Below, one piece after another: positions 1 through 64,000 of a stretch of 64,000 bases of DNA. The position numbers were made by a program, and so were the translations under genes. The notes under the pieces were generated by a model. It ran no database searches and was not told where the DNA came from. It saw nothing but the letters and a program-made list of their open reading frames with translations. The stretch's first letter is position 1. Every line of letters starts with the position of its first letter. This stretch comes from Cryomorphaceae bacterium (lineage in GTDB: Bacteria > Bacteroidota > Bacteroidia > Flavobacteriales_D > Cryomorphaceae). The stretch spans positions 1-64,000 of the forward strand of contig PXBH01000068.1 of NCBI GenBank assembly GCA_003565555.1. The letters run 5' to 3'.

Positions 1-242
1 AGCCCGATAACTTTGAGGAAAGGACAAGCTTCCAAAACTTTGGCGCAAAGCGCATCCCCTTGCATATCCGGCAGGTTAATATCGAGCAGGAGCACTTGAA
101 TTTCGGCCTCGGTTATTCCGCTGAGGGTTTCGGCAGCATCCGACCAGCAATGCGTTACGCGCAAATACTTTCCGCCTTCCGTCATGTCGCAAATCCCCCG
201 GCGCACTACCTCATGGTCATCTGTGAGGCCCAATCTGATCAT
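1..242 (-). CDS. Response regulator, N-terminal receiver domain (cut by window edge)
   Basis: About 80 codons of a CheY-like receiver domain are present; the rest lies beyond the left edge. The reading begins MIRLGLTDDHEVVRRGI, with the acidic pair D8-D9 and the phospho-acceptor D54 in the motif LLLDINLPDMQG. The ATG overlaps the stop of the upstream sensor kinase gene (ATGA), so the two are translationally coupled and very probably a cognate pair. The DDHEVVRRG start is typical of NarL/LuxR-type regulators, so a C-terminal LuxR helix-turn-helix is expected outside the window. That part is inference. The receiver assignment is secure. Confidence 0.88.
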   Translation of the reverse strand, partial: MIRLGLTDDHEVVRRGICDMTEGGKYLRVTHCWSDAAETLSGITEAEIQVLLLDINLPDMQGDALCAKVLEACPFLKVIG

Positions 243-2119
243 AATACGGGATGGTTTTTGGGAAAAACGGCGGTGACAGAAGTTCCGCTGCCCGGCCGGG
301 AGTCGATGTCAACACTGCCGCCGGCCACGCTGACGCGCTCACGGATATTGATCCGGCCTGCACCTTCCTCGGCCCTGATGTCCATGCCCGTGCCGTCGTC
401 CTCTACCGTGAGGTGGACTTCCTCTTCGTCCACCGCGGCCTGCACGAGAATTTGTTTCGGCGATGCGTGCTTTACGGCATTTTTCACAAGTTCCTGCGCC
501 ACGCGGTACACCGCACGGGAGGTCTCCGGGTCAACGGAGGTGTCATCGCCCAAAAACTGCAAAGACACGGGATAAGGGTGGCCGTCACATTGCTCGACAA
601 AGGAAGACAAGGCGGTTTTGAGGCCGTGCCGAATCAATATTTCGGGCATGAGGTTGTGGGCAATGCGCCGCACTTCGGCATCGGTTTTTCGAAGGGCGCC
701 GGCAAGGCTGTTTTGGTCGGCGCCGCTGCGCATTTGCGCCCGGATCACCGCAAGCTGCCCGCCGATCCCGTCGTGAAGCTCGCGGGCGAGGCGTTTTCTT
801 TCGTGCTCCTCCCCTTCGATGCGGGCTTTGAGCTGATCCACCGCAGCTTCCTGCTCGGCGCGGAGCATGCGTTCTCGGTGCAAACGCTCTTTGTTTTTAC
901 TGTGCCTGAAGACGGCAATCACTGTGATGATCAGCAATACTGATCCGGCTGCCGCGACAATGAGCCATGTGCCTTGGCGGGCGGCTTTGGCTTCACTCAG
1001 GGCTACATTCAGATCCAACTCGGCGATCTCGCGATCCTTTTGGGCGGTTCGGTATTTGGTTTCGAGTTCTCCGATAAGGGCGTCGCTTTCTTCATTGCGC
1101 ATCTCCTTGACGAGCGCCGTGTACAGGCGCGCCTGTTCGTAGGCTTCGGAATACATCCCGATTTCAGCGTAAGCCTCACTGAGGTAAACGTGCGCATTGC
1201 TCAGCAACTGTTTTTGACCGAGTTCTTCGGCCATGCCGATCACGGATTTGAGGATGGTCACCGCCGTATCTGCACGGCCGGCTTCTTTGAGGTAAAGGCC
1301 CAGATTACCGGAGACGTGGGCGATGTAAAAAGGATTTTCCGTAAGTCGGGCGCTTTTGAGCGCTGCTCTCGAAAAGGCCACAGCATCCGAGGTGCGGTTC
1401 GTCAGGTAGTACAGATCGGCGAGGTTATTTCCTGCGAGGTAGGTCACATGGGTGTTGCCGAGGTTGCGCCCGATTTCCAGAGCATCTTTGTAGTTCTTTT
1501 CGGCAGCGCTGTATTTTTCGCGCGACTTGGCACTGTACCCGCGGTTGATCAGGCAATCGGCGATACGCAAAGAGTCGCCGCGTTCAAATGCAAGCGTCAG
1601 GGCCTTTTCGAAATAAACCGAAGCTTTGTCGAATTGCTCAAGGTCCATAAAGATGCCGCCCGTATTGCCGAGGGCAGAAATCTGATGCGAAGTATCGCGC
1701 TCACTTTCATAAATTTCCAATGCCTTGAGGTAGCGGGTCGCGGCGCTGTCGAGCACACCTGTAAGATTGAAGGTAACACCCATATTGTTGTGAATCATTG
1801 CTATCCCTTGGGGGTCATTGGCCTTCATCATCAGCGAAAGTGCTGCACGGTACAGACCGAGCGCTTCGGAATAGCGGCCGGCATCGTTGTACATGATCCC
1901 TTTGTAAGCCTTGGCACGTGCCGCTCCCTCATAAAAGCTTTTCGCAATACTCACTTCAAAAAGGCTGTCGTAGCGGGCCATCGCAGCATCAGGGTCGACC
2001 GATTCCAGGGGATACGTGGCTTTCAATGCCTCACGCACGGCGGCGCTGTCTTCCGCGGTGTACTGTGCCAAAGTGACGAACGGAAAAACCGAAAGAAAGA
2101 TGAAGCAGCCTTTTTTCAC
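239..2119 (-). CDS. TPR-containing sensor histidine kinase (NarL/HisKA_3 type)
   Basis: A 626-residue kinase. A signal peptide (residues 1-18) precedes about six tetratricopeptide-like helical repeats (residues 40-340), presumably periplasmic. One membrane helix lies at 385-405, followed by a coiled linker, the HisKA_3 phospho-acceptor motif RELHDGIGGQ with H449, an N box around E543-N547 and the G1 box DDGTGMD (574-580). This class autophosphorylates on the His and passes phosphate to a LuxR-type regulator, here the gene that overlaps its stop codon. The start is GTG; it gives a clean signal peptide, and a weak TAATTTTC box lies just upstream. What the TPR domain senses cannot be told from the sequence. 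Confidence 0.92.
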   Translation of the reverse strand: MKKGCFIFLSVFPFVTLAQYTAEDSAAVREALKATYPLESVDPDAAMARYDSLFEVSIAKSFYEGAARAKAYKGIMYNDAGRYSEALGLYRAALSLMMKANDPQGIAMIHNNMGVTFNLTGVLDSAATRYLKALEIYESERDTSHQISALGNTGGIFMDLEQFDKASVYFEKALTLAFERGDSLRIADCLINRGYSAKSREKYSAAEKNYKDALEIGRNLGNTHVTYLAGNNLADLYYLTNRTSDAVAFSRAALKSARLTENPFYIAHVSGNLGLYLKEAGRADTAVTILKSVIGMAEELGQKQLLSNAHVYLSEAYAEIGMYSEAYEQARLYTALVKEMRNEESDALIGELETKYRTAQKDREIAELDLNVALSEAKAARQGTWLIVAAAGSVLLIITVIAVFRHSKNKERLHRERMLRAEQEAAVDQLKARIEGEEHERKRLARELHDGIGGQLAVIRAQMRSGADQNSLAGALRKTDAEVRRIAHNLMPEILIRHGLKTALSSFVEQCDGHPYPVSLQFLGDDTSVDPETSRAVYRVAQELVKNAVKHASPKQILVQAAVDEEEVHLTVEDDGTGMDIRAEEGAGRINIRERVSVAGGSVDIDSRPGSGTSVTAVFPKNHPVL

Positions 2120-2695
2120 AACAGCGGGTTGGGGGAGAAAATTACAAAAATCTCCGAAGTAATCGTACTTTCAGGGTAATATAAGGTTATCGCTCCCGCA
2201 AAATCGTCGCCCGTGCAGCGGATTTACCGCGACTGCGGTTCAGGCAGTGAAACCGATTAAACCTGACAACAGCGGGAACGGTCGGGAATACATCTTCACA
2301 ATGTTCGGCCTCAGAACCGGCAGCCGCCTTCAAATGAAGGCGGTTTGTGCATATACCCGCCTGCCGGGCCGACGCATGATGCAGCCGAATTTTCAAAAAG
2401 GAAAGACTGTACCCCGGCCATAAAGCACCCATTGTTCTGAGCAGTTTCCGGAATCAGCCCGGACATTCGCACCACAAATTTTCCCGAAAGGGAGCATGAA
2501 CCGGGACAAACAAGAAATAGATTCATTCGCATCATTTTGTTTTACATATACTTAACCCCGTTGAGCCCGTCAGATAAAAATTTCACCCGAGAACCGAAAA
2601 AAATATCGGGCAATTAAAATAAAAATCAGATATTTGCAGCCCCAAATTAATAACCGGAGTTTCGCACTCCAAAACCGTTAATAACAAAGCATCAC
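2120..2695. other. 576-bp intergenic region between divergent kinase and rpsP
   Basis: No convincing gene. Open frames on the minus strand here lack start context and resemble nothing I know. A short perfect hairpin, arms CCGCCTTCA and TGAAGGCGG, lies at 2324-2343 and is followed by TTTG; its role is unknown. A possible rpsP -7 box GATATTTG (one mismatch to TAnnTTTG) is at 2629-2636, about 60 bases before the rpsP start, leaving room for a leader. The AT-rich stretch 2530-2640 is typical of a promoter region. Confidence 0.5.
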
Positions 2696-3595
2696 ATGCC
2701 TGTAAAAATCAGACTTCAGCGCCACGGACGAAAGGGACATCCCTATTTTCACATTGTAGTGGCGGACGCTCGCGCCCCGCGTGACGGGAGATACATAGAG
2801 CGTCTCGGATTTTATGATCCGAATACCAACCCGGCAAGCATCGAGCTCGATGTAGACGGCGCCGTAAAATGGCTCGGAAACGGAGCCCAGCCCACGGATA
2901 CCGCCCGTGCCATCCTTTCATACAAAGGGGTTTTGTACAAGAACCACCTGCTGAAAGGCGTAACCAAAGGTGCCCTCACCGAAGAGGAAGCCGAAAAACG
3001 TTTTGCTTCATGGCTCGAAGAGAAACAAGCCAAAATCGAAGCCAAGAAGAAAGGTATTTCCGACGCAGCCTCCAAAGCAGATCGGGACCGCCTTGCCGCT
3101 GAAGCTGAGGTAAACAAAGCACGTGCGGCTGCAATCGCCGCCGCCAATGCACCTGAACCGGAGCCGGAGGCGGAAGCTGCCGCAGCTCCCGAGGGTGAAG
3201 CAGCGGAAGGAGATACGGCCGTAGCGGCTGCTCCCGCAGAAGAAGCGCCCTCAACCGAAGCCGCTCCGGCAGAAGAGGTGAAGGAGGAAGCTCCCAAAGC
3301 AGAAGCCAAAGAGGAAGCTCCGAAGGCTGAAGCCGCAGAAGAAGCTCCCAAGGCTGAAGCAAAAGAAGAGGCTCCGAAGGCTGAGGCCGAGGAAGAAGCT
3401 CCCAAAGCTGAAGCAAAAGAAGAGGCTCCGAAAGCTGAGGCCGAGGAAGAAGCTCCCAAAGCTGAAGCAAAAGAAGAGGCTCCGAAAGCTGAGGCCGAGG
3501 AAGAAGCTCCCAAAGCTGAAGCCAAAGAGGAGACTCCGAAGGCTGAAGCCGAGGAAGAAGCTCCCGCTGAGAAAAAAGAAGAAGAGAAAAAGTAA
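2696..3595 (+). CDS. rpsP: 30S ribosomal protein S16 with long repetitive acidic tail
   Basis: The first 80 or so residues are ribosomal protein S16 (MPVKIRLQRHGRKGHPYFHI; RYIERLGFYDPNT), a small-subunit assembly protein. Usual S16 proteins are about 80-90 residues, and Bacteroidota forms are often somewhat longer; this one has 299. After the core comes a Lys/Glu-rich helical stretch (100-150), an Ala/Pro/Glu-rich region (150-196), then ten copies of a nonapeptide EEAPKAEA[K/E/A] at residues 197-286 and a lysine-rich end. The frame is intact through the DNA repeat and ends with TAA. rimM follows, the usual partner in ribosome maturation, but a terminator hairpin lies between them. The S16 call is secure; the function of the tail is unknown. 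Confidence 0.95.
   Translation: MPVKIRLQRHGRKGHPYFHIVVADARAPRDGRYIERLGFYDPNTNPASIELDVDGAVKWLGNGAQPTDTARAILSYKGVLYKNHLLKGVTKGALTEEEAEKRFASWLEEKQAKIEAKKKGISDAASKADRDRLAAEAEVNKARAAAIAAANAPEPEPEAEAAAAPEGEAAEGDTAVAAAPAEEAPSTEAAPAEEVKEEAPKAEAKEEAPKAEAAEEAPKAEAKEEAPKAEAEEEAPKAEAKEEAPKAEAEEEAPKAEAKEEAPKAEAEEEAPKAEAKEETPKAEAEEEAPAEKKEEEKK
3284..3553 (+). repeat. 27/54-bp tandem repeat inside rpsP
   Basis: Ten in-frame 27-base units encode EEAPKAEA plus K, E or A. The last residue alternates K and E over most of the array, so the best DNA period is 54 bases; near-identical copies begin at 3389, 3443 and 3497. The repeat keeps the reading frame, so changes in copy number would lengthen or shorten the S16 tail without breaking it. 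Confidence 0.93.
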
Positions 3596-3624
3596 TTTCC
3601 GATTGATCGGAAGCCGTGATCTCA

Positions 3625-3668
3625 AGGCCCCTGATTCCATCTTTACGATGAACGATCAGGGGCTTTTT
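3625..3668 (+). terminator. Rho-independent terminator after rpsP
   Basis: A 9-bp stem with arms GCCCCTGAT (3627-3635) and ATCAGGGGC (3655-3663) is followed by TTTTT. It separates rpsP from rimM, so read-through or a separate promoter must supply rimM. Confidence 0.8.
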
Positions 3669-3687
3669 CGGCTCAACACCCCGCCCC

Positions 3688-4221
3688 GTGAACCTTGATA
3701 AAGACCAATGCTACCACCTGGGCCACGTCTCGAAAGTGCGCGGTTTCAAAGGTGAAACCGTACTCTTCCTCGACGTGGACAATCCCGCAGACTACGCGGA
3801 GCTCGACTCCGTTTTGATCGACCTTCGGGGAAGCCTTCACCCCTTCTTCATCGAATCCTTGACCATAGACGACAAAGGTTTTGCCCGGGCAAAATTTGAA
3901 GGGATTACCACACGCGATGCCGCTACAGAAATTTCCGGAAAGGAACTGTTCCTGCCTCTCGACCGCCTGCCTGAACTCCCCGATGACCGGTACTACCTCC
4001 ACGAGCTGAAAGGCATGGAGGTGAGAGATGAGAAGCACGGAGCGATCGGAGCGGTAAACCAAGTGCTGGATTACAGCCACAACCCCCTGATACAGGTGCT
4101 CACCCGCACCCATGAGATTCTCATACCGCTGAACGACGACTTCGTAAAAAAGGTGGACAAGAAAAAAGGGCAAATTGAGGTTTCCGTTCCGGATGAATTG
4201 CTTACGGTCAATAAGCTTTAA
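3688..4221 (+). CDS. rimM: 16S rRNA processing protein RimM
   Basis: A 177-residue RimM. The N-terminal beta-barrel domain begins YHLGHVSKVRGFKGE (residues 9-23), the family's conserved start, and the PRC-barrel-like half begins near YYLHELKGMEV (residue 101 on). RimM binds ribosomal protein S19 in the 30S head and assists late 16S maturation. The start is GTG, chosen because the conserved motif lies within ten residues of it. It follows rpsP after a terminator-like hairpin and precedes a tRNA methyltransferase by 6 bases, so it may head a small RNA-modification operon. Length is normal. Confidence 0.93.
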   Translation: MNLDKDQCYHLGHVSKVRGFKGETVLFLDVDNPADYAELDSVLIDLRGSLHPFFIESLTIDDKGFARAKFEGITTRDAATEISGKELFLPLDRLPELPDDRYYLHELKGMEVRDEKHGAIGAVNQVLDYSHNPLIQVLTRTHEILIPLNDDFVKKVDKKKGQIEVSVPDELLTVNKL

Positions 4222-4227
4222 GCAGGA

Positions 4228-4962
4228 TTGAGCCGGCCTTTTCACTTTAAGCAGTTCTCCGTTTTTCAGGAACACGCACCGATGAAGGTGGGTACCGACG
4301 GCGTACTGCTCGGGGCCTGGGTACCGGCCGAAAATCCGCGAACGGTATTGGATATAGGTACGGGAACAGGATTGATTGCCCTGATGATGCGTCAAAGGTT
4401 TCCCGCCGCCCGCATTACCGCATTGGAGCCGCATCCCGGCGCAGCGGCAGACGCCCGAGAGAATATCAGACGCGCTGCGGCAGGCCGCACCATCGATTTA
4501 AGAGAGATTACACTGCAAGATTATCTGAATACCGAGACCGAGGCAAAATTCGACTTGATCGTCAGCAACCCGCCCTTTTTCAGAAATTCGATGCCCGCCG
4601 TGAATGCGGGCCGTCAAATGGCCCGGCACGCTGACACCCTGACCTGTGAAGCACTGCTGAACGCTGCCGATCGGCTCACCGATCAAGGGATACTCGCGGC
4701 AATATACCCGAGGGATATGTGGGAAGAAATTCAGTCATTGATGTCCGGGCACGGACTCCGGCTCGCGGCTCAACAGACCGTACGCCCCGCCCCGCACAAA
4801 ACTCCGCACCGCATTCTTTTTGCAGCCCATCGCCGCGAGCGACCCCGACACCTCCACGCAGCGGAAGACCTTTCGATAGAAACGGGGGTGCGCCATGAGT
4901 ACACCCCTGAATTCAAGCGACTCGTCGCTCCTTTCTACCTGAATATCGAAGACGAAGCATGA
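4228..4962 (+). CDS. tRNA1(Val) (adenine37-N6)-methyltransferase, TrmN6/YfiC type
   Basis: A 244-residue class I SAM-dependent methyltransferase. The N-terminus contains FHFKQFSVFQEHAPMKVGTD, characteristic of the YfiC/TrmN6 group. Motif I is VLDIGTGTGLI (residues 40-50) and the catalytic NPPF motif, which positions the exocyclic adenine amine, is at 114-117. The family methylates A37 of tRNA-Val. The start is TTG at 4228, preceded by AGCAGGA; no ATG or GTG lies before the conserved region, so TTG is the best choice. The gene sits 6 bases after rimM and is probably co-transcribed. Confidence 0.87.
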   Translation: MSRPFHFKQFSVFQEHAPMKVGTDGVLLGAWVPAENPRTVLDIGTGTGLIALMMRQRFPAARITALEPHPGAAADARENIRRAAAGRTIDLREITLQDYLNTETEAKFDLIVSNPPFFRNSMPAVNAGRQMARHADTLTCEALLNAADRLTDQGILAAIYPRDMWEEIQSLMSGHGLRLAAQQTVRPAPHKTPHRILFAAHRRERPRHLHAAEDLSIETGVRHEYTPEFKRLVAPFYLNIEDEA

Positions 4963-5077
4963 CGGGATATCGAGGCAACAGCCGTTCGCAGGCAGTGAGG
5001 TAAAGTTTATCCGGCGCTGCCGAGACACAATAACAAATTATTCTTTTATCTTGCGGTTTATTTTCGTCGTCGACGGT

Positions 5078-5869
5078 ATGAACAGAACAAAAAAATTCAT
5101 CTTCCTGATTGCGGTTATGCTGCCCGCTTTTGTGCTCACCTCGTGTGATGACGATGATTTTCCGGATGAGCCGCCCACCGCATCCGTTGAGGGCAGAGTA
5201 TTTACCCAAAATGAATTCGGACAGCCCTTGTGGAATGAGCGTTCAGGGGTTACGGTCTACCTCGAAACCGCTTTCCGGAATTTTACCGTTCAGGCCAACA
5301 ACACCGGAGTATATCGCTTGACCAATGCGCCGGGCGGGACTTACCTCATGCGTTTTTCCAAGCCCGGCTTCGGCACGATACTCCGCACGGGCATTCCCAT
5401 CCGCACGGGAAATCCCCAATTCGAGGTTATCGAAGGCTTTCAGCAGATGAATACGGTGACGCTGACCAAATTACCGACCACCGCCTTCAACAATGTACAG
5501 GCGTTACTCACGGGAGATCCCGAAGAGGAGGATGACCCCTTTGTACTGACCGTCTCCGCCACCATGAGTCCTCCTCCCCCGCCCACCGGACAAGCGAAGG
5601 GATTTCGGGTATTCGTGGGCACCAACAGCAATGTGTCCCGTTCATCCTACGTTTTCCAGAAGCACTTCACCACCCTGAATGAAAATTTTACCGTAGAGAT
5701 CGAGGATGAACTCTTTGATTTGATTCCGAGTACACCGGGATCACTGCTCTGGGTAGCCGTTTACGGAGACGCCAATTTTGATGAATCTTACGAAGATGAG
5801 ACCGATCAGGTCATCTTTCCCAACCTCACGGCGGAACCCGGTCAGCGCGTGAGTGTGGTGATTCCCTGA
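5078..5869 (+). CDS. Lipoprotein with carboxypeptidase-regulatory-like domain
   Basis: A 263-residue predicted lipoprotein. The ATG at 5078 gives a standard signal peptide with lipobox VLTSC (C23), better than the upstream TTG of the same frame, which would add nine residues before it. After an Asp-rich linker, residues about 35-110 form a carboxypeptidase-D-regulatory-like (Ig-type) domain, with the typical sequence ASVEGRVF and GGTYLMRFSKPGFG. The C-terminal half is beta-rich and not recognised. A -7-like box TATTTTCG is at 5059-5066. It probably sits in the outer membrane. No partner gene is adjacent; function unknown. Confidence 0.72.
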   Translation: MNRTKKFIFLIAVMLPAFVLTSCDDDDFPDEPPTASVEGRVFTQNEFGQPLWNERSGVTVYLETAFRNFTVQANNTGVYRLTNAPGGTYLMRFSKPGFGTILRTGIPIRTGNPQFEVIEGFQQMNTVTLTKLPTTAFNNVQALLTGDPEEEDDPFVLTVSATMSPPPPPTGQAKGFRVFVGTNSNVSRSSYVFQKHFTTLNENFTVEIEDELFDLIPSTPGSLLWVAVYGDANFDESYEDETDQVIFPNLTAEPGQRVSVVIP

Positions 5870-6008
5870 AGGCAGTTTTTTTTCCGACCGCTCCGTTTTT
5901 TTATTCGAAAAGCTTGCGCTGCACACCGAGGTGCTCCGACGGCTGCGGTGCAGATGCATTTTGCAATTCAGATGCACCAAACTCGGCCCGGCAGAGGGTG
6001 AAGCGCGC

Positions 6009-7376
6009 TCAAACCGGTTTGGCGGCGTCTTGTCCTTTTATCTCGGTTTCTTCAAAGACGATGTCGTGGCCTTCCAGTGCATCGAGCAGGGGATTGTACA
6101 ACTCGGGAATCACGGGCAGGTGCACCCCGGGAGATTTGAATTTTCCCGAAAGGATGAGCTCCGCAGCCATCGCTACGGGCAATCCCACCGTTTTGGCCAT
6201 GGCAGTCCGGGGGCGTGGTTCGCCGATCACCACCATACTCGACCGAAACTCGCGGTCGCGGTCCTCCCCCTTTTCGCGCGTATGCATTTTATGCCACATG
6301 ACGATCATGTCCTTGTCCTCGGGACGCAGCGTCCATTTCTTTTCCAGGATGCGCTGAAGAATTTCTGCCGGGGTTGCATCTCTCCCGAGCCCCACGGGTT
6401 CATCATCAAAAATACCGATCCACTTGAGCTTGTCCGTGATTTCGCTGTCCTGATCGAGCTTCATATAGTGCATGAGCTTAAGCTCTACGCTGTCCGAGGC
6501 ATTGTACGCGAGGAAGCTGTTTGTAAACTGCCTGTGGGTAATGTCTGCAGAATCTGTCATGACGTAAGAATCATCGGTCATGCCCATTTGAACAAATATG
6601 TTCCAAGCGCGACAGAAGCCTACGCGCCTCAGGGTACCGCGGTATATGGTCGGTACATTTTGCAATCCGTAAAGCCCTCTGTACTTCAGTGAATCTCTGT
6701 TCGCGTAGCCTTCGAACCGTCCGTAACCGGGCACTTCAATGATCTCGGTGCGCCGAAAGAGTTTTTGATAGGGAATGTATTTGAAACGGCTGTTGTGCCT
6801 GAACTTCACCGCTCCGCCCTGCCCGGCGAGCACCACATTTCGGGGGTTCCAGGTAAACTTGTAGTTCCATGGATTGTCATCGCTTTCGGGAGCCACGAGG
6901 CCGCCCGTAAAGCTTTCGAACCAGGTGATCTCAGCGCCGCGTTCCCGTGCCTCATCCAGCATGCGCATGGCCGACATGTGGTCAATTCCGGGGTCTACCC
7001 CGAGCTCGTTGAGAAAGATGAGGCCCGCTTCCTTCACCTCGGGCTCCAGGGCGCGCATCTCTTCGGAGATATAGCTGGGTGTGACCAAATGTTTTTTAAG
7101 CCGAACACAATCTTTGGCCACCTCAACATGCATAAATGCCGGAAGCATGCTGATGACGAGGTCTGCCTTTTCGATCAGTTTGGTGCGGGCTTCCCTGTCA
7201 CGGGCATCCAAATGCACGGTTTCACAACCGATGTCGCCGCCAAAAAGCGCACGCGCCGCGTCGGGATCCGCATCTGCTACGGTGACCGCATATCCCGATC
7301 GGGCAGCATTGCGCACCATATATTCAATGAGGTATACCGAGGAGCGACCCGCTCCGATGATAAGAACATTTTGCAT
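6009..7376 (-). CDS. Saccharopine dehydrogenase family protein
   Basis: A 455-residue NAD(P)-dependent oxidoreductase. The N-terminal Rossmann fold begins VLIIGAGRSSVYLIEYM, and the central motif ELGVDPGIDHMSAM and the ESFTGGLVAPESDDNPW segment are those of the LYS9-like saccharopine dehydrogenase group. That enzyme joins or splits saccharopine, glutamate and aminoadipate semialdehyde. In Bacteroidota such genes are usually ascribed to lysine degradation. The gene stands alone between convergent and divergent neighbours. A box TACCTTCG (7404-7411, minus strand, one mismatch to TAnnTTTG) lies upstream. The family is secure; the exact substrate is not. Confidence 0.88.
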   Translation of the reverse strand: MQNVLIIGAGRSSVYLIEYMVRNAARSGYAVTVADADPDAARALFGGDIGCETVHLDARDREARTKLIEKADLVISMLPAFMHVEVAKDCVRLKKHLVTPSYISEEMRALEPEVKEAGLIFLNELGVDPGIDHMSAMRMLDEARERGAEITWFESFTGGLVAPESDDNPWNYKFTWNPRNVVLAGQGGAVKFRHNSRFKYIPYQKLFRRTEIIEVPGYGRFEGYANRDSLKYRGLYGLQNVPTIYRGTLRRVGFCRAWNIFVQMGMTDDSYVMTDSADITHRQFTNSFLAYNASDSVELKLMHYMKLDQDSEITDKLKWIGIFDDEPVGLGRDATPAEILQRILEKKWTLRPEDKDMIVMWHKMHTREKGEDRDREFRSSMVVIGEPRPRTAMAKTVGLPVAMAAELILSGKFKSPGVHLPVIPELYNPLLDALEGHDIVFEETEIKGQDAAKPV

Positions 7377-7548
7377 AAAATTCTAGGTTTAGAAAACGTC
7401 ATGCGAAGGTATCATTAGTAAATTCGGGGTGTCATTTTGCAACCTTATTTGTTTTCCACAGTAGGGCTGTAAAACTACGCAGGCATGATTTGGCACAAGG
7501 CTTGTGAAGTCATGATTCTAACGATTACATTAGCTAAACTTTTAACCC

Positions 7549-8523
7549 ATGAAAAGACATATTTCCCTCCTTGCGATTTCAGTCACAATGCTGATTTCAA
7601 GTGTGTTTTCCCAGAAAACATCTACGCTTGAAGTTTTTTCCGAGAACGGAGAAAAATTTTCTTTGGTCATCAACGGTGTATCACAAAATGACGCCCCGGC
7701 CACCAATGTAAAAGCCGAAGGACTCAAAGGTGATTTTCACCGCGTGTCCGTGACTTTTGAAGATGCTTCCCTCGGGATGGTAAACCAAAATTTTGCGCTG
7801 GATCCCGGAATGTATCAAAGGGCGAGTGTAGTGCTGCGCCGCAACGGAAAATACGCGATCCGTCCCTTCGGCGAACCCGTGGCTCTCGCGGAGGCGCCCG
7901 CCCCGGCACCTGCGCCTGCCCCTGCGGAGCGACCTGACCGCCAAGCCGAAATGCCGCGCGGCGGTGCCGTGACGGAGGTTACCGTGCCCGATGCGGAAAT
8001 CACCACCACGACCACCACTACGACTACGAAAACAGGAAGCGGTGAATCTGTCCGCATGGACATCGGTATCGGGGGGCAGCGTGTGGGTGTAAACGTGGAA
8101 GTGAACGATCCCACGCAGGAATCCGTACATTCGACCACAGTGATTGAAACCACCGAGACACGCGTCACCAAGGCGGCCCGCACCTCAGAAGCTGCTCCCG
8201 CCAACCCTCCCGCGGAAGAGAAAGTCGATGTCTGCGCCCCGATGGCATCCGGATCATTTGCCGGAGCCAAACGGTCCGTTGAATCAAAATCTTTTGCGGA
8301 TGAAAAGAAAACTACAGCCCGCCAAATTCTGCGCAGCAACTGCATGAGCACAGACCAAATCATTGAAATGATGGGAGCCTTCAGCTTTGAAGATGACAAG
8401 TTGGAGTTTGCAAAAATGGCTTATGACCGCTGCAGCGACCCTGAAAACTATTGGAAACTCAACGATGCCTTCACCTTTGGCGCTACAATAGAGGAACTGG
8501 ATGAATTTATACAGAGCAAATAG
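7549..8523 (+). CDS. Secreted DUF4476 protein
   Basis: A 324-residue exported protein. A signal peptide ends near VFSQ (residue 22). The N-terminal 100 residues are beta-rich. A low-complexity middle holds a Pro/Ala run (PAPAPAPAPA, near residue 120) and a run of nine threonines (near residue 155). The C-terminal 65 residues (RQILRSNCMSTDQIIEMM to the end) match the DUF4476 helical domain, common in Bacteroidota exported proteins and of unknown function. The next gene's ATG lies inside its last 23 bases, so the two are coupled. It likely belongs to the envelope cluster that follows. Confidence 0.8.
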   Translation: MKRHISLLAISVTMLISSVFSQKTSTLEVFSENGEKFSLVINGVSQNDAPATNVKAEGLKGDFHRVSVTFEDASLGMVNQNFALDPGMYQRASVVLRRNGKYAIRPFGEPVALAEAPAPAPAPAPAERPDRQAEMPRGGAVTEVTVPDAEITTTTTTTTTKTGSGESVRMDIGIGGQRVGVNVEVNDPTQESVHSTTVIETTETRVTKAARTSEAAPANPPAEEKVDVCAPMASGSFAGAKRSVESKSFADEKKTTARQILRSNCMSTDQIIEMMGAFSFEDDKLEFAKMAYDRCSDPENYWKLNDAFTFGATIEELDEFIQSK

Positions 8524-9934
8524 CATCTGTGCTCTGCACCATCGCACAAGAAGAGCAGCCGCCGGAGTCGGCAGGCTGTTTTTCTTCGCGGTGCTGATCG
8601 GCTTGCTTGCGGCCTGCACGGGCGCCCGCGGACTCACCAAGCGGGGCGCGGAAATGGAAGCCGCAGGCTTGTATACCGAGGCCGCCAACTTCTATTTTAA
8701 TGCCTTGCTGCGCGACAGGACGCGCACGGACGCACGGATCGGACTCAACAATACTGCAGGGCGCGTTTTCAACGACAAGCTGGACGTTTTTTCCCGGCAC
8801 CGCGCCATGGACGAACACGGCGAAGCCGTGGCCGCTTACACCGATGCAATGGCCTACAGAGATCGCATTGCAAGGGTGGGCATCAACTTGGACATGGCAT
8901 CCCATTTCGAAGATGATTTCAAATATTCCAAATCCGCCTACCTCCGCACCCTCTACGCTCGGGCGAATGACCTGATGGCAGAGCGGCGCTTCGATGAGGC
9001 CAAAGCCATTTTCAAAGATGTGATGCGCTTGGATCCCGATTACAAAGATGTAACGGAACTCAAAGGCGTTGCCCTCAACGAACCGCTCTACATGAGCGCT
9101 ACGGCGCACTTCGATGCCGGACGCTACCGAGAAGCTTTTTTTGACTTGGATCAAATCGTATCCAATGACCCCGACTATCGAGATGCAGCTATACTGCGGG
9201 CCGAGGCCCTCGAGCTCGGCCGTTTTCCCATTGCCCTCTCACCTTTCGAAAATGCTACGCCCGTAAACAATATTGAACGCCGCGTGTATGCGTTTTTCAT
9301 CACCGCGCTGAGCGAAATTGACGATCCCTTTGTGCGCGTCGTGGAGCGCGACAATATGGATAAAATTCTGGACGAACAACGCCTCAGTCTGAGCGGTATC
9401 GTAGACGAACGTACGGCGGGCCGCGTGGGAAATCTCTTGGGGGCGAAAGCGCTGCTTACCGCCACCGTACTTTCGTACTCCTCAAAGCCGGGCCGAGTTC
9501 GGGTCACTGAAAAAGAGGGATTCGAATCTTACCGCGTAAAGCTCTACAATCCCGCCACTGAAAGGAACTACTTTGAAACCCGCTACCGCCCGGTGAAATA
9601 CAATGAATACTTCAACAGAAACGAGGTCAGCATTTCGATTCAGTATAAAGCCATTTCTTTGGAATCGGGAGAATTGCTGTTTTCGCGCATCACCGAACGG
9701 ACGGAAGAAGACCAAATGTACTATGCGGCTTACGACGGCGAAGTGAACAATCTTTTCCCCGCGGGTCCGCAAGGCGTTCTCACCTCCAATCGGGACAGAC
9801 AGCGCCTGCAAAACCTCATTCGGGCACCGCGTACTGTAAGGTCTGTCGATGATCTGTCAAGCGCTGCCATCAGGAGCGCCGCAGAACAGCTGAACCGCGA
9901 CCTGACCGACCACCTCAACAAAGCAAACCGATGA
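8501..9934 (+). CDS. CsgG-like lipoprotein with N-terminal TPR region
   Basis: A 477-residue predicted outer-membrane lipoprotein with lipobox LLAAC (C39) after a long n-region. Residues 45-235 are helical and TPR-like (for example RRFDEAKAIFKDVMRLDPDY). Residues about 240-400 resemble the CsgG family: FENATP, then VVERDNMDKILDEQRLSLSG, then an LLGAKALLTATV strand. CsgG forms the curli export channel; related proteins include the flagellar factor FlgO. The ATG at 8501 overlaps the DUF4476 gene by 23 bases and has GAGGAA upstream; no start codon lies nearer the signal peptide. The next gene overlaps by 4 bases. CsgG-like homology is visible in motifs; channel formation is not shown. Confidence 0.72.
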   Translation: MNLYRANSICALHHRTRRAAAGVGRLFFFAVLIGLLAACTGARGLTKRGAEMEAAGLYTEAANFYFNALLRDRTRTDARIGLNNTAGRVFNDKLDVFSRHRAMDEHGEAVAAYTDAMAYRDRIARVGINLDMASHFEDDFKYSKSAYLRTLYARANDLMAERRFDEAKAIFKDVMRLDPDYKDVTELKGVALNEPLYMSATAHFDAGRYREAFFDLDQIVSNDPDYRDAAILRAEALELGRFPIALSPFENATPVNNIERRVYAFFITALSEIDDPFVRVVERDNMDKILDEQRLSLSGIVDERTAGRVGNLLGAKALLTATVLSYSSKPGRVRVTEKEGFESYRVKLYNPATERNYFETRYRPVKYNEYFNRNEVSISIQYKAISLESGELLFSRITERTEEDQMYYAAYDGEVNNLFPAGPQGVLTSNRDRQRLQNLIRAPRTVRSVDDLSSAAIRSAAEQLNRDLTDHLNKANR

Positions 9935-11298
9935 GGGGTCTCACCGCTATCTTGACGGTCCTCGTGCTTGCCGGCTGCGGCACACGCACCGAGACGGCGC
10001 AAACAGCGGCAGACCCGAGACCCGCTTGGGTCAGTTCGCGTCCCCTATCCGGCATGTACTACATAGGTATCGGGGTGGCCCAAAAGAATCCCAACACCAA
10101 TTATCAGCGCACGGCGCGGGAAAGTGCGCTTTCGGATCTCGCTTCGGAGATACAGGTCAATGTGAGCACCAACTCCCTGCTCTACACCTTAGAGCGCGAG
10201 TACAAGTTTGAACAGGAATTCAGAGAGACCATTCAGGTGACCTCTGATTTGGACCTGGAAGATTTTGAAATGGTCGATGTATGGGAAGATGCCAACAGCT
10301 TCTGGGTATACTACAGACTGAACAAACAGGATTACGCCGACAGGAAACGCGCAAAGAAAAACGCAGCCGAGAACCTCGCACTGGACTTCTACGCCAAGGG
10401 GCTGAGCGCAGAAAATGATCGTCAGTTCAATACCGCTGTTGATTCCTACCTCCGCGGGCTGCAGGCGCTCGAAAGCTTTTGGGCGGAGGCGAACAATGTG
10501 AGCTTTCAAGGCAATGACATTCTGCTGGACAATGCTTTATACACTGCGTTAAGGGACCTGCTCAGCGGGGTACGGATCAATGCGGAAAACGAAGTGCGAC
10601 TCACTTGGCAAAACAGTTTCCGCACCACGGCAAAGCTCTTGGTAACCGCTGCGGGCAGCGGCAATCCGCTGGAAGGCGTTCCGCTGAGCTACGAATATTT
10701 CGGTGCCTACGGGCGCTACCGCGGCAAGACCGCATCCAATGCCGACGGACGTGCCGATATCGCCATCAATGAAGCGGAAAAAGACCGCTCCGGTCATGTG
10801 CTGGTCACCGCAGTGGATACCGAATTTCTCTTTGAGCCCTTTCGCTCCGATCGGTTTATGCGCAGGCTCACGGAATCCATGCGGAGTGCCACCGCCCAAA
10901 CACCCATTCTCTATGTGGCACCGGTCGTCTACCTGGACACCGAAGAGAAAAATCTGGGCAGCCGAATGAGCACCGCCCCCCTTTCATCTGCCGTGAAGAC
11001 TTCACTCCTCAGGCGCGGCGTGCGCTTTACGGAAAACCGCAGCGACGCGGACTTGACGGTGATCATCCGCGCAGACACACGCAGCGGAAGCAGGGTACAG
11101 GGATTTGCCACCGGCTTTCTGGACCTGGACATCTCGGTACGTAACAATGCCACCCGCGAACGCGTGTACCATGTGAGCCGCGCAGACCTCCGGGGCACAG
11201 ACCTGGACTTTGAAAGAGCGGGCATCAAAGCATATGAAAACATCACCCGCAACATAGAATCAGAGTTAATGCGGCGAATGGCAAACGATTTATTTTAA
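9931..11298 (+). CDS. LPP20-like lipoprotein with additional C-terminal domains
   Basis: A 455-residue lipoprotein with lipobox VLAGC (C16). Residues about 28-150 match the LPP20/FlgP-like pattern: PAWVSSRPLSGMYYIGIGVA, then a helix with ARESALSDLASEIQVNVST, then FWVYYRLNKQDY. A short TPR-like helical piece follows (150-185). A beta-sandwich like a carboxypeptidase-regulatory or CnaB domain is at 230-300, and an uncharacterised alpha/beta domain fills 325-455. The layered order of an LPP20-like domain plus further domains recalls FlgT. Its ATG overlaps the CsgG-like gene by 4 bases (ATGA), showing coupling. Probably attached to the periplasmic face of the outer membrane. Confidence 0.72.
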   Translation: MRGLTAILTVLVLAGCGTRTETAQTAADPRPAWVSSRPLSGMYYIGIGVAQKNPNTNYQRTARESALSDLASEIQVNVSTNSLLYTLEREYKFEQEFRETIQVTSDLDLEDFEMVDVWEDANSFWVYYRLNKQDYADRKRAKKNAAENLALDFYAKGLSAENDRQFNTAVDSYLRGLQALESFWAEANNVSFQGNDILLDNALYTALRDLLSGVRINAENEVRLTWQNSFRTTAKLLVTAAGSGNPLEGVPLSYEYFGAYGRYRGKTASNADGRADIAINEAEKDRSGHVLVTAVDTEFLFEPFRSDRFMRRLTESMRSATAQTPILYVAPVVYLDTEEKNLGSRMSTAPLSSAVKTSLLRRGVRFTENRSDADLTVIIRADTRSGSRVQGFATGFLDLDISVRNNATRERVYHVSRADLRGTDLDFERAGIKAYENITRNIESELMRRMANDLF

Positions 11299-11356
11299 TG
11301 CAAAGCCAATTTTGGCACAGTTTCTGACATCTCATAAACCACAAAAGAAGAACACC

Positions 11357-11950
11357 ATGAAAGCACGAAGCACAGGCATTTTTGTACGCACCGGCATAAT
11401 GCTCTTTTTGGCTGCCGCGGTAGCCACAGGTTGCAAAAAGAAGAAAGACGCCGTTCAACCCGCCCCCGCAGGAGAAGAACTTGTCACAGAATATTGCGCA
11501 GGACCCGAATACTTCAGCAATGAAGAATTCTTTCGATCAAACGGGCTGGGCGAAAGCATGGATCAAGCTACTGCCCGCCGACGCGCCATGAGCAATGCCC
11601 GCGGGGACCTCGCCGCCGCTATCAGCACTACGGTAAAAGGCACAACCGACAACTACGTGAATTCACGTGAGTTCAACAACCGAGAGGAAGTGCAGGAGCG
11701 CTTCGAAAGCTTGACCCGCGAAGTCATCAATCAAGAGCTGAACGGTGTGAGAACCATCTGCCAGCAAGCCGTGCGCGTGACCGCCAACGGAAACTACAAG
11801 TACTACGTGGCCATCGAATTGAGCGGCCAAGAGCTCCTCGGTGCCATGAACAGCCGACTCTCGAATGACGAGCGACTCCGCATCGACTATGACTACGAGC
11901 AGTTCAAAAAAACCTTCGAGCAGGAAATGGAGAATTTCTCACGACGATAA
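11357..11950 (+). CDS. LPP20-like lipoprotein
   Basis: A 197-residue lipoprotein with lipobox VATGC (C26) followed by KKKKD. The core shows the LPP20 signature: EYCAGPEYFSNEEFFRSNGL, then a helix ARRRAMSNARGDLAAAISTT, a long amphipathic stretch, and YKYYVAIELSG near residue 155. The start at 11357 is chosen over an upstream in-frame start because it opens the signal peptide directly and has AAAAGAAG before it. It is the third gene of the CsgG-like/LPP20 cluster, 58 bases downstream, and is closed by a strong terminator. Its close pairing with another LPP20 protein suggests a multi-subunit periplasmic assembly. Confidence 0.73.
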   Translation: MKARSTGIFVRTGIMLFLAAAVATGCKKKKDAVQPAPAGEELVTEYCAGPEYFSNEEFFRSNGLGESMDQATARRRAMSNARGDLAAAISTTVKGTTDNYVNSREFNNREEVQERFESLTREVINQELNGVRTICQQAVRVTANGNYKYYVAIELSGQELLGAMNSRLSNDERLRIDYDYEQFKKTFEQEMENFSRR

Positions 11951-11974
11951 TCCCTTTCACTCTCCGAATTTTGA

Positions 11975-12010
11975 GGGGCCGATGCAATCTTGCATCGGCC
12001 CCTTTCTTTT
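11975..12010 (+). terminator. Strong rho-independent terminator closing the CsgG-like/LPP20 cluster
   Basis: Arms GGGGCCGATGCA (11975-11986) and TGCATCGGCCCC (11991-12002) form a 12-bp perfect stem with a 4-base loop, followed by TTTCTTTT. Confidence 0.88.
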
Positions 12011-12021
12011 AAACGAAACGC

Positions 12022-12029
12022 TACCTTTG
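12022..12029 (+). promoter_or_regulatory. Bacteroidota -7 box (TACCTTTG) of the DUF423 gene
   Basis: A perfect TAnnTTTG element directly after the preceding terminator. Only four bases separate it from the GTG start at 12034, so transcription would begin at or next to the start codon. No clear -33 TTTG is seen. Confidence 0.72.
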
Positions 12030-12033
12030 CAAG

Positions 12034-12441
12034 GTGACCTATAAAACAAAAAACTACACCGCGCTGGCGGCCTTTTTTATGGCCACGGCCGTTGCCCTCG
12101 GCGCATTGGGGGCACACGCCTTGCAATCGGTACTTTCGCCGGAGCGGCTGGACTCCTTCGAAACGGGGGTGCGCTATCAGGCTTGGCACGCCCTCGGACT
12201 TCTGGCCACGCAGCTCATTCCGGAATCTTCCCTTTCCGGAAAATCAAAACGCTCGATCAGCCGCCTTTTCGGAGCGGGGATCATTTGCTTCAGCTTTTCC
12301 ATATACCTGCTGGCGCTTCGAGATGTCTTGGGCATTGCGGCCGCAGCCCCCATCCTCGGGCCGATCACGCCTGTAGGCGGACTCCTCCTCATCGCGGGCT
12401 GGACAGTCCTTTTCATCTCCCTGATTCGCCGAAAGGCGTGA
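12034..12441 (+). CDS. DUF423 family membrane protein
   Basis: A 135-residue protein with four predicted membrane helices. The N-terminal sequence ALAAFFMATAVALGALGAHA is the DUF423 (YgdD/YwdK) hallmark, with the conserved GAxGAHAL, and YQAWHALGLL follows. The function of this small inner-membrane family is unknown. The start is GTG; using the next internal Met would cut the first helix. The -7 box lies only four bases before the GTG, so the mRNA is probably leaderless. The gene stands alone between a terminator and the pckA promoter. Confidence 0.88.
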   Translation: MTYKTKNYTALAAFFMATAVALGALGAHALQSVLSPERLDSFETGVRYQAWHALGLLATQLIPESSLSGKSKRSISRLFGAGIICFSFSIYLLALRDVLGIAAAAPILGPITPVGGLLLIAGWTVLFISLIRRKA

Positions 12442-12609
12442 AACCCGAAAGTATTCCCGGGCCTGACAGGATAAGGCGGTAAAGTGTCAGGAACACACTT
12501 TGCGCCCGGCGGGAACCCAAGATTCTTATTGCTGATTTACAATGAACTAAAGAGCTGTTTTCGGTCTTTTCAACGGATTATCCCTTCCCCGCCGCACGTG
12601 CAAAACCCT

Positions 12610-12617
12610 TAACTTTG
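12610..12617 (+). promoter_or_regulatory. -7 box (TAACTTTG) of pckA
   Basis: A perfect TAnnTTTG element 31 bases before the pckA ATG at 12649, giving a 5' leader of roughly 25 bases. No clear -33 TTTG is seen. Confidence 0.68.
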
Positions 12618-12648
12618 GAGCCAAATTGATGAAATCAAAAATTACCTC

Positions 12649-14262
12649 ATGAATCATTACGGCATAGTACCGGAAAACAACGACCTCAGTAAAATCGGAC
12701 TTGAAAATGCGGACAGTGCATTCTGGAACCTCAATCCTTCAGAACTCACCGAAGAAACCATTGTAAAAGGCCTCGGGGTGCTCAGCAGTACGGGCGCTCT
12801 GGCCATAGATACGGGAGATTTTACGGGCCGCTCACCCAAGGACAGATTCATCGTGGAGGATGACATCACCCGCGATCACATTTGGTGGGGCGACATCAAT
12901 ATCAAATTTGATTCGGAGAAGTTTGACCGCCTTTACAACCGCATGTGCGCTTACCTCACGGGCAGAGAGATTTACGTGAAAGACGCTGCCGTGTGCGACC
13001 ATCCTGAGCACCGCATGAATGTACGCGTGGTCACCGAGCTGTCCTGGAGCAATCTCTTCATCGACAATATGTTTCTGCGGCTCTCCGCCGAAGAGAAAAG
13101 AGCCTTCACCCCCGAGTGGACCGTGGTATGCGCCCCGGGGTTCAAGGCCGATCCCGAAATCGACGGAACGCGACAGCAAAACTTCGCCATACTGAATTTC
13201 ACCCGTAAAATGGCCATTGTAGGGGGCACGGGATACACGGGAGAGATGAAAAAAGGCATATTCAGCGTGCTCAACTTCGTCCTTCCCCACTTCAAGGGTA
13301 TCCTCCCGATGCACTGCTCGGCCAATGTGGGCAAAAACGGAGATACGTCCATCTTCTTCGGGCTTTCCGGTACGGGGAAAACAACCCTTTCATCCGATCC
13401 GAACCGCGGCCTTATCGGCGATGATGAGCACGGGTGGACGGACGACGGCATCTTCAATTTCGAAGGAGGTTGCTACGCGAAATGCATCAACCTCACGGAA
13501 AAACAGGAGCCGCAGATCTACCGCGCCATCAAATTCGGCGCCCTGCTTGAAAATACTGTTTTCAAGGAAGATACCTCCGAAGTGGATTTTGAGGACGGAA
13601 GCAAAACGGAAAATACACGTGTGAGCTACCCCATCCACCACATCGATAATGCCGTATCGCCCTCGCGCGGAGTGGTGCCGAAAAATGTATTCTTCCTGAC
13701 AGCCGATGCCTTCGGTGTACTCCCTCCCGTCTCTAAGCTTACCCCGGAGCAAGCCTCTTTCCACTTCATCTCCGGATACACAGCCAAGGTGGCGGGCACC
13801 GAAGAGGGCGTAGTGGAACCGCAATCCGCTTTCTCCGCCTGTTTCGGCGCACCCTTCATGCCCCTGCATCCCGGCAAGTACGCCGAGATGCTCGCTGAGC
13901 GCATGAAAAAGCACAATACGACGGTGTGGCTGATCAACACCGGCTGGAGCGGAGGCGCCTACGGTGAGGGGAGCCGCATCAAACTCAAATACACCCGAGC
14001 CATGATTACCGCCGCGCTCGAAGGCAAGCTCGATAAGGCCGAATTTGAGGAGCACGAAGTATTCGGTCTTTCCATGCCCACCTCATGTCCCGAGGTGCCC
14101 GACGAGATTCTGAACCCCAAAAACACTTGGAAGGACAAAGCTGCCTACGACCACAAAGCCAATATTCTGGCGGGAAAGTTCGTAGACAACTTTAAGAAAT
14201 TCGAATCCGGTGTGAGCGAGGGCATCCGAAATGCCGCTCCCAAGGTGCGTGAGCGCGCCTGA
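12649..14262 (+). CDS. pckA: Phosphoenolpyruvate carboxykinase (ATP)
   Basis: A 537-residue ATP-dependent PEPCK of normal length. It converts oxaloacetate and ATP to PEP, CO2 and ADP, feeding gluconeogenesis or, in reverse, fixing CO2 in anaplerosis. Visible motifs are TGRSPKDRFIVED (substrate-binding Arg, near residue 60), the PEPCK-specific loop ILPMHCSANVGKNGDTSIFF, the P-loop GLSGTGKTTLS (about 238-248) and the metal-binding IGDDEHGW. It has its own TAACTTTG promoter and a terminator directly downstream, so it is monocistronic. The N-terminus has no unusual extension. Confidence 0.97.
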   Translation: MNHYGIVPENNDLSKIGLENADSAFWNLNPSELTEETIVKGLGVLSSTGALAIDTGDFTGRSPKDRFIVEDDITRDHIWWGDINIKFDSEKFDRLYNRMCAYLTGREIYVKDAAVCDHPEHRMNVRVVTELSWSNLFIDNMFLRLSAEEKRAFTPEWTVVCAPGFKADPEIDGTRQQNFAILNFTRKMAIVGGTGYTGEMKKGIFSVLNFVLPHFKGILPMHCSANVGKNGDTSIFFGLSGTGKTTLSSDPNRGLIGDDEHGWTDDGIFNFEGGCYAKCINLTEKQEPQIYRAIKFGALLENTVFKEDTSEVDFEDGSKTENTRVSYPIHHIDNAVSPSRGVVPKNVFFLTADAFGVLPPVSKLTPEQASFHFISGYTAKVAGTEEGVVEPQSAFSACFGAPFMPLHPGKYAEMLAERMKKHNTTVWLINTGWSGGAYGEGSRIKLKYTRAMITAALEGKLDKAEFEEHEVFGLSMPTSCPEVPDEILNPKNTWKDKAAYDHKANILAGKFVDNFKKFESGVSEGIRNAAPKVRERA

Positions 14263-14280
14263 ATGAAGGTTTGACTTAAA

Positions 14281-14312
14281 AGCGGCGGGCAGAGACCCGC
14301 CGTTTTTTTTAT
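14281..14312 (+). terminator. Rho-independent terminator after pckA
   Basis: Stem CGGCGGG (14283-14289) with CCCGCCG (14296-14302), a 6-base loop, and a run of eight T. Confidence 0.88.
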
Positions 14313-14343
14313 ACTTTCAACCGCTCAAAGGCAAGAACTCCAC

Positions 14344-15051
14344 GTGCACTATTTCCTCGACCCTGATTTTGATCCGAATGCCGGCATCCTCTGCCCGGAA
14401 GAAAGCCGCCACGCAATAAAGTCACTTCGGCTTGCGGCGGGCGACAGCATTCTTGTGGGCAACGGCAAGGGAAAACTCTACACCTGCACCGTGCGGCATG
14501 CGGGTCGAGACAGTCTGGCCACGGCGGTAACCGAAACGATGAGCATACCCCCGCCGCGCTTTCGGTTTGACCTCGCCGCAGCGCCGGTCAAAAATCCGAC
14601 GCGGTTTGAATGGTTCCTGGAAAAGGCCACGGAAACGGGCGTTCACACCATCACCCCCCTCCTGACCCGACGAACGGAAAGGCCCCGTTTTAAAACGGCA
14701 CGCGGCGAACGTATCATGCATGCAGCCGGCAAGCAGAGCAAAAGAGCATGGCTCGCCGAATTGAACCCGCTCACTCCTTTCGGAGATGTGCTGGGCAGCG
14801 CCCACGGGCTGAAGGTGATTGCCCATTGCGATGCAGACCGCGCAAGGCGAAACTTTGCCGATCTGATAAACGAAACTGCCGCAGAAAGCGTTTTGGTACT
14901 GATCGGCCCGGAAGGTGACTTCACTCCTGAAGAAATTGATGCCGCAGTTGCTGCGGGCTTTACGGAGGCCGACCTCGGACCGAACAGGCTGCGCACGGAA
15001 ACAGCAGGTGTGTATTGCGCATCCGTTTTGGCAGCAATGAAAATGAAATAA
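14344..15051 (+). CDS. rsmE: 16S rRNA (uracil1498-N3)-methyltransferase RsmE
   Basis: A 235-residue SPOUT-class methyltransferase. An N-terminal PUA-like domain (MHYFLDPDFDPNAG to about residue 70) precedes the trefoil-knot catalytic domain, with the signature LIGPEGDFTPEEIDAA (about 183-198) and LGPNRLRTETAGVYCASVLA at the C-terminus. It methylates N3 of U1498 in 16S rRNA. The start is GTG at 14344, since the conserved HYF follows at once. The next gene's ATG comes 9 bases after its stop, so it is co-transcribed with the DUF4159 protein. Confidence 0.93.
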   Translation: MHYFLDPDFDPNAGILCPEESRHAIKSLRLAAGDSILVGNGKGKLYTCTVRHAGRDSLATAVTETMSIPPPRFRFDLAAAPVKNPTRFEWFLEKATETGVHTITPLLTRRTERPRFKTARGERIMHAAGKQSKRAWLAELNPLTPFGDVLGSAHGLKVIAHCDADRARRNFADLINETAAESVLVLIGPEGDFTPEEIDAAVAAGFTEADLGPNRLRTETAGVYCASVLAAMKMK

Positions 15052-15059
15052 CCCCCGCT

Positions 15060-15737
15060 ATGAAAAAACTGTGCTTTCTGGTATTCATCTGCCTAACGGC
15101 AAACGGGCTCTTCGCCCAAAAAGATGCCTCATTTGCCCTCGCGGTGCTCCAATACCGCGGCGGAGGTGATTGGTACGCAAACCCAACCTCCGTGCCCAAC
15201 CTCCGGGACTTCTGCATAGAAAATCTGGGGATCAACCTCGGAGAAACACAATTCGCGGATGTGGGAAGTGCGGAACTGTTCAATTACCCCTGGGTGCACA
15301 TGACGGGGCACGGAAATGTAGTGTGGAACAGCAATGACATCGAAAACCTGAGGACCTATCTTCTCGGCGGAGGCTTTCTCCACATTGATGACAACTACGG
15401 CATGGACGCTTTCATCAGGCCGCAGATCAAAAAGCTCTTTCCCGATAAGGAGCTTGTAGAAGTCCCCTTCGATCATCCGATCTATCACCAAAAGTATTCC
15501 TTCAACGACGGCCTGCCCAAGGTACACGAGCACGACGGTCTGCCGCCGCAGGGCTTCGGTATTTTTCACGAAGGCCGAATCGTACTTTTTTACAGCTACG
15601 AAAGTGACTTGGGCAACGGCTGGGAAGATCCCGAGGTACACGGCGACCCGGAAGAAATCAGGCTCGAAGCGCTGAAGATGGGTGCCAACCTCGTGATGTA
15701 CGCACTCATGGGACAGGACGAGCCGGAAGCGGATTAA
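15060..15737 (+). CDS. Exported DUF4159 protein
   Basis: A 225-residue secreted protein. The ATG at 15060 opens a signal peptide ending near LFAQ (residue 20); an earlier start in the same frame lies inside rsmE and was discarded. The mature part matches DUF4159: FALAVLQYRGGGDWYANPTS, VHMTGHGNVVWNSNDIENLR, YLLGGGFLHIDDNYGMD and HPIYHQKYSF. The domain has a glutamine-amidotransferase-like, flavodoxin-like fold whose biochemical role is unknown. In Bacteroidota it often occurs as a stand-alone exported protein beside rsmE, as here. No lipobox. Confidence 0.85.
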   Translation: MKKLCFLVFICLTANGLFAQKDASFALAVLQYRGGGDWYANPTSVPNLRDFCIENLGINLGETQFADVGSAELFNYPWVHMTGHGNVVWNSNDIENLRTYLLGGGFLHIDDNYGMDAFIRPQIKKLFPDKELVEVPFDHPIYHQKYSFNDGLPKVHEHDGLPPQGFGIFHEGRIVLFYSYESDLGNGWEDPEVHGDPEEIRLEALKMGANLVMYALMGQDEPEAD

Positions 15738-16198
15738 GGGGGCGTCGGCGGCGTACGGAAAAAGAGGGGCTCAGCTTTGATAAAAGCCCTGATCGGATAC
15801 TGACCGCGACGTACCGAAAAGTGGGCGCTTAGCTTTATAGACGCTTAGACCTGACGGGTTTCGGAAACCCGTCAGGACTTCGGGGCGCGGAGACCGGTGG
15901 TTCTTATCAACGTGGGGGGCGGCGACGACCTCACAGAAATGTGGCCCACGTTACCCCGGCTTACAGAACGCGTTGCTCATGCCGGCGTCGGAGGTGTAAA
16001 CGGCCTCGTCGGGGAGTTCTCGTTTGCGGGAGAGATTCTTCACTCCGGAATGACAGCATCCGAGAGGGTTTTCGGGACGGATAAGGGAGAAGGAAGGGCG
16101 GTTGCGGTCGCAGTTGTCCTTGCTAAAATTACCGAACGAATGACCGTGGCGGGTCTTTATCAAGGTGTGATCGGGAGCTTTTTGCGGGTATTCAAGCC
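15738..16198. other. 461-bp intergenic region without a supported gene
   Basis: Between two convergent genes. It holds a long perfect hairpin at 15850-15876, listed separately. A plus-strand frame from 15897 runs into the antisense of the DUF4249 gene and has no features of a real protein. No terminator with a T-run was found for either flanking gene. Confidence 0.5.
15850..15876. repeat. REP-like perfect hairpin
   Basis: Twelve-base arms CCTGACGGGTTT and AAACCCGTCAGG flank CGG. There is no T-run on either side, so it is not a standard terminator. Its shape and intergenic position between convergent genes suggest a dispersed REP-type repeat; only one copy lies in this window. Confidence 0.65.
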
Positions 16199-17053
16199 TC
16201 AATCTATCCCTGCAACCACCGTAGCGCGATCGCTGCCCACCGCTCCGAAGAATCCCAAAGCGCGCTTGTCGGGGTTGCTCAGGTTGTTCACATTGCCGCG
16301 GATCGGGGCCGGAGGGGTGTCAAAAGGACTGCCCACAAAAGCCGTTTGCTGCTGCACGAGCTGAAGAAATTCCAAGGCATGACGTGAAATTCGCTGCTGT
16401 ACCACGGTGACGGTATCCCCTTCGCGAAAGAGTTCGTTGATCGGAGAGAAACCTACAATCATGCTGCCGTCTACAAAATCGTCGTTGGTAACGGCGATGT
16501 CGAAAGGATCATTCTTGAAGCGGCCGTTTACGATAACGCGCCATCGGTAATTATCCCCGCGGCCGGGCGGCTCGAAGGTGTCTATGAGTACGGCGTAGAT
16601 TTGGTCTTCATCCTGTTCCAAAAATTCGCTCGGCCCGTCGGGATCTACTTCCCAATAGATGTCGAGGATGGGCACGGGGGCGCGCAGAAGCTCCGGGGCG
16701 GTGGTGTACTGTTCGCCATCGGGCAGGGAAATATCGAGGATGTAGCTGCGCCCTACACGGCCGGAGTCGGGGAAGGTGTACACGCCGGGGGCGGTCTCCT
16801 CGAGGAGGAATACCTCACCTTCGGAATCACTGAGGGTGACGTCTGCACCCGTGGCGGGCGGAGGATCGGCCGCTTCGAAATAGGGCGCCGTGAAGGAGAG
16901 CTTCACGTGGTGGGGGCCCGGCTCATTGCTGATCCATCCCTCCACTACGAGCAGGGTCTCGCCCTCGGGAAGGTCGAGTTCTATCTTGTCCTCGCAGGCG
17001 CTGAATGTAAGCAGTGCTGCTGCAAAAACGGCTGTAGTCCTGATGCTTTTCAC
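16199..17053 (-). CDS. DUF4249 lipoprotein, partner of the TonB receptor
   Basis: A 284-residue lipoprotein with lipobox TFSAC (C20). The mature start EDKIELDLPEGETLLVVEGW is typical of DUF4249, a family regularly encoded directly after TonB-dependent receptors in Bacteroidota. The rest is beta-rich (TYTFPDS, GRSYILDISLPDG). It starts 6 bases after the receptor gene, so the two form an operon. By analogy with SusD-like partners it probably sits on the outer membrane and helps the receptor bind its ligand, but that role is inferred. The substrate is unknown. Confidence 0.84.
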   Translation of the reverse strand: MKSIRTTAVFAAALLTFSACEDKIELDLPEGETLLVVEGWISNEPGPHHVKLSFTAPYFEAADPPPATGADVTLSDSEGEVFLLEETAPGVYTFPDSGRVGRSYILDISLPDGEQYTTAPELLRAPVPILDIYWEVDPDGPSEFLEQDEDQIYAVLIDTFEPPGRGDNYRWRVIVNGRFKNDPFDIAVTNDDFVDGSMIVGFSPINELFREGDTVTVVQQRISRHALEFLQLVQQQTAFVGSPFDTPPAPIRGNVNNLSNPDKRALGFFGAVGSDRATVVAGID

Positions 17054-17059
17054 GGCTGC

Positions 17060-19432
17060 TTAAAATTTGAGGTTATAGGTTACGCCCGGAATCACGGAGC
17101 CGAAGATGCTGAGTCGAAAGGCTTCGGTCATTTGCGGATTGTCCCTGTTTTGGCGGAAGAAGATGCTGTACGGATTTCGGCGTCCGTAGACGTTGTAAAG
17201 CGAAAAAGTCCAAGAGCTTTCCCATGAATCGGGGCGGTTGAGGAAGAAGAGGACTTTCTTTTTCTTCTTTTGGGGAACGAGGGTGGCCGAGAGGTCGAGG
17301 CGGTGATAGTCCGGAATGCGGGCGCCGTTTCGGTTGTTGTAGTTGGGGATGATGATGCCTTCGAAGGTGTACCGACCGTCCGGAAAAGTCACGGGCCTTC
17401 CGGTCATGTAGGCGAAGATGGCCCCGAAGCTCCATTTTTCATCGAGGCGATAATTGGCGGTGGCACTCAGATCGTGGAGTTTGTCCCAATTGCTCGGGTA
17501 CCATTCTCCGCGGTTGATTTCCTCTACCTGCAGCTCACTTCGGGCCAGGGTGTAGCTGAACCGGCCGGTGAGTCTGCCCTTGACTTTTTGCACCTGCATT
17601 TCGAGGCCGTAAGCGCGACCGATTCCTTGGAGCAGGTCTGTTTCCAAGGCCTCATTGAGCAAGAGTTGGGCATTGTCGCGGTAGTCCAACAGGTTGTTGT
17701 AATCCTTGTAATACACCTCGGCGGAAGCTTCGTAGGTATTGTCCTTGAAGTTGCGGTAATAGCCGAGCGACAATTGGTCTGCCACGGCGGGCTCCACATA
17801 TTTTCCGGAAGGGGTCCAAATATCGAGGGGGGTTGCGGCCGTGGTATTGGATACGAGGTGGATGTACTGCCGCATCCTGTTATAGCCGAGCTTTACGGAG
17901 CTGCGCGGATTGAAGGTATAATTGGCGGAGAAGCGCGGCTCGAACCCTCCGTAGTCGGCAATCCCCTCGCCGCGCCCGTAAGACCTCACGCCCGCGATGA
18001 GCTCGGGATCTGAGGGCGTATCGTCTTCATAAAGAAAAACATCCCGGGAACCGAGGTTGAGAAAACGGCTGTACCTTAACCCGTAATGAAGTGAGAGCTG
18101 CTCGTTTACCGTTTGCTTGTTGCTGATGTAAGCGGCGGCCTCCACGGCGTATTCGGGCTGCACTTCAAAGACGTTGAAAAAGCTCTCCTCACCCAGCCCT
18201 TCGGCTCGTCCGGGGCTGAAGGTGTAGTAGATGCCCTGCACCCCGAAGTCGAGGGAGTGGTCTTGGTTGGGTCGGTAGTTAAAATCAGCCTTGAGATCGT
18301 AATTGCGGATGCCGGCGCGCCAGTTGAAAGCGGTATTGCCCGTGGGGACGCCGAGCTCATAGGTGTAGTCGCTGTACACTGCCGTAAAATTGGAAAACAT
18401 ACGGGGCGAGAAGAGGTGGTTCCAGCGGAAAGTGGCCGTATTGTTGCCCCAGGAACTGGCAAACGCATCGCCGAAGCGAAAGCGATCGGCGCCGGAATAG
18501 GCCGAAAAAAACAGGCGGTTGTTCTTATTGACCGTATAATTGATCTTGGCATTGAGGTCGTAAAAAAAGAGCTGACTGCCGCGGAGGTCCGGATTGAAAA
18601 TCGGGGCGAGGAGGTCGCCGTATGAGCGCCTTCCCGCGATCATGAAGGAGGCCTTGTCCTTTACCACGGGGCCTTCGAGCATGAGCCTGCTTGAGATGAG
18701 CCCGATGCCCGCGTTGCCTTTGAATTCTTTCGAATTACCCTCCCGCTGACGCACATCGAGCACACTGCTGAGACGGCCGCCGTACTTGGCGGGTATGCCC
18801 CCGCGGAACAGGGAAATGTCCTTGACCGCATCCGCATTGAATATGGAGAAAAAACCGAAGAGGTGGGAAGAATTGAATACCACGGCCTCGTCGAGAAGAA
18901 TGAGGTTCTGATCGATATTGCCGCCGCGGACATTGAATCCCGTGGCCCCCTCGCCCACCGTGGTCACCCCGGGAAGCAATTGGATGCTGCGGATCACATC
19001 TACCTCGCCCATGAACTGCGGCAGTTCCTTGATCATTTTTGAATCCATGCGGCTCACGCCCGTCTCCAGGCTCGACACATTGCGGTTGGCCCGCTCGGAG
19101 GTCACCTCTACCGCCTCGAGTTGAAGGCGATCCGGGATGAGTTCCACATTTCGCGTGACATCCTCCGTGAGCGATATTTCAGTTTCGAAAGGCTGATAGC
19201 CTATGAAGTTAAAAACGGCCGTGTAACTGCCGGGAAGCAAAGAAACTGTGTAGTATCCGTAAAGGTTGGCGGCAGCCCCGCTTTCGGCCTCTTCGATGTA
19301 CACCGTAGCCCCGATCAGCTCCTCCCCCGTCTCCGCATCGCGAATATAACCGCTGAGGCTCACTTTATTTTGCGAAAGCAAGACCGAAGGCAGGCAAGCG
19401 ATGAGAAGTATGAAGTACAGATTTCTGATCAT
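17060..19432 (-). CDS. TonB-dependent receptor with carboxypeptidase-like N-domain
   Basis: A 790-residue outer-membrane receptor. The start at 19432 (ATG) gives a signal peptide ending LLSQ; an ATG eight codons upstream was not used because it would push the signal peptide inward. A carboxypeptidase-regulatory-like domain follows (LSGYIRDAETGEELIGATVY, residues about 25-105). The plug domain contains FMGEVDVIRSIQLLPGVTTV and GFNVRGGNIDQNLILLDEA (residues about 140-190). A beta-barrel follows, ending in phenylalanine (VTYNLKF). It imports an unknown substrate using TonB/ExbBD energy. The DUF4249 lipoprotein lies 6 bases downstream in the same operon. Confidence 0.92.
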   Translation of the reverse strand: MIRNLYFILLIACLPSVLLSQNKVSLSGYIRDAETGEELIGATVYIEEAESGAAANLYGYYTVSLLPGSYTAVFNFIGYQPFETEISLTEDVTRNVELIPDRLQLEAVEVTSERANRNVSSLETGVSRMDSKMIKELPQFMGEVDVIRSIQLLPGVTTVGEGATGFNVRGGNIDQNLILLDEAVVFNSSHLFGFFSIFNADAVKDISLFRGGIPAKYGGRLSSVLDVRQREGNSKEFKGNAGIGLISSRLMLEGPVVKDKASFMIAGRRSYGDLLAPIFNPDLRGSQLFFYDLNAKINYTVNKNNRLFFSAYSGADRFRFGDAFASSWGNNTATFRWNHLFSPRMFSNFTAVYSDYTYELGVPTGNTAFNWRAGIRNYDLKADFNYRPNQDHSLDFGVQGIYYTFSPGRAEGLGEESFFNVFEVQPEYAVEAAAYISNKQTVNEQLSLHYGLRYSRFLNLGSRDVFLYEDDTPSDPELIAGVRSYGRGEGIADYGGFEPRFSANYTFNPRSSVKLGYNRMRQYIHLVSNTTAATPLDIWTPSGKYVEPAVADQLSLGYYRNFKDNTYEASAEVYYKDYNNLLDYRDNAQLLLNEALETDLLQGIGRAYGLEMQVQKVKGRLTGRFSYTLARSELQVEEINRGEWYPSNWDKLHDLSATANYRLDEKWSFGAIFAYMTGRPVTFPDGRYTFEGIIIPNYNNRNGARIPDYHRLDLSATLVPQKKKKKVLFFLNRPDSWESSWTFSLYNVYGRRNPYSIFFRQNRDNPQMTEAFRLSIFGSVIPGVTYNLKF

Positions 19433-19580
19433 AACAAAAGCAGTCGTCGCGTGCAAAAGTGGTTAATACTGACGACCCTGTCCGGAAAATCGTATGGATG
19501 GGAGAGGAAAATGATGGATGGTATCGACTTACCGCAAATCGACCGTCCGCGGTTCGCTTATTTTTCACAAGTTTGTATCC

Positions 19581-20690
19581 GTGAGTGTAGCAAGCGTATG
19601 GAAATACATGGTGCCGGCAGCGGTCGTGTTCATGCTCGGGGGGCTCAGCGCCTCGGCGCAGGACGATTCCGAGCAGCCGGTACAATTCAGCATCAGCGGC
19701 AGTATCGATGTCTTTTACGCCTTCGACTTTAACAATCCCGGCTCGGACAGTCGTCAGCCTTTTTTCTACAACCACAACCGGCACAACGAGTTCAACCTCA
19801 ACCTCGGCATCATCAGCGCGGAAGTCGCGCACGAGCGTTACCGCGCGGTGCTTGCCCTGCAAACGGGCACCTATGCCGCAGACAATTACGCCGAAGAACC
19901 CGTCGAACTGCGCAATATTTTCGAAGCTTACGCGGGCTTGTGCCTTTCGGCAAATCAGGACCTTTGGCTCGACGTGGGGGTATTTGAATCGCACATCGGT
20001 TTCGAATACGCCGAATCCGCAAAAAACCCCACCCTGACCCGCTCGCTGGTGGCGGAGCATTCACCCTACTTCCTCACAGGGGCCCGGCTCACGTGGCAAG
20101 CCGACGAGAAATGGACCTTCCTGCTCACCGCCGCCAACGGTTGGCAGCGCATACGGCGGGTGCGCGGCAATTCGCTGCTCTCCTTCGGCTCGCAGGTTTA
20201 CTACAAGCCCTCCGAAGATTGGGAGCTCAACTGGAGCACCCTCATCGGTACGGACGACCCCGATACCGAGCGGCGGATGATCTTTTACAACAACCTCTAC
20301 GCGGAAAAAAACCTGACGGAAAAGCTGCGGCTTACGGCGGGCTTCGACATAGGTGCGCGACAGGCCGCGCGGGGGAGCGAGCGGTACGATGCTTTCCTGA
20401 CGCCGACCCTGATTTTGCGCTGTAAATTCACCGACCGCTGGGCCGCCGCCCTGCGCGGGGAGTACTACCACGACCCCGAGGGAGCCGTGATTCCCACGGA
20501 GACCGACGAGGGATTCGAGGCTGCCGGTTATTCTGTCAACATCGACTACAGTCCGCGCCCGGGCGTAATATGCCGTGTGGAGTGGCGGCGCTTTGAAGGG
20601 CGCAACCCCGTATTCTCCGAGCCCGGAGGGCCGGGGAGGGACAATATGTTTGTGGCAGCGTCGGTGGCGGTGCTTTTCGGGGGGCGGTGA
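19581..20690 (+). CDS. Outer-membrane beta-barrel porin (BBP2-like)
   Basis: A 369-residue protein with a signal peptide ending SASAQ, then alternating beta-strand sequence (FSISGSIDVFYAFDFNNPGS, FNLNLGIISAEVAHERYRAV, DLWLDVGVFESHIGFEYAES). The layout resembles the putative beta-barrel porin-2 family. The GTG at 19581 is preferred because a -7-like box TATTTTTC lies at 19559-19566, but the same frame stays open to an ATG at 19518, and an ATG at 19608 also begins a usable signal peptide. It is transcribed divergently from the TonB receptor gene, with 148 bases between. The transported solute is unknown. Confidence 0.72.
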   Translation: MSVASVWKYMVPAAVVFMLGGLSASAQDDSEQPVQFSISGSIDVFYAFDFNNPGSDSRQPFFYNHNRHNEFNLNLGIISAEVAHERYRAVLALQTGTYAADNYAEEPVELRNIFEAYAGLCLSANQDLWLDVGVFESHIGFEYAESAKNPTLTRSLVAEHSPYFLTGARLTWQADEKWTFLLTAANGWQRIRRVRGNSLLSFGSQVYYKPSEDWELNWSTLIGTDDPDTERRMIFYNNLYAEKNLTEKLRLTAGFDIGARQAARGSERYDAFLTPTLILRCKFTDRWAAALRGEYYHDPEGAVIPTETDEGFEAAGYSVNIDYSPRPGVICRVEWRRFEGRNPVFSEPGGPGRDNMFVAASVAVLFGGR

Positions 20691-20776
20691 AAGCAGGTAG
20701 ACACCACTTTTGTTGTGGGTTTATAGTTGGCGAACTCGATGAGGCGCGTTTAGCGACAAGGAGTTTTCCGGACAAA

Positions 20777-21352
20777 CGGCTACGCAGCATTTGCAATGCT
20801 ACAGCCGTGCCGGGCAAGCCCGACAGCTAACCGCAATATTGTCGCTGTCGCGGCTCATTTGTTGCGACCACACAAGTCACAAAGTGTACAAAGTGAGCAG
20901 GACGCAAGCAGTGCCTGAACGCGTGCCGTCACGATTTACGGCTACGCAGCATTTGCAATGCTGCGGCCGTGCCGCGCAAGCCCGACAGCTAACCCCAATG
21001 TTGTCGCTGTCGCGGCTCATTTGTTGCGACCGCATAAGTCACAAAGTGTAAAAAGTGAGCAGGACGCAAGCATTGCCTGAAGGCGTGCCGTCACGGTTTA
21101 CGGCTACGCAGCATTTGCAATGCTGCGGCCGTGCCGGGCAAGCCCGACAGCTAACCCCAATGTTGTCGCTGTCGCGGCTCATTTGTTGCGACCACATAAG
21201 TCACAAAGTGTACAAAGTGAGCAGGACGCAAGCAGTGCCTGAACGCGTGCCGTCACGATTTACGGCTACGCAGCATTTGTAATGCTGCGGCCGTGCCGCG
21301 CAAGCCCGACAGCTAACCCCAATGTTGTCGCTGTCGCGGCTCATTTGTTGCG
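20777..21352. repeat. 162-bp tandem repeat, about 3.6 copies
   Basis: Units begin CGGCTACGCAGCATTT at 20777, 20939, 21101 and 21263, exactly 162 bases apart; the last is cut short at about 21352. Copies differ by only a few substitutions. Each unit contains three inverted repeats: GCAGCATT-TGC-AATGCTGC (the first copy has one change), CGGGC-AA-GCCCG (disrupted by substitution in copies 2 and 4), and GACAGC...GCTGTC with about 16 bases between. It is noncoding in appearance and may be a structured-RNA or REP/BIME-type array. Confidence 0.9.
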
Positions 21353-21377
21353 CCCGCCGACACCCCTATCACCCACG

Positions 21378-21419
21378 CCTGCCTGCCTTCCCTATCGGGA
21401 GGTAAACAGGACAGGCAGG
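21378..21419. repeat. Imperfect inverted repeat
   Basis: Outer arms CCTGCCTG (21378-21385) and CAGGCAGG (21412-21419) enclose inner arms CTTCCC/GGGAGG around TATC. The structure is compact, with no T-run, and is probably a dispersed intergenic repeat rather than a terminator. Confidence 0.55.
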
Positions 21420-21652
21420 AATTTCCGCAAGCTGTGCTCGACCCCCTGATGCGCGCGGCCTTGGAGCCTTTGCTGAAGCGAATGGAAAGGGGGAGGTAAG
21501 GGAGCGCTCTGACTTGGGTCGTATTACAGGGGATGTTACCATTAAAATCCTTGCGGCAGAGCAAAGCTGTAATCTCGAGGTCGGCGGAAGCGGCGCCCTC
21601 TCCGTTTACGCAGGGGCGGGCCAATACGCCACCAATAAATCCCTCTCTCTTT

Positions 21653-22321
21653 TCAAAGGCGGCGAAAATTCTTTGATGAACCCGCCAAAAACCTTCCGAT
21701 TTCCTTCCCGATTTCCGCGCCGCGATCAAAAATCATGAAGTGATTGCCCCCGCGAATCATCACGGCATCGCGCACGGAAGATGCGGGAAAAACGCGGTCG
21801 GCGGTGCCGTGGATCCTCAAATAGGGCGCGGCAATCCCGGGCGGCTCCCAATCGAGCACGGCACAGGCGCCGAAGGTCATGAAATCTGCATCACTCTCGC
21901 GGAGCATCTCGAGAAAGAGCGCCCTGCCTTCCGGCGATTTGGAGGTGAAACGGTCGCCGGCCGTGCCGAGGGCCTGCAGGAGCGGCTTGGAAATCACGGG
22001 GCCCGCACGAAGCGCAGCCGCCGCGCGAATCGGAGCGGCCATTTCCGCGCGCTCCACAGCGGTGGAGATCAATACGAGTCCTTCAACCTCTGCAAGGTGC
22101 GCCCACTCCTGCGCGATCATTCCGCCGAGCGAAACCCCGCCGATGAAGTAGGGCGGTTCAGGGCGGTAGTGCTCGATCAACTTTTCCGCATAGGCTCCCA
22201 AATCTGCGGCACTGCCGGGCGGGATCCATGGCAATGCAATCACCTCCGCATCAGGACCGCAATCGAGGTTGCGGTACATTCGGGGATCGGCACCGAGGCC
22301 CGGAAGCAGGTAGAGTCTCAC
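21653..22321 (-). CDS. Alpha/beta hydrolase
   Basis: A 222-residue alpha/beta hydrolase. The start MRLYLLPGLGADPRMY contains the oxyanion-side loop, the nucleophile elbow GVSLGGM has S64, and the acid and His of the triad are probably in HGTADRVFP and GGNHFM near the C-terminus. The same frame is open 17 codons further upstream, but a perfect -7 box TATCTTTG (22338-22331) lies inside that extension, so the GTG at 22321 is the better start. The mRNA leader would be only a few bases. Substrate unknown; such short hydrolases are often carboxylesterases or lipases. Confidence 0.83.
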   Translation of the reverse strand: MRLYLLPGLGADPRMYRNLDCGPDAEVIALPWIPPGSAADLGAYAEKLIEHYRPEPPYFIGGVSLGGMIAQEWAHLAEVEGLVLISTAVERAEMAAPIRAAAALRAGPVISKPLLQALGTAGDRFTSKSPEGRALFLEMLRESDADFMTFGACAVLDWEPPGIAAPYLRIHGTADRVFPASSVRDAVMIRGGNHFMIFDRGAEIGKEIGRFLAGSSKNFRRL

Positions 22322-22330
22322 GTCGGGGAA

Positions 22331-22338
22331 CAAAGATA
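22331..22338 (-). promoter_or_regulatory. -7 box (TATCTTTG) of the alpha/beta hydrolase gene
   Basis: A perfect TAnnTTTG on the minus strand, nine bases before the GTG at 22321. It lies inside the longer open frame and so decides the start. It is divergent from the TonB receptor promoter 73 bases away. Confidence 0.7.
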
Positions 22339-22410
22339 GCACAAGAGGGGCAGTGCGCGCGCGGTCCGGCACTTTTGATTTTCCCGGAAAGGGAAAGCCG
22401 ATAATTGATG

Positions 22411-22418
22411 TATGTTTG
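22411..22418 (+). promoter_or_regulatory. -7 box (TATGTTTG) of the TonB receptor gene
   Basis: A perfect TAnnTTTG, 19 bases before the ATG at 22438. It forms a compact divergent promoter region with the hydrolase gene. Confidence 0.7.
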
Positions 22419-22437
22419 CCCCCCTAAAACGGTAAAT

Positions 22438-24387
22438 ATGCTGCGAAAAATTACTGCAATTACAGCACTTATCTTACTCAGCGCAAGTGTACAATCACAA
22501 ACGAAAGGATATGTAGACACAGTGGAGGTCACAGGCACACAGATCCCCTTGAGAATTCAGGAAACGGGGAGAAACATCTCGGTGATCAGTGCCGAAGTAA
22601 TCCGCGAGATGCCGGCAGTATCCATAGACGAAATCCTGCAATTCGTGCCGGGCGTAGAGGTGCAATCGCGCGGCGGATTCGGCGTGCAGGCCAACATCCT
22701 GATGCGGGGGTCTACCTTCACCCAAGTGCTCATCCTTGTAGACGGGATGCGCATCAATGACCCGCTTACGGGCCACTTCAACGGGTACATTCCCGTGGCC
22801 AAAGACGAAATAGAAAGAATTGAGGTACTTCGCGGACCGGCTGCGGCCATGTACGGTCCCGATGCCATGGGCGGCCTGATCAATATCGTCACAAAAACAT
22901 TTGCCGGGACTACGCCTGAAGGAATCGGCGGCACCGCCGACATCGGGATCGGGTCTAACCGGCACATCAACGGAGCGGCGAGCGTAAGCGGCAGAAATGA
23001 TCGGTTCTCTTGGAACGTATCCGGTATGATCAACAATGCCGACGGAGAGCGGATTCCCGGACAAATCAATGCTGACGGAGACGCACTTGAGCCCTTTCGC
23101 ACCTTCTTCGAAATGCACACGGTCGGCGCCTCCCTGGCTTATAAAATCAAAGATAATTTGCGGGTCAAATTTCGTACTTCTTACGACTACCGTGATTTTA
23201 ACGCGCGGTATTTTTATACCAACCTGGCTTCCGACAAGGCGGTAGAAACGGTATCGCAAAGCTTTTCCGTGATGCACCTCGAGCAGGTCACCGCCAAGCG
23301 GCGAAGTGATCTGCAGGTGAGCTACCGCTACAGCACGGACGATTACACATTCAGCCCCGACTTTCCTTCGACCAACAGCCACGTGATGCAATTCACCAAC
23401 GTGATCACCAACCACCTTTGGGAAGTCGACGACAGGCTCATGCTGAAAGGAGGCGTCCAGTTCACCCACCGCCAAATAGCGAGCAATGACCGCGGAAACC
23501 ACGACGACCGGCACACGGGGGTCTACGCTATGGCCCTCTACCGCCCGGCAGAAAGCCTGCACATCACCGGAAGCATACGCGCCGATTACGATGAAAATTA
23601 CGGCCTCGAATACCTGCCCCAGCTCAACTTCTCCTATGCACACAGCGAGGGGCTTACCTTGCGCGGAGCGGCGGGTCGCAGCATCCGCGCGGCAGATTAC
23701 ACGGAACGCTTTGTGAGCAATAACCTCTCAAACCTCACCCCCGGAAGAAGCCTCGGAAATCCCGATCTCCTCGCCGAGGTAAGTTGGAGCCAAGAGATAG
23801 GAGCAGACATTCGACTCAGCCCGAGCCTCATGGTAAAAGCCACCGGATTTTTACGGCAGGGAGACCGCCTGATCGACTATGTGCTCACGCCCGCATCTGT
23901 GATCGGTAATGTGGGCGACCTCGATCCCGAGGGTGAGTACTTCTTTGCCCGGAACATCGCGGATGTGCGTGCTAACGGGGCGGAACTCGAACTGATTTAC
24001 ACCAAGCGGATCAATGAAAGACGGCGCATGACCTTTAGCGGAGGGTACACTTTTGTGAATACCTACAACCGCGACGGTGTGGTGAGTGTGTACATCGCCA
24101 ACCACGCCCGCCACCTCGCCACAGCCTCGGCCATGGTCACCGAAGGCCGGTGGAGCCTCAATTTGTCAACCCTCTACAAGGCGAGAGATGCACGAGCAGC
24201 AGAAGGAATCAATGCCACACTTGATCCGGACTACATGCTGTGGAACGGAAATGTGGGCTTCCGTATTTCCGAGAACTTCTCCCTCTCCGCACAAGTAATG
24301 AACATTTTCGATACGGCATATCAAAATATTCTGGGTGCGCCTATGCCGGGGCGCTGGCTGATCGGCAGTGTTCACGTACGCTTTTGA
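22438..24387 (+). CDS. TonB-dependent receptor (BtuB/CirA-like)
   Basis: A 649-residue receptor without an N-terminal carboxypeptidase-like domain. The ATG at 22438 begins a signal peptide ending VQSQ; upstream in-frame Mets lie within the promoter. The plug is clear: VEVTGTQIPLRIQETGRNIS, IDEILQFVPGVEVQSRGG, ANILMRGSTFTQVLILVDGM and RIEVLRGPAAAMYGPDAMGG (residues about 35-150). The barrel ends with F (VHVRF). The short form with this plug resembles vitamin B12 or siderophore receptors such as BtuB or CirA. It imports a scarce nutrient; which one is not visible, and no cobalamin riboswitch was seen upstream. Confidence 0.9.
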   Translation: MLRKITAITALILLSASVQSQTKGYVDTVEVTGTQIPLRIQETGRNISVISAEVIREMPAVSIDEILQFVPGVEVQSRGGFGVQANILMRGSTFTQVLILVDGMRINDPLTGHFNGYIPVAKDEIERIEVLRGPAAAMYGPDAMGGLINIVTKTFAGTTPEGIGGTADIGIGSNRHINGAASVSGRNDRFSWNVSGMINNADGERIPGQINADGDALEPFRTFFEMHTVGASLAYKIKDNLRVKFRTSYDYRDFNARYFYTNLASDKAVETVSQSFSVMHLEQVTAKRRSDLQVSYRYSTDDYTFSPDFPSTNSHVMQFTNVITNHLWEVDDRLMLKGGVQFTHRQIASNDRGNHDDRHTGVYAMALYRPAESLHITGSIRADYDENYGLEYLPQLNFSYAHSEGLTLRGAAGRSIRAADYTERFVSNNLSNLTPGRSLGNPDLLAEVSWSQEIGADIRLSPSLMVKATGFLRQGDRLIDYVLTPASVIGNVGDLDPEGEYFFARNIADVRANGAELELIYTKRINERRRMTFSGGYTFVNTYNRDGVVSVYIANHARHLATASAMVTEGRWSLNLSTLYKARDARAAEGINATLDPDYMLWNGNVGFRISENFSLSAQVMNIFDTAYQNILGAPMPGRWLIGSVHVRF

Positions 24388-24541
24388 GCCCGATGCCCGC
24401 AATGTCAGGGCTGCCGGGATAGTACTTCACACGAAGGCCTGCGATCCAAATGGCGAAGAACCGGAATTCCGGGTTCATCAAAACGTATCTTTCGTCAAGA
24501 ATGCCGGTGAAGCAAAAAATAAAAGGAGGTGAAAAGTGAAA

Positions 24542-25480
24542 TTATTCCGCTTCTGCAGATGCCTCCCGTAGCGTTCGCAAGAGCTGCTTCAACTCAGTGG
24601 TTTTCTCAGGATAACCGAGTCGGTCGTAAGAAAATATCAGGTTGTTCAGCATGCGCCCGATGATGTCGATGTTCGAGCAAGGACTGTAATGCTCTGCACC
24701 TGCCGGGATTTTCAGCTGTTCGAGATAGGAAGCAATTTCCGTTTTGTGGACGATGGCACCGCGGTTGAAAGCATTGATGTAGAAAAGTACGTCTGCGCGT
24801 TCGGCATCGGGACGGATGCGCTCCTCGATGAAGCGCATGATATTGTACTCATCCACATAGGCGAGGATAAAATGGTTCGGCAGGTTGACACCGTACACCG
24901 GCACGCCGAGGCTCTCTGCGAGAGCGATATAGATAATACTCAAGCTCAAGGGATTTCCCTTTCGGGTCTCGAGCACCGTATTGATGTAGGAGTTCTGAGC
25001 GGCGTGGTAGTTTTTCTTGTTTCCGCGAAATCCGTGTACGTCAAAGAGGATATGGTTGAATACCTTTACCTTTTCGAGGGCGGTAAGTTCATCATTGAGT
25101 TCAAGCCAGATATCCTGCCGTATCCTGTTCAGGTTGTCGCGCACTTCCGCCTCATCGAGATCGGGATATTGGTACCGCGCCACACGCAGTGCTCCTTCGA
25201 AGAGATTTTCACCCCCTTCCCGGGCCCACCTTTCGAGGCCTTTCTGCACGGCGTCAAATTGGATAAAATGGATCAGATCCTCGATGCGCTGCTGAAAGGC
25301 ATCTCCGAAGCTGTTGAGCTCCCAGAGGTTTTCCAGACGGGGAATGATCTCTTCTCCGTAAGTAGCCAAACGGGCGCGTACATGCGTGTAAACTCCCTCA
25401 TCGGGGTCATCGATCAGGTTGAGCAGCGCATCAATCTCACCATGTTTCATTTCACCATACATACGCATCGGTCGGTGCAT
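24542..25480 (-). CDS. SirB1/transglutaminase-like protein
   Basis: A 312-residue cytoplasmic protein of the SirB1-like group with a transglutaminase-like core: FNHILFDVHGFRGNKKNYHA, NSYINTVLETRKGNPLSLSI and LGVPVYGVNLPNHFILAYVD (residues about 140-215). In SirB1-type proteins the catalytic Cys of true transglutaminases is usually lost; here the matching region reads GNPLSLS with no Cys, so enzymatic activity is doubtful. The first 120 residues are helical. The ATG at 25480 follows a TAATTTTA box (25500-25493) by 12 bases; later Mets (MYGE, MKHGE) are possible starts. Function unknown. Confidence 0.72.
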   Translation of the reverse strand: MHRPMRMYGEMKHGEIDALLNLIDDPDEGVYTHVRARLATYGEEIIPRLENLWELNSFGDAFQQRIEDLIHFIQFDAVQKGLERWAREGGENLFEGALRVARYQYPDLDEAEVRDNLNRIRQDIWLELNDELTALEKVKVFNHILFDVHGFRGNKKNYHAAQNSYINTVLETRKGNPLSLSIIYIALAESLGVPVYGVNLPNHFILAYVDEYNIMRFIEERIRPDAERADVLFYINAFNRGAIVHKTEIASYLEQLKIPAGAEHYSPCSNIDIIGRMLNNLIFSYDRLGYPEKTTELKQLLRTLREASAEAE

Positions 25481-25793
25481 TTGTTGTGGGCTAAAATTAG
25501 GCGGTCGATGGGTTGCCGCAGCGCTTCCCGCACCTACTTATCAGCAGCAGCGTGTTAATCGCACCTCGAAAAGCAGTTTGAAATGTGATGTACATCACAC
25601 ACTTCCGTGTAAAAATCGGGCAGCAGAAGCATCTGCCGCCATCCGATTACGACCGGGGTGCCGCGAAGCCGGTTCCGCCATGAAGCGGAAAAACATATCC
25701 GCTCATCTACGAAAAGAATCCGTTCGTATACTATAATTTCGATTGCACGCGATGCCGCGCACTTTTGTCCCGTCATTAAAATTGAATGTCGTG
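25481..25793. other. 313-bp divergent promoter region
   Basis: It separates the SirB1-like gene (minus) from a TonB receptor gene (plus). It contains a perfect 16-bp CRP/FNR-like palindrome at 25584-25599, a -7-like box for the minus gene at 25493-25500, and for the plus gene a weak CACTTTTG at 25760-25767. No gene. Confidence 0.55.
25584..25599. promoter_or_regulatory. CRP/FNR-type palindrome TGTGATGTACATCACA
   Basis: A perfect dyad with the exact TGTGA-N6-TCACA form recognised by CRP-type regulators in other bacteria. It lies 85 bases upstream of the SirB1-like gene's -7-like box and about 160 bases upstream of the TonB receptor box. Binding by a CRP/FNR-family protein of this organism is inference. 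Confidence 0.55.
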
Positions 25794-28175
25794 ATGAAAA
25801 CCAAACTCCTCCTTTTGATTCCTGCGCTTTTTGCAATCATTGCCGTGAGCGCACAAGACTTTACGCAAACCATCCGCGGGCGCGTCATCGATGCGGACAG
25901 CCGCCAAACGCTCCCGGGCGTCAACGTGCTCCTGCCGGATGCCGATACCTTCACCGGCACCGTCACAGGGCCTGACGGCACCTTTCGCCTCGAAAACGTT
26001 CCTGTGGGGCGCGTTTCCCTGCGTTTCACCTACGTAGGTTTCCAACCCGCCGAGCGCACCAACCTTGAGCTCACCACGGGAAAGGAACTCATCCTCGAGA
26101 TTGAAATGACGGAATCGGTCAGCAAGCTCGATGAAGTGGTGGTCTCCGCACGCAGTGCTTCGGGTGTGCGCAATGAAATGGCTACGGTAAGTGCCCGCTC
26201 CTTTTCCGTAGAGGAAAGCCAACGCTTCGCCGGGGCGCGGAACGATGTATCGCGCATGGCGGGCAACTTCGCCGGGGTGAATACGGCCAACGATGCCGTG
26301 AACGACATTGTGGTGCGCGGCAATTCGCCCCTCGGCGTACTCTGGCGCCTGGAAGACATTGACATCTTCAACCCCAACCACTTCGGTGCGGCGGGCGCCA
26401 CGGGCGGTCCCGTGAGCATGCTCAACAACAATACCCTCGCCGATTCCGATTTTCTCACCGGGGCCTTTCCCGCCATGTACGGAAATGCCTTGGCCGGCGT
26501 ATTCGACTTGCGCATGCGCAGCGGAAACAACGAGCAGTCGGAGTTCATCGGTCAAATCGGATTCAACGGATTCGAACTCGGTGCAGAAGGGCCGATCAAC
26601 AAAGAAAAAGGGAGCTCCTACATCGCCAACTACCGCTACTCTGTATTGGGCTTGATGAACGACATGGGGCTGAACCCGGGAACGGGCACCGGGGTACCCA
26701 ACTACCAAGACCTCTCCTTTCGGCTCAACTTTCCCGAAACCAAAATCGGTCACATTGCCGTATTCGGACTCGGCGGAGCCAACAGCATCGACTTTGTAAA
26801 TTCAGACACCCCCTTCGATGAATTGGAAGATGATTTCTACACCAACGGTGACCAAGACATCTACAATTCCAACCACATGGGCGTGATCGGGGTATCCCAA
26901 ATTCTCTCGTGGTCGCCGAAGACCTACTCAAAACTCGTGGTAAGCGCACAAACGGCGCAAAACGGCAACACGGTAGACAGCCTTGCGGGTGAGTCCCGCA
27001 TACCCCGTGCATACTACCGAAGCACCGAGCGCCAAAACAAAATAAGCAGTCATTTCTTTGTGAACCACAAGCGGGACGCAGCCAATGTATTTCGCGCCGG
27101 TGTGATGGCTGATTTCATCGATGTGAACCTTCGCGATTCGGTATTCGTCACTTCGGATGATGCTTTCCGCACGCTTACCGATAAGCGCGGCAGTACCACC
27201 CTCATGCGCGGATATGTGCAGTGGAAGCACAGCTTCACGGATGATTTGGTCCTGAACACGGGATTCTACAGCCAATACTTTGCCCTCAACGGCGCTCTCT
27301 CCGCCGAGCCGCGCGCCGGTCTCGAATGGAAATTCAAACCGCGACAGCGCTTCAGCATAGGTTACGGGCTGCACAACCAAACCGCTCCCCTGCCCGTCTA
27401 CTTCCGCGAAACCCGCACCGATGCCGGCCTTGTACAAACAAACCGCGACCTCGGATTTCAGCGCAGCAATCACCTTGTGGCCGGATACACAAGAGATTTC
27501 GATAAAGGATTGCGCTTTAAAGCCGAAGCCTACTACCAATTCATCGACCGGGTGGCCGCCGAGCAGCGGCCCACGGCCTACAGCCTGCTCAACGCGGGGT
27601 CTTTCGGCACCGAAATCCGCGACTCACTGGTCAATACCGGTACGGGACGCAATTACGGGATCGACCTTTCGCTTGAAAAATCCATGACGCGAGGCAATTA
27701 CTTCATCATCAATGCATCCCTTTACGAAAGCAAGTACACCGGCTCCGACGGAAAGGAGCGCAGCACAGCCTTCAACGGCAATTACCTCCTCAATGCCGTA
27801 GCGGGAAAAGAGTGGCGCGTGAGCGGGGAAGACGCCAAAAACAAGAAAGCAATCAACTTCGACCTCAAAGCCACCTTTGCCGGCGGACTCCGCTACTCGC
27901 CCATCGATGCGGAAGCCTCCGCAGCGGCGCAGAGCACGGTGCTCGACGACGAGAATCCCTTCAGCAATCAATTCAAGCCTTACTTTCGCACCGATATCCG
28001 CATCGGCTACAAGGTATTTTACAAAAAGTTCACCCAAGAGTGGGCCCTGGATGTCCAAAACCTGACAAATACGCAGAACCCCTTTGCCGTGACCTATGAT
28101 TGGCGCACGGGAACGGAAAGGGTGATTAACCAACTCGGCATCTTTCCCCTGCTGCAGTACCGGGTGACCTTTTAG
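25794..28175 (+). CDS. TonB-dependent receptor with carboxypeptidase-like N-domain
   Basis: A 793-residue receptor. The start at 25794 gives a signal peptide ending AVSAQ; an earlier in-frame ATG at 25743 would add 17 unconvincing residues. The carboxypeptidase-regulatory-like domain runs QTIRGRVIDADSRQTLPGVN to about residue 100. The plug contains DEVVVSARSASGVRNEMATV, MAGNFAGVNTANDAVNDIVV and the RGNSPLGVLWRLEDIDIFNP loop. The beta-barrel ends QYRVTF. No SusD or DUF4249 partner follows. A CRP-like site is in its upstream region. The substrate is unknown. Confidence 0.9.
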   Translation: MKTKLLLLIPALFAIIAVSAQDFTQTIRGRVIDADSRQTLPGVNVLLPDADTFTGTVTGPDGTFRLENVPVGRVSLRFTYVGFQPAERTNLELTTGKELILEIEMTESVSKLDEVVVSARSASGVRNEMATVSARSFSVEESQRFAGARNDVSRMAGNFAGVNTANDAVNDIVVRGNSPLGVLWRLEDIDIFNPNHFGAAGATGGPVSMLNNNTLADSDFLTGAFPAMYGNALAGVFDLRMRSGNNEQSEFIGQIGFNGFELGAEGPINKEKGSSYIANYRYSVLGLMNDMGLNPGTGTGVPNYQDLSFRLNFPETKIGHIAVFGLGGANSIDFVNSDTPFDELEDDFYTNGDQDIYNSNHMGVIGVSQILSWSPKTYSKLVVSAQTAQNGNTVDSLAGESRIPRAYYRSTERQNKISSHFFVNHKRDAANVFRAGVMADFIDVNLRDSVFVTSDDAFRTLTDKRGSTTLMRGYVQWKHSFTDDLVLNTGFYSQYFALNGALSAEPRAGLEWKFKPRQRFSIGYGLHNQTAPLPVYFRETRTDAGLVQTNRDLGFQRSNHLVAGYTRDFDKGLRFKAEAYYQFIDRVAAEQRPTAYSLLNAGSFGTEIRDSLVNTGTGRNYGIDLSLEKSMTRGNYFIINASLYESKYTGSDGKERSTAFNGNYLLNAVAGKEWRVSGEDAKNKKAINFDLKATFAGGLRYSPIDAEASAAAQSTVLDDENPFSNQFKPYFRTDIRIGYKVFYKKFTQEWALDVQNLTNTQNPFAVTYDWRTGTERVINQLGIFPLLQYRVTF

Positions 28176-28299
28176 ATACCGTTACAGCGGTGCTTCGCGC
28201 TGCCCTGTCGGTGCACCCGCCGAGGTCTTTGGTTTCGCTGAATCCGCCCCTTGTCAAATTTTATTTCTTCCGACCGACAACCTGTAAACCCCAAAAACC

Positions 28300-28800
28300 A
28301 TGAAAATCATTCATCAAAATATTTGGTACGCCGACGAAAAGCGCGCCTCAAATCCGAAAAAAATCCTCATGTATTCCGACCGCGGCACCTTGGAATCCCA
28401 TACTTCGGGATTGCGCTTCGCGGGCCAAAACTCCGAGATTGCCATCAACAGTATCTCGAAAGTACGCAGGGGCCGACCCACATTAAATTGGGTGGCCTAT
28501 CTCGCGGGCGGTGCGATCTTCGCATTTTTGGACTTTGCCATCCTTCCCGGTCCCGACCCCGTATTCGGCAGGGAGTGGGTGCTCACTTCGCTGTACATCC
28601 TCCTCGCACCGATCAGCATTTTGCTTTTTTACCTTCCGGTAAAATGGGTTGCCGTGGAATACGAGGAGCAGGGCCGCAAGCGAAAAGCTTGGTTTTCGAG
28701 CGGTGACGCGGGCGGGTTTTCCGTATACACGGGGGCCAACCGAAAGTTGAAGCGCGACATCTCGGCGGTCATTGAATCACATCAAACCGAGGAACACTGA
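28300..28800 (+). CDS. Small membrane protein of unknown function
   Basis: A 166-residue protein with two predicted membrane helices (about 66-84, starting LNWVAYLAGGAIFAFLDFAI, and 91-113, starting WVLTSLYILLAPISIL). Hydrophilic N- and C-terminal parts could pack together as a small cytoplasmic domain (KILMYSDRGTLESHTSGLRF at the N-side; WVAVEYEEQGRKRKAWFS at the C-side). I do not recognise the family; the arrangement loosely resembles PH-like membrane proteins. It stands directly upstream of a LytS-type kinase gene; an alternative kinase start overlaps its stop (TGATG), so they may be co-expressed. Confidence 0.68.
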   Translation: MKIIHQNIWYADEKRASNPKKILMYSDRGTLESHTSGLRFAGQNSEIAINSISKVRRGRPTLNWVAYLAGGAIFAFLDFAILPGPDPVFGREWVLTSLYILLAPISILLFYLPVKWVAVEYEEQGRKRKAWFSSGDAGGFSVYTGANRKLKRDISAVIESHQTEEH

Positions 28801-28892
28801 TGCCCGCAGACCGCCACGAGGTGATATATGATTCTTACCTTCGTAATGCTCGGGGTATTCCGATCGTTCCCGCCGAGACATCGTGTAAGAAG

Positions 28893-29948
28893 ATGGACAA
28901 GGTTTTTTGGTACAATGTGCTGCGCGCGTCGTTGGCTATTTCGCTGATCCCGGTGGTATTCGGGTTGATTCAGGTATTCCTGTTCGAGAACGACGACCGC
29001 TTTCTTCTCTACAACACTTGGTGGCAGTGGTTGATTTTTAATGCCCTCATCACCTTTTTGCTCACAGTGTCCGCCTCGACCATCGGCATGTACGTACACA
29101 TCGGGATGCCTTACGAGAAAACCCGTTTTGCTGTGAGGCTCCCGGTGCTGCTCGCGGCTACGGCCGTGCCGGCGGGTCTCATCATGTACCTGTATCACAT
29201 GGCGTGGTGTCCGTACCTCCGTCTCGACTGTTTTTCTCGGGAGCATCTCTTCACCAACATCACGCTGGCCGTGGTCATCACCATCATTATCACCGTTTTT
29301 TCCGAAGGTGCCCGCCTCTTTGAGATGTGGAAAGCATCGCTTGTGAAAGAATCGCTGCTGAGGGAAGAAAACCTCAAATCGCAGCTGGAAGTACTCAAGA
29401 GCCAAATCAATCCCCATTTTCTGTTCAACACCCTGAACAGCATTTATATCCAATCGGACAAGGATGCCGACACCGCCCGTGAAAGCATCCTCCACTTTGC
29501 CGATCTCTTGAGTTATCAACTCTACGACAGCCGAGAAAAAACAGTGGACCTGAAATCCGAAGCGGAGCATTTGAACCATTACATCGAATTGGAAAAAATG
29601 CGCCAAGGCGATGCGGTAGCGGTCGAAACGGATTTTCCGGTGCTTTCAAAAGGCATTCGCATTGCTCCGCTCCTCTTCACGCCTTTGATCGAAAATGCAT
29701 TCAAATACGGCCTCGCCTCCGGGCTCGACCAATACCGCCTGCACATATCCCTCGCTGCAGGTGCGCGTTATGTGCGTTTTCGTTGTGAAAATGAATTCCG
29801 CCCCACGGCCAAAAAAGGCAAAGGCGGATTGGGCCTTGAAAATTTGCGAAAGCGGCTGGAGCTCATTTATCCCGGCCGGCACACCCTGACCCTGAATGCC
29901 GAAAACGGGACCTTCACGGCGGAACTCGAAATTGAACATCAACCATGA
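28893..29948 (+). CDS. LytS/YehU-type sensor histidine kinase
   Basis: A 351-residue membrane kinase. It has four predicted membrane helices (residues about 12-180), a coiled linker, then the His_kinase domain signature QINPHFLFNTLNSIY with the phospho-acceptor His, followed by an HATPase region (LLFTPLIENAFKYG, and GGLGLENLRKRL). The start at 28893 (MDKVFWYN) is typical of the family; an ATG at 28800 in the same frame would add 31 hydrophilic residues and cannot be excluded. A TACCTTCG box at 28836-28843 supports the later start. The downstream LytTR regulator overlaps by 4 bases, giving a matched pair. Confidence 0.9.
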   Translation: MDKVFWYNVLRASLAISLIPVVFGLIQVFLFENDDRFLLYNTWWQWLIFNALITFLLTVSASTIGMYVHIGMPYEKTRFAVRLPVLLAATAVPAGLIMYLYHMAWCPYLRLDCFSREHLFTNITLAVVITIIITVFSEGARLFEMWKASLVKESLLREENLKSQLEVLKSQINPHFLFNTLNSIYIQSDKDADTARESILHFADLLSYQLYDSREKTVDLKSEAEHLNHYIELEKMRQGDAVAVETDFPVLSKGIRIAPLLFTPLIENAFKYGLASGLDQYRLHISLAAGARYVRFRCENEFRPTAKKGKGGLGLENLRKRLELIYPGRHTLTLNAENGTFTAELEIEHQP

Positions 29949-30661
29949 AAAAAACACTGACCTGCATCGTAGTAGACGACGAACCCTTGGCCCGTGAGGG
30001 CTTGGAGCGCTATATTGAGCGCACGGATTTTCTCGAGCGGCGCGGCAGTTTCAAGAACGCCCTGAAGGCCTCCGAGTTTCTCACCGCTGAGCGCGTGGAC
30101 CTCATGTTCTTAGACATCCACATGCCCATGCTCACCGGCCTTGAATTTTTGGAAGGGCTTCCCGATCCGCCGGCAGTTATCTTCACGACCGCCTACCGCC
30201 AATACGCAGTCGAAGGTTTTGAGCTTCAAGCCGCAGACTACCTACTCAAGCCGGTTTCTTTTGCGCGGTTCATGAAGGCGGTCAACAAGGTGCGGCTTTC
30301 GCACGCTCCGTCGCCTGAAGCCGCCCCGACCGACGGGCATTTCTACGTGAAGGAAGACGGAATCATGGTAAAGGTGCGCTTCGAAGAGGTGCAGTGCATC
30401 GAAGGGGTGAAAGATTACATCTTCATCCACACTGAGAAGTGCAGGCACATGGTGCTCACCAACCTTAAGGCCGCCGAGGAGAAATTGGATTCGGATCACT
30501 TCATGCGTGTACACCGATCGCACATCGTCAATCTCGACCATGTCACCGCATTGGAAGGCAATCTCCTCCACATCGGAAAGCACCGAATTCCCGTGAGCAA
30601 ACAGCACCGCGCGGAGGTATTGGAAAGGGTTGTAGGCAGCAAGTTGTGGAGAAGGGAGTAG
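29945..30661 (+). CDS. LytTR-family response regulator
   Basis: A 238-residue regulator. The receiver domain has the acidic residues D11-D12, the phospho-acceptor D57 (LMFLDIHMPML), T81 and the conserved Lys in ADYLLKPVSF. The C-terminal LytTR DNA-binding domain covers residues about 133-235 (DGIMVKVRFEEVQCIEGVKD; FMRVHRSHIVNLDHV). Such regulators bind direct repeats upstream of their targets. The ATG overlaps the kinase stop (ATGA), so the pair is translated together. Targets are unknown; none of the adjacent genes suggests one. Confidence 0.94.
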   Translation: MKKTLTCIVVDDEPLAREGLERYIERTDFLERRGSFKNALKASEFLTAERVDLMFLDIHMPMLTGLEFLEGLPDPPAVIFTTAYRQYAVEGFELQAADYLLKPVSFARFMKAVNKVRLSHAPSPEAAPTDGHFYVKEDGIMVKVRFEEVQCIEGVKDYIFIHTEKCRHMVLTNLKAAEEKLDSDHFMRVHRSHIVNLDHVTALEGNLLHIGKHRIPVSKQHRAEVLERVVGSKLWRRE

Positions 30662-30885
30662 CACAATCCGAAAGGCTGCAAACTCCCTGCAGGCATGCGC
30701 GGTATTCACAGATTCGGAGCCCGTTATGAAATGTATTCTCCGCCGCGAACAGCTATTCCTTCGGAGCCCCGCATGCCTTCCCGGCAGTTGATTCCGCGGC
30801 TTTTACTCACTCATCAATTCAGGTGATATCGCATTTTGATCGGCGGAAATCGTCTACTTTCGGCCCGCGAAATAAACTGTCCGAA

Positions 30886-31455
30886 ATGAAAAATTCTTCC
30901 TTGAAATCACTAAAACTGCCTTTTACAGGCTTGCTGCTCATGCTCGGTGCGGCCGCAATTACTGCCTGCGGCGATGATGACGACGACAACGGCGGCAGCC
31001 CGAATACCAATGATGAAGGCAGCTCAAGCTTCGTGATATCGGGCGATCAGGAGGGCACTGCCTCCGGCACATCCAACCTGCGCAATGCCGAAGTAGGCTT
31101 CGGTTCAGGCCAATATCGCCTCACCCTCAACATCGGCGCACCGGGCTTCGGTGCCATTGTAATGAACTCAGGCCTGCTCGACGCTCCTTTCGACATTCAG
31201 GAAAACACGGTGTATGTTCTCGGTACGTTCGGAGATGTAGATCTCGGTGAAGCCGATTTATACGTGGCTTATATGACGGATGATTTCAACTACCTTCCGG
31301 TAGAAACAGAGGGCACCTTGGAGTTTTCAGATATCACCGCGAACCGTGCAGAAGGGGTTTTTGAATTTTCCCTCAGCGCAACGGACAACTTCGCAGGGGG
31401 CGAAGTGCGGAGCGTTACGGTGACGGACGGCACCTTCTCGGCCGTCATTCAGTAG
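30886..31455 (+). CDS. Lipoprotein of unknown function
   Basis: A 189-residue lipoprotein with lipobox AITAC (C28) followed by an Asp/Asn-rich linker (GDDDDDNGG). The mature part is beta-rich, and its end GTFSAVIQ with the earlier GTLEFSDITANRAEGVFEF resembles the DUF6252-type domains common in Bacteroidota exported proteins; that match is by eye only. The start at 30886 opens the signal peptide; an earlier in-frame ATG at 30823 lies upstream of a promoter-like pair (TTTG at 30835-30838, TACTTTCG at 30855-30862), so it was rejected. Confidence 0.7.
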   Translation: MKNSSLKSLKLPFTGLLLMLGAAAITACGDDDDDNGGSPNTNDEGSSSFVISGDQEGTASGTSNLRNAEVGFGSGQYRLTLNIGAPGFGAIVMNSGLLDAPFDIQENTVYVLGTFGDVDLGEADLYVAYMTDDFNYLPVETEGTLEFSDITANRAEGVFEFSLSATDNFAGGEVRSVTVTDGTFSAVIQ

Positions 31456-31471
31456 CACGGAGCCGCTTCGA

Positions 31472-32488
31472 CTATTCGGCGCGAAGGTATCCCGTATCTA
31501 TCAGCCGATCTTCTCCGGCGGCCGTGCAGGCGTAGTTGAATCCTTTGCGCACACTGTAGCCTCCGTATCGGCCCGCTCGATCCATGGCGAGAAAACCGAC
31601 TTGTAATTCCGTCGCTTCCGCCTCCGGATGTTTGCGCAGCACGCGCTCGACAATTTCCCTGCAAGCCTCCTCCGGTGACGCCCCCGCCCGCATGGTTTCG
31701 ACTACGGCGCTGCACCCCGCCACGCGCATCACTGCCTCTCCGAGACCCGTCGCTACGGCTCCGCCCACCTCACCGTCCACGAAAAGTCCGCTCCCGATGA
31801 TGGGAGAGTCTCCCACGCGACCGTGCATTTTATAGGCCATTCCGCTGGTGGTGCAGGCCCCGGCAATCCGCCCTTCGGCGTCGCGGGTCAAGATGCCGAT
31901 GGTATCGTGGTTTTCGATATTGGGTTCCGGACGGTATTCGCTGTTGCGGAGCCATTCCTGCCATGCGCGCTCCGCTTCGGGCAGGGGCACTTTGAAGTCG
32001 ATCGGTTCAAAACCGCGTTCCCGCGCAAATGCATAAGCCCCGGGCCCCACGAGCATCACGTGCGGCGTATGTTCCATTACGGCGCGTGCCACGCTTACGG
32101 GGTGCATGATCTTTTCCAGAAAGGCCACCGCGCCGCAGCGGCTGTCGTGGTCCATTATGCATGCATCCAGGGTCACGCGGCCTTCGCGATCAGGCAATCC
32201 CCCGAGGCCTACGCTGCGATTTGTCATATCGGCCTCGGTCACGCGGACACCGACTTCTGCAGCATCAAGGGCGGTCCCTCCGGCCTTGAGCACCTCAAAG
32301 GCGGCAGCGTTGGCAGCGATTCCGTGGCGCCAGGTGGACATCACGAATGGAACTTCATGCTGATTGTCCGAAGCCTGATTCGGCAGCGCGGCAGAATTGT
32401 TGTCATTTTCCGGAAGGGCACACCTTCCCAAAGCCACTCCTCCGGCCGCGAGGGCAGAAATTTTCAAAAATTTGCGTCGATCGCTCAT
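31472..32488 (-). CDS. N4-(beta-N-acetylglucosaminyl)-L-asparaginase family protein
   Basis: A 338-residue Ntn-hydrolase precursor of the asparaginase-2/glycosylasparaginase family. The N-terminus DRRKFLK plus a hydrophobic stretch is a Tat-type signal. The alpha subunit carries WRHGIAANAAAFEVLKAGGT. The autocleavage site is HDTIG with nucleophile T196, which becomes the N-terminus of the beta subunit (TIGILTRDAEGRIAGACTTS). Substrate residues GRVGDSPIIGSGLFVDGEVG fit the glycosylasparaginase branch, which cleaves the GlcNAc-Asn bond of glycopeptides. Export fits a scavenging role. It is a single gene, convergent with the lipoprotein gene. Confidence 0.9.
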   Translation of the reverse strand: MSDRRKFLKISALAAGGVALGRCALPENDNNSAALPNQASDNQHEVPFVMSTWRHGIAANAAAFEVLKAGGTALDAAEVGVRVTEADMTNRSVGLGGLPDREGRVTLDACIMDHDSRCGAVAFLEKIMHPVSVARAVMEHTPHVMLVGPGAYAFARERGFEPIDFKVPLPEAERAWQEWLRNSEYRPEPNIENHDTIGILTRDAEGRIAGACTTSGMAYKMHGRVGDSPIIGSGLFVDGEVGGAVATGLGEAVMRVAGCSAVVETMRAGASPEEACREIVERVLRKHPEAEATELQVGFLAMDRAGRYGGYSVRKGFNYACTAAGEDRLIDTGYLRAE

Positions 32489-32578
32489 AGTCGTGTATCA
32501 GATGATGAAAGCATTCGGGGATACAAGTACCCCGGGCCGTGACGAAGATACGTGTTGCCCGCAGATAATTTGTTCGGA

Positions 32579-33865
32579 TCACGAAAGCCGAATGCGCGGA
32601 TCGAGCTGCCCGTAGATGATATCTGTCAAAATATTGATCATCACAAATGTGACGGCAATGACCAAGACCGCTCCCATCACCACGGGGTAGTCATCATTTT
32701 CCAAGGAAGTGAATACCTGCAGCCCCAATCCCTTCCAATTGAAAATAAACTCGATAAAAACCGCCCCCGCGAGCATTGACGCAAACCATCCCGAAATGGC
32801 GGTCACCACGGGGTTAAGGGCATTGCGCAGGGCGTGGCCGGTGATGACCCTAAACTCGCTGAGGCCCTTGGCGCGGGCCGTGCGGATATAGTCTTGACTG
32901 AGCACGTCGAGCATAGCATTTCGCGTGAGCTGCACCACCACGGCCAAGGGACGTATTCCCAAGGTGATCACGGGAAGGATCAGGTTGTGCAAAGCGAGGT
33001 ATTCTCCTTCGATGATGTCCACATCATAGAGCGAGCCGGTCATGCTGAGCCCTGTACCCGGCAATAATATTTTGGTTCCCGCACCGGGGACGAGGGAAAC
33101 TCCGAGTAAGGCCCGGAGGGTCCAATCGGTCGCCAGAAGGGCCAGACCGACAAGCAAACCCTTCAGGGCAAATGAGAGCGAGCGGACAAAGCCGCGACGC
33201 TTTTTTCCCGCAAAGGAGAGCAGCAGGCCCGCAAGGGCAAATACCGCCGGAAGTGCAGGCAGCGCAGTCTGCTCCGCCCATACATAGCCGCCGAGCCAAG
33301 AGATGATGATAGCTGAAAAGAAAGAGGGAGCCGACATGCCGAGCACGGATGATAAAACGGAAAACCTGTCGATAAATCGGTCCTTGTGTACGGCAGCGAT
33401 CACTCCGCCCGTGATACCGAAGACCAGTGCGAATACAATGGCGCACACCGCCAGAATTGCTGTTCCCGGGAAGGCCTCACCGATGATTTCCGTCACCTGT
33501 TTTCTGCTTTGATATGAGCGCCTGAGGTAGGGCTGCTTGGCAACCACCACCACATCACCCAGCGGAATGAGGCTGCGGTAGGTGTACTTCTCGCGGTCGG
33601 CAAAGATGCGGCTGTCCGGAGAACCGGTTTTGTGCACGGAGACCGGGCTAACATCGTTCAGGTAGAGCAGGTACTGCTTCCAAAAAGGGAGGTCGAGGCC
33701 GAGCTCTTTACGCACGGCTTCCACTGCGGCCTCATCGGTGCGCTGTCCGAGAAGCATGCGCGCCGGGTCGCCCGGATTGATGCTGAAGATTGCGAAAACC
33801 AGGGTGATGACACCCCAAAGTACAAGGAGTCCGTAACCGAGTTTGCGAATGATGTAGCCCCCCAC
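32579..33865 (-). CDS. ABC transporter permease, DppB/OppB-like, with internal insertion
   Basis: A 428-residue permease with the N-terminal pattern of peptide ABC permeases (YIIRKLGYGLLVLWGVITLV; NPGDPARMLLGQ) and the cytoplasmic EAA-type motif region RTARAKGLSEFRVITGHALR. Peptide permeases of this type usually have about 310-340 residues. The excess is mostly a segment at about 212-290 carrying two further hydrophobic helices, and a polar loop near 75-115. No DppC, ATPase or binding-protein gene is adjacent, so its transporter partners are elsewhere. It starts 9 bases after the BT_3928-like gene's stop and is probably in that operon. Confidence 0.83.
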   Translation of the reverse strand: MGGYIIRKLGYGLLVLWGVITLVFAIFSINPGDPARMLLGQRTDEAAVEAVRKELGLDLPFWKQYLLYLNDVSPVSVHKTGSPDSRIFADREKYTYRSLIPLGDVVVVAKQPYLRRSYQSRKQVTEIIGEAFPGTAILAVCAIVFALVFGITGGVIAAVHKDRFIDRFSVLSSVLGMSAPSFFSAIIISWLGGYVWAEQTALPALPAVFALAGLLLSFAGKKRRGFVRSLSFALKGLLVGLALLATDWTLRALLGVSLVPGAGTKILLPGTGLSMTGSLYDVDIIEGEYLALHNLILPVITLGIRPLAVVVQLTRNAMLDVLSQDYIRTARAKGLSEFRVITGHALRNALNPVVTAISGWFASMLAGAVFIEFIFNWKGLGLQVFTSLENDDYPVVMGAVLVIAVTFVMINILTDIIYGQLDPRIRLS

Positions 33866-33874
33866 AGCAGCCCC

Positions 33875-35407
33875 CTATTCCATGTATTTTTGCGCCATCA
33901 CATTGTAGGTCGGTATGTCATTACCGTGCCATTTCATGATAATCTCACCGTCTTTGAGCAGGAGCAGGCCGGGATTGGCGCGAACGATGGTTTTGAGAAA
34001 AATCTCATCGGCCTCGTACACGGGTATTTGAAGGTCATGGGTGTGGCGAAAAGGCTCATACACTTCATACGGAGAGGACGTGACCGCATAGACGTGATGC
34101 CCGTTTGCAACGGCGCTTGCGGCCAGCGTTTTAAAATCCTTCAGCGGAAGTCCCGTGTTCGTCTTCTCCATATCATACATCACCGCCATCAGGCTGTAGT
34201 TCGGATCATTGAGCAATTCATCCCCGATGTCGACACCTTCCTCGTTCATCACATTGAAAGAGGCAATCGGAGGCTCATATCCGCGGCTGATAACGATAGG
34301 TTCATCGCTTGAGTGAACGATCTTCCAGGATTTATCTTTCCAAATCTCTTTCTCGAGGTATTCTTTGGAATTGACGGTTTTGGTCTCTCCGGTTTCCTCG
34401 TTTTCGAGCTTGTACACCGTAGCGTATACCGTGGGTTCGAGCCCAAGCTCCTCGGCGCTTTTCATTTGGTCTTTGATGTTCTTTCCCACTGCGTAAGGGC
34501 GGTAATCTTTTACCGGAAGGTGGGAATAGGTATAAGAGGCGAATCCGTAGGTCAACACCGCCAGGAGGATGGCCAGCCCCCACTCGAAGGTGGTTCCCTT
34601 AATCTTGAGCTGTTTGAGTAAAACGAAAAAGACGAAAGACACGAGCAGAAAAGCCGAAGGCAAGAACCATCCGAAGAGCCATCCGCCGAAGAGCAGCGTA
34701 ATCACAAGCGCGGCGGGAAGAATGATCAGGTTATCTCGGCCCGAATTGACCTTAATACGGCCGGCACCCCAGACGAGTACGACAACCATGAAAAAAAGGC
34801 CGAGGTCTTTGTAGAACGATTCCCAGGGCGTGAGGGATCGCCCCACCGAGCCGCGCAGGGCATCGCCGAAACAACCGCAGTCTGTCACGCAAACGCGGTT
34901 AAAGTCCGTACCCGCGGCAATGGCCGACATCTGGGCCTCATTGCACTCCGCAGTGTAGTAGGTAAGCCATCCGAAAAAGAGGGTCATCCCCAAAAGGGCG
35001 TAACTCGCCAAGCGCACCCGGGCACCGAAAATCAAGGCCAAGCCCAGAAGCACTTCAATACCGCTCACAAAAAAGGATATGGGCAAGGCCCAATCGTGAA
35101 AATTGGCCCAAAAAGCACCGAGGGCATTTTCATCGAAATACTCTTCGAGCTTAATGGCAAAGCCCACCGTATCATTCACCTTGATCAAACCCGACACCAG
35201 AAAGACGGCGCCGGTTACGATCCTTGCAAAGTAAATGGCGGCTTCTTTTCTTTCAGCGGCTAGCAAACCGCCGGTAACCACGGCCGCACCTGCGGCCATC
35301 CAATAGATATTGAAGGCGTCGACCACTCCGGGATTCACCGCGGCGAGCACGGCCATAAATGCGGCTGAAAGCAGGAGGAGGATACCGAGGATTCTCGAAT
35401 TTTTCAT
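33875..35407 (-). CDS. BT_3928-like membrane protein (MauE/DoxX domain plus thioredoxin-like C-domain)
   Basis: A 510-residue protein. The N-terminal half has about eight membrane helices, including a DoxX/MauE-like unit (residues about 65-240) with a Cys-rich loop VCVTDCGCFGDALRG, where MauE-type proteins hold functional cysteines. The soluble C-terminal part (about 330-510) has a thioredoxin-like outline (GHHVYAVTSSP, IPVYEADEIFLKTIVRANPG) without a CxxC. The ATG at 35407 follows the DUF1599 gene by one base; an earlier start would overlap that gene. DUF1599 next to BT_3928 is a conserved order in Bacteroidota. It may handle membrane redox or thiol chemistry; this is inference. Confidence 0.85.
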   Translation of the reverse strand: MKNSRILGILLLLSAAFMAVLAAVNPGVVDAFNIYWMAAGAAVVTGGLLAAERKEAAIYFARIVTGAVFLVSGLIKVNDTVGFAIKLEEYFDENALGAFWANFHDWALPISFFVSGIEVLLGLALIFGARVRLASYALLGMTLFFGWLTYYTAECNEAQMSAIAAGTDFNRVCVTDCGCFGDALRGSVGRSLTPWESFYKDLGLFFMVVVLVWGAGRIKVNSGRDNLIILPAALVITLLFGGWLFGWFLPSAFLLVSFVFFVLLKQLKIKGTTFEWGLAILLAVLTYGFASYTYSHLPVKDYRPYAVGKNIKDQMKSAEELGLEPTVYATVYKLENEETGETKTVNSKEYLEKEIWKDKSWKIVHSSDEPIVISRGYEPPIASFNVMNEEGVDIGDELLNDPNYSLMAVMYDMEKTNTGLPLKDFKTLAASAVANGHHVYAVTSSPYEVYEPFRHTHDLQIPVYEADEIFLKTIVRANPGLLLLKDGEIIMKWHGNDIPTYNVMAQKYME

Positions 35408-35408
35408 T

Positions 35409-35975
35409 TCAGGATTGAGGGTTTTCAGAAGCTTCCGCTTCATCGAAAAGGATGAGGGCAAAGAGGGCGTAGTTGATCATGTCATAGTAATTCGCATCGA
35501 TGCCTTCGGAGACCAGGGTTTTGCCTGAATTGTCTTCGATCTGCTTGATGCGCAATATTTTCATCAAAATAAGGTCCGTGAGGGAAGAGAGCCGCATGTC
35601 GCGCCAAGCTTCGCCGTAGTCGTGGTTCTTTCGGATCATCAGGTTGTAAGCCTCACCGCTGTACTTGTCATACAGGCTTTCCGCAAAATCGTAATCGAGA
35701 TCCAGCTCGTCATTATCAATCAGTTCAAGCTGCATCAGCGCCATAATACAGTAGTTCACAATACCGATAAATTCAGGCTGAATGCCCTCCCCCACCAGGT
35801 TTTGTCGCGTTTCCTGAACGGTGCGTATACGGTTGGCTTTGATGTATATCTGGTCGGTAAGAGAACTGGTTCTCAAAATGCGCCAAGCGGTACCGTAGTC
35901 GCGCATTTTCTTGAAGAAGATATCTTTGCATTCTCCCAGCACCTTTCGGTATTCTCGGGAGGTGTGAGTGTTCAT
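35409..35975 (-). CDS. DUF1599 protein
   Basis: A 188-residue soluble protein with two copies of the same unit: KKMRDYGTAWRILRTSSLTD and RKNHDYGEAWRDMRLSSLTD, each followed by a helix KANRIRTVQE or KILRIKQIED and by an EGIxxxxxxxxNY motif. This is the DUF1599 duplication. Its fold is thought to be nucleotide-pyrophosphatase-like, but activity is unproven. The ATG at 35975 is chosen; ATGs at 35996 and 36038 are in frame but overlap or approach the divergent folP start. It is followed after one base by the BT_3928-like gene. Confidence 0.87.
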   Translation of the reverse strand: MNTHTSREYRKVLGECKDIFFKKMRDYGTAWRILRTSSLTDQIYIKANRIRTVQETRQNLVGEGIQPEFIGIVNYCIMALMQLELIDNDELDLDYDFAESLYDKYSGEAYNLMIRKNHDYGEAWRDMRLSSLTDLILMKILRIKQIEDNSGKTLVSEGIDANYYDMINYALFALILFDEAEASENPQS

Positions 35976-36008
35976 ATCTTTTGAAACTTTTATCATCTGA
36001 AAATCGCC

Positions 36009-36866
36009 GTGAAAGATAGTGCTTTTTACCGACGCCAAAATATAGAGGTCCGCGGAAGGCTGATCGAATTTAACAAGCCTTTAACGATGGGCGTGATCAA
36101 TGCCACCGACGACTCCTTCTACGCGGGCAGCCGGGTATCCTCTGCCGCCTCAGCCGCTGAAAAGGCTGTGAAAATGACCGAAGAGGGCGCGGACATTATC
36201 GATCTGGGAGCATACTCCACGCGGCCGGGGGGCGGTGTGATCTCACCCGAAGAGGAGCGCAAGGCACTGGTTGAGGCCGTGAAGGCGGTACGCTCAGCCC
36301 TCCCCGAAACGATCATCAGCGCAGATACTTTTCGCGCCGGCGTGGCAGAAGCCGCCGTAAATGCCGGTGCGGATATGGTCAATGACGTGGGCGGCGGCAG
36401 CTTTGACCCGCGCATGACGGAGACCGTGGCGGCCTGCCGGGTGCCCTATGTCTTGATGCACAACAGAGGCACACCGACTACCATGCACAAGAACCCCGCT
36501 TACGGTGACGTGGTGAATGAAGTGGTCCGTGAACTTTCCGTAAAACTTGACGCGCTTTACGCGGCGGGCGCGGCAGACGTCATCGTCGATCCGGGCTTCG
36601 GATTTGCGAAAAGCGCCGCGCACAATTTTGAGCTGCTCATGCGCCTCGAAGAGCTCAGCATCCTCGATGCTCCCGTACTGGCGGGACTGTCGCGCAAATC
36701 AATGATATGGCGCACGCTGGGGATCACTGCCGCAGATGCCCTGAACGGCACCACGGCCCTGAATATGCTGGCACTGGAGCGCGGTGCTCAAATATTGCGG
36801 GTGCACGATGTGCGGCCTGCGGCGGAGGCCGTGGCCTTGTGGGAAAGGTGCAGGCGATTTGCCTGA
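36009..36866 (+). CDS. folP: Dihydropteroate synthase
   Basis: A 285-residue DHPS, which joins p-aminobenzoate to 6-hydroxymethyl-dihydropterin pyrophosphate in folate synthesis. Motifs are MGVINATDDSFYAGSR (first pterin/Mg loop), GADIIDLGAYSTRPGG, ADTF, NDVGGG, HNRGTP, DPGFGFAKSAAHN and GLSRKSMI, with an RVHDVRPA end. All are the expected DHPS elements. One oddity: the usual NVTPDSF has become NATDDSF, with Pro replaced by Asp. The start is GTG at 36009. It is divergent from DUF1599, a common Bacteroidota arrangement. Confidence 0.95.
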   Translation: MKDSAFYRRQNIEVRGRLIEFNKPLTMGVINATDDSFYAGSRVSSAASAAEKAVKMTEEGADIIDLGAYSTRPGGGVISPEEERKALVEAVKAVRSALPETIISADTFRAGVAEAAVNAGADMVNDVGGGSFDPRMTETVAACRVPYVLMHNRGTPTTMHKNPAYGDVVNEVVRELSVKLDALYAAGAADVIVDPGFGFAKSAAHNFELLMRLEELSILDAPVLAGLSRKSMIWRTLGITAADALNGTTALNMLALERGAQILRVHDVRPAAEAVALWERCRRFA

Positions 36867-37063
36867 TCTTCAGTTTGAAATGCAGCGGAGCCTGATTCAG
36901 TGAAATCAGATTCAAAAATGAGCCGCCGAGTAAACGATTTTCGAAAAAAGGAACATCGCAGTTCTGAACCCAAAGGCTCACCTGTCGGCTTCCGGAAACC
37001 CCGGATGATGTTCGGATCAGAAAATAAAAATGATCGACTGACTTACGGGCCGAACAGATTTGC

Positions 37064-37071
37064 TATTTTTG
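37064..37071 (+). promoter_or_regulatory. -7 box (TATTTTTG) of a lipoprotein gene
   Basis: A perfect TAnnTTTG five bases before the GTG at 37077. It lies inside a longer open frame that starts at 36900 and so argues against that longer start. Confidence 0.7.
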
Positions 37072-37076
37072 AAGGT

Positions 37077-37565
37077 GTGAACCGCTTATTTCACTTTTCA
37101 GTTTTATGTCTTTTCGCACTGTGCGGGTGCGCTCAAGATGATTCTTCTCCCCCGCCGCCGACTTTTTTTGTCGCGACGATTGACGGAGAATTTATTGAAT
37201 TCCGCGACCCCAAGGTCTTTATCAAGAGAGAAGACGGATTTCCCGTTTCACAAGAAATTACCGCGCAGGTGATGGCCGATAATGTGATTGAGCGGACGCT
37301 CAGTTTTCGGTATGCCGGTGAGTTGAGTGCCGCGGGAACTGACAGCAGTTTTACGATTATTACAGGAGTCTATTATGAAAATGATTACTCCCAAAGTTGG
37401 GTCAACACCTCGGGCCCCGGAGGAATCGATCTTGTGCTGAACGGTTATCCTTTCCAAACCGCATCGGGGGTTTTCAGTGATTTTATTGCCGCGAGCGGGG
37501 GCGACTCCTTGTACATCTCTGACATTTCTTTCGGAAACATTCCGATTCGCTACGCAGATTTTTGA
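37077..37565 (+). CDS. Lipoprotein of unknown function
   Basis: A 162-residue lipoprotein. The GTG at 37077 begins MNRLFHFSVLCLFALCGC, a complete lipoprotein signal with lipidated C18. The same frame is open upstream to 36900, but those 59 residues are charged, unlike any exported N-terminus, and contain the promoter box. The mature protein starts with acidic and Pro-rich residues (QDDSSPPPP) and continues as beta-rich sequence (FFVATIDGEFIEFRDPKVFI). I do not recognise the family. It is a single gene downstream of folP. Confidence 0.75.
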   Translation: MNRLFHFSVLCLFALCGCAQDDSSPPPPTFFVATIDGEFIEFRDPKVFIKREDGFPVSQEITAQVMADNVIERTLSFRYAGELSAAGTDSSFTIITGVYYENDYSQSWVNTSGPGGIDLVLNGYPFQTASGVFSDFIAASGGDSLYISDISFGNIPIRYADF

Positions 37566-37661
37566 TTCGTTGTCCATACCGTCGCGGTGATGCGGCCCGT
37601 CTTTGACCCCTCCCTCACCCGAGGCCGGAAAAAACATCGAAATACAGAACACCATACATGA

Positions 37662-37840
37662 CTAAACCAGAGTCTATCCATTTAGTCAAGAGTCTGATTC
37701 AGAAAGTTCAGTAGCAAGGCGCACGCAGGATTGAAAAACAAGCCCGCCCGAACGGTACGGGCGGGGAGTTGACTAAAGTCAATGACTGTTTTCAATCCAA
37801 GTGCAACGCCGCTAATGGACTTTATGGACAGACTCTAAAC
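37662..37840. mobile_element. MITE-like inverted-repeat element
   Basis: Left end AGAGTCTATCCATTTAGTC (37669-37687) and the reverse complement of the right end, 37817-37836, agree in 16 of 19 bases. Matching continues inward (GGATTGAAAA occurs in both arms) to a GC-rich apex CCCGCCCG / CGGGCGGG near 37744-37766, beside a second small palindrome TTGACT-AA-AGTCAA. CTAAAC occurs at both outer ends (37662-37667 and 37835-37840) as a possible target duplication, partly overlapping the right arm. No coding content. It could be a MITE, or a REP-type folded repeat. Confidence 0.68.
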
Positions 37841-37937
37841 TAAGGGCTCCGCTGCATCATGCCTCACGCTCGATCTTCGATTTGCAGCGCTGCGGAAGGT
37901 GAGGCGAGATGTACTGTTCTCATCCTCGCGACATCCC

Positions 37938-37945
37938 TACCTTTG
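37938..37945 (+). promoter_or_regulatory. -7 box (TACCTTTG) of the YpdA-like gene
   Basis: A perfect TAnnTTTG, 58 bases before the ATG at 38004. It lies inside the longer open frame beginning at 37899, supporting the ATG at 38004 as the start. Confidence 0.68.
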
Positions 37946-38003
37946 TCGGCTCGCCCGACATCCCTCACGCCAAACAATCCTTCCGACAATCGGTTTTTTA
38001 CCC

Positions 38004-39011
38004 ATGAGTGCAGCAGACAACATCATACCCGTCGCCATCATCGGCGGAGGCCCCGTGGGAATCGCCGCGGGCGCCGAATTAAAGAAAAAAGGCATTGACA
38101 GCCTGATCATCGAAAAAGGAAGCGTGACCGAGTCCATCCGGCGCTACCCCAAGCGGATGAAGTTTTTCAGCACGGCCGAGAACATCGAAATAGCCGGGGT
38201 GCCTTTTGCTACCGGCAACGTGAAAGCCGACCGCAACGAGGCCATGCAGTATTACCGAAAGGTGGCTGCCTATTTTAAGCTTGATTTTGCCCTCCGCACC
38301 GAGGTAACGCAAATCGAGAAGAAAGGAGACCTTTTTCACGCCGCAACCAAAGACGGACGCGGATTCCGGGCGGAAAAAGTCATTATCGCCACGGGGTATT
38401 TCACCAAGCCCCGTATGCTGGACATTCCCGGAGAAAACCTTCCCCACGTACACCACTATTACGACGAGCCCTATGCCCATTCATTCGGCAAGGTAGTGAT
38501 CGTGGGTGCCGGCAACAGTGGTGTAGAAGCGGCTTTGGAGCTCTACCGTCACGATGTGGACGTGACCCTGACCGCACGCGGAGATGACATCAAGTCAACT
38601 GCAAAATACTGGCTGGTCCCCGACCTGAAGAACCGAATCAAGGAAGGTAAGATCAAATTGATCACCGGTGCCGTGCCCCGTGCCATCGATGAGAACGGCG
38701 TACACCTGACCTTCCGGGACGGAACAACCAAGGTGCTGCCGGCCGATGCCGTATACCTCCTTACCGGGTACCTTCCCGACGCAGACTTTCTGAAACGCTG
38801 CGGGCTCAAACCCGATCCCAAATCCCTGATTGTGCCGCACAACCCGAAAACTTTTGAAACCGATATCTCGGGCATGTACCTCTGCGGCACGGTCATGGCG
38901 GGAGTACACACCGAAAAAGTCTTTATAGAAAACGGACGTGAACACGCCGAAGTCATTGCCGCCCACATTGCCGAACGCTCAGCAGCTGCCCGGCAAGTCA
39001 AAACGGATTGA
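38004..39011 (+). CDS. ypdA: YpdA-family FAD/NADPH disulfide reductase
   Basis: A 335-residue flavoprotein of the thioredoxin-reductase-like fold. The FAD-binding Rossmann motif VAIIGGGPVGIAAG is near the N-terminus and the NADPH motif VVIVGAGNSGVEAALELYRH in the middle. The CxxC of thioredoxin reductase is absent. KFFSTAENIEIAGVPF and the end GMYLCGTVMAGVHTEKVFIE fit YpdA, the bacillithiol-disulfide reductase. The ATG at 38004 is chosen because a -7 box lies upstream within the longer frame. A role in bacillithiol recycling is a family inference; no bsh genes are in the window. Confidence 0.85.
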   Translation: MSAADNIIPVAIIGGGPVGIAAGAELKKKGIDSLIIEKGSVTESIRRYPKRMKFFSTAENIEIAGVPFATGNVKADRNEAMQYYRKVAAYFKLDFALRTEVTQIEKKGDLFHAATKDGRGFRAEKVIIATGYFTKPRMLDIPGENLPHVHHYYDEPYAHSFGKVVIVGAGNSGVEAALELYRHDVDVTLTARGDDIKSTAKYWLVPDLKNRIKEGKIKLITGAVPRAIDENGVHLTFRDGTTKVLPADAVYLLTGYLPDADFLKRCGLKPDPKSLIVPHNPKTFETDISGMYLCGTVMAGVHTEKVFIENGREHAEVIAAHIAERSAAARQVKTD

Positions 39012-39170
39012 ACCCTGCACGGAAGCACGACCGTGGAAACCACCGCAGGTCGAGGGGGATGAAAAAAACGCTAAAATTTTGTAACTTCGGGCAATATTGA
39101 AAGCATAAAACGGGTTGATAATCGGCCCGTACAAGCTGCACAGAAAGTTGAAAACAGAGACGGCAAAACC

Positions 39171-39800
39171 GTGAAAAGAATCCTTCATACCTTCTTCATC
39201 TTCGGCGCACTCGTCGCTGCCGCTCCGCTGTGGGGTCAGACCAAGATGTACGGAATTAACGTAGGGGCGGGAAGCACGGATATCGTTCGACAGAACGAAG
39301 AGGCGATTTTTGTTTCGCCCCTCAACAGGGACAATGAAGATTTTTTGCAGGTAGGATTGGATTATCAATACGCCCCCGGCAATTCGAGTATTTTCTTCAA
39401 GAGCGGCCTGATGTACAATGCCCGTACTACGGACAATACCGCGCTGGACTATCTGCGTGCCCCTTTCGGTATCGACATCGGTATCGGAAACACCTTCCAA
39501 TTTATTTTCGGTGCGAATGTCTTCACCGGCTTTCTTCTGGCGCATTCGGGATTTGAAGACAACAGAGATTTTAATGACAACATGCGTCGTTTTCAGTTCG
39601 GCTGGGGCGGCAATTTGGGTTTCGGTCTCGACCTCTCAAAAAGGGTCAATCTCAACCTCATGTACCAGCGAAATTTCGAGCTTACAGAAATGTACTCCGT
39701 TTCTCCCTCAGTGGGCAAAGGCAACGATGAGGCGTATAACCTCACCGGTCAAGACGGCTTCGTTCGCATGGGGCTCAATTATAAGATTCTCACTCCCTGA
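39171..39800 (+). CDS. Small outer-membrane beta-barrel protein
   Basis: A 209-residue exported protein. The GTG at 39171 starts a signal peptide ending PLWGQ. The mature part alternates hydrophobic and polar residues as in an eight-stranded barrel (FLQVGLDYQYAPGNSSIFFK, FQFGWGGNLGFGLDLSKRVN, LNLMYQRNFELTEM), and it closes with a barrel-type strand (FVRMGLNYKI). This resembles the outer-membrane protein beta-barrel families of Bacteroidota; no close family is recognised. A box TAACTTCG (39082-39089) lies upstream. It precedes a larger barrel protein gene by 69 bases. Confidence 0.75.
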   Translation: MKRILHTFFIFGALVAAAPLWGQTKMYGINVGAGSTDIVRQNEEAIFVSPLNRDNEDFLQVGLDYQYAPGNSSIFFKSGLMYNARTTDNTALDYLRAPFGIDIGIGNTFQFIFGANVFTGFLLAHSGFEDNRDFNDNMRRFQFGWGGNLGFGLDLSKRVNLNLMYQRNFELTEMYSVSPSVGKGNDEAYNLTGQDGFVRMGLNYKILTP

Positions 39801-39832
39801 ATTGCCTCCGCAAAGCGAGGTGATTTTTAACC

Positions 39833-39862
39833 TTTGCCTTTCCGGAGGTTCCTCTATTTTTG
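39833..39862 (+). promoter_or_regulatory. Complete promoter (TTTG-N18-TATTTTTG)
   Basis: The -33 element TTTG is at 39833-39836 and the -7 element TATTTTTG at 39855-39862, spaced 18 bases. Seven bases separate the -7 box from the ATG at 39870, implying a leaderless or near-leaderless mRNA. The promoter overlaps an upstream in-frame extension, deciding the start. Confidence 0.8.
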
Positions 39863-39869
39863 TGCGCAC

Positions 39870-42026
39870 ATGAAGTCTGCCTCTACGCTCCTCGGTATTA
39901 CGCTCGCACTTTTGTGCGCGCTTCTCACCCTTTCGGGAAAATCACAACGCGCTCCGGGACGCGGGATCGCACCGCTGAGTGAAATCGAGCTACGTGTGGA
40001 TACCCTTTCATTCCGCTACACGGCCGACAGGATTACCTTTCGCGGGGAGCGCCACCTGGCCTTCAAATATGAAAATGACGAAACTACAGCCGAGCTGCGC
40101 CTGCGACCGCAAAAAAATTTGCCGGCAAGGCCTGAAGTAACCCTTCTCCCTTCTGCAGACTACGATATTCTGGACACGCTCGTATATATCGAGGGTGACG
40201 AGGAGGCTTACTTCCGGACACGACTGCGCTTCAAATCGCTTTCATACACCGATTTCCTTGCGCTCGTACTCGAAACACAAACGGGTAATGAGGAACGAAC
40301 CCTCTCCGTGCCCCTTCTGCCCTATACCCAAACGCGCGCCGAAATCAGGGTCGGCAACGAAGACCTGTACATCGGGGAGGAAAAAAGGTTTGAAATCACT
40401 ACCGACCGGTTGAGCAACCTAAAGCTGGACGGGGTGTGGAGAAAGAGCGATGCATTAGAATACCGGGTTTTTGAGAAGGGGGGCACAGGATACCTCTCCG
40501 TGATTCCGCAATCTTCGGGAGCCCATGAACTGACGCTCATCCTCGAGACCAAGCGCCCCATGCTGAGCGCCTTACTTCGACCCACTTTCGAACTCGAACC
40601 GCTCACGCTCAATTTTTTGGCCCGGGGTTCGAGACTGATTTTCCTTCGGCTCGACCAAAGGGAGGTCATTCGCGAGCGGGACAAAACAGAGGGCATCGAG
40701 GTGCAAATCGACTCCCATCGCGCGCTCTCCATGAACAAAACCTACCGCATTGAAGACCGCGAAGAGCGCGGAGGGCATCTCGTAGCTGAACTTTTCACCC
40801 AGCGCCGCCTCAGCAACGACCGGGTGCTCTGTATTCTTCGCCCTTACGCCGATCACCGCACCACCGATGGCTACCTCTTCATTAAAGACGGCGACGACCC
40901 CAAGTTCATCACCAACATCAACATCTCACCCGAAGCCGAAATCAGCCGGATTTCGCTGATGCGCAAAGGCGGTGAATGGACCGAAACCCAAACCGTAAAA
41001 CCGGGTGAAACGGTGGATGTAAGGATTGAAGGCATAGGTCTGAGACTGGCCCGTTTTCACTTTGACGGAGCGGAAATTCTGGAGCGTGACAGCCTCACCC
41101 TTACCGATCGATCGGCGCAACTCACCCTGCGCATTCCCGTAGATATCAAGCAGCGCAAGATAGAGATCTACAACCGCGAAAAAAAGATGGGACAAGGACT
41201 TTCGGTAACCGAATACCGGAGGCCCCGCGAATTGGATTTCGTGAAAATCAATTACGGTGAAGGCTACAGAAACCTCGTCGACATAGACAAGACGATCCTC
41301 TACAACCACGCCGTTCCGGATGTGACCATCGACTTCGATTACGACCTCATCGACCGCGGTGATGAGCTATACGGGCGGCAGTGGCTGGAAATCGAGGTAA
41401 GGCTGAAAGGCCCGAGAAACGAACTGATCGAAATGCAGCAAATTCCGCTTCTCGCAGTTTGCCCCGGTGCGGCCTCACCGCGGTACGGCTCCTACGGTGC
41501 CGCGAATTGCAATCTACAACCGGTAAGTATCAACAGCATCCTCTCACGAAAGACCCACAGCCTGGAAGCGTGGTCGAAAATAGAAATCCGCGTGCGCCAT
41601 AAATCGGAAAGGTATGACGGGGAAGGCTACAGCAAGTCCATAGAAATTGTGCGGCAAAAACTGGCCACCTTTGATGTAGAGCTTTCCCTACCCGCGGGTC
41701 TGGTGACCCAGCGCATCGGGCAAGATAATTTGGAAGGCCTCGCCGGTATTTCCCTGGCCATGCTGGCCCAATTCAGCTTTTACGACAAAGAGGCTGTACA
41801 AAAAATGAAGCCCTACAAACTGGGAGGCGGATTCCTGTTTATCAATGCCTTTAATCTCAACCCCGAAGTAACCGATCGCGACCTCGGTATCGTGATGCTC
41901 GGCTCGGTGTACCCCACGGGCGCCGACAGAAAATTGAGCTTCCCCCTTTACGGCGGCGGCGGATATTTTCTGAATGATGCCGAATTTTTTCTCCTCCTCG
42001 GCCTCGGAATTCGGTTGAGCTTTTGA
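39870..42026 (+). CDS. Large envelope protein with C-terminal beta-barrel, family unknown
   Basis: A 718-residue exported protein with a signal peptide ending SGKSQ. Residues about 30-560 are beta-rich repeats resembling Ig-like or beta-sandwich domains (ELRVDTLSFRYTADRITFRG, RSRLIFLRLDQ-like strands, TVKPGETVDVRIEGIGLRLA). The last 110 residues look like an outer-membrane barrel or autotransporter-type end: GGGFLFINAFNLNPEVTDRD, VMLGSVYPTG, LSFPLYGGGGYF, and the final LGIRLSF. I do not recognise the family. A well-formed promoter precedes it. The neighbour upstream is a small barrel protein; a surface-complex role is possible but unproven. Confidence 0.78.
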   Translation: MKSASTLLGITLALLCALLTLSGKSQRAPGRGIAPLSEIELRVDTLSFRYTADRITFRGERHLAFKYENDETTAELRLRPQKNLPARPEVTLLPSADYDILDTLVYIEGDEEAYFRTRLRFKSLSYTDFLALVLETQTGNEERTLSVPLLPYTQTRAEIRVGNEDLYIGEEKRFEITTDRLSNLKLDGVWRKSDALEYRVFEKGGTGYLSVIPQSSGAHELTLILETKRPMLSALLRPTFELEPLTLNFLARGSRLIFLRLDQREVIRERDKTEGIEVQIDSHRALSMNKTYRIEDREERGGHLVAELFTQRRLSNDRVLCILRPYADHRTTDGYLFIKDGDDPKFITNINISPEAEISRISLMRKGGEWTETQTVKPGETVDVRIEGIGLRLARFHFDGAEILERDSLTLTDRSAQLTLRIPVDIKQRKIEIYNREKKMGQGLSVTEYRRPRELDFVKINYGEGYRNLVDIDKTILYNHAVPDVTIDFDYDLIDRGDELYGRQWLEIEVRLKGPRNELIEMQQIPLLAVCPGAASPRYGSYGAANCNLQPVSINSILSRKTHSLEAWSKIEIRVRHKSERYDGEGYSKSIEIVRQKLATFDVELSLPAGLVTQRIGQDNLEGLAGISLAMLAQFSFYDKEAVQKMKPYKLGGGFLFINAFNLNPEVTDRDLGIVMLGSVYPTGADRKLSFPLYGGGGYFLNDAEFFLLLGLGIRLSF

Positions 42027-42088
42027 CCCCACCCGTATCGCTCGATCAGAGGCAGTGCACGAAGTGATTTTCACGAAAGCGGCGAGCC

Positions 42089-44263
42089 CTACACGATAAA
42101 CCGCCAAATTAATTTGCCGAGTACCGTGCCGCGTTCACTCACCCAAGAGCCCGAAGTGGTGTCGTAAATCTGGTTTACAATCAGGAAGAAGTCGGTTCCT
42201 ATTTTCGGGATAATCTGAAGGCGAAAATTGAGGTTAAATTCGTCCTGCGCGCTGTTCCACTGCGTAAGTACAGAGCCGAATACATTCGGATTCAGCGCGT
42301 ATTCAATTCTGGAACCGATGAGATCCGTCTCGAAGGAGCCGTAGGGCAGATCGATCACATTTTTCTCATATCGGAGGCTGATGTTGAAGTACTTCGATGT
42401 GCGCCACAGCAGATTAGATCTGGTTTGCGTGGATGTACCGTCGTAAAATTCCCCGATGATAAACTTGGAGTACAGCGAAAAGGTACGCCCCTGAAAACTC
42501 TGAAACTCGGCCTCATGCTGCCGCCACCAATAGGACCCCGTGGGTATCACCACCCCGGGGGAAATCTCAAAATCTCCCCGAAGGCCTTCCGACACCACAC
42601 GGTAATCAAATCCTATGCGCTCCCCGCTCCGCGTGTCGAATCCGAAATAGCGAAACTGATAGTCGAATGACTGAATCTCTTTGGTATCATCAAATTGAGT
42701 GTAGGTGAGTCCCCCCGGGGTGAAATCAAACTGCCGTATCCACATAAAGCGCCGCTTTGGTCTGGGGCGCAGATTGATTTGCGCAAAGCTCTCGCGAAAA
42801 TTCCGCCTCCGCATCAGGCCCACTTCGGGATCGAAAGGTGCGGGGCTACGCTGGGTGCTTGCGAAAATGTTGATTTGGTCATTGGGATAGCTCAAGAAAG
42901 CCCGATAGGCAAAAGCATCCCCCACCCATCCGTCGTCAGTATTGTGTGTTTTGATAAAAGCGCCGCCCACATCGAGGTTTCGGTTTCCCAAAAACCGGGC
43001 AGTACTGAAGCGGCCGTTGACTCCGGTGGTAGTATGCCACCTGCCGCGTTCGAACTTATTCACCGACATGGCACCTACCACGCTCTGACGGCCCACATCC
43101 TGCCGCCAGCTCCCCACGCTGAAGTTTTGCGCGGGGGTATCATCCGTGGCAGCGGTCTGCAAAGACATCAGGCCCACGGTGCTGTTGGCTTCTTTTCCCA
43201 GAAGGCGGGCTCCGGCTATGATCGGGACAGTCTCGAGGCTGCCGTCTTCGCGCTCGCTCAACCCGATGCGCCGGGTATAAAAGGGAATGATGCGGTTGCC
43301 CCCGAAACCCATGTCGAAGAAGTCGTCCCCTTCGAGAAAAAACTCTCGGAGCTCCGGAAAGAAAAGCGGAAAACGCGTGATGTTGATTTGCTGTTGGTCT
43401 GCCTCTACCTGGGCAAAGTCCGTATTGAAGGTCACGTTGAGCCGGTAGGTAGGCGTAATCAGGTAATTGATGTCGCCGCCGGCATTGCCCACTGCACCGG
43501 TATTCTCTCCGCTGTACTCCCCGCCCCCGAGTCCGTAAGGCTTCACCTCTACAAACTGCTTGTCCTCGAGCTGATCCAATCCTATGAGACTCCCCGCCTG
43601 ATTCACCTGCTCAATCCTGTTGTCGCGGCTCCATCCTTGCCAGCGCGACTGCTCCCGTTTGCGCCGAATATTGCGCTCGAAATTGATGCCCCATACCTGC
43701 TTGTCTAATCCCATGCGGTACTTCAGGGTATAAAACGGAATTTTGAATTCGGCAAACCAGCCTTCCGAGGTCACCGTAGTGCGCACGTCCCATACCCCGT
43801 TCCAGAAGGCGTTGGTGCTGCCTCCGTTGTTAAAAACCTGCAGATCGCCGCGCGCACCGTTGGGATTGGTGACAAACATGAAGCCGTTGCGCTTGTCGTT
43901 GTAGGTATCGAGAATGATGATAAAATTGTCGTCCAACTCGTAGTTGAAATCCCGGCGGAGTTCTTTGGCGATGATCTTCTCGGGACGACTGTCATAGCAC
44001 CACACCCCGATGTAGATGTGGTCATTATCGAAGATCAGGGCTACCTCTGTGCGCTCCGAGGCGGGCTCCCCGAAATTGAGTTCGCGCTGGGTAAAATTGG
44101 AGATTTTCACAGCATTTTGCCAGGCTTCCTCATCGAGGCGACCGTCGAGTTCGATGGGCGCTTCGGTATATCCCGCTGTCATCGTATTGGGCAGGCTTAC
44201 CTGAGCCTGAAGACCATGCACTACCGTCCAAAGCATGAGGAATATTGCGAACCCGCTTCTCAC
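42089..44263 (-). CDS. DUF5916 protein with family-9-like carbohydrate-binding domain
   Basis: A 724-residue outer-membrane protein. The signal peptide ends GLQAQ. Residues about 30-190 form a CBM9-like domain (APIELDGRLDEEAWQNAVKI, HIYIGVWCYDSRPEKIIAKE). The DUF5916 part follows (RLNVTFNTDFAQVEADQQQI, FPLFFPELREFFLEGDDFFD), then a beta-barrel ending near GKLIWRFIV. The GTG at 44263 directly begins the signal peptide and has a perfect -7 box six bases upstream; the frame is open to 44335 but that extension holds the promoter. The ligand is unknown; the CBM9-like part suggests a sugar or polymer. Single gene, convergent with the preceding barrel gene. Confidence 0.87.
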   Translation of the reverse strand: MRSGFAIFLMLWTVVHGLQAQVSLPNTMTAGYTEAPIELDGRLDEEAWQNAVKISNFTQRELNFGEPASERTEVALIFDNDHIYIGVWCYDSRPEKIIAKELRRDFNYELDDNFIIILDTYNDKRNGFMFVTNPNGARGDLQVFNNGGSTNAFWNGVWDVRTTVTSEGWFAEFKIPFYTLKYRMGLDKQVWGINFERNIRRKREQSRWQGWSRDNRIEQVNQAGSLIGLDQLEDKQFVEVKPYGLGGGEYSGENTGAVGNAGGDINYLITPTYRLNVTFNTDFAQVEADQQQINITRFPLFFPELREFFLEGDDFFDMGFGGNRIIPFYTRRIGLSEREDGSLETVPIIAGARLLGKEANSTVGLMSLQTAATDDTPAQNFSVGSWRQDVGRQSVVGAMSVNKFERGRWHTTTGVNGRFSTARFLGNRNLDVGGAFIKTHNTDDGWVGDAFAYRAFLSYPNDQINIFASTQRSPAPFDPEVGLMRRRNFRESFAQINLRPRPKRRFMWIRQFDFTPGGLTYTQFDDTKEIQSFDYQFRYFGFDTRSGERIGFDYRVVSEGLRGDFEISPGVVIPTGSYWWRQHEAEFQSFQGRTFSLYSKFIIGEFYDGTSTQTRSNLLWRTSKYFNISLRYEKNVIDLPYGSFETDLIGSRIEYALNPNVFGSVLTQWNSAQDEFNLNFRLQIIPKIGTDFFLIVNQIYDTTSGSWVSERGTVLGKLIWRFIV

Positions 44264-44269
44264 AGCGGG

Positions 44270-44277
44270 CAAAGGTA
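44270..44277 (-). promoter_or_regulatory. -7 box (TACCTTTG) of the DUF5916 gene
   Basis: A perfect TAnnTTTG on the minus strand six bases before the GTG at 44263. It decides the start against the longer in-frame option. Confidence 0.7.
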
Positions 44278-44637
44278 GGTAATCAGTCTTTGGGCTGCAC
44301 CCCGCCTCAAAAAGAAAGGACGGGACCGGCCGCAAGGGATCAATGAAGAGATGTGCCGTACAGTGTCGCGATGCCCGCCCCGACCAGCCCGAAGAGTACG
44401 GTAGCCCACCATGTGATACCCTCGAAAAAACAGGGGTTCTCAGGCCGAAAACACCATTTCCCAGCTCTGAACCCCTTTATTTTTTAATGGGTAAAAGAAA
44501 AATCTGCATTATTTTCAATTCACACCCCTCATTTAATGCACATCTTCTACTTTTTTTATCAATGTCTTTGCATTGAGGTTCACAAAAACGGCCCTGCAAT
44601 TTACTTCGCCTTGCGAACAATAATAAGCGACAATCCC
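44278..44637. other. Divergent region upstream of amtB
   Basis: Holds the amtB upstream sequence, including a near-consensus TGTCTTTG at 44563-44570, and a hairpin with arms AGGGGTTC and GAACCCCT (about 44431-44485) followed on the plus strand by TTATTTTTT, which looks like a rho-independent terminator although no plus-strand gene precedes it. An old gene fragment may lie on the minus strand (see rejected items). No nitrogen-control site was recognised. Confidence 0.4.
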
Positions 44638-45954
44638 ATGCGAAGAAACAAGACATTCGGAATGGCTGCACTCGGCGCCCTTGCAGCCTTCAGCATTCTC
44701 GCCGTATTCTTTGAGCCATATCATCCTCAGGCGGAGGAAGCCTTTGATTCAGGCGACATATCCTGGATGCTCACCGCCACCGCCCTTGTGCTGCTGATGA
44801 CCCCCGGTCTCAGCTTCTTTTACGGCGGGATGGTCCGCGCCAAAAATATCATTTCCACCTTGCTGCAGAGCTTTATTGCCCTCGGTATCATCTCTGTATT
44901 CTGGTACGTAGTAGGATTCAGTCTCGCCTTCGGCGACAGCTTGGGCGGAATCATCGGGGACCCCCGCACTTTTCCGTTCTTTCACAATGTAGGTACCGCT
45001 TCGCATCCTGTGATTGCGTCAGGGCTGCCCTTGGTACTTTTTGCAGCTTTTCAGCTCAAATTTGCCATCATCACCCCGGCCCTGATTACGGGATCTTTCG
45101 CAGAGCGGGTGCGCTTTTGGTCATACGTCATTTTCATCTGCCTCTTCAGCCTCCTGATCTACTGCCCCCTGGCGCACATGACCTGGCATCCTGACGGAAT
45201 CTTGGCGCAACTTGGGGTACTCGATTTTGCCGGGGGCACCGTGGTACACATCTCTGCGGGACTCGCCGCCATCGCCGGGGCCCAATACCTCGGCAAGCGC
45301 GATCTGAACGGCGATTCGGGCGAAGATCCCGTGCATATCCCCTACGTGATACTCGGAACGGGATTGCTTTGGTTCGGCTGGTTCGGCTTCAATTCAGGCT
45401 CTGCACTTGCCGCCGATGATGTGGCTGTCAGCGCCCTCTGGAATACGCACCTCGCATCGGCTGCGGCCATGATGGCGTGGGTGGTATTTGATGCGGCGCG
45501 CGGGAAGCGCCCCGGAGCATTGGGGGCCTGCATCGGTGCAGTGGTGGGCCTTGTGGCCATCACCCCGGCTGCAGGCTTTGTCACGGCGGGGCCGAGCCTC
45601 TTTATCGGTGTCGCAGCCGCCATGGTCAGCAATCAAGCCATGCATGTGATGGGGCGACGGGCACAATTGGATGACACGCTGGACGTTTTCGCCTGTCACG
45701 GATTGGGCGGAATTACAGGCATGATTCTCACCGCAGTTTTTGCCGTCGAGGGCGGATTTTTCACCACGGGCGATCCCACCCTCCTGCTCAACCATCTCTT
45801 TGCGCTGATCATCCTTATCCCCGTCATTTTGATTACTTCATGGGTCATCTACATGATCACGGACAAGATTGCTCCCCTGCGCGTATCACCGGAGCAGGAG
45901 AAGATCGGACTCGATGTGAGTCAGCATGATGAGCTGATCAAAGGCTTCGGATGA
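44638..45954 (+). CDS. amtB: Ammonium transporter
   Basis: A 438-residue Amt/MEP/Rh protein with about eleven membrane helices and a signal-like N-terminus. Family motifs are TPGLSFFYGGMVRAKNI, the DFAGGTVVHISAGLAA segment with the structural Asp and the first pore His, and DVFACHGLGGITGMI with the second pore His. The channel conducts ammonia/ammonium across the inner membrane. The ATG at 44638 is chosen; the upstream extension of the frame is not hydrophobic in the Amt manner. No glnK/glnB follows, unlike many bacteria. A bidirectional terminator closes the gene. Confidence 0.94.
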   Translation: MRRNKTFGMAALGALAAFSILAVFFEPYHPQAEEAFDSGDISWMLTATALVLLMTPGLSFFYGGMVRAKNIISTLLQSFIALGIISVFWYVVGFSLAFGDSLGGIIGDPRTFPFFHNVGTASHPVIASGLPLVLFAAFQLKFAIITPALITGSFAERVRFWSYVIFICLFSLLIYCPLAHMTWHPDGILAQLGVLDFAGGTVVHISAGLAAIAGAQYLGKRDLNGDSGEDPVHIPYVILGTGLLWFGWFGFNSGSALAADDVAVSALWNTHLASAAAMMAWVVFDAARGKRPGALGACIGAVVGLVAITPAAGFVTAGPSLFIGVAAAMVSNQAMHVMGRRAQLDDTLDVFACHGLGGITGMILTAVFAVEGGFFTTGDPTLLLNHLFALIILIPVILITSWVIYMITDKIAPLRVSPEQEKIGLDVSQHDELIKGFG

Positions 45955-46049
45955 GCATCTGCGGCTCGAGGCCCTTATTGCCGTACTGAGACGCTGCGCC
46001 CGGAAGCACCATCATTGACCACATGCTTCGGATGTAGCAAAATTGTAAA

Positions 46050-46087
46050 ACACCGCCCTGAGCACATATTCCGAGGGCGGTAGTTTT
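46050..46087. terminator. Bidirectional terminator between amtB and rhodanese gene
   Basis: Arms ACCGCCCT (46052-46059) and AGGGCGGT (46074-46081), followed by AGTTTT on the plus strand and by GTTTTACAATTTT on the minus strand. It sits between convergent genes. Confidence 0.75.
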
Positions 46088-46131
46088 CAGCCGACCTGAA
46101 ATTTGCCCGTTTTCGCGGGTCACGACAAGGG

Positions 46132-46449
46132 TCAGTACTTCGGCATATCGGGATCGATCTCTTCCGCCCAGGCCAGCACCCCGCCTTCAAGGTTGTACAG
46201 ATTGTCAAAACCGTGGGCCTGTTCGAGTGCGCGAATCACGGAGGCACTGCGCTTGCCGCTGCGGCAGTGCACCACCACCTGCTTATCGCGGGATATTTTG
46301 TCGAAATTGTCCATCACCTCTCCCATGGGAATGAGTTCACCGTCGAGGTGGCAAATTTCGTACTCATGGGGCTCGCGCACATCGATGAGCTGAAAATCGG
46401 CTCCGCTGTCCATCATTTCCTTCAGTGCTTGTACCGTAATTTCCTTCAT
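46132..46449 (-). CDS. Rhodanese-like single-domain protein
   Basis: A 105-residue cytoplasmic rhodanese. The fold motifs FQLIDVREPHEYEICHL and the active-site loop HCRSGKRSA with C62 are intact, and the end NLEGGVLAWAEEIDP is the usual one. Single-domain rhodaneses carry persulfide sulfur on the Cys for transfer to acceptors; the partner here is unknown. The loop CRSGKR matches the PspE/GlpE-like type. A box TATCTTTC (46475-46468) lies 18 bases before the ATG. Single gene, with a shared terminator downstream. Confidence 0.92.
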   Translation of the reverse strand: MKEITVQALKEMMDSGADFQLIDVREPHEYEICHLDGELIPMGEVMDNFDKISRDKQVVVHCRSGKRSASVIRALEQAHGFDNLYNLEGGVLAWAEEIDPDMPKY

Positions 46450-46599
46450 GGCTCGGATATTTTTTGCGAAAGATACGAAGTGGGAATATAAAACCTGTCC
46501 GTTTCAGCACGCACGGATTCGTGAAAAAACAGTGTACGCTCCGATTGCATTTTGCCGAAACCGATTTTCGCTTCGAATCCGGCGCAAACCGAAGAAAAA

Positions 46600-47313
46600 T
46601 CAGATCTGCGCGCCGGCGAGGAGGAAGTTGAGGAAAATTCCCGTCAGTAATGCAATTCCGAAGCTGAGCAAGGTGCCGATCATGATGTACTCGGTGAGCT
46701 TGCGGTCTCGGGCTTCTTTAAGGTCACCGAAGCGGAAAATTGATTTTGCCGCGAGCAAAAAACCTACGCCCTCCCACTGTCCGATCAGAATGAAAATGAG
46801 GATGAGCACCCGCTCGAGCATTCCGATGTATCGGCCCGCTTTTGCGAGGGAATTTTCTTCCCCGATTTCGGGCGAAAATTTTGAAAGGATGACCTGCATT
46901 GCAACAGCTGCGGGAACAGTCAAAAATGTCACCCCTGCCGCGATCGGAAAAAGAACAGACCCGAGGGCGCGCAAACCATCAACAGAAGGCTGCTCAAACC
47001 ACAACAACACAGCTGTGATTACCGCGAAATGTAATCCCTGATCCGCAAAGAACCAAAAGCGCCGAGAGTTCGGGCTTTGGGCGTATACCTTGGTGAGGTC
47101 AATGATGAGGTGGGCCGCGGAAATAATCAAGGCCGGCAGCCAAAAGCTTCGGCCCGACGTCAAGAGAATGAGCAAGGCAAAATGTACGAGGATGTGCAGA
47201 TATAACTTGGGTGAGCGGACCTTGCGCTCTTCCTTTTCCGCCACCCAAGTTCTCGGCTGCAGCACGAAATCGCCGATTAAGTGGGCCAATATGATTTGTG
47301 CAAAGAGCATCAC
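46600..47313 (-). CDS. DUF3307 membrane protein, partner of the SatD-like gene
   Basis: A 237-residue inner-membrane protein with about six or seven helices. The start MLFAQIILAHLIGDFVLQP is the DUF3307 signature, and LLTSGRSFWLPALIISAAHLIIDL follows, with conserved H and D residues inside helices (AHLIGDF, HILVHF, AHLIIDLTK) that could bind metal or protons. Its ATG overlaps the stop of the SatD-like gene by four bases, so expression is coupled. SatD next to DUF3307 recurs in Bacteroidota to my knowledge, but the function of neither protein is established. Confidence 0.86.
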   Translation of the reverse strand: MMLFAQIILAHLIGDFVLQPRTWVAEKEERKVRSPKLYLHILVHFALLILLTSGRSFWLPALIISAAHLIIDLTKVYAQSPNSRRFWFFADQGLHFAVITAVLLWFEQPSVDGLRALGSVLFPIAAGVTFLTVPAAVAMQVILSKFSPEIGEENSLAKAGRYIGMLERVLILIFILIGQWEGVGFLLAAKSIFRFGDLKEARDRKLTEYIMIGTLLSFGIALLTGIFLNFLLAGAQI

Positions 47314-47942
47314 GGCAGCAGGACTTTAATTTTTTCTCGGTACTTGACTAAGAGGGCCTGCACTTCATCCCATCGAGCGCGCGCAAGTCGCTCGCTTACT
47401 GACGATTGAGCGATCCCCAAACGCTCAGCCAGTTCAGCCTGCTTCAAATCGGATTCGCCAAGTAGCAGCGCCACAGCTTCAGCCGAATGCGGAGTCCATT
47501 GATCCATAAAAGCCGAAGCCAACTGCAGGTAGAAGTCCATGTCGCGATCCCAATCGGGATCGGGTGTGCGGATGGCCAGCTTTCGCTTCTCGGCGGTAAG
47601 CAGGTCGAAACGGCTGCCCGAATTTACAAATGCCTCGCCGTTGCGCTCCGTAACGGCTGGTGCATCATACTCGCACCGCCCTATGCCGATGGCCATGCGC
47701 ACATCGAGGTTCTTGACACATTTCACTGCTGCTTTGATTCTCAGCGCGGATTGAAGTGCATCTGCGGGCTCCTTCACCTCCAACTGAAAGCTGTCGCCCC
47801 GGTACACCTCCCAAGCAGAGGGTGAGGCACCCAATTGACTCAGCACCCGCTTCAAAGGCCCGAGCCAACGCTCGGGATCGCCGGCGCGCTTTGAACCGGA
47901 AATATCACCGGTAATGACGCTGATGTACGGGGATTTACTCAC
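47310..47942 (-). CDS. SatD-family protein with C-terminal helix-turn-helix
   Basis: A 210-residue soluble protein. The N-terminal SatD domain begins YISVITGDISGSKRAGDPER and continues through EVYRGDSFQLEV and VRMAIGIGRCEYDAP; the GDxF and GIG segments recall the palm fold of class III nucleotide cyclases, though the catalytic metal residues are incomplete. The last 45 residues are a helix-turn-helix (LKQAELAERLGIAQSSVSER). The start is GTG. A TATATTTG -7 box (47995-47988) gives a leader of about 40 bases, and three 24-bp dyads lie just upstream. It is probably a ligand-sensing autoregulator of the DUF3307 gene. Function inferred. Confidence 0.83.
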   Translation of the reverse strand: MSKSPYISVITGDISGSKRAGDPERWLGPLKRVLSQLGASPSAWEVYRGDSFQLEVKEPADALQSALRIKAAVKCVKNLDVRMAIGIGRCEYDAPAVTERNGEAFVNSGSRFDLLTAEKRKLAIRTPDPDWDRDMDFYLQLASAFMDQWTPHSAEAVALLLGESDLKQAELAERLGIAQSSVSERLARARWDEVQALLVKYREKIKVLLP

Positions 47943-47987
47943 GGTTGGTCTGCTTTACTCGGGATAGATTTCTGTGTGCACCCATGA

Positions 47988-47995
47988 CAAATATA
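47988..47995 (-). promoter_or_regulatory. -7 box (TATATTTG) of the SatD-DUF3307 operon
   Basis: A perfect TAnnTTTG on the minus strand, 45 bases before the GTG at 47942. No TTTG is found at -33; that position is occupied by the first operator-like dyad. Confidence 0.72.
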
Positions 47996-48008
47996 GAAAA
48001 AAATTCAA

Positions 48009-48088
48009 ATATCGGATTTATAAGCGATATTTTACAATATCGTTTTTAAAGACGATATTTGATAATATCGGCTATAATATCGATATTA
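48009..48088. promoter_or_regulatory. Three phased 24-bp dyads AATATCG-N10-CGATATT
   Basis: Identical half-sites form dyads at 48009-48032, 48037-48060 and 48065-48088, starting exactly 28 bases apart and separated by TTAC and TGAT. The N10 spacers differ, so only the half-sites are conserved. The first dyad covers about -26 to -49 relative to the start predicted from the TATATTTG box. The nearest HTH protein is the SatD-like product of the operon, so it is the leading candidate to bind here. Confidence 0.85.
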
Positions 48089-48108
48089 TTGCGGAGTAGC
48101 GGGCAAGC

Positions 48109-49185
48109 TCAAGAAAAGCGCCCCGATAAGTGCCGCAAGATGGCCTCGGCGGCATTTCCGTCGCCGTAAAGGGGATCGGTGAAGTCATTTTTGCGTGCGC
48201 GCATCTCCTCGCATTTTCGCACTACGTCGCCGGTATCGGCTTTCGCCAAAACGTTATAGCCCCCGTGGATGAGTTCGGTCCACTCGGTTTGATCGCGTAG
48301 GGTCACACAGTTTTTCTCGAAGAAAAAGGCCTCCTTTTGCAGTCCGCCGCTGTCTGTCACCACGAGGCTGCAGTGCTTAAGCAGCTCAATCATTTCGAAG
48401 TACCCCACGGGGCCGATCAGGTCGATATTGAGCGTAAGCCCGGCTTCTTTCAGCTTGGCGCGGGTACGCGGATGGAGAGGCATTACGACACGTTGTGAGG
48501 CGTGCATGCGGTTGAGCGCTTCCGCAAAAGCGGTCAGCCTGGCGGGGCTATCGGTATTCTCGGCGCGGTGGAGGGTGCAGAGGGTAAAATCACCGCGGAG
48601 CACCTCCCGGTCGAGGGTTGATTTCTCGGCGGAGTGCTGCGCGTAGTAGCGGGCCGCATCGAGCATCACATCGCCCGTGCGCACCACTTCGCTGTCAAAG
48701 CGGTCGAATCCCTCCGCGCGAAGATTGGCCGCGGCGGCATCGGAAGGGCAATAGAGAAAATCCGAAATACGGTCGGTGAGGATGCGGTTCACCTCCTCGG
48801 GCATGGCCATATTGAAGCTCCGGAGCCCGGCCTCCACATGGGCTGTTTTCACCTGCAGCTTGCGCGCGGCCAAGGCGCCGGCCAGGGTACTGTTGGTATC
48901 GCCGTACACGAGCACCGCGTCGGGGCGCTCCTTAAGGATCACCGTCTCGATGCCTTCGAGCATTCGGCCCGTCATGGCACCGTGGCCCAAACCATGAATA
49001 TCGAGTTGATATTTCGGTCTGGGGATGTCCATTTCCCGGAAAAAGACCTCGCTCATATTGGCATCGAAATGTTGCCCGGTGTGGAGGATGACTTCCTCCG
49101 TGTCGTCAATGCCTGCTGCGGCCCGGCTGATGACGGCAGCTTTTACAAATTGCGGTCTGGCACCTACGATGGTGAGTATTTTCAT
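48109..49185 (-). CDS. wecB: UDP-N-acetylglucosamine 2-epimerase (non-hydrolysing)
   Basis: A 358-residue epimerase that interconverts UDP-GlcNAc and UDP-ManNAc. Motifs are MKILTIVGARPQFVKAAVIS, TGQHFD, VYGDTNSTLAGALAARK, HVEAGLRSF, MPEEVNRILTD and TDSGGLQKE, all standard for WecB. Its ATG overlaps the stop of the upstream glycosyltransferase gene (ATGA). It is the last gene of the polysaccharide locus. Its product, UDP-ManNAc, would be a sugar donor precursor; a dehydrogenase to make ManNAcA is not in the window. Confidence 0.94.
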   Translation of the reverse strand: MKILTIVGARPQFVKAAVISRAAAGIDDTEEVILHTGQHFDANMSEVFFREMDIPRPKYQLDIHGLGHGAMTGRMLEGIETVILKERPDAVLVYGDTNSTLAGALAARKLQVKTAHVEAGLRSFNMAMPEEVNRILTDRISDFLYCPSDAAAANLRAEGFDRFDSEVVRTGDVMLDAARYYAQHSAEKSTLDREVLRGDFTLCTLHRAENTDSPARLTAFAEALNRMHASQRVVMPLHPRTRAKLKEAGLTLNIDLIGPVGYFEMIELLKHCSLVVTDSGGLQKEAFFFEKNCVTLRDQTEWTELIHGGYNVLAKADTGDVVRKCEEMRARKNDFTDPLYGDGNAAEAILRHLSGRFS

Positions 49186-50414
49186 TTTTGCAAAGATTGT
49201 AAAACCTCGAAAAAACCCCGTGCAATATCCTTTCGGTTGAAATGGCGCTGAACATATTCCCTTCCGTTTGAGCCCAAGGTTGCCACATCCGCTTCCTTGC
49301 GCAAAATGCGGAGCACCTGTTTGGCCAGATCCTTGTGATCTTCGGGAGTGAAATACAGCCCGGCCCTTCCCTGCTCGATAAAAAGCGCTCTGGCTTCACC
49401 ATCCACTCCCAGCAGGAGCGGCTTTTCCAAAGCCAGATTCTCAAAAATTTTGGACGGAATGGCTCCTTCGAAGAGCGGTAACTTCCTCAAAGGCACAACA
49501 GCCACATCGATTGCCTTGATGATATCGGGAATGTCCGCTTTGGTAACGGGATCAAAAAAATGCACATTTTTCAGCGCCATACTGTCCGCTCTTTCTATCA
49601 GATCCGCTTTTCGCGGTCCGTCTCCCAAGAGAATGAATTGCGCTCCGTGCTCGCCCTGCTCCTGCAAAATGGCCGCCGCCTCCAAAATGACCTCCAGACC
49701 TTGGGCATGGCCAATGATTCCCGCGTAAAGCAAAAGCAATTCATCTTCTCTGAAACCTTTGTCAATACGCCATTGCCGATTACCTGCAGTCTGATCAAAG
49801 TAAGCGGGATCTACACCGTTGGGCAACCAGTGTATGCGTTTTTGCGGAAAGCGGGAGGAAATATTTGCGACGATACCACGGGTTTGGCCCGTGATCAATG
49901 CCGACTCTCGGTACAAAAACTCCTCCAGCCCGCGTGCCGCACGCAAGAATACGCGGTTGGTAACCAAGCCCAGTTTTTCGGCACTTTCCGGCCACAAGTC
50001 GCTCACGTTAAAAATCATTTTTGCTCCTTTCAGCTTGCACAGGAGCCAAGCTGTTTTGCCGAGGAAGAGCGGCGGGGACTCCACCATGATGTAATCATAA
50101 GCGGGCAGCCGACGCCAACCCGTGAAAAATGAGCTCCATACGAAGGAGTAATAATTAAGAAGACGTCCGCCGATTCCCGCATTATTCTTTGCATAGATTC
50201 TGCTTCGGTGCACCTTCACCCCGTCGATGCGCTCCTCGAGAAATACCTTGCTGCGGTAATTCTCAAAAATCTCCATCTTCGGATAATTGGGCATAGCTGT
50301 GAGGACCTCAACATCAACACCTAAATCCTTGAGATGCAATGCGAGTTGGTGTAACCGGTTTTGCGGCGCACCTGTTTCCGGCGGGTAATACTGCGTGAGA
50401 ATCAGAAGCTTCAC
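49182..50414 (-). CDS. Glycosyltransferase, GT4 type (WbuB-like)
   Basis: A 410-residue GT-B glycosyltransferase. The start LILTQYYPPETGAPQNRLHQ is that of the WbuB group. The acceptor-side domain has FNVSDLWPESAEKLG, and the donor side has LLYAGIIGHAQGLEVILEAA, GDGPRKADLIERA and a motif rich in E around residue 330 (APFEGAIPSKIFENLALEKP type, here LFEGAIPSKIFENLA). WbuB-like enzymes transfer L-fucosamine or similar residues. It is coupled by 4-base overlaps to both its neighbours. The exact donor is unknown. Confidence 0.9.
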   Translation of the reverse strand: MKLLILTQYYPPETGAPQNRLHQLALHLKDLGVDVEVLTAMPNYPKMEIFENYRSKVFLEERIDGVKVHRSRIYAKNNAGIGGRLLNYYSFVWSSFFTGWRRLPAYDYIMVESPPLFLGKTAWLLCKLKGAKMIFNVSDLWPESAEKLGLVTNRVFLRAARGLEEFLYRESALITGQTRGIVANISSRFPQKRIHWLPNGVDPAYFDQTAGNRQWRIDKGFREDELLLLYAGIIGHAQGLEVILEAAAILQEQGEHGAQFILLGDGPRKADLIERADSMALKNVHFFDPVTKADIPDIIKAIDVAVVPLRKLPLFEGAIPSKIFENLALEKPLLLGVDGEARALFIEQGRAGLYFTPEDHKDLAKQVLRILRKEADVATLGSNGREYVQRHFNRKDIARGFFEVLQSLQK

Positions 50415-51703
50415 GGCATTTTCAATTCACTGTGGTTCTCCCGCTTTACCGAAAAATGAACAGGCGCAGAAAAATAGAAGAAGGCATTGAAAAAAGCGAA
50501 GAACACTACACCGCTCTGCTTTTCCAGCATGGACTCCACAAAAAGGTGCATCATCATACCGATCAGGAAAAAGGCGTAAATATAGTCCTGCTGCCTGATA
50601 ATCATGCGCGCCGGCCAGGCCAAAGAGACCAAAAACCAAAGGAGTGCGGGGATGCCGAGGGCCAAGGCAATCTGTAGGTAATTGTTGTGCGGGTTGAGGC
50701 CTATATCTGCCATTTCATGATAGCCTTCGGCGCGGTACCGGGCCATCATGGCCTCGTGCACATCGCCGGTGCCCGTGCCGAAAGGATTCTTCAGAATCTC
50801 GTCGGTCGCCATCCGCCAAGCGTTGATTCGGGCCACATTGGTCTCGAGTTCTCGGGCAGGTTTTTCATCGGATGACACTGTTTTCACGGCGGCGGCAATG
50901 CGGCCTTCTGCCACGGGGTTGGTTTTCAACACGACGGCGAATAACACGAAAGCGCCGAGGATGAACAAGCTATCCGTCGAGATGAATTTACCCGAGCGGG
51001 CAGCGACGAAAAGACCGAATGCGGCGAGAAATCCGAACTGGATAAAGCCCATTTTTGAGGCGGGGAAGACGAGGGTTGCGGCAATCAAAAACACCCCTGC
51101 CCAAGCCGCAGCGGCGTATTTTCCCCGAAGCTTTTTCCGCAAGACGGCGAGAATCAATATCGCTCCGGCCAGATTCATGTACATCGCCACATACGACGGG
51201 TGGTGCACCGGAGAAAATTCGGACATGTAAAAGGAAAGTGCATCCCCGGATGCGGAGTACTTCGTCATACTGTCCGAAAAAGAAATAAACAGCGAAGCGA
51301 AAACTCCCGCTACAAAAGTCGCAAGTACGACAGTGCGGGGCTCGGCAGCGGGACCCTCTTTGCTCAGTCGATCGATACGTACGGTCCCGAACAGAACAGG
51401 AAAGAGCAAAAGGGAGAATTTCTGCTCCAAATCATTCAAGCCTCGCGTGACATCTTCCGTGTAAAGCATCCCGACCAAATGAAAGAGGTAAATTCCCGTA
51501 AAAATGAGCACGGGGACCCATGTTTCCCGAAAGGGACGTTTCGGAGCAAAGGCCCACGCGACGACCATGACCGCGATCAGGTACTGCATTCCTTTGGTGA
51601 TAATCGGAATAAAGAAAGTACAAAGTGCCGCCGCATATACAAACCAAGCACCGCTTCTGCGGCGCTCAGCGGAAAAAATTCCGAGAGATCGGTTCGCAGC
51701 CAT
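50411..51703 (-). CDS. O-antigen ligase/polymerase (Wzy/WaaL-like)
   Basis: A 430-residue protein with ten or more membrane helices, for example FIPIITKGMQYLIAVMVVAW. It carries the Wzy_C-type motif NPHNNYLQIALALGIPALLW and the preceding GTGDVHEAM and AWRMATDEI. Such proteins polymerise O-antigen or capsule repeat units, or join them to lipid A. The ATG at 51703 overlaps the stop of the upstream gene by one base (TAATG); an earlier start at 51733 in the same frame was rejected for that reason. The gene is inside a contiguous operon of surface-polysaccharide genes. Confidence 0.86.
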   Translation of the reverse strand: MAANRSLGIFSAERRRSGAWFVYAAALCTFFIPIITKGMQYLIAVMVVAWAFAPKRPFRETWVPVLIFTGIYLFHLVGMLYTEDVTRGLNDLEQKFSLLLFPVLFGTVRIDRLSKEGPAAEPRTVVLATFVAGVFASLFISFSDSMTKYSASGDALSFYMSEFSPVHHPSYVAMYMNLAGAILILAVLRKKLRGKYAAAAWAGVFLIAATLVFPASKMGFIQFGFLAAFGLFVAARSGKFISTDSLFILGAFVLFAVVLKTNPVAEGRIAAAVKTVSSDEKPARELETNVARINAWRMATDEILKNPFGTGTGDVHEAMMARYRAEGYHEMADIGLNPHNNYLQIALALGIPALLWFLVSLAWPARMIIRQQDYIYAFFLIGMMMHLFVESMLEKQSGVVFFAFFNAFFYFSAPVHFSVKRENHSELKMP

Positions 51704-52659
51704 TATCCGACGGTTTTCAATTTTTGTGCCCATTCGTGTAAGGTGCGCACGATGGCCGGAGAGGACTGTACGCGGTAAAAATCTGAAATTTCGGCTCCGA
51801 AACCCCTGAAAAACTGCTCAACAGAAGGGACGGAAGAGCCGTTGAAGTCAAACTCTCGAAATCCGCGGCGCTTCGCCTCGCGCACCAAAGCCCAAACGGC
51901 CGCAGTGCCGGCGTGCGGACCTGCAGCATCACTGTGCCCGCCGATGATGTAATGTGCGCAACGCTTGTCACCGGCGGCGAGGGCGGTGGCCACGGCAAGC
52001 CCGTCGCGTAACACGGCGATGTAAAAAACCTTGTCCCCCACCGCATCAAACAGCCGATCCAAAAGGGCTTCGTGGGCGGCTGTGCCCGCCTTCTTTAACG
52101 TGGCGTTGATGATGGCCCGGCAAGTGCTCCCGTGGACATCGGTGAGAAATTCAAGCCCCTCTTTCTCCGCTGTCTTGACACTCCTGCGGCGTTTGGTGCT
52201 CATCTCCTTCAGGAGTTCCGGTTCTGATCGCGTGAGGTCCAGACGGTAGGAAATCTTCGGGGTGACCAAAATGCCGGCCCTTTGAAAAGGCTGCGGGTCC
52301 CGGATATTTGCCGGAAGGGCAAAATCGATCATGGCTCCCCGGAAGGTTGATTCGAGAAAATCCGTGACCGCTCTGAGTACCTGCTTGACGGTGTGGTTTC
52401 GCGCATAAATCGTTTCTGCCTTGTGAAAGATGGTGAGGCCGATATGCGGCGAAAGCGGACTGTTGATCACAAAGCGCAAGCCCGCCCTGCGGTAGGTGTA
52501 AAGGTGAAATACGGCTGCCGCAATGTCGCCGTTCATCACGGCATACATCTGCGCTTCGGCACCGAAATGACCGAGCCAAAACGGAGCGCAGAAAAAATTC
52601 GGCTCTTCTCCTTTCGGAAAGGGGAATGCTCCGGGATCGGAAATCTGCACTACTTCCAT
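51703..52659 (-). CDS. GNAT/FemAB-like acyltransferase family protein
   Basis: A 318-residue soluble protein with two GNAT-like halves, as in BioF2 or FemAB-type proteins: FLESTFRGAMIDFALP in the first, ALLDRLFDAVGDKVFYIAVL and KRRGFREFDFNGSSVPSVEQ in the second. The segment RTAKRRRSVK-like KRRRSVKTAEKEGLEF and the FDFNGSS loop fit this superfamily. Members transfer an acyl or aminoacyl group to a sugar or peptide. The ATG at 52659 is chosen as the first with a suitable start; the frame is open to 52704. It is coupled to the O-antigen gene by a one-base overlap. Substrate unknown. Confidence 0.72.
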   Translation of the reverse strand: MEVVQISDPGAFPFPKGEEPNFFCAPFWLGHFGAEAQMYAVMNGDIAAAVFHLYTYRRAGLRFVINSPLSPHIGLTIFHKAETIYARNHTVKQVLRAVTDFLESTFRGAMIDFALPANIRDPQPFQRAGILVTPKISYRLDLTRSEPELLKEMSTKRRRSVKTAEKEGLEFLTDVHGSTCRAIINATLKKAGTAAHEALLDRLFDAVGDKVFYIAVLRDGLAVATALAAGDKRCAHYIIGGHSDAAGPHAGTAAVWALVREAKRRGFREFDFNGSSVPSVEQFFRGFGAEISDFYRVQSSPAIVRTLHEWAQKLKTVG

Positions 52660-52987
52660 TGTCTTGAAAACGTTGAAGAACGGGTGGCGTTGGCCGCCAT
52701 ACAAGCTTGGTGCAGTGCAGAAAAGGGCTTACGTCCGTCTTTGTCTGCATCGGAAAAGGCAGCCCCGAAAGGTTGCGGCTTTTTAGTCAGCTTGAGGGAA
52801 ATATTCAGTAAAGACTTCATGCGCGGTACTTTCGTAAAATGCCGAACGGATGGGGACCACGGCGGGACGGGCTAAAAGTACGGAAATCGTGTAAAGAAGA
52901 AAGCGGTGCAAACGGGGCGGTCAACTTGTCAGCGAATTCTCGTATTCTGTATAATTTTCCGGCTTCCGTCGACCGACGGCCGGCACC

Positions 52988-54802
52988 TCAACTGTTCAGC
53001 CACTTCTCGGTAATGAACACCCTGAACAAATCACCGTGGCTGAGCCATGACTTGCCGCCCCTGAAAGCGGTGATTGCTTTTCTGAACTGTGTGTTATCGA
53101 CAAGGCCCATATCCTGCAGGGCACTGTGACTTGCCATGTAGTCATCAATAAATCTGCCCAATTCTCCGCGCATCCACTCATCTTCCGGAGTGGTAAACCC
53201 TTTTTTATCCTTTCGCCACCTGATTTTTTTCGGCATCTCCGAGACGGACTCCCGCAATACAAATTTGGTCCAGCCGCCCCTCAACTTATGCTCGGTGGGG
53301 AGATTAACCAAGAAATTAACGAGTCGGAAATCGAGGAACGGCAAGCGCACCTCAACAGAAGCGGCCATAGAATTGCGGTCTTCGTAATGCGTAAGGGCAG
53401 GTACAGAGTATCGATTTATGTCGAGAATTTGTCGCGAACGCATGTTGTCAAATGCCCACAGGGGCTCGCCTCGGTACCTGCCGGTTAAATAATCAAGTCC
53501 TTGTGAAACACGGCCGGGCATATACCGCTTGGCCTGACTCAAATCGAACGCTCTCAGCGTAGTGCCGTTGATAAATGACGCTCCCGCCATGCGGGCAAAT
53601 GACAGGAGGCTACCTTGCTTCAGCAGACTTCTGAGATGGAGAAAGAAAAACTTGTTATACCCGAGTAAAATCTCGTCGGCACCCTGCCCGCTCAAAAGCA
53701 CTTTTATTCCCGTCTCCTTTTTTATTTTTTGAAAAAGAAGATACTGTGCGACCACTGCCAGCGAACCGTAGGGTTCATCCTGCACCGACAGCACCTTATC
53801 AATGTGGTCGAATGCCAGGCGGTCATCAAACCGAAGCTTTTGATTTTTCAGTCCGTTTTCGGAAATCAGCAAATCAATATAAGGTTCCTCTGAATACTTC
53901 TTGCTGTCGGAGACCACCGAAAAGGTATACAGATCAGGGTTAATGTGCTTCTGAATGATGCAAGATATTGCGCTGGAGTCAAGGCCTCCGCTGAGCAAAG
54001 TACCTATGGGCACGTCACTTCGGAGGCGCAGCCTCAGGGAGTCAATGAGCAGCATTTTGAACCTGTCGGCAGGCGGTTCATTCACACCATCTTCATCCCC
54101 CTCGGCAAAATCCCAGTACTGCTTGAGGTTCTCATCACCCGAAGTGAGATCTATCTCCAGGGCATGCATGGACGGAAATCTTTTGATTTCGCGGTAAAAG
54201 GTTTCGGGGCGGTGATCGAGAAGTCCCTGCTGCAAAAAAGCAGCGATCACTTCGGGGCTCGGCGTCAGCGAGGGATATACCTGCTTAAGCTGCTTGATTT
54301 CAGATGCAAAATAAACAGCATCTCCCGAGCGCAACACATACAGCGGCTTGACAGAAAATCGATCGCGTGAAACGACAAGTTTGTTTTGGTTGCCGTCATA
54401 AACAGCCAGCGCCCACATGCCGTTGAACCGCTTGAAACAGTCCACACCCCATTTTTGATAGGCGCGGAGCACCACTTCCGTATCACCTTCGGTTGTAAAG
54501 GTGAAGTCCTTTCGAAGCTCCTCCCGCAACTCTACGTAATTAAAAATCTCGCCGTTGTACACTGCCGTAATTCCGTCGCGCTCAAACGGCTGGTTGCTGG
54601 ATTCTTCTAAATCAATAATTGATAAGCGCCTGTGTCCTAAAAAAAGGTTGGCACCCTGCCCTCCTGCTTCGGTATGCGCTGTAAAGAATCCTTCTGCATC
54701 GGGTCCGCGGTGGGCGATCATGTTGCAAGCTGACCTGAAATTTTCCAACTCACCTTCTGCAAAGGGAGCATGCATTTTTACTGCCGCAAATATTCCGCAC
54801 AT
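52988..54802 (-). CDS. asnB: Asparagine synthase (glutamine-hydrolysing) family protein
   Basis: A 604-residue AsnB-type amidotransferase. The N-terminal Ntn glutaminase begins MCGIF with nucleophile C2 and includes RHRRLSIIDL-type GHRRLSIIDLEESSNQPF. The ATP-pyrophosphatase half has the PP-loop LLSGGLDSSAISCI, and LSGQGADEILLGY. Normal length. In polysaccharide loci such enzymes usually amidate a uronic-acid sugar rather than make asparagine; that is the likely role here, given flanking glycosyltransferase genes. It starts two bases after the upstream glycosyltransferase's stop. Confidence 0.93.
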   Translation of the reverse strand: MCGIFAAVKMHAPFAEGELENFRSACNMIAHRGPDAEGFFTAHTEAGGQGANLFLGHRRLSIIDLEESSNQPFERDGITAVYNGEIFNYVELREELRKDFTFTTEGDTEVVLRAYQKWGVDCFKRFNGMWALAVYDGNQNKLVVSRDRFSVKPLYVLRSGDAVYFASEIKQLKQVYPSLTPSPEVIAAFLQQGLLDHRPETFYREIKRFPSMHALEIDLTSGDENLKQYWDFAEGDEDGVNEPPADRFKMLLIDSLRLRLRSDVPIGTLLSGGLDSSAISCIIQKHINPDLYTFSVVSDSKKYSEEPYIDLLISENGLKNQKLRFDDRLAFDHIDKVLSVQDEPYGSLAVVAQYLLFQKIKKETGIKVLLSGQGADEILLGYNKFFFLHLRSLLKQGSLLSFARMAGASFINGTTLRAFDLSQAKRYMPGRVSQGLDYLTGRYRGEPLWAFDNMRSRQILDINRYSVPALTHYEDRNSMAASVEVRLPFLDFRLVNFLVNLPTEHKLRGGWTKFVLRESVSEMPKKIRWRKDKKGFTTPEDEWMRGELGRFIDDYMASHSALQDMGLVDNTQFRKAITAFRGGKSWLSHGDLFRVFITEKWLNS

Positions 54803-54803
54803 A

Positions 54804-55808
54804 TCAAATGGATTCGTAAATGGATAAAAGTCTTTGGCCTACTGATTTCGCACTGTGGACATCTCGGATGTATTTCAATCCGGCAGATCGGGCATCGGCG
54901 AGCCTGCTGCGATCGGCATGCAGAGCGAGCATCACGGCCTCAAAATTTGATTCGTCTGCATCTATAAGCGGAACCCGGGCAGGAAGCACAGCCCGCCGCA
55001 AATCATCTCTTGTCCGGGCCACAACGGGAAGACCGCGCTGCATCATTTCCACGGCAAAATTGCCATACCACCCCACGCGTATCTGATCTACCGCAAGATG
55101 TGCATTTTCAGCCGCTTCATACACCTCTTCACGAGACTTTCCTTCGAGAAGGATGAGTTCGAACTTTTCGGGATGCTTGTTCAAAACGGCTTCAATACGG
55201 TCGGTTCCTTTGATCGATCGGCTGGTCGGAGCATGGATTACCCTGAGACGCGCAGCCTCCGAATAGCGGCGGGGCTGAAAGGCATCTACATCATCGGGTG
55301 CAATTTTCGGAACAAAAAAAACTTCATCTCGATCTATGTAAGAAATAAGGTCAGGAGTGGATACGGTTACCGCATCGGCAACAGCAACAGCTCTATGCAG
55401 CCTGCTCCTTCTTTTGGCCGAGTTCAGGGGGCTGCAATAGGTATCCCGAATGGCACAATGCGCGCAAACACTTTTTGCAAGCGGGTTGTATCGGTCTCTG
55501 ATTTCACAACCCTGAAAGTGCAATATCACTTTCTTGCCCATGCGCTTTAGCCAAGCGACATCAGAAGCGGCCAGCAAATTGTACAGTCGATTATTTTTCA
55601 GGGCAATAGGCCAAAAAGTGTAGCCCGCATAAAAGTTTATCACGTCCGCATTGCGAAGAATCTTCATCAGTCCGAAGGGATTCCATACATCAGCATAGGT
55701 GAAGTGTTCACTTCGAATACCTAAGCTTCGTTCCGCAGAGGAATTATGCTGAGCCGTTTGGTTCCATGATCGCGGTCCGTGGTACACACGCAGGCTTGAT
55801 AGGTTCAT
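54804..55808 (-). CDS. Glycosyltransferase
   Basis: A 334-residue protein with the two-domain outline of GT-B enzymes. Residues 1-150 form the acceptor side, with FQGCEIRDRYNP; the donor side has RVIHAPTSRSIKGTDRI, LILLEGKSREEVYEAAENAH and VDQIRVGWYGNFAVEMMQRG with a glutamate in the expected place. A Cys-rich stretch SVCAHCAIRDTYCSP near residue 115 is unusual and might bind metal. It overlaps the flippase gene by 4 bases upstream, and asnB follows after one base. The donor sugar is unknown. Confidence 0.8.
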   Translation of the reverse strand: MNLSSLRVYHGPRSWNQTAQHNSSAERSLGIRSEHFTYADVWNPFGLMKILRNADVINFYAGYTFWPIALKNNRLYNLLAASDVAWLKRMGKKVILHFQGCEIRDRYNPLAKSVCAHCAIRDTYCSPLNSAKRRSRLHRAVAVADAVTVSTPDLISYIDRDEVFFVPKIAPDDVDAFQPRRYSEAARLRVIHAPTSRSIKGTDRIEAVLNKHPEKFELILLEGKSREEVYEAAENAHLAVDQIRVGWYGNFAVEMMQRGLPVVARTRDDLRRAVLPARVPLIDADESNFEAVMLALHADRSRLADARSAGLKYIRDVHSAKSVGQRLLSIYESI

Positions 55809-57115
55809 CGCGTTTTTATTTCATTCATCGGTGATGTGCCGGCGGCCGGTGCAATACGTATGAGCCAAACCATGAGCAGCACGTTGTGTACGGCACTGAT
55901 TCCCGTCACTGCATAAAGCACCTCCGAAAATTCGAAACCTGAAGCAGCCATCACAAAGGCGGCCAAAACTGAAAGAGAAGTGCCGATCGCACTGTACACA
56001 AACCACCGACCCTGCTTGCGCAAAATTGTGGGCAGCATGCTGACAGGCGAAACGATAAAGTTAAAAAACAGCCACGGCACCATAAGCTCTGCATAAACGC
56101 CGGCACGCGACCACTCTGCACCGAAAAAGAGTGAAAAAACTTCCTCGCCGAAGAAAAACAAGAGCGTAAAAGGCACAAAGGCCACGGCAGCACTGAGTCC
56201 TACAGCCCGAGAAATACTCCGTTTCAGAGGCTTCCCATCATTATAATCTTGCGCCAAGTTCGGCATCAGCACCTGACTCAGGGAGGAACCGAATACCTGC
56301 ACGGGTATGCGCAGATAGCGGTAAGTAAATGCGAATAAGCCCAAAATAAGCTCGCCGTAATACACGGAGATGACGAGAAAAAGCACAGTTTGGTACCCTT
56401 CATGATAAAGGCTGTGGCCCGCGTTTACGGTAGGATACTCCCTGTACTTTCGGGCCAAGACGCCGAGCGAATGTTTGTTTCTGCGCATTTTGCGCAGTAC
56501 TTCCCTGAAGGTGGGCAGGGTAAAGAACAGCAGTGCGGGTATGACCATACCGATCACATGGGCAGCCACAAGGCTCACGGATGTGGCGACTTTAAGTCCG
56601 ATCAGATACTTCAGTCCGTGGTTACTTCCCACGGCAATAACCTTATTGCCGGCCAGAAAGCGATATTTCGAGGCGCGAAGCAGGTAGTACCCGACATGGG
56701 TGAGCAGCCCGCCGAAATACACCCCGGGCGGCAGCCACCAGAGCAGGTCGGCAAGATCTTCATTGTTAAAAACAGTGGCCCACCACTCCCGAAAGGGCCA
56801 AAAGACAATGGCGGAAACAAGGGTCAAACCAATCAGGATGCGGTTGCAAAGTCGAAGTATGGCCACCGCCTCGCTATCTTCCTTCGGAATAATGATGGCG
56901 TGCTCATAGCGCATGCCTGCCAGCACAATCATCAGGGTGAGGAGCCGCACAAAAATTTCATAGCCCGCAAAATCTTCGGGGGTGTAGATGCGCGTGATGA
57001 GCGGTGCAAGAAGAAAAGGAAGGATGAGGGCGACAGAATTGCCCGAAAACATCACCGCCACGTTCTGAACGAGCTTGGAAGCGACGTATTTCTTGATCAA
57101 GTCTCTCAGGGCCAT
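55805..57115 (-). CDS. Wzx-like polysaccharide flippase
   Basis: A 436-residue membrane protein with about 12 predicted helices of the MOP superfamily. The N-terminal FSGNSVALILPFLLAPLITR and PEDFAGYEIFVRLLTLMI match the Wzx pattern, and HSLYHEGYQTVLFLVISVYY and YRYLRIPVQVFGSSLSQVLM lie in the middle. It flips undecaprenyl-linked oligosaccharides to the periplasm, where the O-antigen polymerase uses them. The ATG at 57115 (MALRDLIKKY) is preferred over an upstream Met at 57160, whose extension is charged. It overlaps the next gene by 4 bases. Confidence 0.88.
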   Translation of the reverse strand: MALRDLIKKYVASKLVQNVAVMFSGNSVALILPFLLAPLITRIYTPEDFAGYEIFVRLLTLMIVLAGMRYEHAIIIPKEDSEAVAILRLCNRILIGLTLVSAIVFWPFREWWATVFNNEDLADLLWWLPPGVYFGGLLTHVGYYLLRASKYRFLAGNKVIAVGSNHGLKYLIGLKVATSVSLVAAHVIGMVIPALLFFTLPTFREVLRKMRRNKHSLGVLARKYREYPTVNAGHSLYHEGYQTVLFLVISVYYGELILGLFAFTYRYLRIPVQVFGSSLSQVLMPNLAQDYNDGKPLKRSISRAVGLSAAVAFVPFTLLFFFGEEVFSLFFGAEWSRAGVYAELMVPWLFFNFIVSPVSMLPTILRKQGRWFVYSAIGTSLSVLAAFVMAASGFEFSEVLYAVTGISAVHNVLLMVWLIRIAPAAGTSPMNEIKTR

Positions 57116-57194
57116 TCTCGGTCGACGTATTTGTACGGCTTGCTTTGCGCAAAAGTGCACAAAATACGCCGTACCGAAGCGCCCGCAAATTTCA

Positions 57195-58184
57195 TCAACC
57201 CTTCAGGTTCGACCAATACCAATCAATGGCCTCCCGGATTCCCTCGCGAAGCTTGTGCGTAGGGCGGTAGCCCAAAAGCGCTTCGGCACGCGATACGTCC
57301 GCAAGACTGTCCCTGACATCCCCTTCGCGCGCCGGCCCGAACTCCGTTTTCACCTTGGCAACGGCCGGGTCGAAACGCACCAATGCCTCGCGGATGATCT
57401 CTGTGAGCTCGAGCAAGTTCGTCCGGTCACCACAGGCGGTATTATACACTTTATTTACAGCTTCGGGATTGTCGGTGACGGCTGCCAGATGGTTCATTTG
57501 AATCACATTGGCAATGTAGGTGAAATCTCTGGTTTGCCGCCCGTCGCCGTGGAGTACAGGTGATTTGTGTTCTAAAAATGCCCGGATAAATTTGGGGATC
57601 GCAGCGGCGTAGGCCCCGTCCGGCGTTTGGCGCTTCCCGAATACGTTGAAGTACCGCAATCCGATGGTTTCAACCCCGAAGAGGTCGCCGTACACTTTGG
57701 CGTACAGCTCGTTCACATACTTGGTCACGGCATAGGGTGATAGCGGCAGTCCTATTACGTCCTCCCGCTTGGGAAGGGCCTTACTGTCGCCGTAAGTGCT
57801 GCTGCTCGCGGCGTAGACCACCCGCTTCATACCGGTTTCGCGCGCGGCCTGCATCACGTGAAGAAAACCGGTAATGTTCACTTCATTCGTGGTCAGCGGA
57901 TCGTTGATGCTCCGCGGCACACTGCCCAATGCGGCCTGATGCAGCACGGTATCACAATCTGCCATGGCTTCCTTGACAGCCTTATAGTCGCGGATATCCG
58001 CTTCGATGAGCGTGAAGTTCGGGTGATCGAGAAAAGGCTGCACATTCTCCCGTTTCCCCGTGGCAAAATTGTCAAAGCAGATCACGCGGTTCTCACAGGC
58101 CAGCATCTCTTCACAGAGGTTGGATCCGATGAAGCCGGCGCCTCCCGTGATCAATACCCTTTTGCCCTGCAGCTTCCGAGACAT
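57195..58184 (-). CDS. UDP-N-acetylglucosamine 4-epimerase (WbpP-like)
   Basis: A 329-residue extended short-chain dehydrogenase. The NAD-binding start RVLITGGAGFIGSNLCEE, the active-site YAVTK (YxxxK) after ASSSTYGDSKALPK, and the WbpP-type motif HQAALGSVPRSINDP are all present. WbpP-like enzymes interconvert UDP-GlcNAc and UDP-GalNAc, and their uronic acids. This fits a locus that also has wecB and a Wzx/Wzy pair: two sugar precursors from one UDP-GlcNAc pool. It is the first gene of the minus-strand locus and lies 6 bases after the rny stop, so it could be read through from there. Confidence 0.9.
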   Translation of the reverse strand: MSRKLQGKRVLITGGAGFIGSNLCEEMLACENRVICFDNFATGKRENVQPFLDHPNFTLIEADIRDYKAVKEAMADCDTVLHQAALGSVPRSINDPLTTNEVNITGFLHVMQAARETGMKRVVYAASSSTYGDSKALPKREDVIGLPLSPYAVTKYVNELYAKVYGDLFGVETIGLRYFNVFGKRQTPDGAYAAAIPKFIRAFLEHKSPVLHGDGRQTRDFTYIANVIQMNHLAAVTDNPEAVNKVYNTACGDRTNLLELTEIIREALVRFDPAVAKVKTEFGPAREGDVRDSLADVSRAEALLGYRPTHKLREGIREAIDWYWSNLKG

Positions 58185-58190
58185 TCTCTG

Positions 58191-59738
58191 CTATTTGGCG
58201 TAGTTTACAGCCCTCCGCTCACGGATTACGGTGACCTTCACCTGTCCCGGATAGGTCATCTCATTCTGGATTTTCTGCGAAAGGTCAAAGCTGAGTACAT
58301 CGGCCTGCTCATCGCTCACCTTCTCACTTTCCACGAGCACCCGGAGTTCGCGACCTGCCTGGATGGCGTAGCTCTTGGTCACCCCGGGGTAGCTGAGTGC
58401 CATGTTTTCGAGGTCTTTGAGTCGCTTGATGTAGGATTCCACCACTTCGCGTCGCGCGCCGGGGCGGGCACCGGAGATGGCATCACATACCTGAACTATG
58501 GGCGATATGAGGCCCGTCATTTCGATTTCATCGTGGTGGGCGCCGATGGCGTTGCAGACTTCGGGCTTTTCGCCGAATTTCTCGGCCAGCTTCATCCCCA
58601 ATATGGCGTGCGGAAGTTCGGGCTCATCTTCGGGCACCTTTCCGATGTCGTGGAGGAGTCCGGCGCGTTTGGCCACTTTGGGGTTGAGGCCCAGCTCAGA
58701 GGCCATGGTAGCACAGAGGTTGGCCACTTCACGGCTGTGCTGAAGCAAATTTTGCCCGTAGGAAGAGCGGTACTTCATGCGGCCCACCATGCGGATCAGT
58801 TCCGGGTGGAGTCCGTGTATACCCAAATCGATACAGGCCCGCTTTCCGATTTCGGCAATTTCGTCTTCGAGCTGCTTCGAAACCTTGGCTACGACTTCCT
58901 CGATGCGCGCGGGGTGTATACGTCCGTCAGTTACCAGTTGATGGAGGGCCAGACGGGCCACTTCACGGCGCACAGGATCGAAGCAAGAGAGGATGATGGC
59001 CTCCGGAGTGTCGTCGACGATAATTTCCACGCCCGTAATGCTTTCGAGGGCGCGGATGTTTCGGCCTTCACGACCGATGATGCGGCCTTTGAGCTCGTCA
59101 CTGTCAATATTGAACACAGAGACGGCATTTTCCACCGCGTGTTCGGTGGCCACGCGCTGAATGCTTTGAATCACAATCTTCTTGGCATCTGCCCCTGCAG
59201 TGAGTTTGGCCTCATCAAGGGTGATTTTGATGTGGTTCATCGCCTCGGTTCTGGCTTCGTCGCGGAGGGTCTTCATGAGTTCCGCTTTGGCATCATCCGC
59301 AGAGAGGCTCGAGATTTTCTCCAGCTGTGCCACATTTGACGCATGCGATTTGTCCAGCTCCTTCTGCTTGGTCTCCAGCACCTCGCGCATACGCTGCAGC
59401 GATTCGCGCTCGCTGTCGTTGGCGCGTTTCGCTTTTTTGTTTTCCTCCGCGTGTTTGCTCACTTGCGCCTCGCGGTTCTTGAGTTTTGATTCGGCGCTCT
59501 GTACGCGGGCCGTACGCTCTTTGATCACCTTTTCATGCTCCTCTTTAAGCTGGAGAAATTTCTCCTTGGCCTGTAGCATTTTTTCTTTTTTGACCGCTTC
59601 GCCCTCTTTTTCAGCCTCTGTAAGGATGGAGTTTCGCTTCTTGTTCAGCACGGCATTCAGCGCTGCCCAAGCGACACCTCCGCCCACAACCAAACCGGCG
59701 AGCAGCCCGATCATCAACGATGTCATTTCCATATTCAT
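58191..59738 (-). CDS. rny: Ribonuclease Y
   Basis: A 515-residue endoribonuclease Y. It has an N-terminal membrane helix (residues about 8-28), a long Lys/Glu-rich coiled coil (30-160), a KH domain with [20 protein letters not shown] (about 210-230), and the HD domain with [20 protein letters not shown] and [11 protein letters not shown]. RNase Y starts mRNA decay at the membrane. The length and order match the family. It follows zapA by 52 bases on the same strand, a common Bacteroidota arrangement. Confidence 0.97.
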
Positions 59739-59790
59739 TGTATCGTGTTATGCACCCGAGAGTGCTGTTTACAATGATGAGGAAAACCGA

Positions 59791-60069
59791 CTACAGGAGG
59801 CTTTCGGCAATGTCTTCTATCGATTTCAGGTCCTCTTCCCGAACCGCGACGGTTCCCGGCTCGGTTTGGTCGGGTTGCTCTGTGGCCAGTTGGAGGGCCG
59901 TCATGGCGAGCAAGTCCTGTTTGTCCTTCACGGCATAGCTGCTTTGGAGCAGCTTGAGGTTATCCTCTACCCGTTTGGCAGCAGCGCGCACCTTGTCTTC
60001 CTCACCGTCGGTGACGGTAATCGGGTAGATGCGCCCGCCTATGGTTACCTTTATCGATAGTTCGCCCAT
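59791..60069 (-). CDS. zapA: Cell division protein ZapA
   Basis: A 92-residue ZapA, which cross-links FtsZ filaments at the division ring. The N-terminal beta part LSIKVTIGGRIYPITVTDGE is followed by the coiled-coil helix VRAAAKRVEDNLKLLQ and an Asp/Gln-rich region. Length is normal. It lies between a coiled-coil gene upstream (9 bases) and rny downstream (52 bases). The gap to rny is too short for the 6S RNA that often follows zapA in other bacteria. Confidence 0.9.
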   Translation of the reverse strand: MGELSIKVTIGGRIYPITVTDGEEDKVRAAAKRVEDNLKLLQSSYAVKDKQDLLAMTALQLATEQPDQTEPGTVAVREEDLKSIEDIAESLL

Positions 60070-60078
60070 TGCGTCGGT

Positions 60079-60369
60079 CTATCTGTTTAGCAGTGCTATG
60101 CACCTGTCAATCTCCTTCACCATCTCGTTCACTTTGAACTTCATTTCGGCCTTATCACCGGTGGAGGTCACCACGGCTTTGGCCAATTTCATGCGGTTGA
60201 AATCTTCCGTAAGGGCATCAATGCGTGCATTCTTATCGCGGAGCTCTCCCCGAACCGTCTCCAGTTCCGACCGCAGCCCGCGGTTGTCCGCTTCCAGGGC
60301 TTTCAATTTGTCGGCAATCTTTAAGAGATTGGTTTTTAGTAACTCCGTTCTTTCTGATGGTTCACTCAT
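60079..60369 (-). CDS. Coiled-coil protein, probably ZapB-like
   Basis: A 96-residue protein that is almost wholly coiled coil (KIADKLKALEADNRGLRSEL, then TVRGELRDKNARIDALTEDF). It precedes zapA by 9 bases, which suggests a ZapB-like division-ring partner; the sequence alone does not prove it. The ATG at 60369 has GAAGGAGG upstream; the same frame is open to 60468, but that extension lies over the promoter. It is the first gene of a zapB-like/zapA/rny operon. Confidence 0.78.
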   Translation of the reverse strand: MSEPSERTELLKTNLLKIADKLKALEADNRGLRSELETVRGELRDKNARIDALTEDFNRMKLAKAVVTSTGDKAEMKFKVNEMVKEIDRCIALLNR

Positions 60370-60401
60370 TGCTGCGCCTCCTTCGTGAATTAAACGCAGT
60401 G

Positions 60402-60432
60402 CAAATGTAGTTTGGTGCCCATGATTTACAAA
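60402..60432 (-). promoter_or_regulatory. Consensus promoter (TTTG-N19-TACATTTG) of the zapA/rny operon
   Basis: On the minus strand, TTTG at 60432-60429, then 19 bases, then TACATTTG at 60409-60402. It is the best match in the window to the Bacteroidota consensus. The leader to the ATG at 60369 is about 28 bases and carries a good ribosome-binding sequence. Confidence 0.85.
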
Positions 60433-60587
60433 ATGATTCAGATGTTTGTGGCAGAGAGTTTTCACCAAGTTCTGTTTAAATCTCTGCTTTCCGCGGCGGC
60501 AACAGGTGCCCCGCCTTACCTACCTTCACGTTCCGTCGCAGGGGTAAAAGTCTTTTTCGGCATTGTTTTTTCAGCGACGTTTACGCT

Positions 60588-62312
60588 ATGATCTTTAACC
60601 GGCTTTTCGTACTCCCTTTGATTTTGCTCTTCGGCACCCCCGCGCTTGCCCAAGAGGGCATTCCCGAATTCTCACCCCCCCTCGATATTCCCCTCATCCT
60701 TTCGGGAAATTTTGCCGAGATGCGGCGCAACCATTTCCACACGGGAATCGATATCAAAACGCAGGGCGTCGAAGGGCAGAATGTGCGGGCCGCTGCCGAG
60801 GGATATGTGAGTCGCGTGGCCATTTCTCCGTGGGGCTACGGCAAGGCACTGTACATCGATCACCCGAACGGATACACCACCGTGTATGCACACCTGAGCA
60901 GCCTTTCGGCAAAAATCGATTCCGTGGTGCGCGCCGAGCAGTACCGCACCGAATCCTTCCGGGTAGATTTTGCTCCCGACCCGCCCATACCGGTGGAGCG
61001 GCAAGAACTCATTGCCCTCAGCGGCAATTCCGGGAGCAGCGGGGGCCCTCATCTCCACTTTGAGATTCGCCGCACCGCTGATTCGCGTCCGCAGAATCCG
61101 CTCTTGTTCAATTTCGATGTAGCGGACAATATCCCGCCGCGCCTTCGGGGAGTACGTTTTCATCCGCTTACCGACACCTCATTGGTAGACGGTCAAACCG
61201 AAGCCAAAAGTTATGTGCTCACGGGAGGAAACGGAAAATACCGTATGCGTGCCGCGGCCCCCGTAAAAACCTATGGTGCCGTAGGATTCTCACTCCACGC
61301 CTTGGACTTCCTCGACGGGGCGCCGAACAAATGCGGAATTTACAGCCTAAAGCTGGAAGTAGAAGGCGAGACTGTATGCAGGCAACAGTTTGACGAACTG
61401 GACTTTGCAGTGAGCCGCCACATCAATTGTTACAAAGACTACGGGGCCTTTCGGCGAAACGGATGGCATTACCACAAGTCCTTTATCGAACCGGGTAACG
61501 GCTTGGAGATGATCTATCCTGAAATCGCGCCGGACTCCGGCCGTGTGTTTTTTCCCGAAAAGGGAATTCGGCAGGCAAAGTACACTTCCACTGATGCTTA
61601 CGGCAACACCTCGGTACTTGAATTTGCCTTTGAAACCCTCGATGCACCCGATGCACCCCTGCCCGCTCCCGAGCCTTACGATGCCTATTTCTACCGCGGC
61701 CGGCCCAACAGTTTTGAATACGGAGACGAGCTTCAACTGGAAATGCCGGCAAATGCACTTTACAATGATTTAAAATTCAAATTCGGGCGGGAAATGCCGA
61801 CTGCGCAGAGCCTGAGTCCGTACTTCAGCCTCCACAATGATTTCGAGCCGCTCGACAAGGCGATCACCGTAAAAATCTCCATGGCTGATATTCCCGAGCC
61901 ACTGCGCGAAAAGGTTGTGGGGGCGCGGTATGCAGCGGCGGGTGCTCCCGCTTGGGTCCCGGGAGAACCGGACGGCGATTACTTTGCAATGACGGTGAAA
62001 GACTTCGGGAGGTTCACCTTGATGGCAGACAGCACACCGCCCACCCTGACTCCCAACAGGTATTCGTCCGGGGGCGCCTTGAGTGACCGTTCTGTTTTGG
62101 GATTTTCCGTAAAGGATGACCGCTCGGGTATAAAGACTTACGAAGCCCGGCTCAACGGGAAATGGATGCTGCTGGAATACGAGCCGAAGAAGAACCTGCT
62201 CTTCGCGGAGGTCGGAAAGTCAGGATTCAAAAAAGGGCAGAACACGCTGGAAATTACCGTAACGGACCATTGCGGCAATGCGGTAACGCGGAGCTTCAAT
62301 TACACTTATTGA
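60588..62312 (+). CDS. M23-family metallopeptidase
   Basis: A 574-residue exported peptidase with a signal peptide ending ALAQ. The LytM-type domain covers residues about 35-180: NHFHTGIDIKT supplies H51 and D55 of the zinc site, and GGPHLHFEIRR supplies the later His pair. This family cuts peptidoglycan cross-links. The C-terminal 390 residues are several beta-sandwich, Ig-like segments with no recognised family. A usual Bacteroidota form of M23 protein. It is divergent from the zapA operon, and its stop overlaps the stop of the convergent kinase gene. Confidence 0.9.
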   Translation: MIFNRLFVLPLILLFGTPALAQEGIPEFSPPLDIPLILSGNFAEMRRNHFHTGIDIKTQGVEGQNVRAAAEGYVSRVAISPWGYGKALYIDHPNGYTTVYAHLSSLSAKIDSVVRAEQYRTESFRVDFAPDPPIPVERQELIALSGNSGSSGGPHLHFEIRRTADSRPQNPLLFNFDVADNIPPRLRGVRFHPLTDTSLVDGQTEAKSYVLTGGNGKYRMRAAAPVKTYGAVGFSLHALDFLDGAPNKCGIYSLKLEVEGETVCRQQFDELDFAVSRHINCYKDYGAFRRNGWHYHKSFIEPGNGLEMIYPEIAPDSGRVFFPEKGIRQAKYTSTDAYGNTSVLEFAFETLDAPDAPLPAPEPYDAYFYRGRPNSFEYGDELQLEMPANALYNDLKFKFGREMPTAQSLSPYFSLHNDFEPLDKAITVKISMADIPEPLREKVVGARYAAAGAPAWVPGEPDGDYFAMTVKDFGRFTLMADSTPPTLTPNRYSSGGALSDRSVLGFSVKDDRSGIKTYEARLNGKWMLLEYEPKKNLLFAEVGKSGFKKGQNTLEITVTDHCGNAVTRSFNYTY

Positions 62313-63163
62313 GCGCGGTGGTAAGCGATCAAGCCGTCGATGGGCGCCTTGATAATGCGGTCTATGTTGAGGCCGTACATCTCGGCCCGCTTGCGCATCT
62401 GCGGCTCGAAGTGAAATCCGACCGACCCCAGCACCCGCACGGATAAGTTCAGGTAATCGGGGTATTGGATGATGTAGCGCTCGAAGTATTTCATAAAGGC
62501 ATCATCCACAAGCGCCGCGAAGTAAGGATGCTCGATGTTCTTCTGCACAAATACGCTGAAAGAGGCGAGATACCGGTTGGGGAAAGTCTTTTTGTACACG
62601 GCAAATGAGACCTCATCCTTGGTCAATCCGAAGGCGTCATCAAAAAGATCTTTCACCTCCGGGGGCATGAGATCGCTCATAAAGTCGCGCACCACTTTGC
62701 GGCCGATGTGCATACCGCTGCCTTCGTCACCGAGGATATAACCGTGGCCGCCGAGAACCGTTTTTATCTCACCGTCGCGGTAGAGGCAGGAGTTGCTGCC
62801 CGTGCCGAGGATGCACGCAATCCCGGACTCTTCCGGCCCGTCCTCCCGGAAAAAGAGGGCACGTGCTGCACCGAGGAGGTCGTGCATGATATTGAGCTTG
62901 GCCTTGGTGAAAACCTTGGCAAAGCCCTGCTCCATAATTATTCTGTTCTGGCTATTGCTCACCCCGGCACTGTAGAAGTCTACCTCGGAAATGTCCTCAT
63001 GGCCGTAGGGCTCAAAAGATATTTTTTCGAGGGTTTCAGCTACAGAATCTGCGTCGTGGAAAAAAGGATTGATTCCCTCACTTTTGAACTGCAGCTGATC
63101 CCCGTCTTCGGTGAGCAGTCGCCAGTCTGTTTTCGTGGATCCGCTGTCGGCGATCAATTTCAT
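62306..63163 (-). CDS. BadF/BadG-family kinase (N-acetylglucosamine kinase-like)
   Basis: A 285-residue ASKHA-fold ATPase. The phosphate-1 motif MKLIADSGSTKTDW starts the protein, followed by CILGTGSNSCLYRDGE, GGHGYILGDEGSGMHIGRKV and VLGSVGFHF. The pattern fits the BadF/BadG/BcrA/BcrD ATPases, whose Bacteroidota members resemble eukaryotic N-acetylglucosamine kinase, so it probably phosphorylates an amino sugar from cell-wall recycling. The ATG at 63163 is chosen because a perfect -7 box lies eight bases upstream, inside the longer frame that begins at 63184. The last 7 bases overlap the M23 gene convergently. Confidence 0.86.
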   Translation of the reverse strand: MKLIADSGSTKTDWRLLTEDGDQLQFKSEGINPFFHDADSVAETLEKISFEPYGHEDISEVDFYSAGVSNSQNRIIMEQGFAKVFTKAKLNIMHDLLGAARALFFREDGPEESGIACILGTGSNSCLYRDGEIKTVLGGHGYILGDEGSGMHIGRKVVRDFMSDLMPPEVKDLFDDAFGLTKDEVSFAVYKKTFPNRYLASFSVFVQKNIEHPYFAALVDDAFMKYFERYIIQYPDYLNLSVRVLGSVGFHFEPQMRKRAEMYGLNIDRIIKAPIDGLIAYHRAQ

Positions 63164-63171
63164 ATCGGCGG

Positions 63172-63179
63172 CAAATCTA
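63172..63179 (-). promoter_or_regulatory. -7 box (TAGATTTG) of the kinase gene
   Basis: A perfect TAnnTTTG on the minus strand, eight bases before the ATG at 63163, predicting a very short leader. Confidence 0.68.
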
Positions 63180-63268
63180 TGCAATTCCGATAAATGTAAG
63201 CCGTATTGTCAAGAACTTGATGAAATCATCACGCCGACCGGGGCGGGGAGTAAAAAGGAGCGACTTGC

Positions 63269-63991
63269 TCAGCCTGAGGAAAACAAAAACTTATTAACGT
63301 TGACCAAATTGGACTTCACTGCATACATAACCACGGCAGCGGTATTCTTCACACCGAGCTTTTGCATGATGTTTTTCCGGTGGGTATTCACCGTGTGTGG
63401 GCTGAGAAAAAGCCGCTCCGCGATCTCCGTATTGGTAAATCCCTCTGCGATATACGTGATGATTTCCTGCTCGCGCTCGGTGAGGTGTACGGGCTCACAA
63501 TTGAATCCGCTCCAATCTTCTCCGTCCACATCGATATTGACACGCCGAATGGTTTCGAGGATTTTTCCGCAAAAAAACTTACTTCCGGCCGCAGTCTCCC
63601 GCACCGATGAGATGATCTCGTCAAAGTCGCAGTCTTTCTTAATGTAGCTTTTTACGCCGGCCTTTAAGGCGTTGATGATGGTTTGACCCTCCTGATCGGG
63701 CGTGATGGCTACCACGCGCGTATCGGGAAAAGTCTTGACCACACCCGCAATGGTTTCCAGCGAAAAACCCTCTGCTGTGAAGTCCAAAAGCAACACGTCC
63801 ACGTCAAAAGAAGCCAAGAGCTCAGTAAGTGCTACGGGGGAATCCGCCTCTCCGACAAGGACAATATCTTGCTCTTGGGAGAGGACGACGTCCAGGCCCG
63901 CCCTGATCAGACGGCTGCTGTCGGCGATGGCTACTTTAATTTCCGGTGTTTCCAATGTCCTCTTTGTGTTTTCGGTATGCACCGTTCTCAA
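63269..63991 (-). CDS. LuxR-family response regulator with altered acidic pocket
   Basis: A 240-residue NarL/LuxR-type regulator. The receiver has D70 (VLLLDFTAEGF), T97 and K118 (SYIKKD). The acidic pair normally written DD is AD-S here (IADSSRL, D24-S25), so one metal-binding Asp is missing. The C-terminal HTH is LTEREQEIITYIAEGFTNTE and TVNTHRKNIMQKLG (about 170-225). The start is uncertain: TTG at 63991 or GTG at 63982, and the frame stays open to the right edge of the window. No kinase is adjacent in the window. Confidence 0.85.
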   Translation of the reverse strand: MRTVHTENTKRTLETPEIKVAIADSSRLIRAGLDVVLSQEQDIVLVGEADSPVALTELLASFDVDVLLLDFTAEGFSLETIAGVVKTFPDTRVVAITPDQEGQTIINALKAGVKSYIKKDCDFDEIISSVRETAAGSKFFCGKILETIRRVNIDVDGEDWSGFNCEPVHLTEREQEIITYIAEGFTNTEIAERLFLSPHTVNTHRKNIMQKLGVKNTAAVVMYAVKSNLVNVNKFLFSSG

Positions 63992-64000
63992 TTTGCGGAT

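Follow-up and report, generated by a model that had tools for sequence, protein, structure and literature searches.

Proteins of the CsgG and LPP20 families have so far been studied as parts of curli and flagella. In the available passages of PMC12222027, the flagellar proteins FlgP and FlgT and the Helicobacter pylori protein Lpp20 are described as having a common SHS2-like fold, and ring formation accompanies an insert between the SHS2-like helix and the second strand. Lpp20 is HP1456, which lies in a common operon with HP1454, a protein of three domains of which the first is HP1456-like; the passages of PMC11756786 that deal with these proteins report that each of them self-associates and also contacts FlgP as well as FapH, a ring protein of the outer membrane. 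The same passages record no mutual interaction of HP1454 and HP1456 in a two-hybrid test and unchanged flagella, motility, bacitracin resistance, and motor structure after deletion of hp1456. HP1457 is described as an LpoB homologue in a part of PMC11394524.

In this study, we analyzed a four-gene locus in which three adjacent genes encode lipoproteins, here called P2, P3, and P4, with kinship to CsgG and LPP20. The parts of this trio are known families; a search of the open-licence literature in PMC found no paper on the P2-P3-P4 trio itself. HP1457 belongs to the HP1454/HP1456 operon of H. pylori as well.

Results

Gene order and terminator

The window, by which we mean the whole stretch of 64,000 nucleotides that was analyzed (C60), comes from a genome of 3.7 Mb in 237 contigs. 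The locus has the following features:

P1, 7549..8523, plus strand: secreted protein without a lipobox cysteine, rich in Pro/Thr in its middle and with DUF4476 at the C-terminus; an optional companion of the trio.
P2, 8501..9934, plus strand: lipoprotein; TPR repeats followed by a CsgG domain (residues ~240-410) with an insert at ~325-378.
P3, 9931..11298, plus strand: lipoprotein; LPP20 at the N-terminus, then TPR-like sequence, a weakly Ig-like region, and faint likeness to DUF4136 in the C-terminal domain.
P4, 11357..11950, plus strand: small lipoprotein; divergent LPP20 relative.
Intrinsic terminator closing the operon, 11973..12004, plus strand: 14-pair stem with 9 G-C pairs, loop of 4, TCTTTT tail.

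An earlier note on this DNA had described four genes in tight order, and the open reading frames and all of their spacings were confirmed: P1 and P2 overlap by 23 bases, P2 and P3 overlap by 4 bases, and a 58-base gap separates P3 from P4, whose start is an ATG inside the listed 11312-11950 frame. The strong terminator that the note had placed at the end of the cluster is likewise there, as the 14-pair hairpin with its T-rich tail. It is the strongest of 8 hairpins in the region and, since shuffled sequences contain a mean of 7.3, it is by strength alone that it is remarkable. The best Bacteroidota-type promoter site upstream of P1 (7503-7533, 2 mismatches) was not above chance; the window holds 60 such sites against 56.7 expected.

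Domains of the four proteins

Pfam searches identified P1 as a DUF4476 protein (E 2e-19), as had been proposed. P2 matches CsgG (PF03783) at E 9.7e-12, with 45.1 bits against a cut-off of 20.8, together with TPR, and P3 matches LPP20 (PF02169) at E 1.1e-14, with 55.1 bits against a cut-off of 25.9. Both hits lie over the cut-off. The homology to CsgG and LPP20 is real, and the description of P2 as a TPR-CsgG-like lipoprotein holds, its lipobox cysteine (Cys39) being invariant. Among the aligned homologues, CsgG matches 24 of 24 P2 sequences and LPP20 matches 24 of 24 P3 sequences. At E<=1, 21 of these 24 P2 sequences also hit the LpoB model, the best of them at 1.1e-6; the P2 of the window has no LpoB match at E<=1, and the P2 profile scores 9.2 bits on CsgG versus 4.0 on LpoB.

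The CsgG core is kept in P2, with an insert of about 55 residues (~325-378) at the place of the first membrane hairpin (TM1) of E. coli CsgG, where the E. coli protein has roughly 25 residues. Short inserts are found at the same place in L148 and L150, and there is none in LpoB or in the CsgG proteins of two loci from another class, L145 and L146.

P3 carries further domains after LPP20, with DUF4136 matching weakly in 6 of the 24 homologues (best E 3.9e-4) and the Ig-like Big_1 weakly in 5 of the 24. This part of the earlier reading stood; the likeness to FlgT that went with it is unsupported, because Pfam searches with the window proteins hit no FlgT model at E<=1, and no FlgO model either. 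HP1454 is a better parallel for P3 than FlgT: the P3 profile matches PDB entry 4kzs ("LPP20 lipofamily protein") at E 1.8e-5, an entry that we take to be HP1454, and its TPR matches are weak. Searches of the PDB sequences with the P2 and P4 profiles hit TPR proteins but gave no useful match. In a test for a FlgP-like hairpin, the stretch of about 35 residues that P3 has at the site of the SHS2 helix-strand insert showed a partly strand-like periodicity, which counts for little because the control strands did not all score as strands.

The LPP20 match of the window P4 (E 0.0014, 19.4 bits) is below the gathering score of 25.9. LPP20 is matched at E<=1 by 18 of 23 P4 homologues (best 4.8e-4), and a homologue from family f19, of the same class but outside the order, reaches 26 bits with its neighbours in the frame. 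In hhalign comparisons, P4 aligns with the P3 family with a probability of 95% (E 2.5e-8) when the signal-peptide region is included and of 73% (E 3.2e-5) for the bare domain. The alignment with the P3 family and the relatives that score at about the cut-off support the assignment of P4 as a probable distant LPP20 relative. Of the two LPP20-like lipoproteins that had been claimed, P3 passes the cut-off by its own score, and P4 stays under it. P4 is the best conserved member of the trio.

Lipoprotein signals

The lipobox cysteine is invariant in P2 (Cys39, 24/24), P3 (Cys16, 24/24), and P4 (Cys26, 23/23), and in 43 of the 71 sequences the three preceding residues also conform to a simple lipobox pattern. 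The residues that follow the cysteine are mostly neutral or basic in this set, and an acidic surface-export motif (K/S/QA-acidic form) is present in 0 of 71. According to the relevant passages of PMC5080379, surface lipoproteins of this phylum carry acidic motifs, which are K-(D/E)2 or Q-A-(D/E)2 for Capnocytophaga and SDDFE for Flavobacterium. The lipoboxes and the absence of such a signal suggest that all three proteins are anchored in the outer membrane as lipoproteins and point into the periplasm.

Conservation within the order

We surveyed 60 genomes, comprising the genome of the window and genomes of its family and order (Flavobacteriales). Strong P2 matches (E 4e-46 or better) occur in 25 of them, a count that leaves out 4 further genomes with weak matches (E about 1e-4 to 1e-6), and LPP20 and P4 are each found in the same 25 genomes. 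P2 and P3 overlap or abut in all 24 loci compared (23 relatives and the window), and P4 follows within 76 nucleotides downstream in 23 of the 24 (22 of 23 relatives and the window); the exception is L056 (genome G033), where the P4 relative lies on another contig. In the 25th genome (G023), the end of a contig cuts P2, and LPP20 and P4 follow. P1 precedes P2 in 13 of the 24 loci (12 of 23 relatives and the window), and the genes that flank the trio differ between families f1 and f9. The conserved unit is therefore P2-P3-P4, with the DUF4476 protein P1 as an optional neighbour, and the recurrence of gene order and families in these loci is far beyond chance. The neighbourhood survey thus bears out a conserved cluster, with its core in the trio.

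A single-protein contig scan found one locus in a Flavobacteriales MAG with a P2 72% identical to that of the window. In L034, one of the 12 relatives with P1, the DUF4476 part is absent in the alignment. Of the 25 trio genomes, 18 encode a P4 paralogue that stands alone at another place; none of the 35 other genomes has one.

The cluster had been described as free of curli and flagellar genes, and the markers agree: CsgF was found in 0 of the 60 genomes, with a positive E. coli control, and FliF in 0 of the 60, with positive control genomes included. Conservation of the trio is wide among bacteria in which neither marker was found.

Distribution beyond the order

Within the class, 58 of the 247 genomes surveyed carry P4. 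From these 58 genomes, we sampled 20 P4 loci, one or two per family of the class. P2, P3, and P4 occur in 9 of the 20 loci (L164, L165, L171, L173-L176, L182, and L181), P3 and P4 only in 2 (L166 and L180), and P4 alone in 8; in the remaining locus (L172), a FlgT_N/DUF4384 protein adjoins P4. Family f19 has P3-P4 without P2 in all 3 of its genomes that have LPP20. Since some families have P4 or P3-P4 without P2, the trio is not obligatory. Other genes lie between the members of the trio in L181, where the CsgG protein scores above the cut-off for FlgO, and weak FlgT domains are found in L172 and L149.

Related arrangements extend to another class. In one genome of that class, L146 encodes, in the same order, a CsgG protein with WD40 in place of the TPR part, then, with a 4-base overlap, a P3-like protein, and lastly a P4-like protein; the CsgG protein of this like operon lacks the segment that corresponds to the first membrane hairpin of E. 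coli CsgG. In L145, a short CsgG protein is paired with a P3 protein. LPP20 scores at or slightly below the cut-off in both loci.

Other classes of the phylum have a different trio, in which a central LPP20 protein stands between a protein of ~450 amino acids, of a family that may resemble COG3014, and an LpoB-like protein. In the profile comparison, this LPP20 protein and P3 match at full length (98.6%). Its LpoB-family neighbour was identified at E 1.9e-37 in the L121 copy, and the LpoB-like neighbours of 7 such loci align. Direct profile comparison of P2 with the ~450-amino-acid and LpoB-like families gave no convincing alignment. An origin of P2 by fusion of TPR and LpoB (the A7-A8 gene pair) was considered and is unsupported by these comparisons.

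Discussion

A proposed periplasm-facing scaffold as the best explanation

We tentatively favor a model, itself far from assured, in which P2, P3, and P4 are a periplasm-facing scaffold of outer-membrane lipoproteins that may form a ring. The three proteins would assemble together on the inner side of the outer membrane, with P2 and its TPR and CsgG domains as base or adaptor. P3 and P4, which are of the LPP20/SHS2 type and of which P3 has further domains, would be the oligomerizing subunits, by analogy with the rings and disks of FlgO, FlgP, and FlgT. Such a scaffold might stabilize the envelope or hold another trans-envelope machine. The existence of the complex, its shape as a ring or plate, its position at the periplasmic face, and its job are inferred from the domains, the invariant lipobox cysteines, the P2-P3-P4 order that is kept despite differing flanks, the occurrence in the same 25 of 60 genomes, the recurrence across the class, and the WD40-CsgG version in another class. 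The passages on the SHS2 fold and the ring insert in PMC12222027, and those on the contacts and self-association of HP1454 and HP1456 in PMC11756786, point the same way. Against the scaffold, the passages of PMC11756786 report that HP1454 and HP1456 do not interact with each other and that deletion of hp1456 left flagella, motility, bacitracin resistance, and motor structure as they were; the families with P4 or P3-P4 and no P2, and the sub-threshold LPP20 score of P4, also count against it.

AlphaFold2 models from two-row alignments (the window and L061) were too poor for folds, with a mean pLDDT of 37 for P2 and 42 for P4, and a Foldseek search with the low-confidence P4 model found nothing at E<=0.001. 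The order of elements in that P4 model (strand, helices, two strands, helices) resembles that of Lpp20 as described in a passage of PMC11756786; we attach no weight to it.

Alternative explanations

P2 could instead be an LpoB-like regulator that extends from the outer membrane to the cell wall and controls how peptidoglycan is made or remodelled; P3 and P4 would be its partners. Several observations lend themselves to this idea: most P2 homologues match the LpoB model, the P3-related LPP20 protein of other classes sits beside an LpoB-family protein, an LPP20 pair adjoins a murein transglycosylase gene in L124, and HP1457 is described as an LpoB homologue in the cited part of PMC11394524. However, CsgG outscores LpoB on P2, the P2 of the window has no LpoB match at E<=1, and the direct comparison of P2 with the LpoB-family profile gives no convincing alignment. 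In addition, UB2H, the PBP1B docking domain, was found in 0 of the 60 genomes, with positive control genomes included. We regard such a regulator as rather unlikely.

It is less probable still that P2 is a CsgG-like outer-membrane pore for the export of an unknown product and that P3 and P4 act as a periplasmic gate or chaperones. The insert of ~55 residues at the place of the first hairpin and the preference of the P2 profile for CsgG over LpoB would fit a pore, but in our reading of the alignment charged residues abound on both sides of the insert's faces. Moreover, CsgF is absent from the 60 genomes, the CsgG proteins of L145 and L146 are paired with P3-like genes and have no such insert, and no conserved cargo gene was recognized in the operon loci. 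The earlier note had envisaged a periplasmic or outer-membrane assembly of related design with a different cargo. A periplasm-facing outer-membrane assembly remains in keeping with the lipoboxes and the absence of an export signal; the different cargo is unsupported, with CsgF absent and the L146 CsgG protein without the first-hairpin segment.

Least probable is a role of the trio as a helper of type IX secretion and gliding, whose machinery is the chief trans-envelope apparatus in this group: GldM is present in 25 of 25 trio genomes versus 25 of the 35 others (Fisher p 0.003, ancestry ignored). Of the 10 genomes that lack GldM, however, 9 come from a single family (f8), so common descent may by itself account for the link. 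GldM also occurs without the trio in 25 genomes, and a non-systematic look recognized no T9SS genes beside the trio.

Comparison with known systems

The scaffold model can be placed beside four described systems. With curli secretion (CsgG, CsgE, and CsgF), the trio shares a CsgG domain on an outer-membrane lipoprotein; it differs in the TPR N-terminus of P2, the longer insert, the LPP20 partners, and the absence of CsgF. With LpoB and the LPP20-LpoB trio (A7-A9), it shares the full-length kinship of P3 and the overlap of CsgG and LpoB profiles on P2 homologues, whereas orthology of P2 to LpoB is unsupported by profile comparison and the trio genomes have no UB2H.

FlgO, FlgP, and FlgT have in common with the trio the CsgG/FlgO-type and LPP20/SHS2-type folds and, for FlgO and FlgP, the nature of outer-membrane lipoproteins; unlike them, the trio occurs in genomes without FliF, and the window proteins have no FlgO or FlgT match at E<=1. 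We speculate, while thinking it unlikely, that the trio is a ring or disk machine of CsgG and LPP20/SHS2 lipoproteins on the inner face of the outer membrane in many Bacteroidota without flagella, a relative of the flagellar H-ring and basal disk that stands on its own. If so, it would show the role of such rings before flagella or independently of them. The trio bears on the origin of flagellar outer-membrane rings, and its co-inheritance where the tested markers are absent suggests that such proteins have an outer-membrane job of their own.

The closest parallel of the trio is the HP1454/HP1456/HP1457 group of H. pylori, as a likeness rather than as established direct orthology. To our knowledge, the H. 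pylori group contains no TPR-CsgG fusion. It also differs from the trio in its flagellated host and in the contacts of HP1454 and HP1456 with FlgP and FapH described in the passages of PMC11756786. The likeness lies in a larger multi-domain LPP20 protein, in a small LPP20 lipoprotein encoded in the same operon, and in HP1457, which PMC11394524 describes as an LpoB homologue.

P4-like genes outside the trio

LPP20-type lipoprotein genes resembling P4 also lie away from the P2-P3-P4 trio in 18 of the 25 trio-bearing genomes and in none of the 35 others, so that among the 60 genomes surveyed they are restricted to those with the trio. The window's genome (G000) has two; these and further loci are:

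G000, contig 131, 37927-38370, minus strand: unlinked P4-like gene
G000, contig 10, 35628-35915, minus strand: unlinked P4-like gene
L066-L072: unlinked P4-like gene loci

At 7 loci in several genomes of family f1 the unlinked gene adjoins a conserved protein family; the protein of this family at L068 matches a patatin-like phospholipase in Pfam at E 7.7e-35. A patatin gene likewise lies upstream of P4-P3 at L166, in another family of the class.

Two genomes encode a 636-aa protein that matches the profiles of the LPP20 and C-terminal parts of P3; the domains of the L120 copy are LPP20 and ARPP-1.

L120, 7086-8996, plus strand: 636-aa protein matching P3 profiles
L133, 7318-9228, plus strand: 636-aa protein matching P3 profiles

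An LPP20 match close to a contig end in the window's genome (contig 128, 5841-6050) may belong to a gene of this type.

Neighborhood of the trio

Downstream of the trio, a DUF4159 gene is retained in the same neighborhood at several f1 loci:

Window 15015-15737: product matches Pfam DUF4159 at E 2.3e-68

A pattern search found repeats of ~27 bases at 3403-3514, upstream of a rimM-like gene; their plus-strand translation is rich in Lys, Ala and Glu and may be a low-complexity tail of ribosomal protein S16, whose gene is associated with rimM.

One region of family f73 combines all three genes with a caspase-domain protein:

L181, 1336-8722: caspase-domain protein, then P4, CsgG protein, P3

Its CsgG protein also scores above the FlgO cut-off.

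Follow-up and report, generated by a model that had tools for sequence, protein, structure and literature searches.

The 64,000-nt stretch of DNA analysed here (the window) carries a two-gene operon in which satD, encoding a SatD-like protein with a C-terminal HTH, is followed by the gene for a DUF3307 membrane protein, and which lies behind three phased dyads (Table 1). Based on a comparison of these dyads and of SatD with their counterparts in related genomes, SatD is very probably a dedicated, cooperative autoregulator of the satD-DUF3307 operon, and most likely a repressor. The initial annotation had proposed cooperative regulation of this operon by SatD: the regulatory part is supported by the array, by its restriction to satD and by its co-variation with the SatD recognition helix, and cooperativity is suggested by analogy with a known system. 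The widespread SatD-DUF3307 pair would thereby gain a defined regulator, an operator and a readable DNA-recognition code, so that its function becomes testable.

Table 1. Features of the satD-DUF3307 locus, with positions in the window.
Feature	Position	Strand	Basis
DUF3307, multi-helix membrane protein, 237 aa	46600-47313	-	profile match; overlaps satD stop
satD, SatD-like protein, 210 aa, palm and C-terminal HTH	47310-47942	-	ORF, profile search, predicted model
HTH of SatD, residues 168-188; recognition helix 179-188	47379-47441	-	model helices 168-175 and 179-188; co-variation
Putative -7 box TATATTTG	47995-47988	-	12 nt downstream of dyad 1; general consensus
Dyad 1 (promoter-proximal), AATATCG-N10-CGATATT	48008-48031	none	exact sequence match; architecture conserved in relatives
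Dyad 2, AATATCG-N10-CGATATT	48036-48059	none	28 bp from dyad 1; exact match
Dyad 3, AATATCG-N10-CGATATT	48064-48087	none	28 bp from dyad 2; exact match

The sequence of the three dyads, their 28-bp period and the lack of relation among their spacers are as first described, except that the starts given then (48009, 48037 and 48065) were each one base late. Exact copies of the dyad occur three times in the whole source genome (3.72 Mb), only before satD, and the other sites with one or two mismatches in these 3.72 Mb are scattered and unphased. Read from TAT, the unit of the array is TATCGx-N8-xCGATA followed by another N8; half-site orientation thus alternates every 14 bp, and the gap is eight bases inside a dyad as well as from one dyad to the next. 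With 10.5 bp to a helical turn, 28 bp correspond to 2.67 turns, successive dyads are rotated by 240 degrees, and three dyads, which is also the commonest number among the loci described below, make up eight turns. The two genes overlap at GTGATG (a 4-base GTGA overlap if DUF3307 starts at GTG), and the earlier view that the dyads belong to this satD-DUF3307 operon is supported.

Arrays directly before satD were already apparent among orthologs from the source order. Orthologs were then gathered from 395 genomes of the same class and from a genome collection, and a fixed model (TATxyz-N8-zyxATA, at least three copies, period 27-30) was run over 116 satD upstream regions, an array being called when its score lay above the 99th percentile of the null. 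Arrays were present in 107 of the 116 regions. Of 928 dinucleotide shuffles, 5 passed this threshold, and of 922 windows taken elsewhere in these loci, 1 did. The dyads are therefore found before orthologous operons, where they had been predicted, in a sequence that co-varies, and the retention of the period and of the TATxyz half-sites in these 107 regions agrees with the earlier view that the half-sites are under selection. Of 77 nonredundant satD loci, 72 have a period of 28 and five a period of 29, and the number of dyads ranges from 3 to 8 (three in 48 loci, four in 23, up to eight in the remainder). The dyad itself is constant in length, 20 bp in 76 of the 77 loci, the extra base of the period-29 arrays falling between dyads. 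The longest array, eight near-identical consecutive 28-bp dyads before satD (L038/L123; G092 C44:51879-52094), suggests a recent duplication of the unit.

Searches of whole genomes gave the same association. A CG-type two-dyad pattern was matched in 16 of the 395 class genomes (0 matches for the reversed control pattern), and the matches listed adjoin satD, except one in genome G063 and one of those in genome G137. When 18 genomes were searched for three dyads of whatever specificity, 16 had matches, which by their coordinates always adjoin satD, and two had none; the control gave one match (G120). The initial annotation had named the presence of such dyads at many unrelated genes as an outcome that would speak against it; exact copies in the source genome, and the three-dyad pattern in the 16 genomes with matches, are instead confined to satD. 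As for G063, what remains of satD behind its array (L130, about 1470-1640) is a stub, MISVIT with a stop shortly after, and no DUF3307 match was found in that genome. In G001, a genome of the source genus, the satD reading frame behind the array (L011 1449-1605) breaks off after about 50 residues, DUF3307 does not follow, and base 4 is lost in two of the six half-sites. Both cases are apparent losses of satD that left a decaying operator relic, with a contig-level assembly error possible in either.

The inner triplet of the half-site varies by species (TATCGG, TATCGT, TATCTG, TATCAT, TATTAC, TATTCC, TATAGA and others). When mutual information was calculated for all pairings of a SatD residue with a triplet base across the 77 nonredundant loci, the top pair was residue 181 and base 5 (Z 23.8), followed by residue 172 and base 6, residue 180 and base 6 (Z 14.6), and residue 184 with bases 5 and 4 (Z about 10). 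Residues 180, 181 and 184 (S180, S181 and E184 in the source protein) are variable positions within the recognition helix of the predicted model, in which Q179 is invariant. A recognition code is readable from this comparison, residue 184 appearing to read base 4, residue 181 base 5 and residue 180 base 6. At base 4, C goes with E, D or G at residue 184, and T with R or Q (less strictly K); at base 5, G goes with S or T at residue 181, T with N, and A or C with A; at base 6, G goes with G at residue 180, G or T with S, and T or C with N or H.

Shared ancestry is rejected as the source of this pattern, because operator likeness tracks the three residues at every level of N-domain identity: operators lie at a distance of 0.12-0.21 when residues 180, 181 and 184 are the same and of 0.46-0.62 when they differ. 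With close relatives excluded, the exact triplet was predicted by the recognition residues in 22 of 35 cases versus 10 of 35 by the nearest relative. Among phylogenetically independent pairs, residue 184 had changed in 10 of 10 base-4 switches versus 8 of 29 pairs without a switch, and residue 181 in 15 of 17 base-5 switches versus 4 of 26. The correspondence of residue 180 and base 6 is weaker (10 of 15 versus 6 of 21), and this link is the weakest of the three because p values of about 0.001 for base 6 were obtained with some non-HTH residues as well in the same test. The co-variation of the triplet with residues 180, 181 and 184 over the 77 loci, and again in independent pairs, argues that SatD is the protein that binds the dyads of its own promoter, as the initial annotation had supposed.

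This assignment of SatD as binder rests on sequence comparison, and one may ask whether a different (global) regulator occupies the dyads and SatD is a mere neighbour. We consider this very improbable, since the operator triplet follows the recognition residues of SatD across independent pairs and the array occurs almost only at satD and decays where satD was lost. That the array is not an operator, but serves a mobile unit as a centromere or origin, in the manner of parS or iterons, is hardly tenable: phased dyads do resemble iterons, and satD relatives reside on small plasmids, yet the array lies directly before satD on chromosomal contigs in many families, where it is fused to the -7 box, and it is accompanied by no replication or partition gene in the window.

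The position of the array relative to the promoter bears on the sign of regulation. TAnnTTTG is the consensus of the Bacteroidota -7 box. Dyad 1 covers the -33 region of the source promoter, in agreement with the initial annotation. Over the 77 loci, TAnnTTTG boxes are phase-locked to half-sites, with which they share the outer TA (38 boxes, where the null gave 2.7 on average and at most 8). Such a box lies within the array in 30 loci, mostly fused to half-sites, and is missing from the inside of the array in the other 47, source locus included; at one locus (L006) it lies outside the array, 2-4 nt downstream. In 25 of the 77 loci, 7-10 nt separate the array from the start codon. SatD bound at a fused half-site would cover the -7 box, which favours repression, and bound SatD should also block transcription where the array ends this close to the start codon. 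From these arrangements repression appears likelier than activation. The sign may nevertheless differ among species, because 47 of the loci have no box inside the array, and activation would be possible in the source species, where 12 nt separate the box from the array and dyad 1 lies over the -33 region. An activating SatD would bind the array and recruit RNA polymerase from upstream of a promoter without a -33 element, which suits the outside position of the box at the source locus and L006 and the place of dyad 1, but agrees poorly with the many boxes inside arrays, mostly fused to half-sites, and with the arrays that closely precede start codons; we regard it as quite unlikely.

The nearest precedent for a repressing SatD, a parallel that the initial annotation had not drawn, is HipB, which was also the best, though marginal, match of the SatD HTH profile in the PDB (E 0.007). 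HipB binds TATCC-N8-GGATA cooperatively and represses hipBA (PMC3920265, PMC3376134), and its partner dimerises within operator complexes (PMC7029023). We located the operators O1-O4 of E. coli K-12 hipBA and found them spaced by 28, 39 and 28 bp. Dyads of both systems have TAT outermost and C at base 4 and stand in tandem, 28 bp apart, at the regulator's own promoter; it is this same 28-bp pairing that makes HipB-type cooperative assembly the nearest precedent. The HipB dyad, however, measures 18 bp between its TAT ends versus 20 for that of SatD, and the HipB operators form two pairs parted by 39 bp, whereas SatD arrays are unbroken runs of 3-8 dyads. Moreover, the HipA kinase partner is absent from the satD operon, in which the partner gene encodes the membrane protein DUF3307 and SatD has a cyclase-like domain of its own. 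By analogy, SatD looks like a single-chain counterpart of HipB-HipA, with the cyclase-like domain in the bridging place of HipA. A cyclase-like palm is thereby connected with phased operators of the HipB kind, and we found no account of the two together in our search of the open literature.

SatD belongs near the Pfam family PF16264, named after the sat operon of S. mutans: residues 6-187 match it with 27.2 bits, just under the cut-off of 29, which two relatives from the taxonomic family of the source pass with scores of 34-37. The protein is co-linear with orthologs that carry the same motifs (TGDI..S, RGDSFQ, VR..IGxG and the HTH). An AlphaFold2 model (mean pLDDT 90.9, pTM 0.89) consists of a palm of about residues 1-125 and the C-terminal HTH. 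Its best PDB match by Foldseek is the class III adenylyl cyclase Ma1120 (E 1.6e-4, probability 1.00, TM 0.4-0.5), with further matches to GGDEF domains, GTP cyclohydrolase III and Cas10/Csm1, so that the predicted structure sides with the nucleotide-cyclase-type palm earlier proposed from motifs. Neither D13 nor D50 varies in any of the 77 loci or across proteobacterial relatives, and in a profile alignment that is weak (hhalign probability 6%, E 0.006) both fall on the metal-binding aspartates that class III cyclases from relatives of the source genome carry (VITGDI/VLFTDF and RGDSFQ/IGDAYM). The class III transition-state Asn/Arg (GDxVNxAxR) is not conserved in the SatD orthologs of the 77 loci; the matching segment, placed by motif only, reads GxAFxxSGxxF, with N, R, H, Y or F at position 107 and C, K, A, L or R at position 111. 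SatD is therefore like the palms of class III cyclases, GGDEF and Cas10 in predicted fold and co-linear metal aspartates, but differs from them in having no conserved transition-state Asn/Arg and in its fusion to an HTH. The invariant aspartates make a metal-nucleotide site in the modelled palm likely, and with the Asn/Arg not conserved, cyclase activity is uncertain.

Mycobacterial cyclase-HTH proteins also combine a cyclase domain and an HTH in one chain, but unlike SatD they are large, contain an ATPase and have an HTH of the LuxR type, and we know of no phased operator array for them. A functional study of SatD was not found in the open literature; a paper on cyclase-like proteins considered as a source (PMC4886424) concerns DUF2652 instead.

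The DUF3307 protein matches its Pfam family (PF11750) with 96.7 bits (cut-off 23, E 1.3e-27), as do 50 of 50 orthologs. Its model is all-helical and confident (pLDDT 92), has no match in the PDB (best E 0.83), and no other convincing Pfam relation was seen. Its invariant residues include H11, H40, H44, H68, D72, Q92 and H95, and D15 is almost invariant; the location of this His/Asp set on separate predicted helices suggests an intramembrane metal site. The open literature on DUF3307 came down to one unrelated phage paper.

The predicted palm also raises the question of whether SatD is a second-messenger synthase and DUF3307 its membrane effector, in a CBASS- or Panoptes-like system whose dose is set by the array, a reading compatible with autoregulation. 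The Foldseek matches to Ma1120, GGDEF and Cas10/Csm1 palms, the two metal aspartates invariant across phyla and the occurrence of the pair nearly alone on a 3.8-kb plasmid would all fit; given that the class III transition-state Asn/Arg is not conserved, that PADLOC models gave only generic HTH matches for the pair and that no defence context was seen in Bacteroidota, we think it unlikely.

For SatD as autoregulator, we propose that an HTH dimer would bind each TATxyz-N8-zyxATA dyad, residues 184, 181 and 180 of the recognition helix reading x, y and z. The 28-bp spacing, with half-sites alternating every 14 bp, would let neighbouring dimers touch via their cyclase-like domains, the palms bridging SatD dimers much as HipA bridges HipB dimers on the hipBA operators. 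An all-or-none complex could then form over the promoter and control DUF3307, and a nucleotide at the palm domain might release or tighten it. Repression, palm-domain bridging and this nucleotide-driven release or tightening are steps that we infer, and ligand control of SatD is put forward as a hypothesis for which the modelled palm offers a plausible metal-nucleotide site. More tentatively still, and with some doubt, SatD could coat the promoter as a continuous helical assembly in which each monomer makes two-fold contacts of two kinds in alternation, through its HTH inside a dyad and through its palm from dyad to dyad. This assembly would be built or broken by a nucleotide that the palm-palm interface binds or converts, and the promoter would read the nucleotide pool and switch on the membrane metallo-protein DUF3307. 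If true, this would make the pair a new, mobile, two-gene nucleotide-sensing module.

SatD was found in 47 of the 395 class genomes, 45 of them with DUF3307, and DUF3307 in 67 of the 395; genomes with DUF3307 only have mostly short forms of about 124-150 aa. Beyond Bacteroidota, the pair occurs in Salinivibrio, Vibrio, Pseudomonas fragi, Enterobacter and an E. coli/Klebsiella plasmid. This mobilizable 3.77-kb plasmid, pEC34A (NC_019077.1, L148), has the SatD-like/DUF3307 pair at 1792-3481, and its other annotated genes encode Rop, MobA and one small protein, a setting that suggests selectable or selfish plasmid cargo. The satD-DUF3307 region of pEC34A had no match among complete E. coli genomes, and SatD was not found in a phage collection.

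In several relatives from outside Bacteroidota and from viral contigs, dyads with a period of 28 or 29 bp are built from different half-sites (TGGCC..GGCCA, TTAGC..GCTAA, GTAAC..GTTAC and GTCAACC..GGTTGAC). Such remote arrays are clear in L142, L143, L144 and L150, comprise two dyads in L147, L152 and L156, are marginal in L145 and are not significant in L146, L148, L151, L157 and L158; since some of the remote loci have no significant array, we do not claim universality outside Bacteroidota. On plasmids, the pair lies near a DUF4365 protein in L152 (4140-7480, Enterobacter kobei) and near toxin-antitoxin genes in L151 (1-8630, Pseudomonas fragi), neighbourhoods that are frequent for defence or stability modules.

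Genome G137 carries a second SatD-type array (L136; G137 C1:418038-418085, dyads at 1501-1548), made of two dyads of the TATCGG type with a period of 28. Its triplet matches the SatD of the same host, and it precedes a short ORF resembling a small lipoprotein, with an ATP-binding protein and an ASCH-like protein as neighbours. It is possibly an accessory element that borrows SatD control.
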